Assembly (NCBI GenBank): GCA_040757085.1
Contig: JBFLXJ010000011.1
Coordinates: forward strand, 1 to 36,085
Reading direction: 5' to 3'
DNA: 36,085 nucleotides
Origin: Bacillota bacterium
GTDB lineage: Bacteria; Bacillota; Sulfobacillia; JACIYH01
Position 1 is the stretch's first letter. The number at the start of each line of letters is the position of its first letter. Position numbers and translations under genes: made by a program. Shown here one piece after another: positions 1 through 36,085 of this stretch. The notes below the pieces were generated by a model. It made no database searches. It was given only the letters and a program-made list of their open reading frames with translations, and was not told the origin of the DNA.

Positions 1-1443
1 CGGGCGGCCCGCCTGTCTGTTTCCACCCGGGGTGGCGGGCGCGTGAGGCCGGCCCTGGTGGCCCTGGCAGCTTTGCTGGTGGTGGCGGGAATGGGCCTGG
101 CGCTGGGGCGCCCGGCGACTGTGGCTGCCCTGGTGCCCGAGCAGCTGCGGGGGCGGCTGGCGGCGATCAAGCTGGCGGAATCAGGAGCCCAGGACCGCAT
201 GCAGTGGACGCGGGATGCCCTCCGCCTGGTGGCAGCTAGGCCCGTGCTGGGGGCAGGAGGGGGAGGATGGAACGCCCTCTACGGGACCGTGCAGACCTAC
301 GCGTATTTCAGCACCGAGGTGCACAACCACTACGCCCAACTGTGGGTGGAGGCGGGAACGCTGGGCCTTGGGGCCTTCCTGGCCATGTGGGTGGGCCTGT
401 TGTGGTCATACTGGCGGGCCCGCCAGGTGACCCGGGGACCGGCGGGGGCGCTGTTAGCCGCCACCTTCGTGGCGGCGGCCGGCCTGGGTGCCCACGCCGT
501 AATTGATTTCAACCTTTCTTTACCCGCGGTGGCGCTGACCCTGTGGGCCCTGCTGGGTCTGGTGGCGGCCGCCGAGCCAGTGTCGGAGCCTTCGGGGAGG
601 CGCGGGGTTCGCACCCCCTGGTGGCTGGGGGTGGGGGTACCGGTGGCGACACTAGCCATCCTGCTCCTCACGGTCTCCCTCCGGGTGGGACACGCGGCCG
701 GTCAGCGGGGAGCGGCCGCCCTCAACCAGGGTAACCTGGAGAAGGCCCTGGTGGAGTTCGAAACCGCCCGCAGGTACGACCCCTGGACGGCCTCCTTCCA
801 CATCGACCTGGGGCAGGTGTACGAGAGGATGGCGCTGAAAAGCGGGGCACCCGGCCTGATCGAGCGAGCCCGGCTCAGCTACCAGCGGGGAGTGGCCCTT
901 GACCCTTACAACTTTCAACACCGCACGTTGTACGCTAACTTCCTGCTACGGCAGGGTGAGGCGGAACCTGCCCTGCGCGAACTGGAGACGGCCATCACCT
1001 GCCGCCCGGCCCTGGCCGCCGGGTACGAGAACCTGGCCCTGGCCTGCGTACGGGTGGCCATGTCTCCCCATGTTGATACCGCCAGGGCCCGCCGGTACCT
1101 GGACCGGGTGGAGGAAGTGGCGCGGGAGATGGAGCAATATTCCAGGTTGGCTCCTCCCTTTGCCGGGGCCAGGAGAATGCCACCCAGCACGCCGCGGCTC
1201 GTCCTTGCCCTGGGGGAAGCCCGTGTCCTGCGGGGGGACCTGACGGCAGCCCGGGCGTCGCTGGAGGAGGCGGCCAAACAGGCGCATCTCAAACCCGAGG
1301 CCAACCTTTTCCTGGCCGCCTGGGCCCGGCTCAGCGGGGAGGACCCGGCGCCCTTCCTGAAAGAAGCGGCATCCATCGAGGACGCCGCCCTGCAGGCAGA
1401 ATTCATTGCTCAGCGTGCCCGCACGCTCATGTCCGGGTCATAG
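1..1443 (+). CDS. O-antigen ligase-like membrane protein with C-terminal TPRs (5' partial)
   Basis: The frame is open to the left edge, so the true start lies outside the window; the first in-window start codon is GTG at 43. The visible part has a hydrophobic segment at about residues 3-22 (counted from 43). It is followed by a stretch typical of Wzy_C/O-antigen ligase proteins: a D-R-x-x-W segment, a 'PVLGAGGGGW' loop, then 'EVHNHYAQLWVEAG' leading into membrane segments at about 105-125, 137-155, 160-180 and 194-215. From about residue 222 the protein is soluble and alanine/leucine-rich with TPR-like helices. In this family the membrane part joins or polymerises lipid-linked glycans outside the membrane, and TPR tails are common in glycoprotein/polysaccharide versions. 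The substrate cannot be told. The gene converges on hydF with 63 bp between. Confidence 0.75.
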   Translation, partial: RAARLSVSTRGGGRVRPALVALAALLVVAGMGLALGRPATVAALVPEQLRGRLAAIKLAESGAQDRMQWTRDALRLVAARPVLGAGGGGWNALYGTVQTYAYFSTEVHNHYAQLWVEAGTLGLGAFLAMWVGLLWSYWRARQVTRGPAGALLAATFVAAAGLGAHAVIDFNLSLPAVALTLWALLGLVAAAEPVSEPSGRRGVRTPWWLGVGVPVATLAILLLTVSLRVGHAAGQRGAAALNQGNLEKALVEFETARRYDPWTASFHIDLGQVYERMALKSGAPGLIERARLSYQRGVALDPYNFQHRTLYANFLLRQGEAEPALRELETAITCRPALAAGYENLALACVRVAMSPHVDTARARRYLDRVEEVAREMEQYSRLAPPFAGARRMPPSTPRLVLALGEARVLRGDLTAARASLEEAAKQAHLKPEANLFLAAWARLSGEDPAPFLKEAASIEDAALQAEFIAQRARTLMSGS

Positions 1444-1451
1444 GCCCGCCG

Positions 1452-1484
1452 CCGGGGGTCGGGGCGCCCACGGTATGCCCCCGG
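1452..1484. terminator. possible weak bidirectional hairpin between converging genes
   Basis: CCGGGGG (1452-1458) pairs with CCCCCGG (1478-1484) around a 19-nt loop in the 63-bp gap between the converging O-antigen ligase-like gene and hydF. There is no T-run on either side, so a terminator role is only suggested by position. Confidence 0.25.
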
Positions 1485-1506
1485 ATCGGTGGGGCGGTCG
1501 GTCCCG

Positions 1507-2748
1507 TCACTCTTCGTCCTCTTCGAGGGCCAGGCGGGCCAGGGGGAACGGCTCCAGGACTCTCTCCAGGATGCCGTGCAGGTAGGCGATGGCCACGCCA
1601 TAGTTGACGATGGGTACGCCCGCCTGCTGGGCCTGCATGATGCGGTACAGCATCTCCCGGCGGTTGATCATGCAGCCCCCGCAGTGGACGATGAGCTTGT
1701 ACTGCCCGAGGTCCTCGGGGAAGTCCAGTCCCGACTTCACGTCCACCCGGAGCTCGCCACCCACCCGTTGCCTGAGCCAGCGGGGGATCTTCACCCGTCC
1801 GATGTCGTCTGCCACCGGGTGGTGGGTGCATGCTTCCGCAATGAGGATACGGTCTCCTGGTTGCAGGCGGTCGATGGCGCGGGCTCCCCGCACCAGGGTG
1901 GGCAGGTCCCCCTTGTAGCGGGCAAACAGGATGGAAAACGAGGTGAGCCAGACATCCCGGGGAGTGTCGGCGCTCACTTTGGCGAAAACCTGGGAATCGG
2001 TGATCACCAGGCGCGGCTTTTGGCCTAGCACCCCCAGCAGGTGGCGGAGCTCCCTCTCTTTGACGATGGCCCCGCATGAGTCGTGATCCAGGATGTCCCT
2101 GAGGGTCTGCACCTGGGGGAGAATGAGCCGGCCTTTCGGTGCCGCCAGATCGATGGGGACGACCAGGACCACCAGGTCCCCCGGGTTGAGCAGGTCGCCC
2201 ACGATGGTGGGGGCGGCCCAGTCGCCCGGGGCCGAGCGCACGATCTCCATCTTGAGCCGCTCTATGCCGTCCCGGGTGAGGGAACTTACCGGTACGAAGG
2301 TGACCCCCAGGCGGGCGGACAGTTCTCCCGCCACGCGATCCGCCTCTCCGTGTGCGAGCAGGTCGGTCTTGTTGAGCACTCCGAGGATCGCTATTCCCCC
2401 TGCGCGCAGCCGGGAGATGATGCCTTCTTCGTACTCACCCGCGCCTGCGGCGGGGTCGACCACCACGAGGGCCAGGTCCGTGCGCCGCATCACGTCCTGG
2501 GTCCGGCGCACGCGCAGTTCCCCCAGTGCGCCCACGTCGTCGATGCCGGCGGTGTCGATGATCACCACCGGGCCCAGGGGCAGGATCTCCATGGACTTGT
2601 ACACGGGATCGGTGGTGGTGCCGGGGACTTCCGAGACCAGGGCGATGTTCTGCCCGGTGAGGGCGTTGATCAGGCTGGACTTGCCCGCGTTACGCCGCCC
2701 GAAGATGGCAATGTGCAAGCGCTCGCCCCGGGGAGTGCGGTCGCTCAC
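1507..2748 (-). CDS. hydF: [FeFe]-hydrogenase maturation GTPase HydF
   Basis: HydF is the scaffold that carries the diiron subcluster made by HydE/HydG and hands it to apo-HydA. The 413-residue protein has an N-terminal G domain with P-loop 'GRRNAGKSS' (residues 17-25), a switch 'PGTTTDP', 'DTAG' and 'NKTD'. It has the C-terminal iron-sulfur signature C307-x-H309 followed 45 residues later by H355-C-G-G-C359, matching the family's CxH...HCxxC. The start is GTG at 2748, behind a GGAAGGGAG ribosome site and overlapping the aspA stop in GTGA. The longer frame upstream only reads through aspA. The client hydrogenase is at 33603-35396; hydE and hydG are not in the window. Confidence 0.95.
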   Translation of the reverse strand: MSDRTPRGERLHIAIFGRRNAGKSSLINALTGQNIALVSEVPGTTTDPVYKSMEILPLGPVVIIDTAGIDDVGALGELRVRRTQDVMRRTDLALVVVDPAAGAGEYEEGIISRLRAGGIAILGVLNKTDLLAHGEADRVAGELSARLGVTFVPVSSLTRDGIERLKMEIVRSAPGDWAAPTIVGDLLNPGDLVVLVVPIDLAAPKGRLILPQVQTLRDILDHDSCGAIVKERELRHLLGVLGQKPRLVITDSQVFAKVSADTPRDVWLTSFSILFARYKGDLPTLVRGARAIDRLQPGDRILIAEACTHHPVADDIGRVKIPRWLRQRVGGELRVDVKSGLDFPEDLGQYKLIVHCGGCMINRREMLYRIMQAQQAGVPIVNYGVAIAYLHGILERVLEPFPLARLALEEDEE

Positions 2749-4250
2749 GGATTGCTCCCTTCCTGGTTTTCCTCCCGGCCGCACGCCGGGTCGCGGCCCC
2801 GCTGCGCGGTGGAGCTGGTGCCCTGGGGTGGGGCGTTGCGTTTCTTGAGCAGGCGGGAGCCGGGGATGCCGGGCCGGGTGAGTTCTTCCTTGCTGAAAAT
2901 GACCTGGATTTCCTCTTCGGGCAGCAAGCCCTTTTCCGCCACCACATGGCTGAGGGGGCACCCCCGCTGGTGGGCTTCGCGGAGGACTTCACAGGCACGC
3001 GTGTATCCGATATGGGGTACCAGGGCGGTAGCCAGCCCGTCGCTGCGCTCCAGCAGGTCCCAACAGCGCCGGGGGTTGGCGGTGATCCCGTTGATGCATT
3101 TCTCGACGAAGAGTTTCAGGGCGCGTGTGAGCAGGCTCATGGCGCCCAGCAGGTGGTGGGCCACCAGGGGCAGGAAGGCGTTCAGTTCCAGTTGCCCGGC
3201 CTGGGCGGCCAGGGTGATGGCCAGGTCACTGGCCATTACGTGGTACGCCACCTGGGTGACCATCTCCGGGATGACCGGGTTCACCTTACCCGGCATGATG
3301 GAGGAACCGGGCTGCAACCGGGGGAGGGCTATTTCCGCCAGCCCCGCCCCTGGCCCGGAAGAAAGGAGCCGCAGGTCGCCCGAGATCTTGGCCAGGCTGA
3401 CCGCGCCCGCCTTGAGCAATCCCGAGACCTCCACGAACACGTCGGCGTTTTGGGTGGGATCCACGGTGTTCTCCGCCCGCGCCAGCCCCAGGCCCGTCAG
3501 TTCCCGCAGCTTCTCGATCACCAGAAACACGTAGCGGCGGTCCGCCCCCAGACCCGTCCCCACGGCGGTGCCACCCAGGTTCACCTGGCGCAGTCGTTCC
3601 TCCATCTTGTACAGGCGCCAGCGGTCGCGGGCCACCGCTTCCGCCCAGGCGGAGAACTCCTGGCCCAGGGTGATGGGGACGGCGTCCTGGAGCTGGGTGC
3701 GTCCCATCTTGAGCACGCCTGCGAATTCCGCCTCTTTTGCTTGCAAGGCGGACTGCAATCCGGCGAAGGCGTCCGTGAGCGGCCGCAGCAGGCGGATGGC
3801 GGCAATGCGCAGGGCAGTGGGATACACGTCGTTGGTGGACTGGGACAGGTTGACGTGATCCAGGGGGTGAACCAGGGAATAGTCACCCCTGGTTCCCCCC
3901 AGGATCTCGATGGCCCGGTTGGCCAGCACCTCGTTCATGTTCATGTTGGTGGAGGTGCCGGCGCCGCCCTGGAAGGCATCCACGATGAACTGGTCGGCGA
4001 GCGCCCCATCCGCCACCTCGGCCGCCGCGCGGGCGATGGCCTCTCCGATGCGGCGGTCGAGCAGCCCCGCCTCCACGTTGGCGAGGGCAGCGGCCTGCTT
4101 CACCAGGGCGAGCGACCTGATCAGTTCGGGATGCACCCTTTGCCCCGAAACGGGGAAGTTGGCCGCCGCCCGCACCGTGGCGATACCGTAGTATGCTTCC
4201 TGCGGTACCTCGACTTCTCCCAGGAAGTCCTTCTCTACACGAGTTGCCGT
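2745..4250 (-). CDS. aspA: aspartate ammonia-lyase, apparently ACG-initiated
   Basis: Aspartase converts L-aspartate to fumarate and ammonium in the cytoplasm. The fumarase/aspartase signature 'GSSIMPGKVNP' is followed by 'VIPE', the aspartase-type continuation rather than the fumarase one. 'TSTNMNMNEVLANRA' and the conserved N-terminal 'AYYGIATVRAAANFP' are present. The first ordinary start codon in frame is GTG at 4175, which would cut that N-terminal motif in half. The frame is open upstream without ATG/GTG/TTG. An ACG at 4250 gives 'MATRVEKDFLGE', a normal aspartase N-terminus, with GAGGAGG ten bases before it, so I take ACG as the start (501 residues). A hydrophilic tail of about 40 residues follows the catalytic fold. 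The gene overlaps the gabT end by 16 bp and the hydF start by 4 bp. Function is firm; the start is inferred. Confidence 0.9.
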   Translation of the reverse strand, partial: TATRVEKDFLGEVEVPQEAYYGIATVRAAANFPVSGQRVHPELIRSLALVKQAAALANVEAGLLDRRIGEAIARAAAEVADGALADQFIVDAFQGGAGTSTNMNMNEVLANRAIEILGGTRGDYSLVHPLDHVNLSQSTNDVYPTALRIAAIRLLRPLTDAFAGLQSALQAKEAEFAGVLKMGRTQLQDAVPITLGQEFSAWAEAVARDRWRLYKMEERLRQVNLGGTAVGTGLGADRRYVFLVIEKLRELTGLGLARAENTVDPTQNADVFVEVSGLLKAGAVSLAKISGDLRLLSSGPGAGLAEIALPRLQPGSSIMPGKVNPVIPEMVTQVAYHVMASDLAITLAAQAGQLELNAFLPLVAHHLLGAMSLLTRALKLFVEKCINGITANPRRCWDLLERSDGLATALVPHIGYTRACEVLREAHQRGCPLSHVVAEKGLLPEEEIQVIFSKEELTRPGIPGSRLLKKRNAPPQGTSSTAQRGRDPACGREENQEGSNP

Positions 4251-5602
4251 ACTATCCCGGCCTCCTCTTCCACTTCGGCGATAGCCTCTTCCATCACGTC
4301 CAGGGCTTCCGCCAGTTGTTCTTCGGTAATCACTAAAGTGGCGAGCATGCGGATGACGTTACCGTACAGACCGCACTTCAGGGGGATGACCCCCTTCTGC
4401 ATGCACCGCCTGATCACTTCGGACGTTTCCCGGCTAGCTGGCTCCTTAGTAATGCGATCCTTCACCAGTTCTATGGCCACCATGCTACCCAGCCCGCGCA
4501 CGTCTCCGATGAGGGGGTGGGAGTCCCGCATTGCCCGGAAGCGGTCCGTCATGAGCCGGCCCAGCCGTTCGGCGCGGCCGGGCAGGTCCTCCTTCTCCAT
4601 TATATCCAGGACTTCCAGGGCGGCCACGCAACCCACAGGATTGCCCACGTAAGTGCCGCCTATGCGGTTATCGCCGGGTGCATCCATGACTTCCGCCCGG
4701 CCCACCACACCGGATAGGGGGATGCCGGCAGCCAGGGACTTGGCCACCGTGACCAGGTCGGCCTTCACTCCCGAGTGTTCCAGGGCGAACAGGCGCCCGG
4801 TGCGGCCGAAGCCGGTCTGCACCTCGTCCGCTATCAACAGCACCCCGTGCTTTGCGCAGATTTCCGCCAGGCGAGGCAGGTACTCGCGCGGCGGCACCAC
4901 GAACCCGCCCTCTCCCTGAACGGGCTCCACTATAACGGCGGCCGTGTCCTCGGGAGCCACGAACAGTTCCAGCAAGCGGTCGAGCAGGTCGGCGCATGCT
5001 ACCCCGCATTCAGGGTAGGTGGCACGGATGGGGCAGCGGTAACAGTAGGCATAGGGAACCCGGTATACCTCGGGTGCGAAGGGACCGAATCCCTGACGAT
5101 ACGGTTTGCTCTTACTGGTCAGGGTCATGGCCATCATGGTGCGGCCGTGGAATGCACCCTCGAAGGCGATGATGGCCGCACGACGTGTGTACGCCCGGGC
5201 GATCTTGATGGCGTTTTCCACCGCCTCGGCTCCCGAGTTGAAAAACGCGCATTTGGCCGGTTGCTTGACGGGGGCCTTCTGGCCCAGCTTTTCGGCCAGA
5301 TCGACCAGGGACTCGTACGGGATTATGGTGAAGTCGGTGTGGAGGAAGCGGTCTACCTGGCGGTGGACGGCCTGGTTCACCTGTGGGTGGCAGTGACCCA
5401 CGTTGAGGACGCCGATGCCGCCCGTCAGGTCGATAAAGGTGTTGCCGTCGATGTCGGTCACCAGGGCTCCCTGGCCGCGGTCGATGACCACGGGAGCGTG
5501 GACGGAGAACGCGGCTGCCACGTACCGGTCCTTGCGCGCCAACACCTCCCGCGAGCGCGGTCCCGGCACCTCGGTGACCAGCCTGATGAAGTTACGCACC
5601 AC
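4235..5602 (-). CDS. gabT: class III aminotransferase, probably 4-aminobutyrate aminotransferase
   Basis: This is a PLP enzyme of 455 residues, the normal size for class III aminotransferases. Visible motifs are the cofactor-binding 'NSGAEAVENAIKIAR', 'FHGRTMMAMTLTSK', the acidic 'LIADEVQTGFGRTG' and the Schiff-base lysine in 'TVAKSLAAGIPLSG'. 'EPVQGEGGF' and the overall pattern fit GabT, which transfers the amino group of GABA to 2-oxoglutarate, giving succinate semialdehyde. Other omega-amino acids are possible substrates. The start is GTG at 5602 behind GAGGAGGG. It is the first gene of a minus-strand operon with aspA and hydF, so amino-acid nitrogen metabolism and hydrogenase maturation share a transcript. 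Confidence 0.82.
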   Translation of the reverse strand: MVRNFIRLVTEVPGPRSREVLARKDRYVAAAFSVHAPVVIDRGQGALVTDIDGNTFIDLTGGIGVLNVGHCHPQVNQAVHRQVDRFLHTDFTIIPYESLVDLAEKLGQKAPVKQPAKCAFFNSGAEAVENAIKIARAYTRRAAIIAFEGAFHGRTMMAMTLTSKSKPYRQGFGPFAPEVYRVPYAYCYRCPIRATYPECGVACADLLDRLLELFVAPEDTAAVIVEPVQGEGGFVVPPREYLPRLAEICAKHGVLLIADEVQTGFGRTGRLFALEHSGVKADLVTVAKSLAAGIPLSGVVGRAEVMDAPGDNRIGGTYVGNPVGCVAALEVLDIMEKEDLPGRAERLGRLMTDRFRAMRDSHPLIGDVRGLGSMVAIELVKDRITKEPASRETSEVIRRCMQKGVIPLKCGLYGNVIRMLATLVITEEQLAEALDVMEEAIAEVEEEAGIVRQLV

Positions 5603-5641
5603 ACACCCCTCCTCTTTTTATACGGTGCTGAATATCCCATT

Positions 5642-5656
5642 CGGTGCCCGCGCGGC
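5642..5656. promoter_or_regulatory. inverted repeat in the gabT/histidine kinase divergent region
   Basis: GTGCC and GGCAC form an inverted repeat around a CGCGC centre in the 175-bp region between the divergent gabT and histidine-kinase genes. Its placement upstream of both would suit an operator; no protein can be assigned. Confidence 0.25.
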
Positions 5657-5729
5657 ACTTCCCTTCTCATGATGGCGCAGTCTGGTACCATGGGGAGCGT
5701 ACGGGCTGAGCAACGGTATTGTCATCTAC

Positions 5730-5758
5730 TTGCAACATTTTTTCCAGAAGGGTAATAT
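5730..5758 (+). promoter_or_regulatory. possible sigma-A promoter for the kinase-regulator-transporter operon
   Basis: TTGCAA (5730-5735), a 17-bp spacer and TAATAT (5753-5758) give an acceptable -35/-10 pair with four of six matches each. If used, transcription would begin near 5765, which favours ATG 5778 over upstream starts for the kinase. Confidence 0.35.
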
Positions 5759-5777
5759 GAGGTGCGGGGGTGCGGCT

Positions 5778-6665
5778 ATGCCGGCACCGGCGGTTGACAG
5801 GACTGGTCAGTGCGAACCCGGCGAAGAGGCGGCGTCCCTGCAGCAGCGCCGGCGGGAATTGGAGTCCGACCTCCAGCGGCTGCAGCAGGAGAACCTCCGC
5901 CTCGTGCAGGCCAACCGGGAATTGCAGGAGCGCCTGGCCGAGTTGCGCCGGGCCAACGCTGAACTGGCGCGGGCCTGCCAGTTTACGTCCGACTGTTGCC
6001 ACGAGTTGCGTGCTCCTCTGGCTTCCATCATCGCGTACGCCGAGTTGCTCCAGGAAGGTGCGGGAGGACCTCTCACCCCCGTGCAGCAGGAGTACGTCGA
6101 CGGGATCGTGGAACAGGGGCAGGAACTGTTGAGCTCGATGAACGACATCCTGGACCTGGCCCGCATCGAGGCCGGTCGCATGGAGGTCCGCACTGCTCCC
6201 CTGCACCTGGACGAGGTAATTCTTCCTCTGGCCAGACGGATGGAGCCCCGCGCCCGCCGCAAGGGGTTGGCCCTCCACGTCAGCCTGGAGGGCCGGGGGC
6301 AGCTCCCCCCGGTGGAGGCTGACCGGCAAAAGGTGGAGAGGGTGCTGTGCAACATCCTGGACAATGCCGTCAAGTTCACGCCTCCCGGAGGTGAGATCAG
6401 GGTCAGGGCGATGTGGAATCCCCCGGCAGAAGTGGTGGTGGCGGTCCAGGACAACGGTCCCGGTATCCCGGAGGAAGAGCAGGAAGCCATATTCGACCGC
6501 TACTATCGCGCCCGTGACCAGGGCGACGGCACGGGTGCGGGACTCGGGCTCACCCTGGCCCGGCAACTGGTGGAGATGCAGGGGGGCAGGATTTGGGTGG
6601 AGAGCCAGCTGGGAAGGGGTGCCACTTTTTACGTAGCCCTGCCCACCCGGGCAGGCGGGAGGTGA
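5778..6665 (+). CDS. cytoplasmic sensor histidine kinase
   Basis: The protein has no membrane segment. An N-terminal coiled coil (about residues 20-65, rich in Gln, Glu, Arg and Leu) leads directly to the phosphoacceptor helix 'CCHELRAPLASIIAYAELL' with His75. The HATPase domain follows, with N-box 'NILDNAVKFTPPGG', G1 'DNGPGIPEEE' and G2 'GTGAGLGLTLARQLVE'. There is no recognisable sensor module, so it either senses through the coiled coil or is driven by another protein. Two adjacent Cys just before the phosphoacceptor His could allow thiol or metal control (speculation). Starts at TTG 5730 and ATG 5757 are also in frame; 5778 is chosen because a promoter-like sequence covers the other two. 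The response regulator begins 5 bp after the stop. Confidence 0.88.
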   Translation: MPAPAVDRTGQCEPGEEAASLQQRRRELESDLQRLQQENLRLVQANRELQERLAELRRANAELARACQFTSDCCHELRAPLASIIAYAELLQEGAGGPLTPVQQEYVDGIVEQGQELLSSMNDILDLARIEAGRMEVRTAPLHLDEVILPLARRMEPRARRKGLALHVSLEGRGQLPPVEADRQKVERVLCNILDNAVKFTPPGGEIRVRAMWNPPAEVVVAVQDNGPGIPEEEQEAIFDRYYRARDQGDGTGAGLGLTLARQLVEMQGGRIWVESQLGRGATFYVALPTRAGGR

Positions 6666-6669
6666 GGAA

Positions 6670-7386
6670 TTGCCAGGCAGGACGATCCTGGTGGTGGAAG
6701 ATGATGCGGCCGTTTCCCGGTTGGTCGAACACCGGCTCGCCCAGGAGGGGTACCGGGTGGTTGTCGCCTCCGATGGGGAGCAGGGTTTGCGACTGTTCGA
6801 GGCGGTAAAACCCGACCTGGTGATCCTGGACCTCATCCTGCCCAAGATCGACGGGTACGAAGTGTGTCGCATCATCCGCAAGGCGTCCATGGTCCCCATA
6901 ATCGTGCTCTCTGCGAAGGGGGACGAGGTGGATAAGCTGGTGGGGTTCCGCATGGGGGCGGACGACTACGTCACCAAGCCCTTCAGCGCTGCGGAACTGG
7001 CCATGCGGGTGGCGGCGGTGCTGCGCCGCTGTGAGGGCCTCCGGGATGATCGGGAGGGTGCGGTGCTGGATTTCGGTGAGCTGTGCATCGACCGACGCCG
7101 GCGTACGGTGACAGTGAGGGGCCAGAAAGTGGACCTCACTCCCAAGGAGTTCGATCTTCTGTGGGTGCTGGCTTCCCACGTGGAATACGTCTTCACGCGG
7201 GAGCAACTGCTCTACCAGGTATGGCAATCTGACTATGAGGGTGACGTCGACAACGTAACTGTGCTGGTGAGCCGGCTCCGGGACAAGATAGAAGAGGATC
7301 CCGCTCATCCCCGGTTCATCAAGACGGTTTGGGGCGTGGGGTACAAGTTCAGCGTCCCCAAGGCGGAACAGGAGGCGTCGGGTTGA
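6670..7386 (+). CDS. OmpR/PhoB-family response regulator
   Basis: The receiver domain (residues 1-120) has an acidic pair near the N-terminus, phosphorylated Asp54 in 'VILDLILPKIDGYE' and Lys in 'DYVTKPFSAAEL'. A winged-helix DNA-binding domain (about 135-233) follows, with 'LTPKEFDLLWVLASH' and 'VDNVTVLVSRLRDKI', standard for OmpR/PhoB regulators. The TTG start at 6670 is directly preceded by GGGAGGTGAGGAA. It sits 4 bp after the kinase gene and overlaps the transporter start in TTGA, so kinase, regulator and transporter form one translationally coupled unit. Metal or envelope control is suggested by the neighbouring ZIP transporter and NikR, but no target site was identified. Confidence 0.92.
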   Translation: MPGRTILVVEDDAAVSRLVEHRLAQEGYRVVVASDGEQGLRLFEAVKPDLVILDLILPKIDGYEVCRIIRKASMVPIIVLSAKGDEVDKLVGFRMGADDYVTKPFSAAELAMRVAAVLRRCEGLRDDREGAVLDFGELCIDRRRRTVTVRGQKVDLTPKEFDLLWVLASHVEYVFTREQLLYQVWQSDYEGDVDNVTVLVSRLRDKIEEDPAHPRFIKTVWGVGYKFSVPKAEQEASG

Positions 7387-8162
7387 CCCTGACGGTGGCT
7401 ACCGCGGCCGGGCTGGCCATTGCCCTGGGTGGGGCGCTGCCTGTATTATGCCGGGGCAGGCGTTGGCCGTCCACCCTGCTGCTGGCAGTGGCAGGTGGCG
7501 CGGTGCTGGGGATCGTGGTCCTGGACGTGTTGCCTGCGGCCTGGGAAAGGGGCTCTCTCTTCACCCTGGCAGGTGGGATGGCAGGCGGAATTGCCCTGAT
7601 GACAGCCCTGCACGTCATCCTCGACCCCGCCCGCCGCGGTGGCGCGGTGCGCGACCGTGCCGCGCCGGGCTCTGGTGCCCGAGGGGACCACTGTACCGGC
7701 CTCTGCCCGGTACACGGTAACGATTACTGGGTCCAGGCCGGTTTTATGACCTGGCTGGCGGTAGCGTTGCACAACGTGCTGGACGGCTTCGGGATCGGGG
7801 CCGGTTTCCAGGAATCAGGACACCTGGGATGGGCACTGGCGGCAGCGGTGGCGTTACATAACATCCCGGTAGGGATGCTGGTGGCCACGCCTTTCGTGCT
7901 GGGACAGGCAGGGGCTTTCCGGGTGGTGATGACCACCCTGGTGGCGGGGCTGTTCACACCCCTGGGGGCGCTGCTGGGCGGGAGCCTGGCGGGGTTGTCC
8001 CGGACCGCCCTGGCCGGGTCGGTGGCCCTGGCGGGAGGAAGCCTGCTCTTCATCCTGGCCGAACTTTTCCGGATGTCCTGGAGCGAATCCCGCCTCCTCA
8101 CGCTGGTGGGCGGGTGTTCGGGGGCGTTGCTGGCGCTGGCGCACCTGGCCGGTGGCCACTGA
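7383..8162 (+). CDS. ZIP-family-like metal transporter
   Basis: This is an integral membrane protein of 259 residues with about seven or eight hydrophobic helices. The ZIP metal-site signatures in the membrane are present: 'ALHNVLDGFGIGAGF' (helix 4) and 'ALHNIPVGM' (helix 5), each with the paired His-Asn. A loop before helix 4 has His and Cys ('GDHCTGLCPVHGND'), a likely cytoplasmic metal-handling segment. ZIP proteins import Zn, Fe, Mn or other divalent ions into the cytoplasm. The start is TTG 7383, overlapping the regulator's TGA and seven bases after GGAGG; a longer frame from 7329 would lie inside the regulator. The neighbouring nikR hints at nickel but does not prove it. Confidence 0.8.
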   Translation: MTLTVATAAGLAIALGGALPVLCRGRRWPSTLLLAVAGGAVLGIVVLDVLPAAWERGSLFTLAGGMAGGIALMTALHVILDPARRGGAVRDRAAPGSGARGDHCTGLCPVHGNDYWVQAGFMTWLAVALHNVLDGFGIGAGFQESGHLGWALAAAVALHNIPVGMLVATPFVLGQAGAFRVVMTTLVAGLFTPLGALLGGSLAGLSRTALAGSVALAGGSLLFILAELFRMSWSESRLLTLVGGCSGALLALAHLAGGH

Positions 8163-8219
8163 GGCCGCCCCCGGAGGGTCACTGAGGCTGCCGTTGAGGC
8201 CGTGATGGAGGGCTCGGGG

Positions 8220-8639
8220 ATGGGAAGCTTACGCAGGTTCGGGGTGTCCATGGAGGAAGACCTCCTGGAGAAGTTCGACCATCTTGCCCGTTCGCGCGGT
8301 TACAGTAACCGGTCCGAGTTTTTGCGCGACCTGGCCAGGCGGGAGCTGATCCAGCAGCGGTGGGAGCTGGAAGACGCCGAAGTGGCGGGGACGGTTACTC
8401 TGGTATACGACCACGATGCCCGCGGCCTGGGTGACGAACTCACCCACCTGCAGCACGATCACCACGAGCTGGTGCTTTCCACCATGCACGTCCACCTGGA
8501 CGAGCGTAACTGCCTGGAAGTGGTGGTCCTGAGGGGACCGGCGGCCCGGGTACGCTCCCTGGCCAATGCCCTGATCAGCCGGCGGGGTGTAAAACACGGT
8601 CAGCTTACGATGACCTCCACCGGGCGTGAACTGCCCTGA
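8220..8639 (+). CDS. nikR: nickel-responsive regulator NikR
   Basis: A ribbon-helix-helix DNA-binding domain ('RRFGVSMEEDLLEKFDHLAR...RSEFLRDLARREL') is followed by the ACT-like tetramerisation/metal domain. The nickel ligands of the family are visible: His in 'HHELVLSTMHVHL' and Cys in 'ERNCLEVVVLRG'. NikR binds Ni(II) and represses nickel uptake genes. Start codons at 8202 (GTG), 8205 and 8220 are in frame; ATG 8220 lies seven bases after GGAGGG and gives the usual NikR N-terminus, 139 residues. No classical NikR palindrome was recognised nearby. It follows the ZIP gene by 57 bp on the same strand. Nickel enzymes are not seen in this window; the hydrogenase here is iron-only. Confidence 0.92.
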   Translation: MGSLRRFGVSMEEDLLEKFDHLARSRGYSNRSEFLRDLARRELIQQRWELEDAEVAGTVTLVYDHDARGLGDELTHLQHDHHELVLSTMHVHLDERNCLEVVVLRGPAARVRSLANALISRRGVKHGQLTMTSTGRELP

Positions 8640-8682
8640 GGAAGGCCGAGGGCCGGGGAACGGGGGCCGAGGTGAGGTAGCT

Positions 8683-10653
8683 GTGGGTGGTGGGGACAGC
8701 CGTCTCCTCACTGTTCCCGAGGAGATAGCGCGTACCGAGGAGTTCTGGGTTACCGGAAACGAGTTCGTGGCCCTGCCCCAGATCCGGGCCCGGGACGGGG
8801 CCGTCCTGTCTATCAATGTGCTGTCCTGGGGTGCACGTGGCCTCCTGGAACTGACGGGGCCCCCGGGGCGCGACGCCGTGAATGGGTGCGCCTCAGGTTC
8901 AACTGGCCCCGGGGATCCCGAGGATGATGCGTCACCGCTGTTGCGGGTGGGCCTGGAGACAGAGGCGGGTCCGGAGAGGCTGGTCCCCACCGGTGTGCGG
9001 TGGCTGGGGGACTGGATCCCGGAGGTCCATTACCGGGTCCCCTGGGGCACCTTACGGGTTACCTGGCTGGCCCCCTGGGGTCACAAGGGCCTTGTGGTGA
9101 ACGCCCGCGTCGATCCCCCTCCCGCCCCGGTTACCCTGTACGTGGAAGGGTGCGTGGGCCAGGTGCGTCACCGGGTGTTCACAGCGCGCGGCCTGGCGTC
9201 ACCGGTGGTCACCCGGTGGCACCGGTGGATGGAATGCCTGGTCTGGGAGGTGGGATCTCCCTGGCCTTTCCTGGCGGTGGCGGTACGGCCCGCCCACTCC
9301 GACATTCGGTGGGAACAGCCGTGCCCCGCCGGCCCCAATGTTCGCCTGGGCCGGGAAGGCGAGGAACTGACCGTAGTGCTGGGGATTGCCCCCGATGGAG
9401 ACGGGGCCGCCTGTCAGGCGGTGGACCTCTTACGCCACGGGTATCCTGCCCTGCGGGAACGCTCCCTGAATGAGCTTTCCCGCCTGGCAGCGGGGGCCGC
9501 AGGGCGAGCCGGGTCGCCGGCCAACGGGCTGGAGGGGTATCCGGTGTGGCGGCGCAACCTGCTCTTCAACTTTTTCTATAGTCGGGGGATGTGCCTGGAC
9601 AGCGAAGAACTGGTGCTGGTGACTTCCCGCAGTCCCCGCTACTACGTGTGCGCGGCCCACTGGAGCCGGGATTCGCTGCTGTGGAGCTTCCCCGGTCTCT
9701 TGCTCGCGGATACCCGTACCGCCCGGGAGGCCCTGCTGCAGGCTTTCCGCCTGTATTCCCGGCGGGCGGGTACCCACAGCCTGTACCTGGATGGGACCGA
9801 ACTCTACCCGGGGTTCGAACTGGATGAATTGGCGGCGTTCCCGGTAGCTCTGGGCCTTTACCTGGAAAAAACCGGGGACAGGTCCGTCCTGGAGTCCGCC
9901 CCGGTCAGGGAAGGGCTGGCCCGGGTGTGGGAGAAGCTGGAGGAGGCCCGCATTCAGCCCCATCACCTTTACCGTACGTTCCTGCTTCCTTCCGACGACC
10001 CGGCCCATCACCCCGTCGTCACGTACGATAACGTGCTGGCCTGGAAGGCCCTCACCGTTTTCGCCCGGCTGGGTTGGCCTGGGGCCGGGGATAAGGCGGG
10101 AGCGCTCCGGTGCGAGCTGCGGCGGCGGGCTGTCGTGCCCGGGCCTTTCGGACCTATGTGGGCGTGGTCCTTCGCCCTGCCCGCCCACAGCGGAGAGACG
10201 GGCGCCGGAGGCGAATGTACGGATGGGGGGTCGGCTGCGGGGGAGGCGTACGTGCTCTATGACGAGCCCCCGGGGTCGCTTGCCCTCCTGGCCCATTACG
10301 GGTGGTGTGACCCCCTTGACCCGGTATACCTGAACACTTTGCGCTGGATCTGGAGTCCCCACAATCCCTGGTACGTGGCCGAGGGCCCCTTCGCGGCGCC
10401 CGCCTGTCCCCATGCCCGCCATCCCTGGGTGATGTCGCTGGTCAACGCTCTCCTGGTGCCGGCCCGGAGCTGGAAGGCCCTGGGGGTTGACCCCGCTCGG
10501 TTCCGTCGTGCCCTGTGCTCGGCTGCCCTGGACGGGGGACTGGCCTGTGAGACCATAGACGCGCACACGGGGAAGGTGCGCACGGGAGCTGCCTTTGCCA
10601 CCTGCGCCGGTTTCATGGCCTGGGCCCTCGCCCAGCCAGAACTTCCCGGTTGA
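8683..10653 (+). CDS. six-hairpin (alpha/alpha)6 glycosidase-like protein
   Basis: A cytoplasmic-looking protein of 656 residues, without signal peptide. The N-terminal 270 residues are beta-rich ('EFWVTGNEFVALPQI', 'VLSWGARGLLELTG'). The C-terminal part is helical, in the style of amylo-1,6-glucosidase, GH63 or GH125 enzymes. 'AAHWSRDSLLWSFPGLLLAD' holds a likely acid Asp, 'YPGFELDELAAFPVALG' another acidic site, and 'FLLPSDDPAHHPVVTYDN' resembles a loop of this superfamily. It probably hydrolyses an oligosaccharide or glycogen-like substrate; the family assignment is tentative and the substrate unknown. The start GTG 8683 follows GAGGTGAGG; the longer frame from 8626 overlaps nikR. Its end overlaps the converging dehydrogenase by 41 bp. 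Confidence 0.65.
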   Translation: MGGGDSRLLTVPEEIARTEEFWVTGNEFVALPQIRARDGAVLSINVLSWGARGLLELTGPPGRDAVNGCASGSTGPGDPEDDASPLLRVGLETEAGPERLVPTGVRWLGDWIPEVHYRVPWGTLRVTWLAPWGHKGLVVNARVDPPPAPVTLYVEGCVGQVRHRVFTARGLASPVVTRWHRWMECLVWEVGSPWPFLAVAVRPAHSDIRWEQPCPAGPNVRLGREGEELTVVLGIAPDGDGAACQAVDLLRHGYPALRERSLNELSRLAAGAAGRAGSPANGLEGYPVWRRNLLFNFFYSRGMCLDSEELVLVTSRSPRYYVCAAHWSRDSLLWSFPGLLLADTRTAREALLQAFRLYSRRAGTHSLYLDGTELYPGFELDELAAFPVALGLYLEKTGDRSVLESAPVREGLARVWEKLEEARIQPHHLYRTFLLPSDDPAHHPVVTYDNVLAWKALTVFARLGWPGAGDKAGALRCELRRRAVVPGPFGPMWAWSFALPAHSGETGAGGECTDGGSAAGEAYVLYDEPPGSLALLAHYGWCDPLDPVYLNTLRWIWSPHNPWYVAEGPFAAPACPHARHPWVMSLVNALLVPARSWKALGVDPARFRRALCSAALDGGLACETIDAHTGKVRTGAAFATCAGFMAWALAQPELPG

Positions 10654-11605
10654 CCAGGTTGGGGGGTGTGTCCCCCTTGAGGCCGGCGATGAGGTTCTGG
10701 GCGGCCAGGACGGCCATGCGGGTGCGGGTGGCAATGCTGGCACTGCCTATATGGGGGAGGGCCACCACGTTGGGGAGGGAGAGCAGGGGATGATCGGGCC
10801 CGATGGGTTCCCGTTCGAAGACGTCCAGGCCGGCCGCCCATATCCACCCTTCCCGGAGTGCCCGGTATAGCGCCTGCTCGTCCACCAGGGGGCCGCGGGC
10901 GGTATTGACCAGGATGGCAGTGGGTTTCATCAGCCGCAGTTCCCGTTCGCCGATCAGGTGATAGGTGTCCGGGGTGAGAGGGGCGTGGATGCTCACCACA
11001 TCGGCCTGCCGCAGCACGTCATCCAGGGGAAGCCAGGTGGCGCCAAGGGCCTCTTCCGCTGCCTGCTGGCGTTCTGGATCATGGTACACGATGCGCATGT
11101 CGAATGCGCGGGCCCGCCGGGCCACGGCCTGGCCGATACGACCGAACCCGACCAGGCCCAGGGTGCTGCCGTACACGTCCTGGCCGGTGAGAAGCATGGG
11201 TCCCCATGTCTTCCACTGCCCGGCCGCCAGGAACCGGGCTGCTTCCACCAGACGCCGGGCCGTGGCCAGGATGAGGGCGAAGGCCAGGTCGGCGGTGGTC
11301 TCGGTGAGGACCCCCGGGGTATTGGTGACCATCACGCCCCGGGCGGTGGCGGCGGGTACGTCGATGTTGTCGTATCCCACCGCCATGTTGGCAACGACCC
11401 GCAGCCGGGGAGCCCGGTCCAACAGTGCGGTGTCGATACGCTCGGTGAGGAGGCAGAACAGCCCGTCGCACCCGGCTACCTCTTCCAGGAGGATGGGGCG
11501 GGGCACGGGATCGTCGCTGTCCCATATCCGCACCTGGCACTGGGAACGCAGCAGGTCGAGAGCTGCTTGCGGGATACGACGGGTAACGTAGACGGATGGT
11601 TTCAC
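10613..11605 (-). CDS. D-2-hydroxyacid dehydrogenase (glyoxylate/hydroxypyruvate reductase type)
   Basis: An NAD(P)-dependent oxidoreductase of 330 residues. The Rossmann motif 'GLVGFGRIGQAVARRA' is followed by an acidic residue at the end of the next strand ('VYHDPE'), suggesting NAD preference. The catalytic Arg ('NTARGPLVDEQAL'), Glu ('DVFEREP') and His ('LPHIGSAS') are all present. 'VANMAVGYDNIDV' and 'GVMVTNTPGVLTETTADLAF' are characteristic of the glyoxylate reductase/GyaR subgroup rather than SerA, and there is no ACT domain. The start is GTG 11605 after GGGAGGG. The gene is divergent from the MBL-fold hydrolase and its 3' end runs antisense into the last 41 bp of the glycosidase. Confidence 0.88.
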   Translation of the reverse strand: MKPSVYVTRRIPQAALDLLRSQCQVRIWDSDDPVPRPILLEEVAGCDGLFCLLTERIDTALLDRAPRLRVVANMAVGYDNIDVPAATARGVMVTNTPGVLTETTADLAFALILATARRLVEAARFLAAGQWKTWGPMLLTGQDVYGSTLGLVGFGRIGQAVARRARAFDMRIVYHDPERQQAAEEALGATWLPLDDVLRQADVVSIHAPLTPDTYHLIGERELRLMKPTAILVNTARGPLVDEQALYRALREGWIWAAGLDVFEREPIGPDHPLLSLPNVVALPHIGSASIATRTRMAVLAAQNLIAGLKGDTPPNLVNREVLAGRGPRP

Positions 11606-11687
11606 CTGAGAACCCTCCCGAGGCAAATCGGTTGCTTCAGGTTTCTACCTTTGCCAGTCGATTCCTCCCGGAGAAGGGGGATGGAGC

Positions 11688-12608
11688 ATGGAGTTCCGGC
11701 GGCTGGGCGACGGGGTCGGGTACTTTGCCGGCGCCACCAATTGCGGCCTGGTCTGGAAGGGGAAAGAGGCGGTCCTCATTGACTCCGGCCTGGACGAAAG
11801 CGCCGGGCGCAAGATCCTGCGTCTTCTCAATGGGGAGGGCCTCCGGCTGGTGGCCATCCTCAATACCCATTTCCACGCGGATCATGTGGGCGGGAACGCT
11901 TTCCTGGTGGCGCGCACCGGAGCGCGGGTGCTGGCACCGGAGGCCGAAGCCGAATTCATACGCCGGCCTCTACTGGAGCCGTCCTCCCTGTACGGAATGG
12001 CGGCCCCGCCCCCGGCGCTGCGCAACAAGTTCCTCATGGCTGAGCCCACGCCCGCCGTGGAAGGCACCGGCCCGGCTACCTGGGAGGATCCCCTGGAGGC
12101 TGGGTTGAAGCTGGTGGAATTGCCCGGGCATAGTCCTGGCCAGGTTGGTCTGGCGGGGCCCGAGGGGGTCCTCTTCGCGGGAGACCTCTTTCTCTCCAGC
12201 CAGGTGCTGGACAAACACGGCATCCCCTACAACGCCGATGTGGCGCGCCACCTGGAGTCCCTGGAGCGGGCGGCGGTGTGGGTGGCGCGGGGAGAATACC
12301 GCCTGATCGTCCCCGGTCACGGTCCCGCCTGCGATCCCGGGGACGCCCTGCGCACCATCGAGGAGAACCGTCAGCGGGTGACGGATCTCCTCTTCCTGAT
12401 CACGGACATGCTGGCCGCGCCCCAGCCGGTGGCCGAGCTGGTGCACCGCCTGGCCCACCACTACGCCCGTCTCCTTTCCACCCCGGGCGAATACCTTCTG
12501 GTGCAATCCGCCATCCACGCCTGCCTGTCGTATCTGGCAGATGAGGGCCAGGTGGAGCTGGTGGTGGAGGATAACCGCCTGCTCTGGCGCCGCCGGGCTG
12601 CTCCCTGA
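11688..12608 (+). CDS. metallo-beta-lactamase-fold hydrolase
   Basis: The dinuclear metal site is complete: 'NTHFHADHVGG' (HxHxDH), a His in 'LPGHSPGQVG', Asp in 'LFAGDLFLS' and His in 'IVPGHGP'. The C-terminal 75 residues form a helical, winged-helix-like extension of the sort seen in MBL proteins that hydrolyse thioesters or lactones. The pattern resembles glyoxalase II-like or LACTB2-like hydrolases, but the substrate cannot be deduced. The start ATG 11688 is behind a GGGGGATGGAG segment. It converges with the lytic transglycosylase gene, with only 16 bp between. Confidence 0.85.
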   Translation: MEFRRLGDGVGYFAGATNCGLVWKGKEAVLIDSGLDESAGRKILRLLNGEGLRLVAILNTHFHADHVGGNAFLVARTGARVLAPEAEAEFIRRPLLEPSSLYGMAAPPPALRNKFLMAEPTPAVEGTGPATWEDPLEAGLKLVELPGHSPGQVGLAGPEGVLFAGDLFLSSQVLDKHGIPYNADVARHLESLERAAVWVARGEYRLIVPGHGPACDPGDALRTIEENRQRVTDLLFLITDMLAAPQPVAELVHRLAHHYARLLSTPGEYLLVQSAIHACLSYLADEGQVELVVEDNRLLWRRRAAP

Positions 12609-12624
12609 CGGGCGGTCGGCCCCC

Positions 12625-14463
12625 TTAGTGGTTTCCGGTCTCCCCTTCGCCGTAGAGGAACTGGTACACCAGGTAAGACTGGGCCACCCTGGTCACGTAC
12701 TCGCGGGTCTCCGGGAACGTGATGGCGGTGGGGAATCCTTCCCGGCCCCGGAAGGTGGATGAGCTGGCCCAGCGCCTCACATTGCCCAGCCCCCCGTTGT
12801 AAGCAGCCAAAGCCCGGGGGATGTCTCCCCCGCAACTTTCCAGCATGCGGGCGAGGTACCAGGTCCCCAGCCGCAGGTTCACCTCCGGGCGAAAGAGGTC
12901 TTCCCGCTCCAGCGTGACGCCAAGGGCTCGGGCAGCACCTTCGGCCGTGGCGGGCAATAGTTGCATGAGGCCGCAGGCTCCGGACCGCGAGATTGCCCAG
13001 GGGGCAAAGTGGCTTTCTTCCCGCATCACTGCCCATACCAGGAGGGGATCCACCCCGAATTCCGAGGCCACTTCTTGCACCAGTTGGGGGTAGGGGAGAG
13101 GATATGCCACCCGGTATGCCGTGGGGGTGGGCAGGTCTGCCAGTACCGCCGTGGCGACTTGGGCCCCCAGCGTCACGTTCCCGTGCTCCGCGTACCACTG
13201 GGCCAGGGCCAGCCGACCCGGGGGGCCGCCCTTCCGGCTCAGGATCTCCATCTCTACATGGGCCAGGGATGTCCCTCCGGGCCCCAGGCGGTGGAGCGCC
13301 CGGGCTGCCCGGGTCGCGGGGGGCGGGGAAGGGGGATCCGGGACCGGCTGGTGAGGGAGCGGCTGCTTTACGCTCAGCCCGGCACACCAGGCCAGGCCGG
13401 GAGATATGGTACCCAGGAGCTCCCGGGCCCCATCAGCATCACCCTTGATGCGGGACAGGACGTATCCCCGCAGGGCGGCATCGTCGCGAACCGGACCCTT
13501 CTCACCAGCCAGTTGGCGGTACACCGGCAGGGCTTCTTCAGCCCGTCCCAGCTCTTCCAGCAGGCAGGCTCCCCGCCATCGGGCCTCTGGCTCGGGAGAC
13601 TTCAGGTAGGCGCGGGCCGCTTCCTCCCGTCGACCCTGGCGTTCCAGTACCCTGCCCAGACCGCGGGCACCCGCGGGTCCCAGGCGCGCGTAGGCGTCAC
13701 GGGCGGCCTCCAGTTTTCCCGATGCTTCCAGGGTGCGGGCGTACAGGCCCAGGGTCTCCATGTCTCGGGGAAAATCCTGCATGTACTGCGCCAGCCAGGG
13801 CAGGGCGGCGCGGGCATCCCCCAGGGTAAGCAGGGCCCGACCCCATTCCCGCGCCACCCGGGCCTGGGCGCGGGCCTCGGTCTCCCCGTGTTCGCGCAGG
13901 ATGTCCAGGGCCTGCTGGGCCCACCCCCGGTCGTTGAGCCAGCCCGCCACCCGGCACCAATCGGACTCCAGGCGCAGCAGTGCTTCCACGGCTGCCCGGG
14001 CTGGTAATAGCTCCTTCCACTGCGCGATGGCCGCCGCCGCCTGCCCCTGTTCTTCCAGGAGGCGGGCCAGTTCTTCCCTCACCCCCGGGTCGGCGCGCAG
14101 CTCAAGGGCGCGCAAGTAGTAGCCAGTGGCGGTGCCATCCCGCCGCGCTTCCCGGCTGCGGGCGAGAACCAAGCAGGCATGGTATCCCACCCCGTCTGTG
14201 CGGGTGGCCAGCCGTTCCACCTGCCGACGGCCACCAGGCCAGCGGGCCAGGGCGGCGGCCAGCCGGCGGTATCCTTCCAGCTCCGGTGGCAGGTCCTTGC
14301 TGGCGAAAAGGCGGATCAGATCGGTGGTGAAAGATGAGAAAACCCTGCTTTCTCCGGCCAGCCGGGGTCCCATCAGCAGTCCCCGGTCCCAGGCCACTAC
14401 TGCTGACACTGCCCCCAGAAACAGGAAAGAGACCGCGAATAGACGCAACCACCGTCTCCTCAA
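12625..14463 (-). CDS. Slt70-like soluble/anchored lytic transglycosylase
   Basis: A cell-wall enzyme that cleaves the MurNAc-GlcNAc bond to give 1,6-anhydro ends. The N-terminal 'RRRWLRLFAVSFLFLGAVSAVVAW' region is a signal anchor. A long helical superhelix (about residues 45-440) with repeated Ala/Leu/Arg helices resembles the Slt70 ring. The C-terminal SLT domain (about 455-600) has the catalytic Glu in 'AVMREESHF', followed by 'SGACGLMQLLPATA' and 'ALAAYNGGLGNV', all diagnostic. I place the start at TTG 14463, eight bases after GGGGAGG; the frame continues upstream to 14829 but those residues are Arg/Gly-rich non-coding sequence. 612 residues, close to Slt70 in length. Confidence 0.9.
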   Translation of the reverse strand: MRRRWLRLFAVSFLFLGAVSAVVAWDRGLLMGPRLAGESRVFSSFTTDLIRLFASKDLPPELEGYRRLAAALARWPGGRRQVERLATRTDGVGYHACLVLARSREARRDGTATGYYLRALELRADPGVREELARLLEEQGQAAAAIAQWKELLPARAAVEALLRLESDWCRVAGWLNDRGWAQQALDILREHGETEARAQARVAREWGRALLTLGDARAALPWLAQYMQDFPRDMETLGLYARTLEASGKLEAARDAYARLGPAGARGLGRVLERQGRREEAARAYLKSPEPEARWRGACLLEELGRAEEALPVYRQLAGEKGPVRDDAALRGYVLSRIKGDADGARELLGTISPGLAWCAGLSVKQPLPHQPVPDPPSPPPATRAARALHRLGPGGTSLAHVEMEILSRKGGPPGRLALAQWYAEHGNVTLGAQVATAVLADLPTPTAYRVAYPLPYPQLVQEVASEFGVDPLLVWAVMREESHFAPWAISRSGACGLMQLLPATAEGAARALGVTLEREDLFRPEVNLRLGTWYLARMLESCGGDIPRALAAYNGGLGNVRRWASSSTFRGREGFPTAITFPETREYVTRVAQSYLVYQFLYGEGETGNH

Positions 14464-14569
14464 CCCGTAGTCCTCCCCGTGCCCAGGCGGCCGCCCTTCC
14501 CTTTGAAAACGCAACCGTGGGGGTGAATCCGCAGTTCTCCCACACCTTGCATCCTGCTGTACCTTATGC

Positions 14570-14600
14570 GCCCGGCCAGGCCTTTCCTGCCTGGCCGGGC
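14570..14600. repeat. perfect 12-bp inverted repeat in divergent intergenic region
   Basis: GCCCGGCCAGGC (14570-14581) and GCCTGGCCGGGC (14589-14600) form a perfect 12-bp stem with loop CTTTCCT. It lies in the 280-bp non-coding region between the divergent transglycosylase and selenoprotein genes. No T-run follows on either strand, so it is not an obvious terminator; an operator or RNA structure in a leader is possible. The rest of this gap is GC-rich sequence with the promoter at 14691. Confidence 0.55.
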
Positions 14601-14690
14601 AACGACCCCGGTGGCATTTTGTGTGGCGGCCCGGGCGGCGGGGGATACGGTCGCGGCTGTGGAGGCGGGGACGGCCGGCACCGCCACTTT

Positions 14691-14720
14691 TTGACCCGGC
14701 ACCCCCGGGGGCGGCATAAT
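14691..14720 (+). promoter_or_regulatory. sigma-A promoter of the selenoprotein gene
   Basis: TTGACC (14691-14696), an 18-bp spacer and CATAAT (14715-14720) match the -35/-10 consensus in five of six positions each. Transcription would begin near 14727, leaving a leader of about 17 nt that consists essentially of the AGGAGGTG ribosome site. Confidence 0.5.
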
Positions 14721-14743
14721 AAGCCACAGGAGGTGATGGCAGG

Positions 14744-15424
14744 ATGCGGCTCATTTCCGAGAGGGACGCGGCAACGCTCCGCAGGCGCTTTGCGGAGTTA
14801 ACAGGACCCGTTAAGCTGGTGATGGTCACCCAGTCGGAATCGGGTCTGACGGTGCCCGGCCATGAATGCGCCTACTGCCGGGAGACCCGCATGCTGGTCG
14901 AGGACCTGGGTGAGGTGTCCGACGGGCGGATCGGAGTCGAGGTATATGACTTCCTGCTGGACAAGGACCAGGCCGCCCGGTATGGGATCGAGAGGATTCC
15001 GGCGGTAGCCGTGGTGGGGGACCGGGACTACGGCATCCGGTATTACGGCATCCCGGCCGGGTATGAGTTCGCATCCCTGGTAGAGGACATCCTCGACGTG
15101 TCGGCACAAAGGAGCGGCCTGCGCCCGGAGACGGCGGCGGCCCTGAAAGGATTGCCCAGCGACGTACACATCCAGGTCTTCGTGACCCCCACCTGACCAT
15201 ATTGCCCGCGTGCGGCCAGGTTGGCCCACAAAATGGCAATGGAAAGCGACAGGGTGCGGGCAGACGTGGTGGAGGTGTCAGAATTCCCTCACCTGGCCCA
15301 GCGGTACCATGTGTTCGGGGTGCCCAAGGTGGTGATCAACGAGCGGGTTCAGTTCGAGGGAGCCGTACCGGAAAAGATGTTCCTCAGTTACGTGTTGCAG
15401 GCTGCAGGCGTGGAGGAATCGTGA
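14744..15424 (+). CDS. selenocysteine-containing protein disulfide oxidoreductase (two-domain glutaredoxin-like), UGA read as Sec151
   Basis: Two thioredoxin-fold halves are encoded in one frame of 226 residues interrupted only by a TGA at 15194-15196. The first half carries CAYC (Cys42, Cys45). The second would carry U-P-Y-C: the codons around the TGA read Thr-Pro-Thr-[TGA]-Pro-Tyr-Cys-Pro, and relatives have Cys at the TGA position (CPYC, the catalytic site of PDO-type oxidoreductases). The frame and homology continue perfectly after it ('ARLAHKMA', 'YHVFGVPKVVINE', cis-Pro included) to a TGA ending at 15424. A stem-loop starts directly after the UGA. This is a thiol/selenol-disulfide oxidoreductase, likely cytoplasmic. 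The ATG 14744 start follows AGGAGGTG. Conventional gene finders would call a truncated 150-residue protein and a separate 67-residue one. Confidence 0.88.
15194..15242 (+). promoter_or_regulatory. UGA selenocysteine codon with downstream bacterial SECIS-like hairpin
   Basis: Immediately after the UGA (15194-15196, followed by C) the sequence folds as nested stems. ATTGCC (15201-15206) pairs with GGCAAT (15235-15240); GTG (15210-15212) with CAC (15227-15229); and GGCCA (15214-15218) with TGGCC (15222-15226), with a single bulged C at 15213. The apical loop is GGT (15219-15221). A G-rich small apical loop about 22 nt after the UGA fits the known geometry of bacterial SECIS elements that bind SelB. 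CC/GG at 15197-15198 and 15241-15242 could extend the base. Confidence 0.8.
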
Positions 15425-15550
15425 GCCGTAGATAGGCCATGCCGGGAATTCTCCGGCCTGTGGGCCGGGCGCACTGAGGTGGTGCAGGAACTGCGATCTG
15501 AGGTGCCGTCCTGCCGTGCGCAACCCCGCCCCGGTGCATACTAGGGCGGG

Positions 15551-16729
15551 GTGATCTTCTTGGCAAAACCCAGAGTCACGGTGGTGGGCGGTGGGCTGGG
15601 CGGAGTTCCCGTGGCCAACGGGCTGGCGCGGCGGGGCACCTGCCAGGTTACCCTGATAGACCTGCTCGGGCAACACGTGTACCAGCCCGGGTTCCTGTAC
15701 GTCCCCTTTGGTCGGGTGAAGCCGGGTAGCCTGGTGCGCGACCTGCGGGCTGTGCTCCATCCCGGCGTGCAGCTCGTGGTGGGAGAAGCCAAGGCGGTGG
15801 ATCCCGAGGGGCGGGTCGTTCACCTGGCCGATGGCCGGATGGTATCTTCGGACTGGTTGGTGCTGGCGCCCGGGGCCGAGTACGGGCCAGCCGTCGTGCC
15901 CGGCTATCAGGGGAACATCCACCATTTCTACTCACTGGAAGCGGCCCTGGACCTCATGGGCGAACTGCACCGCTTCCGGGGCGGTGACCTGGTGATGGGG
16001 ATCACCACGCTCCCCTACAAGTGCCCGCCTGCTCCCCTGGAGTTCGCCCTCCTGGCGGACGACTTTCTGCGGCGGCGGGGGTTGCAGGGCCGCTATCACG
16101 TCAGGTTTCTCACTCCGTTGACGCAGCTTTTCGGCATGAAGTCCCTGTGCGAGGCATACCAGCCCCTCTTCGCCCGTCGGGGTGTCGAGGTGGTAACCAG
16201 GTTCACGGTGGGGGAGATCGACCCCGGGCGGCGCAGGGTGCTCTCCCAGGAAGGGGATGAAGTCCCGTATGACCTGGCGATCCTGGTTCCTCCCCACCGG
16301 GGCACGAAGATGGTACGCCGCTCGGGACTGGGGGACCGCCACGGGTGGATACCCACCGAGCGAGACACCCTGCGGGTGGTGGGGCACGAGCACCTCTACG
16401 CCCTGGGCGATGCTGCCGACCTGCCCGTCTCCAAGCACGGGGCAGGTACTCACATGCAGGCGGAGGTGGTGGTGCGTAACGTGGCGGCCGAGATGGAGGG
16501 GCGCGAGCCCGCCTACCAATACACCGGACGGGTGTTTTGTATCAGTGACACCGGCCAGGGGAAGGCTAGCCTGGTATCTTACAGTTATGACCGTCCCCCT
16601 GCACCTCCCACGCCGCTGCCCATGTTTCACTGGGCCAAGCTGGCCACCGGTGCCCTGTACTGGAGGCTGGTGCCCCGGGGATTGCTGCCGCTGCACGGAT
16701 TTCGTCGCCGCCAGCGGGGCGCCTCCTGA
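15551..16729 (+). CDS. sulfide:quinone oxidoreductase-like FAD flavoprotein, copy 1
   Basis: Type II NADH dehydrogenase/SQR fold: FAD-binding 'VTVVGGGLGGVPVANGLARRG' at the N-terminus, a second nucleotide-binding region, and the FAD-contacting 'LYALGDAADLPVSK' near residue 290. Two cysteines sit where SQRs keep redox cysteines: Cys158 in 'PYKCPPAPLE' and Cys330 in 'GRVFCISDTG'; both are shared with copy 2. The third SQR cysteine is not evident. The C-terminal 'HWAKLATGALYWRLVPRGLLPLHGF' is amphipathic and suits membrane attachment. The enzyme likely oxidises sulfide or a persulfide with transfer of electrons to quinone or another acceptor. The start is GTG 15551 after AGGGCGG, 126 bp after the selenoprotein. 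Confidence 0.82.
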   Translation: MIFLAKPRVTVVGGGLGGVPVANGLARRGTCQVTLIDLLGQHVYQPGFLYVPFGRVKPGSLVRDLRAVLHPGVQLVVGEAKAVDPEGRVVHLADGRMVSSDWLVLAPGAEYGPAVVPGYQGNIHHFYSLEAALDLMGELHRFRGGDLVMGITTLPYKCPPAPLEFALLADDFLRRRGLQGRYHVRFLTPLTQLFGMKSLCEAYQPLFARRGVEVVTRFTVGEIDPGRRRVLSQEGDEVPYDLAILVPPHRGTKMVRRSGLGDRHGWIPTERDTLRVVGHEHLYALGDAADLPVSKHGAGTHMQAEVVVRNVAAEMEGREPAYQYTGRVFCISDTGQGKASLVSYSYDRPPAPPTPLPMFHWAKLATGALYWRLVPRGLLPLHGFRRRQRGAS

Positions 16730-16740
16730 CCGTTTTGTGA

Positions 16741-16764
16741 GGAGGGGCACAAGGAGGGGCACAA
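16741..16764 (+). repeat. 12-bp tandem duplication upstream of the dsrE2 promoter
   Basis: GGAGGGGCACAA occurs twice back to back (16741-16752, 16753-16764), ending four bases before the -35 box at 16769. It may be a simple slippage duplication or a paired activator site. Confidence 0.5.
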
Positions 16765-16768
16765 GGTA

Positions 16769-16797
16769 TTGACTCCCCGGTCAGGGCGTGTTACGAT
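16769..16797 (+). promoter_or_regulatory. sigma-A promoter for dsrE2-tusA-sqr2-arsR
   Basis: TTGACT (16769-16774), a 17-bp spacer and TACGAT (16792-16797) form a good -35/-10 pair. Transcription would start near 16804, just ahead of a dyad at 16816. Confidence 0.55.
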
Positions 16798-16815
16798 AGT
16801 CCGGGAGTCGCGTAT

Positions 16816-16823
16816 TTGCGCAA
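16816..16823. promoter_or_regulatory. TTGCGCAA dyad, candidate ArsR operator
   Basis: A perfect 8-bp palindrome lies about 12 bp downstream of the predicted transcription start of the operon that ends with an arsR gene. A position over the early transcribed region suits repression by an ArsR dimer; the assignment is inference. Confidence 0.3.
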
Positions 16824-16851
16824 GTCACCAACTAAGCAGGGGGGAGGAACT

Positions 16852-17271
16852 GTGGCGGAGGACCGGTTTTCCATGGTGGTGTTTTCGGGAACGGTGGATA
16901 AGCTCTACCCGGTGGCCATCGTGGCCTCGGGAGCGGTGGCCATGGGCATGGAGGTGGACGTCTTCGTCACTTTCTGGGGCCTGCAGGCCTTCCGCAAGGG
17001 GAACCCCGCCCAACTGGCGCGGGTGAGCAAGGACTTTGAGGACCAGGCGGGGGTTATGATGCAGATTATGCAGGAGAAGAAGGTGCCCTCCTGGTACGAC
17101 ACGCTGCGTCGGGCGAAGGAGCTGGGAAACGTGCGGGTACACGCCTGCGCCATGACAATGGACCTGTTTGGCCTTACCAAGGACGACCTGGACCCCATCG
17201 TGGACGACGTGGTGGGCGTAGGGGAATTCGTGGACCGGGCCAGGGAAGGCAAGGTCACTCTTTTTATCTAG
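16852..17271 (+). CDS. DsrE2-like sulfur-carrier/transferase protein
   Basis: 139 residues of the DsrE/DsrF-like superfamily. '[37 protein letters not shown]' is the typical first half, and Cys99 in '[15 protein letters not shown]' is the conserved persulfide-carrying cysteine of DsrE2 proteins. The C-terminus '[22 protein letters not shown]' is family-like. DsrE2 is usually found with TusA and rhodanese or SQR genes and passes sulfane sulfur between them. The GTG 16852 start is behind GGGGGGAGGAA; the upstream in-frame GTG/TTG codons overlap the promoter. TusA follows after 17 bp. Confidence 0.88.
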
Positions 17272-17288
17272 AAAGCGAGGATGTCCGG

Positions 17289-17534
17289 ATGAGCGATCAC
17301 ACGGTCAGGGCGGACCGGGTCATCGATGCGCGCGGTGCTTATTGCCCCGGCCCCCTGATGGAACTGATCAGGGCGGTCCGCGAAGCCAGCGTAGGAGATG
17401 TGCTGGAGGTGCTCTCCTCCGATACGGGCTCCAAGCGCGACATCCCGGCCTGGGCGCAGAAGGCCGGGCACGAAGTCGTGGGAGTGTTCCCCGAGCAAGG
17501 ATACGATCGCATAGTGGTGCGCAAGGCCAGATAG
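17289..17534 (+). CDS. tusA: TusA-family sulfur carrier
   Basis: 81 residues with the hallmark 'CPGPLMEL' (CPxP motif, Cys19) at the start of the first helix, followed by '[30 protein letters not shown]', the classic TusA body. The cysteine carries sulfur as a persulfide. In this setting it would accept sulfur from DsrE2 or the SQR-like enzymes rather than serve tRNA thiolation, though the latter cannot be excluded. ATG start with a GCGAGGATG spacer region. Confidence 0.92.
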
Positions 17535-17549
17535 GGCCGTTGTCACAGA

Positions 17550-17595
17550 CCCCCTTCGGCAGGGGGGCTGCCTCCGGTGGCCCCCCAGTGGGGGC
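17550..17595. other. two strong hairpins between tusA and the second SQR gene
   Basis: CCCCCT/AGGGGG (17550-17555 and 17561-17566) and GCCCCC/GGGGGC (17580-17585 and 17590-17595) form adjacent short hairpins in the 79-bp gap. Neither has a T-run. They could adjust relative expression within the operon by mRNA stability or partial termination. Confidence 0.45.
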
Positions 17596-17613
17596 TCCAA
17601 GGGGGGAAGAGAG

Positions 17614-18825
17614 TTGCAGAGCACGGATCGCGTGGTCGTTGTGGGTGGGGGCACCGGGGGAACTCTGGTAGCGAACCTGCTGGCCCGGCAGGGAGCCAGA
17701 GTTACCCTGATCGACGCCACTGGCTGGCACGCCTATCAGCCCTCATACCTGTATTTGCCCTTCTTGGACAGGGTGCCGCGCAGCAACGGACCTCTTTTCA
17801 GCCGCCCGTTGCGCCACCTGCTGGACGGGCGTGTAGAAGTGGTTGTGGGGCAGGTGAGCGGTGTCGACCACCGCGCCGGCCGGGTGCTGGTAGAGAAGGG
17901 GGCCAGCGTGCCGTACGATTGGCTGGTCCTGGCTACCGGGACTACGTACTATCCCGATGAGATCCCCGGTTACCGGCATGCCGCCCATCACTTCTACTCG
18001 GCGGACGCTGCCCTGCTCCTGCGCGAGGCCCTGGCTTCTTTCCGGGGCGGTGATGTGGTGGTGGGCGTCACCACCGTCCCCTACAAGTGCCCGCCCGCAC
18101 CGCTGGAGTTTACCCTCCTGCTGGAAGCCTACCTCCGCCGCCGGGGGATCAGGGAAAAGACCCGTATCCGATTCCTGAGCCCCCTCCAGCGCGCGTTCGC
18201 CATCGAGCCGGTATCGGAGATGGTTACGCCGATCATGGAGAAGCGGGGTATCCAGATCGACACCTTCTTCAATACCGAAAGTGTTGACCCCGAGGCCAGG
18301 GTGGTGCGGTCCCTCGAGGGTGACGAGATCCCCTACGACCTGCTGGTCCTGATTCCGCCCCACGGGGGAGTGCGCGCGGTGCGCGACTCCGGGCTGGGCG
18401 ATCGGAGCGGCTGGATACCCACGGACCGTCATCTCATGAAAGTGCTGGGTCACGAGCGGATGTACGCTCTGGGGGACGCTACCGACCTGCCCGTATCCAA
18501 GAGCGGCGTGGCCGCCCACTTCCAGGCAGAGGCCGTGGCGGGTAACATCCTGGACGAGATGGCCGGGCGTGCTTGCTCTCATGCCTACACGGGGCGGGTG
18601 CTTTGTTTCGCCGAGACGGGCCTGGGGCGGGCCACCATCATATCGTTCGACTACCAGCACCCACCGCGTCCTCCCCTACCCCATCCCGTACTCCACTGGG
18701 CCAAACTCGCCTTCAATGTGCTATACTGGTACACGGTACCTCAGGGCCGCGTGCCCCTGCGGGGCGTGGTCCGACTGGGGGCGAGGACGCGCTCGGTGGA
18801 GGAGGAAGCGCATATTGGCGACTGA
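17614..18825 (+). CDS. sulfide:quinone oxidoreductase-like FAD flavoprotein, copy 2
   Basis: 403 residues, clearly paralogous along the whole length to the 15551 gene. Shared blocks include 'VVGGGTGGTLVANLLARQGA', 'TVPYKCPPAPLEF' (Cys159), 'GDEIPYDLLVLIPPHGG', 'GLGDRSGWIPTDRH', 'MYALGDATDLPVSKSG' and 'GRVLCFAETG' (Cys331). FAD-binding motifs and both conserved cysteines are intact. The C-terminal 'HWAKLAFNVLYWYTVPQG' again looks membrane-associating. The differences in the middle ('SEMVTPIMEKRGIQIDTFF') suggest separate substrates or acceptors. The TTG 17614 start follows a GGGGGGAAGAGAG segment. The end overlaps arsR by 11 bp. Confidence 0.82.
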   Translation: MQSTDRVVVVGGGTGGTLVANLLARQGARVTLIDATGWHAYQPSYLYLPFLDRVPRSNGPLFSRPLRHLLDGRVEVVVGQVSGVDHRAGRVLVEKGASVPYDWLVLATGTTYYPDEIPGYRHAAHHFYSADAALLLREALASFRGGDVVVGVTTVPYKCPPAPLEFTLLLEAYLRRRGIREKTRIRFLSPLQRAFAIEPVSEMVTPIMEKRGIQIDTFFNTESVDPEARVVRSLEGDEIPYDLLVLIPPHGGVRAVRDSGLGDRSGWIPTDRHLMKVLGHERMYALGDATDLPVSKSGVAAHFQAEAVAGNILDEMAGRACSHAYTGRVLCFAETGLGRATIISFDYQHPPRPPLPHPVLHWAKLAFNVLYWYTVPQGRVPLRGVVRLGARTRSVEEEAHIGD

Positions 18826-19144
18826 CGACCGTCTCTTTGAGTTGCAGAGCCAGATCTGCCGCACCCTGGCCCATCCCAAGCGGCTGCAGATCATCGAATT
18901 GCTAAAGACCGGTGAGAAGACCGTTTCCGACCTGGCGGAGGCCCTGGGCACCCAGATCCCCAATGTATCTCAGCACCTGCAGATGCTCCGACAGACGAGG
19001 CTGGTGGTGGCCCGCCGGGAGGGAGCCAACGTGTACTACTCACTCTCCAATCCCAAGATCGTGCTGGCCTGCAACACGCTGCGCGAGGTGCTGGCCGAAC
19101 AACTGGAGATCGACCGGGCTGCTGCCGCGCTGGGTGGCCGGTGA
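18815..19144 (+). CDS. ArsR/SmtB-family regulator
   Basis: 109 residues with a winged helix: 'RTLAHPKRLQIIELLKTGEKTVSDLAEALGTQIPNVSQHLQMLRQTRLV' followed by the beta wing 'VVARREGANVYYSLSN'. Two cysteines, Cys15 in the first helix and Cys86 in the last ('VLACNTLRE'), lack a typical metal-binding ELCVCDL motif. A two-Cys layout and a place at the end of a sulfur operon make a persulfide or redox sensor plausible, but this is inference. The start TTG 18815 lies behind GGAGGAGGAAG and overlaps the SQR stop. It probably autoregulates the operon from the dyad at 16816. Confidence 0.88.
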   Translation: MATDDRLFELQSQICRTLAHPKRLQIIELLKTGEKTVSDLAEALGTQIPNVSQHLQMLRQTRLVVARREGANVYYSLSNPKIVLACNTLREVLAEQLEIDRAAAALGGR

Positions 19145-19229
19145 TCAATCACGCGGGCAGGTTGGTGCGCCCGGAGTCAAGCAGCTACTGTTTTTGATGC
19201 GAGGTAAGAGTGGTGTTGGGGTAAAGTAA

Positions 19230-19256
19230 GGGCCGCATCCTCACGGGATGCGGCCC
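19230..19256. terminator. hairpin terminator between converging arsR and CAP gene
   Basis: GGGCCGCATCC (19230-19240) and GGATGCGGCCC (19246-19256) make an 11-bp perfect stem with loop TCACG in the 135-bp convergent gap. On the minus strand it is followed by TTACTTTACC, a short T-rich tract; on the plus strand the tail is weak. It probably serves both directions, better for the CAP gene. Confidence 0.6.
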
Positions 19257-19279
19257 GCCTGTCTACTCGTGCTAGTGAG

Positions 19280-19870
19280 CTACCTGCCGATGAAGAGCTG
19301 GGTTTCGGCTATGCCGTAGAGACCGTTGGAGACGATGCCAATCCCCACGTGGGTGTGATGGGGGTTGAGGATGTTGGAGCGGTGACCCTGCGAGGACATG
19401 AACATGGCGTGGGCGTAGCGGGCGTTGCGGGCCTTGGCGATGTTCTCTGCTCCCATCACGGGGGCGCGGATGCCGGCGGCCACCTCCATCTGGTAGGCCG
19501 TCCCGTAGGTGGGGGAGACGTGGGAGAAGTAGTTGTTGACCACCATGTCCTGGCTCTTTTTCCGGGCCAGGTCGGTGAGGACGGGATCCACGGTCAGGGG
19601 GGGCAACCCCGCCTGGGCTCGCGCCCCGTTGACGAGCTGGAGGGCGATGGCTTCTTCAGAGGTGAGGGGCACGAGGTCGGTGGTAGGTTGCGCCGGGGGC
19701 GGGTTTGGCGACGGCTGGGGTGCGGGCGTGGGTGCGGGCTCGGGCATAGGTGCCGGAGCCGGGCCAGGTATCACCGGGGATGGGCGCCAGTACCAGGAAG
19801 CCTGGGCGGTGAAGGACAGGGCGAACGTCACTGCCACGAGGCAGGCTGCCAGTAACCACGTTTTCCGCAA
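19280..19870 (-). CDS. secreted CAP/SCP-domain protein
   Basis: A Sec signal peptide ('MRKTWLLAACLVAVTFALSFTAQA') is followed by a Pro/Ala-rich linker of about 40 residues and a CAP domain (about 70-196) of the YkwD/SCP type. Visible CAP features are 'NGARAQAGLPPLTVDPVLTDLARKKSQDM', 'NYFSHVSPTYGTAYQ', 'GAENIAKARNA', 'SQGHRSNILNPHHTHVGIGI'. The conserved His of 'YFSHVSP' and 'GHRSNIL' are present. Bacterial CAP proteins are extracellular or wall/spore-associated; the activity is not established. Of two TTG codons, 19870 has proper spacing (8 nt) from AAAGGAGG and is chosen over 19876. A promoter lies at 19904-19932. Confidence 0.88.
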   Translation of the reverse strand: MRKTWLLAACLVAVTFALSFTAQASWYWRPSPVIPGPAPAPMPEPAPTPAPQPSPNPPPAQPTTDLVPLTSEEAIALQLVNGARAQAGLPPLTVDPVLTDLARKKSQDMVVNNYFSHVSPTYGTAYQMEVAAGIRAPVMGAENIAKARNARYAHAMFMSSQGHRSNILNPHHTHVGIGIVSNGLYGIAETQLFIGR

Positions 19871-19903
19871 CTGCAAGACCTCCTTTTATGTTGCCTGCCT
19901 TTC

Positions 19904-19932
19904 AGTGTAAAGGTGCGACCGGCAGCGGACAA
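19904..19932 (-). promoter_or_regulatory. sigma-A promoter of the CAP-domain gene
   Basis: On the minus strand TTGTCC (19932-19927), a 17-bp spacer and TACACT (19909-19904) precede the gene by about 35 bp, with AAAGGAGG in the leader. Confidence 0.45.
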
Positions 19933-19984
19933 CCTGCCCGGTGTCTCCTGCCGGCCGCTCACAGCGTGTTATCTCGCCTGAGAT

Positions 19985-20005
19985 GGCGGAGACGCCCGCT
20001 CCGCC
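19985..20005. terminator. possible hairpin terminator after the coiled-coil gene
   Basis: GGCGGAG (19985-19991) and CTCCGCC (19999-20005) pair around a 7-nt loop, 37 bp downstream of the coiled-coil gene's stop on the minus strand. The following bases are not T-rich, so this is weak. The remainder of the gap 19933-20041 shows no gene. Confidence 0.3.
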
Positions 20006-20041
20006 CACCTCTGATCTCTTTAACTCAGAATTCCAGAACGT

Positions 20042-20422
20042 CTACCACTTCCAGCGTCGCTGCCGCTGCTTTTGCTCCAGCGTTGCCTGGTTCAACTGCC
20101 TTTCCAGGGTCCGGACCCGCTCCTCCAGGGCACGACTCCCCGCACGCAGTTTCTCCACTTCCTCCCCCAGAGCGCGCTTGTCCCGGTTGGCGGCCTCGAG
20201 TTCCTGCTCGAGGCGGGAGCGGTGGTTGCGGCACTCTTCGAGGGCAGCCCGGAGTGATGTCAGCCGCCGCTCCCGTTCAGTGATGGCCTCTTTGAACGCC
20301 CGCAGTTGTTCCTCCAGTTTCTGCTGCTCTTCTTCCAGTTGCAGGGCCATATCGAAGGCGCTGCGGATACACACTTCGAGTTGCTCCAGGTAGGGACGCA
20401 GGGGTTCCAGCTGGTCGGCCAT
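20042..20422 (-). CDS. coiled-coil protein of unknown function
   Basis: 126 residues, almost entirely heptad-like Glu/Leu/Arg/Gln sequence from about residue 15 ('LEEEQQKLEEQLRAFKEAITERE', later 'ALEERVRTLERQLNQATLEQKQ'), ending in a basic 'RQRRWKW'. There are no membrane or signal segments and no recognisable family. The start ATG 20422 is preceded by GGGAGGACGGAGA; an in-frame extension to 20500 has no ribosome site. It is divergent from the split cysteine-rich gene at 20578, which leaves a 155-bp shared upstream region. It may be a structural or scaffold protein; no function is assigned. Confidence 0.65.
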   Translation of the reverse strand: MADQLEPLRPYLEQLEVCIRSAFDMALQLEEEQQKLEEQLRAFKEAITERERRLTSLRAALEECRNHRSRLEQELEAANRDKRALGEEVEKLRAGSRALEERVRTLERQLNQATLEQKQRQRRWKW

Positions 20423-20577
20423 TCTCCGTCCTCCCGGTCCATCGTATGCCGGCGTCTGCACCGTATGGACCTTCAAATCATAATCTGAAGCAGGAAGCAT
20501 AGCTGGCAGCTATTCACTCGCTCGCCACAGAAGATGGCGACATAAGGTGCCAGCTCAGAAAGAAAGGAGGGTAGAGT

Positions 20578-20709
20578 ATGAGTCAAGAGAAGCTGAAGCC
20601 CAGCTTTGCCCCGAAGCAGGTGGTGCCGGGACCGTGCCCGCCGGAGGGCTGTCCACCGCCCACGGAGATCGTGTGTATCCGGGCCTATCTGTTCTGGAGA
20701 GGCGGATAG
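20578..20709 (+). pseudogene. 5' fragment of a cysteine-rich gene, cut by element insertion
   Basis: A 43-codon ORF with an excellent ribosome site (AAAGGAGGG, then ATG 20578). The first 30 residues are Pro/Cys-rich (a 'PGPCPPEGCPPPTE' segment). Codons 31-34 (Ile-Val-Cys-Ile) coincide with the 13-bp sequence repeated at 26751. After that the ORF runs nine residues (RAYLFWRGG) into the element and stops at TAG. The matching 3' part begins at 26751 in the same frame. Joining the two gives an uninterrupted 209-residue ORF, so I read this as the promoter-proximal fragment of a gene split by integration. It may still be translated as a 43-residue peptide. Confidence 0.7.
20668..20680 (+). repeat. 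left attachment-site core (attL)
   Basis: ATCGTGTGTATCC here is identical to 26751-26763. Allowing one mismatch on each side the match extends to 18 bp. The same codon phase occurs in both host gene fragments. This is the expected core duplication of tyrosine-recombinase integration. Confidence 0.72.
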
Positions 20710-20736
20710 CGCCGGGCACGAGGGTTCGCGAGTGCG

Positions 20737-20775
20737 GCCAGAAAGTGGGAATTCCAGAAGCCAGAAGTGGAATCC
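20737..20775 (+). repeat. imperfect direct repeat in the element's left end
   Basis: GCCAGAAAGTGGGAATTCC (20737-20755) and GCCAGAAGTGGAATCC (20760-20775) are imperfect direct repeats differing by three single-base gaps. They lie between the attL core and the arm-type repeat and could be excisionase or integrase accessory sites. Confidence 0.4.
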
Positions 20776-20803
20776 GGGGGGTCCGGGGGAGTCCAGCATC
20801 ATT

Positions 20804-20825
20804 CGTTAGCAACGCGTTAGCAGGG
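20804..20825 (+). repeat. left arm-type integrase site candidate
   Basis: CGTTAGCAA, then CG, then CGTTAGCAGGG: two direct copies of CGTTAGCA 11 bp apart. The same arrangement with GC in the middle occurs at 26670-26691 in the same orientation, 60 bp inside the right end. This copy is 124 bp inside the left core. A 16-bp palindrome, CAGGGCGGTCGCCCTG (20821-20836), overlaps its end. Confidence 0.6.
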
Positions 20826-20882
20826 CGGTCGCCCTGGAGTCTCCTCTGTTGTGCTGCTTGGCGCCAGGAAGGTGAGCTCAGG

Positions 20883-20975
20883 ATGTCTAACAGTAAGATG
20901 CAGGATAAGGCGCCACGGGGGTGCGGCCATTGGTGGGGATTGTGCGGACGGTCTCATCAGGATCCGCAGCGATAA
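20883..20975 (+). CDS. possible 30-residue small protein in the element's left end
   Basis: ATG 20883 follows AAGGTGAG at 8-nt spacing and opens a 30-codon frame ending in TAA, containing 'GCGHWWGLCG' with two Cys, a His and two adjacent Trp. It lies 33 bp before the DUF917 start. No family is recognised. The ribosome site and codon content make it possible, but length alone cannot support it. A small excisionase would normally be larger and basic. Confidence 0.25.
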   Translation: MSNSKMQDKAPRGCGHWWGLCGRSHQDPQR

Positions 20976-21008
20976 GCGGCCCGGGTGCGAGTCCGGGGGG
21001 GTGATGCG

Positions 21009-22091
21009 ATGGCGAGCCTGGTTCTTGATCGCGATGTTGCAGAGGCTGCCATCCTGGGGGGTGCGGTGCTGGGTGGAGGTGGGGGCGGCTCGATGGCCGA
21101 AGGCCGCCGCCTGGCGCTCCTGGCGGTGGAGATGGGCGAGCCCGAGTTGGTGGATATCGACGAGCTGCCACCGGACGCCGTTCTGGTGACGGCGTCGGCG
21201 GTGGGGGCGCCCGCCGCCCGAACGGCCCGGGCCTTACCCGTGCATTACGTCAAAGCGGTGGAACTGTTGGGCAGGAGCACCCGCATCGACGGCCTCATCA
21301 CGAACGAGTGCGGGGGTCTGGCCACGGTGAACGGCTGGCTGCAGGCGGCGGTCTTGGGTATTCCGGTGGTGGATGCCCCCTGCAACGGACGCGCTCACCC
21401 CACCGGGGTAATGGGTTCCATGGGATTGCACCGGTTGCCCGGGTACGTTTCCCGTCAGGCGGCGGTGGGGGGCGACCCGCGTGCGGGGACTTACGTGGAA
21501 TTACTGGTACAGGGAAACCTGGAGCCGGCTGCCGCCCTGGTGCGGCAGGCTTCCGTTCAGGCCGGAGGCATGGTGGCGGTGGCGCGCAACCCCATCAGCG
21601 CAGCTTACGCCCGGGAGCACGCGGCGGTGGGCGCCGTACGGCAGGCCGTCTCGGTCGGGCGGGCAATGCTCAGCCGGCAGGGTAGGGGCGCCATGGCCAT
21701 GGTGGAGGCTGCCTGCGAGGTTCTGGGGGGCGAGGTGCTGGCCAGGGCTCGGGTCGTGGACGTCCGGCTGGAGACCACGGGCGGCTTTGACGTGGGGAGC
21801 GTGGTATTGCGACCGGTGGCGGGTTCGCCGCTTGAGCTCTATTTTTGGAACGAGTACGCCGTGTGCGAGCGGGACGGGCAGAGACTGGCCACTTTTCCCG
21901 ATCTGCTGGCCACTTTAGACCTGGATTCCGGATTGCCGTTGGCGACGGCTGAGATTGCCGTCGGGAAAGAGGTTGCTCTGGTATGGGTACCGCGTCAGCG
22001 CCTGATCCTGGGGGCCGGTATGCGCGATCCTGAACTGATGGTTCCCCTGGAAGCGGCAATCGGTAGGGAGATTGTGAAATACGTGTTCTGA
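21009..22091 (+). CDS. DUF917 family protein
   Basis: 360 residues, the usual length for DUF917. Characteristic blocks: 'AILGGAVLGGGGGGSMAEGRRLAL', 'PVHYVKAVELL', 'TNECGGLATVNGWLQAAVLGIPVVDAPCNGRAHPTGVMGSMG', and a C-terminal beta-rich 'YFWNEYAVCERDGQRLATFPDLLATLD'. DUF917 proteins are found with hydantoinase/oxoprolinase-type genes and are thought to take part in ring-opening or amide metabolism; the reaction is not established. The ATG 21009 start is preceded by GGGGGGTGA; earlier in-frame GTG codons lack spacing. First large gene of the cargo operon. Confidence 0.85.
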   Translation: MASLVLDRDVAEAAILGGAVLGGGGGGSMAEGRRLALLAVEMGEPELVDIDELPPDAVLVTASAVGAPAARTARALPVHYVKAVELLGRSTRIDGLITNECGGLATVNGWLQAAVLGIPVVDAPCNGRAHPTGVMGSMGLHRLPGYVSRQAAVGGDPRAGTYVELLVQGNLEPAAALVRQASVQAGGMVAVARNPISAAYAREHAAVGAVRQAVSVGRAMLSRQGRGAMAMVEAACEVLGGEVLARARVVDVRLETTGGFDVGSVVLRPVAGSPLELYFWNEYAVCERDGQRLATFPDLLATLDLDSGLPLATAEIAVGKEVALVWVPRQRLILGAGMRDPELMVPLEAAIGREIVKYVF

Positions 22092-22106
22092 GCCCGGGAG
22101 GTGAGG

Positions 22107-23054
22107 GTGTTGGCATGGCGTCACGTGATGGACGCGTTTGAGTTGCTTGACAGTGCGTATGTGGACGGTGCCCGGGTGGCGGAGTTCCTCCGTGCCCATG
22201 GGGTGGACGACGTGACCGTAACGCCCATCCAGGGTGACAAGGGCCGCACGGACTTCGTCAAGGCCGTCATCCCGGGTGCCCGGGGCAGGTTCGCGGGGGG
22301 TGATGCTCCCACCCTGGGCATCATTGGCCGGCTGGGAGGGCTGGGGGCCCGTCCGGAGCGCATAGGATTCGTGTCGGACGGGGACGGTGCCCTGGCGGCC
22401 ATCTCCTGTGCACTGAAGCTGGGCGCGATGCGATGCAACGGAGATGTGTTGCCCGGGGACGTAATCGTGGCTACCCACATCTGCCCCCATGCGCCGACAG
22501 AGCCGCATGAGCCCGTGCCCTTCATGGGCTCCCCGGTGGACATGGCGGTCATGAACCGCTACGAAGTCGATCCCGCCATGGATGCCATCCTCTCGGTCGA
22601 CACCACCAAGGGCAACCGCATTATAAACGTGCGTGGGTTTGCAATTTCTCCCACCGTCAAGGAGGGGTACATCCTCCGGGTGAGCGAGGATCTGCTGGAT
22701 ATCATGCAGATCGTCACGGGGCGGATGCCCGCCGTGTTGGCAATCACGACCCAGGATATCACCCCGTACGGCAACGGGGTATTCCACATGAACAGCATCA
22801 TGCAGCCCGCCACCGCCACCACTGCGCCGGTCGTGGGCGTAGCCATTACCACCGAGGTGCCCGTGCCGGGCTGTGCCACCGGGGCCAGCCACCTGCAGGA
22901 CGTTGAGAGCGCGGTGAGATTCTGCCTCGAAGTGGCCAAGGCCTTCGGAGCGGGGAAGTGCCGATTTCACGATGAGCACGAGTTCCGCCGCCTGGTGGAA
23001 CTGTACGGCACCATGTCTCACCTTCAGACCCCGGGGAGGGTGGGCGCATCCTGA
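22107..23054 (+). CDS. DUF1177 family protein
   Basis: 315 residues. Recognisable DUF1177 features are 'ELLDSAYVDGARVAEFL', 'TVTPIQGDKGRTDFVK', 'GIIGRLGGLGARPERIGFVSDGDGALAA', 'GDVIVATHICPHAPTEPHEPVPFMGSPVD', and 'STTKGN'-like 'SVDTTKGNRI'. The clustered His residues and Asp suggest a metal-dependent or zinc-peptidase-like fold, which is inference. DUF1177 genes commonly sit with DUF917 and AroM-like genes, as here. The start could be GTG 22107 or TTG 22110 behind GGGAGG. It ends 23 bp before the AroM-like gene. Confidence 0.82.
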   Translation: MLAWRHVMDAFELLDSAYVDGARVAEFLRAHGVDDVTVTPIQGDKGRTDFVKAVIPGARGRFAGGDAPTLGIIGRLGGLGARPERIGFVSDGDGALAAISCALKLGAMRCNGDVLPGDVIVATHICPHAPTEPHEPVPFMGSPVDMAVMNRYEVDPAMDAILSVDTTKGNRIINVRGFAISPTVKEGYILRVSEDLLDIMQIVTGRMPAVLAITTQDITPYGNGVFHMNSIMQPATATTAPVVGVAITTEVPVPGCATGASHLQDVESAVRFCLEVAKAFGAGKCRFHDEHEFRRLVELYGTMSHLQTPGRVGAS

Positions 23055-23077
23055 GTGGAGAAGCGGGGGAAGCGGCA

Positions 23078-23743
23078 GTGAAGGTAGGGGCGATCACCAT
23101 CGGTCAATCTCCGCGCGCGGATGTCTTGCCCGAGATGATGCCCATTATCGGGGCCGGGGTCGAGGTCATCGAGGCCGGGGCGCTGGACGGTCTCGGCGGG
23201 GATGAAATCGCGGGTATGTCGCCCCGTCCCGGCGAGTACGTCCTGGTGACGAAATTGCGGGATGGCAGTTCGGTGCAGGTGGCCAGGGAGCGCATCGTCG
23301 CCCGCATGCAAGAACAGATCACCCGGGTCGTGGAGCGGGGGGCCGAGGTGGTGGCCATCCTTTGTACGGGGGAATTCCCCGAGTTGACCTGCCCTCGCCT
23401 GCTGGTCGAGCCCCAACTCGTGCTGCATCATTTCGTGGCAGCACTGGCCAGAGGTCGAAGGCTGGGGGTAGTGGTCCCGGCTCAAGAACAGGTGGAACAG
23501 GCCAGAGTGCGATGGGAAGGAGTTGGGGCTCAACTCCAGGTGGAGCCGGCGTCGCCCTACGGGGAAGTGACCGAGCTGAGGCGCGCGTCGGAAGTGCTGG
23601 GCGACTGGGGTGCCGAGCTGGTGGTGCTGGACTGCATAGGTTTCACCATGGCGATGAAAAGAGAGGTGCACGCCGTCCTGGGGGTCCCCGTAATACTGCC
23701 GCGCACAGTGCTGGCCCGCACGCTGGCCGAACTCGTGTCCTGA
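23078..23743 (+). CDS. AroM-like protein
   Basis: 221 residues with the AroM signature 'KVGAITIGQSPRADVLPEMMPII' at the N-terminus, 'GALDGLGGDEIAGMSPRPGEYVLVTKLRDG', 'AILCTGEFPEL' and 'VVLDCIGFTMAMKREV'. The fold resembles the aspartate/glutamate racemase superfamily. 'LCTGEF' and 'LDCIGF' place a Cys in each half, as the two catalytic cysteines of racemases. A racemase-like role in D-amino acid metabolism would fit DUF1445 and PxpA downstream; this is inference. GTG 23078 follows GGGGGAAG. Confidence 0.85.
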   Translation: MKVGAITIGQSPRADVLPEMMPIIGAGVEVIEAGALDGLGGDEIAGMSPRPGEYVLVTKLRDGSSVQVARERIVARMQEQITRVVERGAEVVAILCTGEFPELTCPRLLVEPQLVLHHFVAALARGRRLGVVVPAQEQVEQARVRWEGVGAQLQVEPASPYGEVTELRRASEVLGDWGAELVVLDCIGFTMAMKREVHAVLGVPVILPRTVLARTLAELVS

Positions 23744-23769
23744 CGGCGGCATGGGGTCCTCCTGGCGCC

Positions 23770-23793
23770 GGGCCGGGCAGGTTTTCCCGGCCC
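23770..23793. other. hairpin within the cargo operon
   Basis: GGGCCGGG (23770-23777) pairs with CCCGGCCC (23786-23793) around loop CAGGTTTT in the 146-bp gap between the AroM-like and DUF1445 genes. No T-run follows. The rest of the gap has no ORF of note. Confidence 0.4.
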
Positions 23794-23889
23794 ATGCGGT
23801 GAAACATCAGGTGTGGACGGGATAGGCCGCCTGTAGCCGCAATGACCGTCTACCAGGGCAGCGACCGAATACCGGAACAGTGACCGATT

Positions 23890-24687
23890 ATGGCGTTCGC
23901 TGAATTTTCTGGGGCTACTCCGCGGCAGGTCCGGCAGTGGATCCGCGAGGGGCGGTGGACGGGACCCACCGCCGGGCTGGCTCACGGCTATGCGCAGGCC
24001 AACCTGGTGATCTTGCCGCGGGAGATCGCTTACGACTTCCTGGTTTTTGCCCACAGGAATCCCAAACCGTGCCCGCTCCTCGATATCACCGACCCGGGCT
24101 CCCCGGAACCCGTCCGGGCTGCGCCCGGGGCCGACCTGCGCACCGACCTTCCCCGCTATCGGCTTTTCAGGGACGGGGAGCTGGTCGAGGAAGTAACCGA
24201 TGTCACTTCCGTGTGGCGGGGCGATCTGGTGGGCTTCCTCCTGGGCTGCAGTTTCAGCTTCGAATGGGCTCTGCTGCGGGCGGGTGTTCCCGTGCGTCAC
24301 CTGGAGCAGGGATGCAACGTGCCCATGTACGTTACGAATATCCCGTGCCGCTCCGCTGGCGTGTTTTCGGGACCCATGGTGGTGAGCATGCGACCCATCC
24401 CTGGCGGCCTGGTGGGGCGGGCCGTGCAGGTTACCGCCCGCTACCCGCGTGCCCACGGGACGCCCGTGCATGTGGGTGATCCTGCCGCAATAGGCATCAG
24501 GGATCTGGACCGCCCGGATTTCGGTGACCCCGTTACGGTAAGGCCCGGTGAGGTGCCTGTGTTCTGGGCATGCGGGGTGACGCCTCAGGTGGCCCTCATG
24601 CGGGCGCGGCTGCCGCTGGCCATAACTCATGCTCCGGGACACATGTTTATCACCGACATCCCGGACGAGGAACTGGAGACGCTGTGA
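23890..24687 (+). CDS. DUF1445 (putative hydro-lyase, D-glutamate cyclase-like)
   Basis: 265 residues, full length for this family. Motifs: 'TAGLAHGYAQANLVILP', 'FLVFAHRNPKPCPLLD', 'DLVGFLLGCSFSFEWALLRAGVP', 'NVPMYVTNIPC', 'VVSMRPIP', 'FWACGVTPQVALMRARLP', 'ITHAPGHMFITD'. The related domain in mammalian DGLUCY converts D-glutamate to 5-oxo-D-proline, and in Bacillus the family member YcsI sits beside YcsF/PxpA. Here too the next gene is pxpA, so a role in making or clearing 5-oxoproline is likely. The ATG start is weakly preceded by a ribosome site. The stop overlaps a possible GTG start of pxpA. Confidence 0.87.
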   Translation: MAFAEFSGATPRQVRQWIREGRWTGPTAGLAHGYAQANLVILPREIAYDFLVFAHRNPKPCPLLDITDPGSPEPVRAAPGADLRTDLPRYRLFRDGELVEEVTDVTSVWRGDLVGFLLGCSFSFEWALLRAGVPVRHLEQGCNVPMYVTNIPCRSAGVFSGPMVVSMRPIPGGLVGRAVQVTARYPRAHGTPVHVGDPAAIGIRDLDRPDFGDPVTVRPGEVPVFWACGVTPQVALMRARLPLAITHAPGHMFITDIPDEELETL

Positions 24688-24707
24688 CGACGGCGGGGGG
24701 ATCAACA

Positions 24708-25469
24708 TTGTTGAAAGTGGACCTGAACGCGGACGTGGGGGAGAGTTTCGGGTCCTACCGGCTGGGTGAAGACGAAGAGGTCATAAAGCACGTAACCTCC
24801 GTTAACATAGCGTGCGGGATGCACGCTGGTGACCCCCTGGTCATGCGTCGCACCGTGTCCCTGGCTAAGGAAGCGGGGGCGGCGGTGGGCGCCCACCCGG
24901 GATATCCGGACCTGCAGGGGTTCGGACGGAGGTACCTGGCTCTCACCCCCGAGGAAGTGGAGGCCTTTGCCATCTATCAGGTAGGTGCCCTGTGGGCGTT
25001 CTGTCGCTCCGCGGGGGTACCGCTCCGTCACGTGAAGGCACATGGGGTACTGTATAACGTGGCCGCCCGGGATGGGGCCATAGCGGATGCCATTGCCCGG
25101 GCCGTGGCTCAGGTTGACTCGGGCCTGGTGCTCGTAGGCCTGGCGGGCTCGGAGTTGTTGAGGGCCGGGGAACGGCTGGGGTTGCGGGTCGCTGGCGAGG
25201 CCTTCGCCGACCGCGGGTATAACCCCGACGGCACCCTGGTCCCGCGGGGTTGCCCGGGGGCCATAATCCACGATCCGGAAGCGGTGGCCGAGCGCGTGCT
25301 CCGGATGGTCAGGGAGGGGCGTGTTGCCGCCAGCGACGGGTCGGATATCGAGGTGAGGCCAGACACTGTCTGCTTCCACGGAGATACGCCCGGCGCGGCC
25401 AGGCTCGTGCGGTACGTGCGAGAGTACCTGGAGCGGGCCGGGGTTTGCGTGGTGCCCATGAGTGACTAG
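24708..25469 (+). CDS. pxpA: LamB/YcsF family, 5-oxoprolinase subunit A
   Basis: 253 residues. Conserved acidic and His motifs of PxpA: 'DLNADVGESFGSY', 'NIACGMHAGDPLVM', 'GAHPGYPDLQGFGRR', 'RHVKAHGVLYN', 'EAFADRGYNPDGTLVPR', and 'CFHGDTPGAA'. With PxpB and PxpC, PxpA hydrolyses 5-oxoproline to glutamate using ATP. The partner subunits are not in this window, so they must be elsewhere or the protein works alone. TTG 24708 behind GGGGGG is chosen; a GTG at 24684, overlapping the DUF1445 stop, is an alternative that adds eight residues. Confidence 0.9.
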   Translation: MLKVDLNADVGESFGSYRLGEDEEVIKHVTSVNIACGMHAGDPLVMRRTVSLAKEAGAAVGAHPGYPDLQGFGRRYLALTPEEVEAFAIYQVGALWAFCRSAGVPLRHVKAHGVLYNVAARDGAIADAIARAVAQVDSGLVLVGLAGSELLRAGERLGLRVAGEAFADRGYNPDGTLVPRGCPGAIIHDPEAVAERVLRMVREGRVAASDGSDIEVRPDTVCFHGDTPGAARLVRYVREYLERAGVCVVPMSD

Positions 25470-25551
25470 GGGATATCGGGGGGCAGTCGGCCAGTAAGAG
25501 TGAAAGGGGGGATTCTCGCTGCGTCCGGCCCTGTTGAGGGGGCGTTGAGGG

Positions 25552-26736
25552 GTGAGGGGGCACATCCGCAAGAGGTCCAGGGATAGCTGGACCGTGGTGG
25601 TCGAACTGCCCCGCGACCCGGAGACGGGGAAGCGCAGGCAGCGGTGGGTGGCCGTGAAGGGGCCCAAGCGTGAGGCGGAGCGCGTGCTGGCCCAACTGAT
25701 TTCGGAGGTGGAGCGGGGGGCGTACGCGGCTGCGCCCGCCCGGCTTAGCGTGGGCGAGTACCTTGACCGCTGGCTGAAGGCGGTTGAGCCCAGGCTCAGA
25801 CCACAGACCCGTGAGGTGTGGGGACGCTGTATAAGGCACTGGCAGGATGTCCTGGGCAGCGGGCCCCTCGTGAGGCTGACGGCCATGGACGTGCAGCAGG
25901 GCCTGAACGCGCTGCCCGGGCGTCTGGCGCCATCCACGCGGGCCCACCTGTTCGCCGTGCTCCGGGCTGCGTTGAAGCAGGCGGTGAAGTGGGGTTTCAT
26001 CCCGCGGTCCCCCACGGACGGGGTAAAGGGCCCGCCCCGGAGGGGCCGCCAGATCACCGTCTGGACCGAGGAGCAGGTATGTCTGTTTCTGCAGGCGGCG
26101 CGCGCGTCGCGGTACTATCCGCTGTTTCACACGGCGCTGGCAACGGGGATGCGGTTGGGAGAATTGCTGGGTCTCACCTGGCAGGACGTGGACCTGGACC
26201 GGGGGGCCATTCACGTGCGTCGCTCCCTGGTCTTGCCGTGCCGGGGAGAACCCCACTGGCAGGAGCCCAAGACCTCCCATTCCAGGCGGAAAGTTCCCCT
26301 TGATCCGATCACCCTGGACATCCTCCGGGAACTGAGGAAGCGGCAGTCGGCAGAGAGGCTGAAGGCAGGAGGTTACTGGCAGGATTACGATCTGGTGTTC
26401 ACAACGAAAAGGGGCAGACCGGTGGGCCGCGAGGAAGTCGGCAGGACGCTCAAGCGCCTTGCCCTGCGAACCGGGGTTCCGTTCATCCGCTTCCACGACC
26501 TTCGGCACACCCATGCCACTCTGCTCCTCGCGCGTGGCGTGCACGCCAAAGTGGTATCGGAGCGGTTGGGCCACTCCAGCGTGGCTCTGACCCTGGATGT
26601 GTACAGCCACGTCCTGCCCGACACGCAGCGGGAGGCCGCCCGGGCAATTGAGCAGGTCTTGACCGTCCCCGTTAGCAAGCCGTTAGCAGGGACGGACCAG
26701 AAGCGGCAAGAGAGCCCGGCCTGCAAGGGCTTGTGA
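25552..26736 (+). CDS. tyrosine recombinase/integrase (Tn916 Int-like)
   Basis: 394 residues. An N-terminal AP2-like arm-binding domain (about 1-45) precedes a SAM-like core-binding domain (about 60-150, 'LSVGEYLDRWLKAV') and the catalytic domain. The catalytic set is present: Arg in 'ATGMRLGELLGL', Lys in 'KTSHSRRKVPL', His-x-x-Arg in 'FHDLRHTHATLLL', His in 'LGHSSVALTLDVYSHV' and the Tyr nucleophile in 'DVYSHV'. An arm-binding domain predicts arm-type sites, which fits the repeats found at 20804 and 26670. The last arm-type repeat lies inside this gene's 3' end. GTG start; the stop overlaps the GTG of the next ORF. Confidence 0.95.
   Translation: MRGHIRKRSRDSWTVVVELPRDPETGKRRQRWVAVKGPKREAERVLAQLISEVERGAYAAAPARLSVGEYLDRWLKAVEPRLRPQTREVWGRCIRHWQDVLGSGPLVRLTAMDVQQGLNALPGRLAPSTRAHLFAVLRAALKQAVKWGFIPRSPTDGVKGPPRRGRQITVWTEEQVCLFLQAARASRYYPLFHTALATGMRLGELLGLTWQDVDLDRGAIHVRRSLVLPCRGEPHWQEPKTSHSRRKVPLDPITLDILRELRKRQSAERLKAGGYWQDYDLVFTTKRGRPVGREEVGRTLKRLALRTGVPFIRFHDLRHTHATLLLARGVHAKVVSERLGHSSVALTLDVYSHVLPDTQREAARAIEQVLTVPVSKPLAGTDQKRQESPACKGL
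26670..26691 (+). repeat. right arm-type integrase site candidate
   Basis: CGTTAGCAA, then GC, then CGTTAGCAGGG, matching 20804-20825 at 20 of 22 positions in the same orientation. It lies within the last codons of the integrase, 60 bp before the attR core. Confidence 0.6.
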
Positions 26737-27290
26737 CCGTGCGCTCCGACATCGTGTGTATCCAGGTGGAAAAGGTCTACGACTTCTGCTTCCAGAACGA
26801 GGATCGGGAGGCCTGCTTCACGCTGCCCACTGAGTGCTTACCGCCCGCCCCTCCGGGGTCCACGGCGACGTGCACCATCACCAGCGTGATCTGCACCCCC
26901 GGCACGCCCGTACCGGTTCCCACCCAGCCCGGGTTTGTAAGCGTGGGCATCGTGTTCGTGGTTACGGTCGACATCACGGTCCTGAACCCGGATGGTACCA
27001 CCAGGTGCACGTTCACCCAGAACTTTACCTTCGTGAAGACCGTGGTGTTGTACGCTCCCGCCGGGACGACCATCCAGTGCGAGGTGCCCGATTTCTCCTG
27101 CGGGCCCTGCGCCGTGGCCGACACCCAGGTGTGCTGCACCTTCCACCTGTGCATCCTGGTGCAGTCCAAGGCCCTGGTGAAGCTGCTGGTTCCGGCGTAC
27201 GGGTTCTGCGTTCCTGCCGAGTGCGTGGTTGCAACAAGAGGAGAAACTGCGAGCTCGCTGGTGATTGATCGGCGGGCGCGCGCCTCGTGA
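26733..27290 (+). CDS. 3' portion of a cysteine-rich protein separated from its start by the element
   Basis: 185 residues with about 18 Cys and alternating beta-like, Val/Thr/Pro-rich segments ('FVSVGIVFVVTVDITVLNPDGTTRCTF'). A leading 'DIVCIQVEKVYDFCF' resembles the start of repeat units seen in Firmicutes spore-coat or surface proteins; this resemblance is from memory. There is no signal peptide. The original start would be ATG 20578: residues 31-34 of that fragment and codons 26751-26762 coincide. In the present state translation could restart at GTG 26733, which overlaps the integrase stop (GTGA) with only AAGGG upstream. The protein may therefore depend on integrase translation. Function unknown. 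Confidence 0.7.
   Translation: MTVRSDIVCIQVEKVYDFCFQNEDREACFTLPTECLPPAPPGSTATCTITSVICTPGTPVPVPTQPGFVSVGIVFVVTVDITVLNPDGTTRCTFTQNFTFVKTVVLYAPAGTTIQCEVPDFSCGPCAVADTQVCCTFHLCILVQSKALVKLLVPAYGFCVPAECVVATRGETASSLVIDRRARAS
26751..26763 (+). repeat. right attachment-site core (attR)
   Basis: Identical 13 bp to 20668-20680, starting 15 bp after the integrase stop and in the same codon phase as the left copy. Confidence 0.72.
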
Positions 27291-27383
27291 ACACGGTAAC
27301 AACGCCTGCACTATCACGGGGAGATGCGCGTCGCCAGTGAACCCGGGGTGGGTGCAACCTCACCGCGCGCGGGTGCCCCTCCC

Positions 27384-27411
27384 TTGCCATCTTCGTGAAC
27401 GAGAGTACAAT
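27384..27411 (+). promoter_or_regulatory. sigma-A promoter of the sensor kinase-activator operon
   Basis: TTGCCA (27384-27389), a 16-bp spacer and TACAAT (27406-27411) give a strong pair. The start of transcription would be near 27418, about 11 nt before the kinase ATG, with GGGGAG between. The rest of the 138-bp gap after the cysteine-rich gene shows no ORF. Confidence 0.5.
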
Positions 27412-27428
27412 GTGATAGGGGAGATCAG

Positions 27429-29780
27429 ATGGGAGTTGTGAGCACCATACCGGGTCGGTGCCGGCAGTGTTATTCCTGCGTGCGGCACTGTCCGGTGAAA
27501 GCGATCATGGTACGCCAGGAGCAGGCCGCCGTCCTGGAGGAACGGTGCATCTCCTGCGGACACTGTGTCACCGTGTGCAGCCAGAAGGCGAAGCGGGTGG
27601 CCTCGGACCTGGCGGCGGCTAAGGAGTGGGTGGCCAGCGGTCGGCCCGCGTGTGCCATGCTGGCTCCCTCTTTCGTGGCCGAGTTTCACCCCTTGCGGCC
27701 CGGGCAGGTAGCTGCCGCGTTGCGCCGGCTGGGGTTCCGGTGGGTGTACGAGGTGGCATACGGTGCCGAACTCGTCACCCGCGAGTACCTGAGCGTTCTC
27801 CGGCGAGGGGCGGGTTCGACCCGGAAACCCCGTCCCCTGGTGAGTACCCCCTGCCCGGCCGTGGTCCACCTGGTGGAACGATACTTCCCTTCCCTGGTTT
27901 CCTTTCTCGCCCCCGTGGTTTCCCCCATGGTGGCTACCGGGAGGGCGGCGCGCATCCTTTTGCGGGACAGTGCTCCCGATCTGGCCACAGTGTTCATAGG
28001 TCCTTGTGTGGCCAAGATCGAGGAGGCGCGCCATCCCGCAGTGGCGGGGGCGGTGGATGGTGTCCTCACCTTTCCCGAACTGAGGGCCTGGTGGCAGGAG
28101 GCAGGGGTAGATCCATCGTCCTGTCCGGAAGAAGGCTTTGACAACCCCCCCACTGCGCTGGGGAAGCTGTACCCGGTCCCGGGGGGCCTGCTGCGTACCG
28201 CGGCCCTGCGCGCTGATGTGCTGGACAACGAGATTCACACCGTGGAAGGCCGGGAAAAATCCCTGGAGTTCCTGCGCGCGCTGGAAAAGGGAGAGGTACA
28301 GGCTGCCTTCGTAGACATCCTGTTTTGCGAAGGATGTGTGAACGGCCCCCTGGCGGGCAGCCTCTTGCCCGGATACGGTCGCCGTAACCGGGTGGTGGAC
28401 GAAGTGCGTTCTCTACCCCGGCGCGCCTTGCGCCTGGCAGAGCCTCCTCCCGCGATCGATTTGCGGCGCGACTTCACGGCCCGGGCCGTCCGCCTGCCCG
28501 AGCCGGGGGAGGCAGAGATCGGTGCCATCCTGCGGGAACTGGGCAAGACCAGGCCGGAGGACGAGTTGAACTGCGGGGCCTGCGGGTACCCCACCTGCCG
28601 GGATAAGGCGGTGGCGGTGTTCCAGGGTCTGGCGGAAAACAAGATGTGCCTGCCCTACCTGATCACGGAATTGCAGGCGAAGAATGCCGAGCTGGCATAC
28701 CTGCGCGACTACAACCGCAGCATAGTGGAGAGCATCGCCGAGGGGGTCATCGTTGCCGACCGGGAGGGGATCATCACCGTTTTCAACGATCCTCGTCAGC
28801 ACGTGTCAGATCGGCCCCGTCAGGAACTGATCGGTAAGGGGTTCTTCGCCGGCCTTCCCCACCTGGACCGGGAAGAGGTGAGAAAGGCAATCTCTGCCGT
28901 GCTAGAATCGGGCAAGGTGGGGGCCGTCCCGGAACTCCGGTACCAGTTGCGGGACCGCACGGTGGTGGCGAGCTTGCGGGCCTACCCGCTGCGGGGGGAG
29001 CGGGGGGAGTTGCTGGGTGTGGTGGTGATTTGCCAGGACATAACCGAGGAAAAGCGGCTGTTCAGCCGGCTGGCGGAATCCGACCGGCTGGCTTCCCTGG
29101 GCCGCCTGGCGGCCGGGGTCGCCCACGAGATCAACAACCCCCTCACCCTGGTATCCGGCTACGCAGAGCTGCTACGGGAAAGTGTGGCAGACCCGACCCT
29201 CAGGGAGCAGGCAGCGGTCATCGTGGAGGAAGTCGAGCGCATCGCGGGCATCGTCCGCAATCTGCTTACCTTTGCTCGCCAGCAGCCAGCCACCGTAAGC
29301 CCCTGCGACGTGAACGCCATCCTGTGCCGGCTCTATTCCCTTACCGCCTCTCAGTTCCAAAAGGGACGGGTGGAATTGGTGCTGGATTGTGAACCGGGGC
29401 TTCCCCAGGTGGCAGCGAATCCATCCGAACTGGAGCAGGTCTTCCTCAATCTCATGATCAACGCCCTGGAGGCCATGCCCGGCGGGGGCAGGCTCACCGT
29501 GGAGAGCCGTTCGATCTGCTCCAACGGAGAGCCCTGGGTTGAGATACGGTTCGCCGATACCGGCTGCGGGATCAAGGAGGAGCACATCGACCGCATTTTC
29601 GAGCCCTTCTTCACCACCAAAGAGGTGGGTAAGGGAACCGGTTTGGGACTATCCGTGTCCTACGGTATAGTGCGCAAGTACGGGGGCACCATCGAGGTCT
29701 CCAGCGAGGAAGGGAAGGGGAGCGTGTTCGTGGTGCGGTTACCGGTGCGCCGGGGCGCCGAGGTGAATAACGTGAGGTGA
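27429..29780 (+). CDS. redox sensor histidine kinase with ferredoxin, [FeFe]-hydrogenase-like and PAS domains
   Basis: 783 residues, cytoplasmic. Two [4Fe-4S] motifs (Cys11/14/17/21 and Cys40/43/46/50) are followed by a domain like the large C-terminal part of [FeFe] hydrogenases (about 70-345). Its cysteines are at 142 ('TPCPAVV', cf. L1), 193 ('GPCVAKIEE', cf. L2) and 300/303 ('CEGCVNGP', cf. L3). The L3 pair is CxxC rather than the catalytic CxxxC and L1 lacks a double Cys, so it probably binds a [4Fe-4S] cluster and is a sensor, not a hydrogenase. Another Fe-S motif ('NCGACGYPTC...MC', about 382-415), a PAS domain (about 425-545), HisKA (His566 in 'AGVAHEINNP') and HATPase ('NALEAMPGGG', 'GKGTGLGLSVSYG') complete it. 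It is stop-start coupled to the NtrC-type regulator. Confidence 0.9.
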   Translation: MGVVSTIPGRCRQCYSCVRHCPVKAIMVRQEQAAVLEERCISCGHCVTVCSQKAKRVASDLAAAKEWVASGRPACAMLAPSFVAEFHPLRPGQVAAALRRLGFRWVYEVAYGAELVTREYLSVLRRGAGSTRKPRPLVSTPCPAVVHLVERYFPSLVSFLAPVVSPMVATGRAARILLRDSAPDLATVFIGPCVAKIEEARHPAVAGAVDGVLTFPELRAWWQEAGVDPSSCPEEGFDNPPTALGKLYPVPGGLLRTAALRADVLDNEIHTVEGREKSLEFLRALEKGEVQAAFVDILFCEGCVNGPLAGSLLPGYGRRNRVVDEVRSLPRRALRLAEPPPAIDLRRDFTARAVRLPEPGEAEIGAILRELGKTRPEDELNCGACGYPTCRDKAVAVFQGLAENKMCLPYLITELQAKNAELAYLRDYNRSIVESIAEGVIVADREGIITVFNDPRQHVSDRPRQELIGKGFFAGLPHLDREEVRKAISAVLESGKVGAVPELRYQLRDRTVVASLRAYPLRGERGELLGVVVICQDITEEKRLFSRLAESDRLASLGRLAAGVAHEINNPLTLVSGYAELLRESVADPTLREQAAVIVEEVERIAGIVRNLLTFARQQPATVSPCDVNAILCRLYSLTASQFQKGRVELVLDCEPGLPQVAANPSELEQVFLNLMINALEAMPGGGRLTVESRSICSNGEPWVEIRFADTGCGIKEEHIDRIFEPFFTTKEVGKGTGLGLSVSYGIVRKYGGTIEVSSEEGKGSVFVVRLPVRRGAEVNNVR

Positions 29781-29785
29781 TGGCG

Positions 29786-31195
29786 GTGTCCTCCCGTATC
29801 CTGGTGGTGGACGATGAACCGCGCGTGTGCCAGTTCCTGCGGACCATCCTGGAGGCGGAGGGGTGGCAGGTGACCATCGCCCCGGGCGGGGCGGAGGCGC
29901 TCGAGGAACTGAGGCGGAGCAGCTTCGACCTTGTGATCACCGACCTGGTCATGCCCGGGGTGGACGGGATGCAGGTGCTGGAGGCGGCCCGCGCCGAGGA
30001 TCCCGATGCCTTCGTCATAGTGATAACCGGGTACTCGACGGTGGAATCTGCCGTTGAGGCCATGAAGAAAGGCGCCTTCGATTACATCCCCAAGCCGTTC
30101 AAGGTAGAGCACATCAAACTACAGTGTCGCAAGGCCCTGGAACAGCGGCGGGTGGTCCTGGAAAACCGGGTGTTGCGCCACCAGCTGAGCGTCACCGGAG
30201 TCCGCTTCGGGCGGATGATCGGTGACAGCCCGGCCATGCAGGAGGTCTACCGTCTCATCTCCAAGGTAGCCCCCACCGACAGCACGGTGCTCATCCGGGG
30301 AGAGACGGGCACCGGCAAGGAACTGGTGGCGCGGGCCATCCACTATCACAGTCCCAGGCGGGAGCACCCTCTGGTGACGGTGAACTGCGCCGCCCTCCCC
30401 GAAGCGTTGCTGGAAAGCGAATTGTTCGGTTATGCCCGTGGTGCTTTCACCGGTGCCACCGCTCCCAAGAGAGGCCTGCTCGAGGAAGCCGACGGGGGAA
30501 CATTCTTCCTGGACGAGATAGGGGACATCAGCCTGGCCCTGCAGGTCAAGCTGCTGAGGGTGCTGGAGGAAGGGGAGTTCTTGCGTTTGGGTGAGACCAG
30601 ACCCCGCCGGGTGGACGTGCGGGTTATCGCCGCTACCAACCGCGACCTGGAGGCGGCCCTGGCAAGCGGTGCCTTCCGACCGGACCTGTACTTCCGGCTG
30701 AACGTTTTCACCATCAACCTGCCCCGCCTGCGCGACCGCGAGGGGGATGTGCCCCTGCTGGCCAGCCACTTCCTGCACAGAAGTGCCCAGCGTATGGGCA
30801 AGGCCCTGCGCGGGTTCACGCCTCGCGCCATGGAGTGCCTGTGTCGCTACCCCTGGCCGGGCAATGTGCGGGAACTGGAAAACGTGGTGGAGCGGGCGGC
30901 CATCCTGGCAGAGGGGCCTTTCGTCGACGTGGGGGATCTCCCCCGCGAGATGCAGCATTCCGGTGACTACCCGCCTGCGCAGTTTGCGGGAGCGGGGGGG
31001 AAGACATTCAAGGAGGCTGTTCGGGAATTCGAACGCTCCCTGGTGGTGGAAGCCCTCGCGCGGGCGGGAGGGGTACCCGCTCGTGCCGCCCGCCTGCTGG
31101 GGGTCAGCCGCTCCACCTTTCACGAGATCACCCGCAGGCTGGGGCTGCAGGAAGAGGTGCGGGCCGGTTCCCGCACGGGACCGTCTCCCGCCTGA
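29786..31195 (+). CDS. NtrC-family sigma-54-dependent response regulator
   Basis: Receiver domain with Asp53 in '[15 protein letters not shown]' and Lys in '[11 protein letters not shown]'. The AAA+ domain has Walker A '[15 protein letters not shown]', sigma-54 contact loop 'GAFTGAT', Walker B '[11 protein letters not shown]' and an arginine-finger region. A C-terminal Fis-type helix-turn-helix ('[25 protein letters not shown]') ends the protein at about 470 residues. It activates sigma-54 promoters by ATP hydrolysis once phosphorylated. GTG 29786 is chosen because GAGGTGA precedes it at five bases; ATG 29780 and GTG 29777 are also in frame and overlap the kinase stop. The only consensus sigma-54 promoter I found lies 217 bp after its stop, in front of the hydrogenase operon. 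Confidence 0.95.
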
Positions 31196-31198
31196 GCC

Positions 31199-31208
31199 CC
31201 CGTTCGGG
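31199..31208. promoter_or_regulatory. second candidate activator half/partial dyad
   Basis: CCCGTTCGGG is the exact reverse complement of CCCGAACGGG at 31286-31295, which overlaps the main palindrome. Another GTTCGGG occurs at 31370-31376. Three GTTCGGG copies upstream of one sigma-54 promoter suggest spaced enhancer sites. Confidence 0.35.
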
Positions 31209-31276
31209 CGATTCCCCCGGGGGAGCGACTCCCCGTGAGGCTGCCCATGGGAGCGTGCGTTCATTTTTATTGACGA

Positions 31277-31292
31277 GTTCGGGTTCCCGAAC
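31277..31292. promoter_or_regulatory. palindromic upstream activating sequence candidate
   Basis: GTTCGGGTTCCCGAAC is a perfect 16-bp palindrome centred about 130 bp before the -24 element, the normal distance for NtrC-type enhancers. The Fis-type dimer of the adjacent activator would suit such a dyad. An AT-rich stretch (31261-31273) lies just upstream. Confidence 0.5.
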
Positions 31293-31411
31293 GGGTCGCC
31301 AGCCGCGGGGGCGGGAGCAGGGGGACGCGTGAGGACACTCCCCGCCGGCGGAAAGCCGCTTTTGCGCGGGTTCGGGAGCGCACGCGTGCTCCGCCGACGG
31401 CGGCTACCATC

Positions 31412-31427
31412 TGGCACGCCTCTTGCA
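31412..31427 (+). promoter_or_regulatory. sigma-54 (-24/-12) promoter of the hydrogenase operon
   Basis: TGGCACG, four bases, TTGCA: a full match to the sigma-54 consensus with correct spacing of the GG and GC dinucleotides. Transcription would start near 31439, about 70 nt before the first gene of the operon. It sits in the 312-bp gap 31196-31507, which otherwise holds the GTTCGGG sites and a GGGGAG/CTCCCC hairpin close after the activator gene, and no protein gene. Confidence 0.85.
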
Positions 31428-31507
31428 ATTGTGGATGGGCGGAGGGCCGCGATGGCGGGCCCGGTCCCCGGGCCGAGACCCCGGGGTAAAGCAAGGAGGT
31501 GGGCCAG

Positions 31508-31774
31508 ATGGCCGAACCGGCTGTCACTCGGGAACAGTTGCTCGAGGAGAGGAAGTTCTGGGAAGAGAAGGTGCGCAGGCTACGGGTACTGCCGCCGGTT
31601 GAGAAGAAGGTGGGTTGGGGGTTCGACATCGATCCCGACCTGGAGTACGCCCGCGTAGAGGAAATTTACAGCACCCTGGGCCCCAACTGGGAATGGTTCG
31701 CCCGCACCGAGAGGGTGGATTACAGCGGTCTGCGCCGCCAGCGGGAAATCGAACACCGCCTGAACCAGAACTAG
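31508..31774 (+). CDS. small uncharacterised protein leading the hydrogenase operon
   Basis: 88 residues, charged and soluble, with no cysteine or membrane segment. The N-terminal half is helical and basic/acidic ('REQLLEERKFWEEKVRRLRVLPP'). The C-terminal half has 'WGFDIDPDLEYARVEEIYSTLGPNWEWFARTERVDYSGLRRQ', split here only for description. ATG 31508 has a textbook AAGGAGGTG site. It lies between the sigma-54 promoter and hydB (15 bp before it), so it is made with the hydrogenase and may be a small subunit, assembly factor or regulator. I do not recognise the family. Confidence 0.8.
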   Translation: MAEPAVTREQLLEERKFWEEKVRRLRVLPPVEKKVGWGFDIDPDLEYARVEEIYSTLGPNWEWFARTERVDYSGLRRQREIEHRLNQN

Positions 31775-31789
31775 CGAGGAGGCCCGGAC

Positions 31790-33631
31790 GTGTCCAGACG
31801 AGTGCTTGTGTGCGGGGGCGCAGGTTGCGTCTCGTCCGGCTGCGCCGCGGTCAAGGAGGCCTTATCGGCAGAGGTAGCCAGGGCCTTCTCCGGCGGGGTG
31901 GAGGTGGTGGTGACGGGGTGCATAGGGGTCTGCGCCCTCGGACCCCTTGTCCTGGTAGAACCGGAAGATGTACTTTACTGCCACGTCAAGCCGGAGGACG
32001 CCTCCGAAATCGTGGCTTCCCACCTGGTGGGGGGACGGGTGGTGGAGCGCCTGCTCTGGCGTGACGCCCAGGGTCGACCCCGGGCCGCCCTGGCGGACAT
32101 CCCCTTCTTCAGCCGCCAGGTGAAGCTGGTCCTGCGCAAGTGCGGGCGGATAGACCCGGAAAACGTGGATGAGTACCTGGAGCGGGGCGGGTACCGGGCG
32201 CTGCGAGAGGTGCTCAGCGGTTGGACCCCTGCCCGGGTGATCGAAGCCGTGAAAGCCTCCGGGCTGCGGGGCCGGGGAGGCGCCGGATTTCCCACGGGCA
32301 GGAAGTGGGAGCTCGCCCGCCGCGAGGCCTTGTACCCCAAGTACGTGGTGTGTAATGCCGACGAGGGCGACCCCGGGGCATTCATGGATCGCAGCGTTCT
32401 GGAAGGGGATCCCCACAGCGTGCTGGAAGGGCTGGCCATCGCCGGATATGCCATCGGGGCGAACAAAGGCTTCATTTACGTGCGCGCCGAGTACCCCCTG
32501 GCCCTGAGCAGGCTTGAGATCGCCCTCCGGCAGGCTTATGATCGCGGTCTGCTGGGGAAGAAGCTGTTCGGGACCGACTTCGACTTTGATGTCGAGGTTC
32601 GCGTGGGGGCCGGTGCCTTCGTGTGCGGAGAGGAGACAGCCCTGCTGGCTTCTCTGGAGGGGCGGCGGGGCATGCCCCGCTTTCGACCACCTTTCCCGGC
32701 TCAGAGGGGGTTCCTGGGCCGGCCCACGGTGATCAACAACGTGGAGACCCTGGCCAACGTGCCCCTCATCATCCTGGAGGGTCCGGAGAAGTTCGCTTCC
32801 CTGGGTACGGAGGGAAGCAAGGGAACCAAGGTCTTCGCGCTGGCGGGGAAGATCAACCTCACCGGACTGGTAGAGGTGCCGATGGGGACTACCCTGAGGG
32901 AGATCATTTACGACATAGGCGGCGGCATCCCCGGAGGGAAGAGGTTCAAGGCGGCCCAGACGGGGGGCCCGTCCGGCGGCTGCATCCCGGCCGAGTGCCT
33001 GGACGTACCCGTCGACTACGATTCCCTGGCCGGACTGGGCTCCATCATGGGGTCGGGCGGGCTCATCGTCCTGGATGAGGACACGTGCATGGTGGATGTT
33101 GCCCGTTTCTTCCTGCAGTTCACCCGCGACGAATCCTGCGGCAAGTGCACGCCCTGTCGGGAAGGCATCCCCCAGATGCTGGCCATCCTGGACCGCATAG
33201 TAGCCGGTCGCGGCCAGGAAGGGGACCTGGAAGAACTCGAGAGACTGGGCAGGTTCATCAAGCTGACTGCCCTTTGCGGGTTGGGCCAGACCGCACCCAA
33301 TCCGGTTCTCTCTACCCTCAGGTACTTCCGGTCCGAATACGAGGCCCACATTTACCGGCAGGAGTGCCCTGCTGCCGTGTGCCGATCCCTCACCAGCTTC
33401 GTGATCGATCGCGCCGAGTGCATGGGCTGCGGGGCGTGCACCCGCGTGTGCCCCTCCGGGGCTATCACGGGCAACGTGAAGGAACCCCACGAAATCGACC
33501 AGGAAAAGTGCATACGCTGTGGCCAGTGCCGGAGCGTCTGTGCGTTTTCTGCCGTCCGTCAGGTGCCCGGACGACTGGTACCGCTGCCGGTTGGGGAGGG
33601 AAATGGACATGGAGTCCGTCACGGTTATTGA
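31790..33631 (+). CDS. hydB: NAD-linked [FeFe]-hydrogenase flavoprotein subunit (NuoF-like HydB)
   Basis: 613 residues with the standard HydB layout. An N-terminal thioredoxin-like [2Fe-2S] domain ('CGGAGCVSSGC' and 'TGCIGVC') precedes a NuoF core with the NAD/FMN glycine-rich motif 'RGRGGAGFPTGRKW'. The FMN-site 'CNADEGDPGAFMDR', a SLBB segment and the [4Fe-4S] 'ESCGKCTPCREG' follow, and the C-terminus has a two-cluster ferredoxin domain ('CMGCGACTRVCPSG', 'CIRCGQCRSVC'). It moves electrons between NAD(H) and HydA, and in bifurcating enzymes also ferredoxin. GTG start behind GAGGAGG. The end overlaps hydA by 29 bp. Confidence 0.95.
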   Translation: MSRRVLVCGGAGCVSSGCAAVKEALSAEVARAFSGGVEVVVTGCIGVCALGPLVLVEPEDVLYCHVKPEDASEIVASHLVGGRVVERLLWRDAQGRPRAALADIPFFSRQVKLVLRKCGRIDPENVDEYLERGGYRALREVLSGWTPARVIEAVKASGLRGRGGAGFPTGRKWELARREALYPKYVVCNADEGDPGAFMDRSVLEGDPHSVLEGLAIAGYAIGANKGFIYVRAEYPLALSRLEIALRQAYDRGLLGKKLFGTDFDFDVEVRVGAGAFVCGEETALLASLEGRRGMPRFRPPFPAQRGFLGRPTVINNVETLANVPLIILEGPEKFASLGTEGSKGTKVFALAGKINLTGLVEVPMGTTLREIIYDIGGGIPGGKRFKAAQTGGPSGGCIPAECLDVPVDYDSLAGLGSIMGSGGLIVLDEDTCMVDVARFFLQFTRDESCGKCTPCREGIPQMLAILDRIVAGRGQEGDLEELERLGRFIKLTALCGLGQTAPNPVLSTLRYFRSEYEAHIYRQECPAAVCRSLTSFVIDRAECMGCGACTRVCPSGAITGNVKEPHEIDQEKCIRCGQCRSVCAFSAVRQVPGRLVPLPVGEGNGHGVRHGY

Positions 33632-35396
33632 CCGCGCTGTGCCCGGCCGCGTACTGGAAGAGGTCCGTCCGGAGGTTAGCCTGGTCACGCTTACCATCGA
33701 CGGGAGGCTGGTGCAGGCCCCTGTGGGGACGACGGTCCTGGACGCGGCCCGGCAGGCGGGTATCCGCATACCTGCCCTGTGCCATCACCCTGCCCTTCCT
33801 CCTGATGGAGCGTGCCGGGTTTGCCTGGTGGAGGTGGAGGGGCGCCAGAACCTGGTCCCTGCCTGCCAGTTCCCCGTGGCCGAGGGGCTGAAGGTGCGGA
33901 CCAACTCTCCCCTGGTGCGGGAAGCCAGGCGGACGATGGTGGAGCTGTTGCTGGCGCGTCATCCGCACGATTGCCTGAGCTGCGTCCGGAGCGGCAACTG
34001 CGAATTGCAGGAACTGGCCCGGCAGGTGGGGGCTCGGGCCGGGCGCTTCGCCGGGCAACCGCCCTCGCTGGAAGTGGATGACTCCAGCCCGGCCCTGACC
34101 CGGGATCCCGGCAAGTGCATCCTGTGTGGCCGGTGCGTGCGCATGTGCTCGCTGCAGGGGGTGGGGGTCCTGGGATTTGCCTATCGGGGGCTGAGGACCA
34201 TGGTTGGCCCCGCTTTCTCCCACAAACTGGCCGAAGTGTCCTGTGTGGCGTGCGGGCAGTGCGCCAGCGTCTGTCCCGTAGGCGGCATCACGGAGGGGGA
34301 CGACACCGCCCGGGTATGGGAAGCCCTGGCGGACCCTGCTCGCCTGGTGGTGGTTCAGGTGGCCCCCGCGGTGCGTGCTTCGCTGGGGGAGGCACTTGGG
34401 CTACCACCGGGGATGCCGGTAACGGGGCGCCTGGTCACTGCCCTGCGCCGTCTTGGGTTCGGCCGGGTGTTCGACACCGAGTTCACCGCCGATCTCACCG
34501 TGGTCGAGGAGGCCAACGAGTTCCTGCACCGGCTGGCGGGAGGCGGTCCCCTGCCCATGTTCACGTCCTGCAGCCCGGCCTGGGTCAGGTTCTGTGAGCA
34601 CTTCTTCCCGTCTTACCTGCCGCATGTCTCTAGCTGCAAGTCGCCCCAGCAGATGATGGGGGCCCTGATCAAGACTTACTTCGCCGAAGTGGAGCAGGTG
34701 GCTCCGGATTCCATCTTCTCGGTGGCGGTGATGCCATGCACCGCCAAGAAGATGGAGGCCGCCCGTCCCGAGATGGGTCGGGACGGCAGGCGGGACGTGG
34801 ATGCCGTGCTCACCACCCGAGAGCTGGCTCGCATGATCCGGGAAGCCGGGCTCGACCTCGCCTCCCTCCCGGAGGATCGCTTCGACCCTCCGCTGGGTGC
34901 GGCCACCGGGGCGGCATCTATCTTCGGCGTGTCGGGCGGGGTGATGGAAGCTGCCCTGCGCACGGTGTACGAGTGGGTGACCGGGAGCGAACTGGGTACC
35001 CTGGAGTTCTCCGCCATCCGGGGCATGGAGGGCATGCGGGAAGCGACCATCCACCTGGACGGCCAGGCGGTGCGGGTGGCCGTCATACACGGGCTGGGGA
35101 ACGCGGCCCGCTTCCTCCGCACCCTGGGAGGTGACGTCCGCCCCTACCACTTCGTGGAGGTAATGGCCTGCCCGGGTGGGTGTGTGGGCGGCGGTGGCCA
35201 GCCTTACGCGCACGAAGTGGACGTGAAACGGGCCCGCGCGACGATCCTGTACCGAGAGGACATCGGCAAGAGGCTGCGGGTCTCCCACCGCAACCCGGCC
35301 GTGCAGTGGCTGTACCGCCACTGGTTGGGCGAGGTCGGTGGCGAGAAAGCACACCGCCTCCTGCACACGTCGTACCGGTCCCGCGAGCCCTACTGA
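33603..35396 (+). CDS. hydA: [FeFe]-hydrogenase catalytic subunit HydA
   Basis: 597 residues. An N-terminal NuoG-like [2Fe-2S] domain ('ALCHHPALPPDGACRVC') precedes a His-ligated cluster ('HPHDCLSCVRSGNCELQ') and two [4Fe-4S] sites ('CILCGRCVRMCS', 'CVACGQCASVCPVG'). The H-cluster domain follows with L1 'FTSCSPAW' (Cys323, Ser324), L2 'MPCTAKK' (Cys379) and L3 'MACPGGCVGGGG' (Cys523, Cys527), then a C-terminal small-subunit-like 'HRLLHTSY'. It makes or consumes H2. L1 is usually TSCCPxW; Ser at the second position is discussed separately. ATG 33603 and ATG 33609 are both possible behind GGGAGGG; both overlap hydB. The enzyme needs HydE, HydF and HydG for maturation. Confidence 0.95.
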   Translation: MDMESVTVIDRAVPGRVLEEVRPEVSLVTLTIDGRLVQAPVGTTVLDAARQAGIRIPALCHHPALPPDGACRVCLVEVEGRQNLVPACQFPVAEGLKVRTNSPLVREARRTMVELLLARHPHDCLSCVRSGNCELQELARQVGARAGRFAGQPPSLEVDDSSPALTRDPGKCILCGRCVRMCSLQGVGVLGFAYRGLRTMVGPAFSHKLAEVSCVACGQCASVCPVGGITEGDDTARVWEALADPARLVVVQVAPAVRASLGEALGLPPGMPVTGRLVTALRRLGFGRVFDTEFTADLTVVEEANEFLHRLAGGGPLPMFTSCSPAWVRFCEHFFPSYLPHVSSCKSPQQMMGALIKTYFAEVEQVAPDSIFSVAVMPCTAKKMEAARPEMGRDGRRDVDAVLTTRELARMIREAGLDLASLPEDRFDPPLGAATGAASIFGVSGGVMEAALRTVYEWVTGSELGTLEFSAIRGMEGMREATIHLDGQAVRVAVIHGLGNAARFLRTLGGDVRPYHFVEVMACPGGCVGGGGQPYAHEVDVKRARATILYREDIGKRLRVSHRNPAVQWLYRHWLGEVGGEKAHRLLHTSYRSREPY

Positions 35397-35468
35397 AAGG
35401 GACCGGGGACGGGGCTGCGCGATAGTACAAGCTACCTGACTAGCAGAGGGTACGGGAGATGATGCCGG

Positions 35469-35960
35469 ATGTCCATGCAAGCTGTTGAGTGCATAGAAGA
35501 TTCGGATCCCCGTTTCCGTCGCCTGGACGAGGTGATCGAGCGGTACGGGCGAGATCCCTCCGCCCTCATCCAGGTTCTCCACGAGGCCCAGAAGCTCTTC
35601 GGCTACCTGCCCGAATCGGTGCACGTGCGGATAGCCAGCAGGCTGGGAGTTCCCGTGAGCCACGTGTTCGGGGTCTCCACGTTTTACGCCCTGTTTGCTT
35701 TGCGCCCGGTGGGCCGGCACCGCATTCAGGTGTGCATGGGGACTGCCTGTTACGTCAAAGGGGGAGAACAGCTCCTTGCCGAACTGCAGGAGCGGCTGAA
35801 GGTAGGCATCGGGGAGACCACGGGCGACGGGCGTTTCCAGCTGGAGGCTGCCCGCTGCCTGGGGTGTTGCGGCCTTTCCCCCGTCATGACCGTGGACGGC
35901 GACGTTTACGCCCAGTGTAAACCTCGCCAGATCCCGGCCATACTGAAGAAATACGACTGA
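35469..35960 (+). CDS. hydC: NuoE-like [2Fe-2S] subunit HydC
   Basis: 163 residues with a helical N-terminal part ('LIQVLHEAQKLFGYLPESVHVRIASRLGVPVSHVFGVSTFYALF') and a thioredoxin-like [2Fe-2S] fold with ligands in 'CMGTACYVKGG' and 'CLGCCGLSPVM'. It is the third subunit of the soluble NAD-linked hydrogenase and passes electrons to HydB. ATG 35469 is preceded by GGGAG at about ten bases. It starts 72 bp after hydA and is followed by a terminator, so it closes the operon. Confidence 0.95.
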   Translation: MSMQAVECIEDSDPRFRRLDEVIERYGRDPSALIQVLHEAQKLFGYLPESVHVRIASRLGVPVSHVFGVSTFYALFALRPVGRHRIQVCMGTACYVKGGEQLLAELQERLKVGIGETTGDGRFQLEAARCLGCCGLSPVMTVDGDVYAQCKPRQIPAILKKYD

Positions 35961-35989
35961 CCTTTCTGCTCACGAACGTGCCTGTTCCG

Positions 35990-36020
35990 GCCGGGCCCAC
36001 GCCCGGCCTTCTTCGCTTTC
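35990..36020 (+). terminator. rho-independent terminator of the hydrogenase operon
   Basis: GGCCGGGC (35990-35997) and GCCCGGCC (36002-36009) form an 8-bp stem with loop CCAC, followed by TTCTTCGCTTT. It lies 30 bp after hydC. The remaining 65 bp to the window edge show no gene. Confidence 0.8.
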
Positions 36021-36085
36021 GGTCAGTATCTTCCCACTCCCCGCGCAACTGCCCCGTGTTTGTTGTTTCCCAGTGGTGAGCAGGA

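Follow-up and report, generated by a model that had tools for sequence, protein, structure and literature searches.

A two-domain protein disulfide oxidoreductase with a predicted selenocysteine in its C-terminal active site, encoded beside a sulfide cluster in a Sulfobacillia bacterium

Introduction

The presence of selenocysteine (Sec) in the protein disulfide oxidoreductase (PDO) family TIGR02187 has been catalogued since 2006, and the family bears the NCBIfam name PDO_seleno_TRX. Its Sec-containing members were reported from Carboxydothermus and Symbiobacterium under the description 'Homolog of AhpF, amino-terminal domain' (PMC1794560), and TIGR02187 is listed with a UxxC motif in reviews of 2022 and 2026 (PMC9312934, PMC13188914). 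The activity of a PDO has been described in Sulfolobus, in which NADPH and thioredoxin reductase feed the enzyme, which in turn recycles peroxiredoxins, and in which thiol-transferase activity resides in the C-terminal site (PMC7465337).

The gene described here adds a member to this family. It lies in a stretch of 36,085 nt (contig JBFLXJ010000011.1 of assembly GCA_040757085.1, Bacillota; Sulfobacillia), which is termed the window. We regard it as almost certain that its product is a two-domain PDO of the bacterial kind, with Sec replacing the catalytic, solvent-exposed Cys of the C-terminal CPYC motif.

The gene and its product

The gene, its ribosome binding site and its two active sites are located as follows, the active sites being assigned from translation and alignment:

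14728..14736, + strand: Shine-Dalgarno sequence AGGAGGTGA, strong, 5' of the seleno-PDO ATG
14744..15424, + strand: seleno-PDO gene, coding for 226 aa in two thioredoxin-fold domains when the internal TGA is translated as Sec
14867..14878, + strand: N-terminal active site C42-A-Y-C45
15194..15205, + strand: C-terminal active site U151-P-Y-C154, with the TGA at 15194-15196

The frame is open save for the single internal TGA and the terminal TGA at 15422-15424, which agrees with the initial annotation, where the codon was described as the only TGA interrupting the frame. The internal TGA corresponds to residue 151 in the context TPT-U-PYCP, and the first base 3' of it is C, as had also been noted there. 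A TGA followed by C is a weak termination context.

With the Sec residue entered as Cys in protein-level programs, the product matched the NCBIfam model TIGR02187.2 (PDO_seleno_TRX) with 269 bits against a cut-off of 185, over positions 2-209 of 209, and all 25 of the aligned relatives matched TIGR02187 as well. The PDO of P. furiosus (1a8l) was matched along the whole length of the protein (E 4e-53), and the AlphaFold model, for which the 25 aligned relatives served as input, had a mean pLDDT of 93 and a TM of 0.89 to 1a8l. Two thioredoxin folds with a CxxC-type site in each (C42AYC45 and U151PYC154) were thus recognized, and the family match, the 1a8l match and the structure model bear out the earlier description as a two-domain PDO. 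A search of plasmids for this PDO returned distant matches only, mostly AhpF-like.

The TGA codon among relatives and within the genus

PDO homologues were searched for in 201 related genomes and found in 92 of them, with at least one TGA form in 77 of the 201 (hand count from the table). In the 170 loci that were fetched and in which the codon position was located, the C-terminal site opened with TGA in 93 and with a Cys codon in 77, and with nothing else in any locus. All 93 TGA-bearing relatives carry the TGA at exactly the same codon as the window gene, and only one further internal TGA, near a C-terminal end, was found in the matched parts of these 93 loci. The TGA forms come from Bacillota-type relatives, Chloroflexota, Acidobacteriota, Actinomycetota, Zixibacteria and ANGP1. 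When the TGA was read as U and the protein was aligned with PDO homologues, the check that had been proposed for this locus, residue 151 fell on an invariant Cys, the conserved first Cys of CPYC. The N-terminal CxxC is lost in some members of the family (four loci; ADYS, LEYG, SPGV) in which the C-terminal U/CPxC is kept.

Three species of the genus, whose PDO proteins are 90-92% identical, can be compared directly. The window species (G000) and a second one (G002) have TGA at the site, and the third (G001) has TGC; G001 also possesses selA and selB. Downstream of the TGA, 33 silent substitutions and one replacement separate G000 from G002, so translation runs on past the codon, in line with the claim that the frame continues there. 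The nine hairpin codons from C154 to H162 are identical in all three species, and no other stretch of the gene is unchanged over so many codons; by shuffling, such a run has a p of about 0.001 at that place and about 0.04 anywhere in the gene. The intact hairpin in the TGC form of G001 is probably a relic SECIS, left after Sec had recently given way to Cys, unless the TGC stems from an assembly error confined to that codon. With TGC in the congener, Sec cannot be called indispensable to the genus.

On a wider scale, a quick tree of 124 proteins, built with the site itself left out and yielding counts of changes and not their directions, requires at least 16 Sec/Cys changes, 6 of which are forced by well-supported branches, which makes the PDO family a good system for the study of Sec gain and loss.

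The hairpin behind the TGA

A hairpin behind the UGA had been claimed in the initial annotation, and it was confirmed at the following place:

15210..15229, + strand: predicted bacterial SECIS hairpin within the coding region, GUG/CAC lower stem and GGCCA/UGGCC upper stem

The core of this structure, GGCCA-GGU-UGGCC, occupies 15214-15226, and its GGU loop (15219-15221) starts 22 nt after the UGA. Taken on its own, the folding energy of the window hairpin is not significant (z from -1.3 to +0.2, according to the stretch chosen), and randomisation of synonymous codons gave a marginal p of about 0.07. Its significance rests on the pattern in the family and on the absence of change in the nine codons across the three species.

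The family pattern was drawn from 162 distinct sequences behind the site, 87 of TGA forms and 75 of Cys forms. A stem of at least 5 bp is possible in 87/87 TGA forms vs. 49/75 Cys forms (65%), and such a stem with a G among its first two loop bases in 91% vs. 20%. When synonymous codons were randomised with the protein kept, the energy z averaged -1.06 in TGA forms and 0.00 in Cys forms. Full pairing of the common Bacillota stem (+15..+20/+26..+31) occurs in 60 of the 87 TGA forms and is absent from all 75 Cys forms. At the window locus the hairpin lies immediately behind the UGA and has a small apical loop with G, and in the family the hairpin is linked to the TGA forms.

The common Bacillota position was tried for the window locus and does not fit, the window stem lying about 5 nt more distant from the codon. 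This second arrangement (+21..+25/+29..+33) occurs in 12 TGA forms, with G-C as the outer pair in 7 and A-U in 5; the stem is also possible in seven Cys forms and is hence less specific than the common one. When the letters of the 3' stem were shuffled over all TGA forms, pairing was 0.849 vs. 0.827, a small excess that is explained by most sequences sharing one stem, so that covariation over the whole set is given no weight here. A scan of the whole window with Rfam gave no family above threshold.

The Sec machinery

The genes for Sec synthesis and insertion were sought by family search in the window genome (2.67 Mb, 98% complete). It contains selA (559 bits), selB (above cut-off), tRNA-Sec (75.7 bits) with the anticodon TCA (UCA), and selD (above cut-off), the last with an in-frame TGA in the N-terminal GUAAK motif, so that SelD is itself a second selenoprotein of this genome. 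The absence of selABCD, named in the initial annotation as the finding that would speak against Sec, is therefore not what was observed.

Among the genomes with a TGA form, selA scored above cut-off in 72 of 77 and selB was found in 4 of the other 5 (hand count); the sole TGA-form genome in which neither was detected is 63% complete. Among the genomes with TGA-free (Cys) forms only, selA and selB are both missing in 6 of 14 (hand count, one homologue-bearing genome having escaped classification in this tally).

The neighbouring sulfide cluster and the proposed role of the seleno-PDO

Downstream of the PDO, and on the same strand, five genes follow in an order that the three species of the genus share:

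15551..16729, + strand: SQR1, flavoprotein resembling type III sulfide:quinone reductase, Cys form without in-frame TGA
16816..17271, + strand: DsrE2-like sulfur carrier
17289..17534, + strand: TusA-like sulfur carrier, named by its motif
17614..18825, + strand: SQR2, second type III SQR-like flavoprotein
18815..19144, + strand: ArsR/SmtB-family regulator, start probably about 18815

The start of the regulator is placed there because the ArsR-family match sets in at around residue 92 in the ORF that opens at 18569. The two SQRs were considered as possible selenoproteins and rejected: against the best NCBIfam model, NF049943 (SQR_III selenoprotein subtype), they score 313 and 332 bits, below 525, and neither 15551-16729 nor 17614-18825 contains an internal TGA. 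Further downstream, 20985-25469 encodes a thiohydantoin-desulfurase-like protein (below cut-off), a DUF1177 protein and two further ORFs, and has the look of a degradation cluster.

The PDO and SQR1 are separated by a gap of 126 nt that is strongly structured (z -2.7). A GC-rich inverted repeat, CCCCGCCC-CGGTGCATACTA-GGGCGGGG, lies at 15524-15551, directly 5' of the SQR1 start. The repeat occurs once in each of the three species and is conserved, unlike the remainder of the gap; its 3' arm extends into an SD-like GGGGTGAT, so that it may serve as a hairpin for translational control or as an operator. The statement that the PDO stands directly before a sulfide operon can thus be kept as regards adjacency, co-transcription being uncertain across a gap with a conserved hairpin.

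How would the seleno-PDO work? We infer actual Sec insertion at residue 151 from what was computed on family, fold, the place of the TGA, machinery, the hairpin with its coupling to TGA, and purifying selection behind the codon. In the mechanism that we propose, SelB with Sec-tRNA(UCA) would decode the UGA owing to the SECIS hairpin some 13-33 nt behind it; thioredoxin reductase would pass electrons from NADPH to the seleno-PDO; and the U151/C154 pair, with C42/C45 as its partner or relay, would reduce protein disulfides, peroxiredoxins or persulfides. Most likely, then, the seleno-PDO is a dithiol/selenol reductase fed by thioredoxin reductase. This reading is the best supported because of the PDO pathway of Sulfolobus and because Sec takes the nucleophilic position of the very C-terminal site to which activity was assigned there, a place at which a selenol would count most. 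Thioredoxin reductase is the probable electron donor, an assignment drawn from relatives, as the thioredoxin reductase gene of the window genome is on another contig than the PDO; thioredoxin-reductase genes were found near the PDO at 14 of the 112 loci with flanks.

A narrower version of this explanation, in which Sec is not disputed, would have the seleno-PDO act mainly in sulfane-sulfur metabolism, by freeing sulfide from SQR-made persulfides carried by DsrE2 and TusA. It is possible, if doubtful. The conserved order of SQR1-DsrE2-TusA-SQR2-ArsR behind the PDO speaks for it, as does the knowledge that thioredoxin-type reductases can be depersulfidases (PMC11763069). Against it, no SQR1, DsrE2 or TusA homologue was found near the PDO outside this genus among the 112 loci, whose flanks often span only 1.5-4 kb, so that a more distant cluster would escape. 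The usual redox neighbours are instead pyridine-nucleotide-disulfide oxidoreductases (7), thioredoxins (5), OsmC (5) and AhpC/redoxins (4), the top redox families in a Pfam tally of 63 same-strand neighbours, and the 126-nt gap with its inverted repeat leaves the link to SQR1 uncertain as well. Of the initially suggested selenol oxidoreductase for persulfide or disulfide chemistry, the identity as a Sec-PDO stands and the persulfide part is doubtful, the cluster lying beside the PDO only in this genus among the loci compared, where it weakly favours persulfide as the substrate. It is rather unlikely that the PDO of this genus is a dedicated selenol depersulfidase of the SQR-DsrE2-TusA module which in one species, still endowed with selA and selB, has just passed from Sec to Cys and kept an unchanged relic SECIS; were this true, the genus would present a natural experiment on the worth of Sec.

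Other readings of the TGA

Two further explanations bear on the codon itself, and both are very improbable. That the TGA is a genuine stop, in a pseudogene, a truncated protein of 150 aa or a sequencing error, agrees with its meaning in table 11 and with the TGC of the congener, but it is opposed by the 33:1 ratio of silent to replacement changes behind the codon, by the same-codon TGA common to independent genomes, by the complete Sec machinery and by the family-wide coupling of the hairpin to TGA. That a near-cognate or suppressor tRNA inserts a residue other than Sec at the TGA, Trp or Cys, could draw on the weak termination context given by the following C, but a tRNA-Sec with anticodon UCA is present together with SelA, SelB and SelD, relatives have Cys, the usual counterpart of Sec, at the codon, and a SECIS-like hairpin accompanies the TGA forms.

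Implications

Gene calling with TGA as a stop would cut the seleno-PDO to 150 aa, and its C-terminal active site would be lost; the same error would hit many genomes of Bacillota, Chloroflexota, Acidobacteriota, Actinomycetota and Zixibacteria. The genus itself offers a clean Sec/Sec/Cys set at one site for measuring the contribution of selenium to a PDO.

Comparison with known systems

The closest described proteins are the Sec-containing TIGR02187 members labelled 'Homolog of AhpF N-terminal domain / Grx-like domain protein', such as those of Carboxydothermus hydrogenoformans (ABB15282.1) and Symbiobacterium thermophilum, with which the window PDO, compared by family and description, shares the family and the UxxC redox site. 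It differs from most Bacillota members of TIGR02187 in that the apical loop of its hairpin is shifted away from the UGA by about 5 nt, and it comes from a different organism. The archaeal and Aquifex PDOs (PfPDO 1a8l, 1j08, 2ayt/2ywm, 2hls) likewise have two thioredoxin folds and two CxxC-type sites, and PfPDO is 43% identical to the window PDO (TM 0.89); however, the C-terminal site begins with Cys in PfPDO and in the corresponding protein of P. horikoshii, and with Sec in the window PDO. The N-terminal domain of AhpF shows the same tandem fold (TM 0.77-0.82) and takes its electrons from a thioredoxin-reductase-like domain, a role to which that of the window PDO is likened, although AhpF is fused to its reductase and its identity with the window PDO is about 20-24%. 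In Sec thioredoxins and glutaredoxins, too, a thioredoxin fold carries UxxC at its nucleophilic position (PMC13188914), but, unlike the window PDO, they are small proteins of other families.
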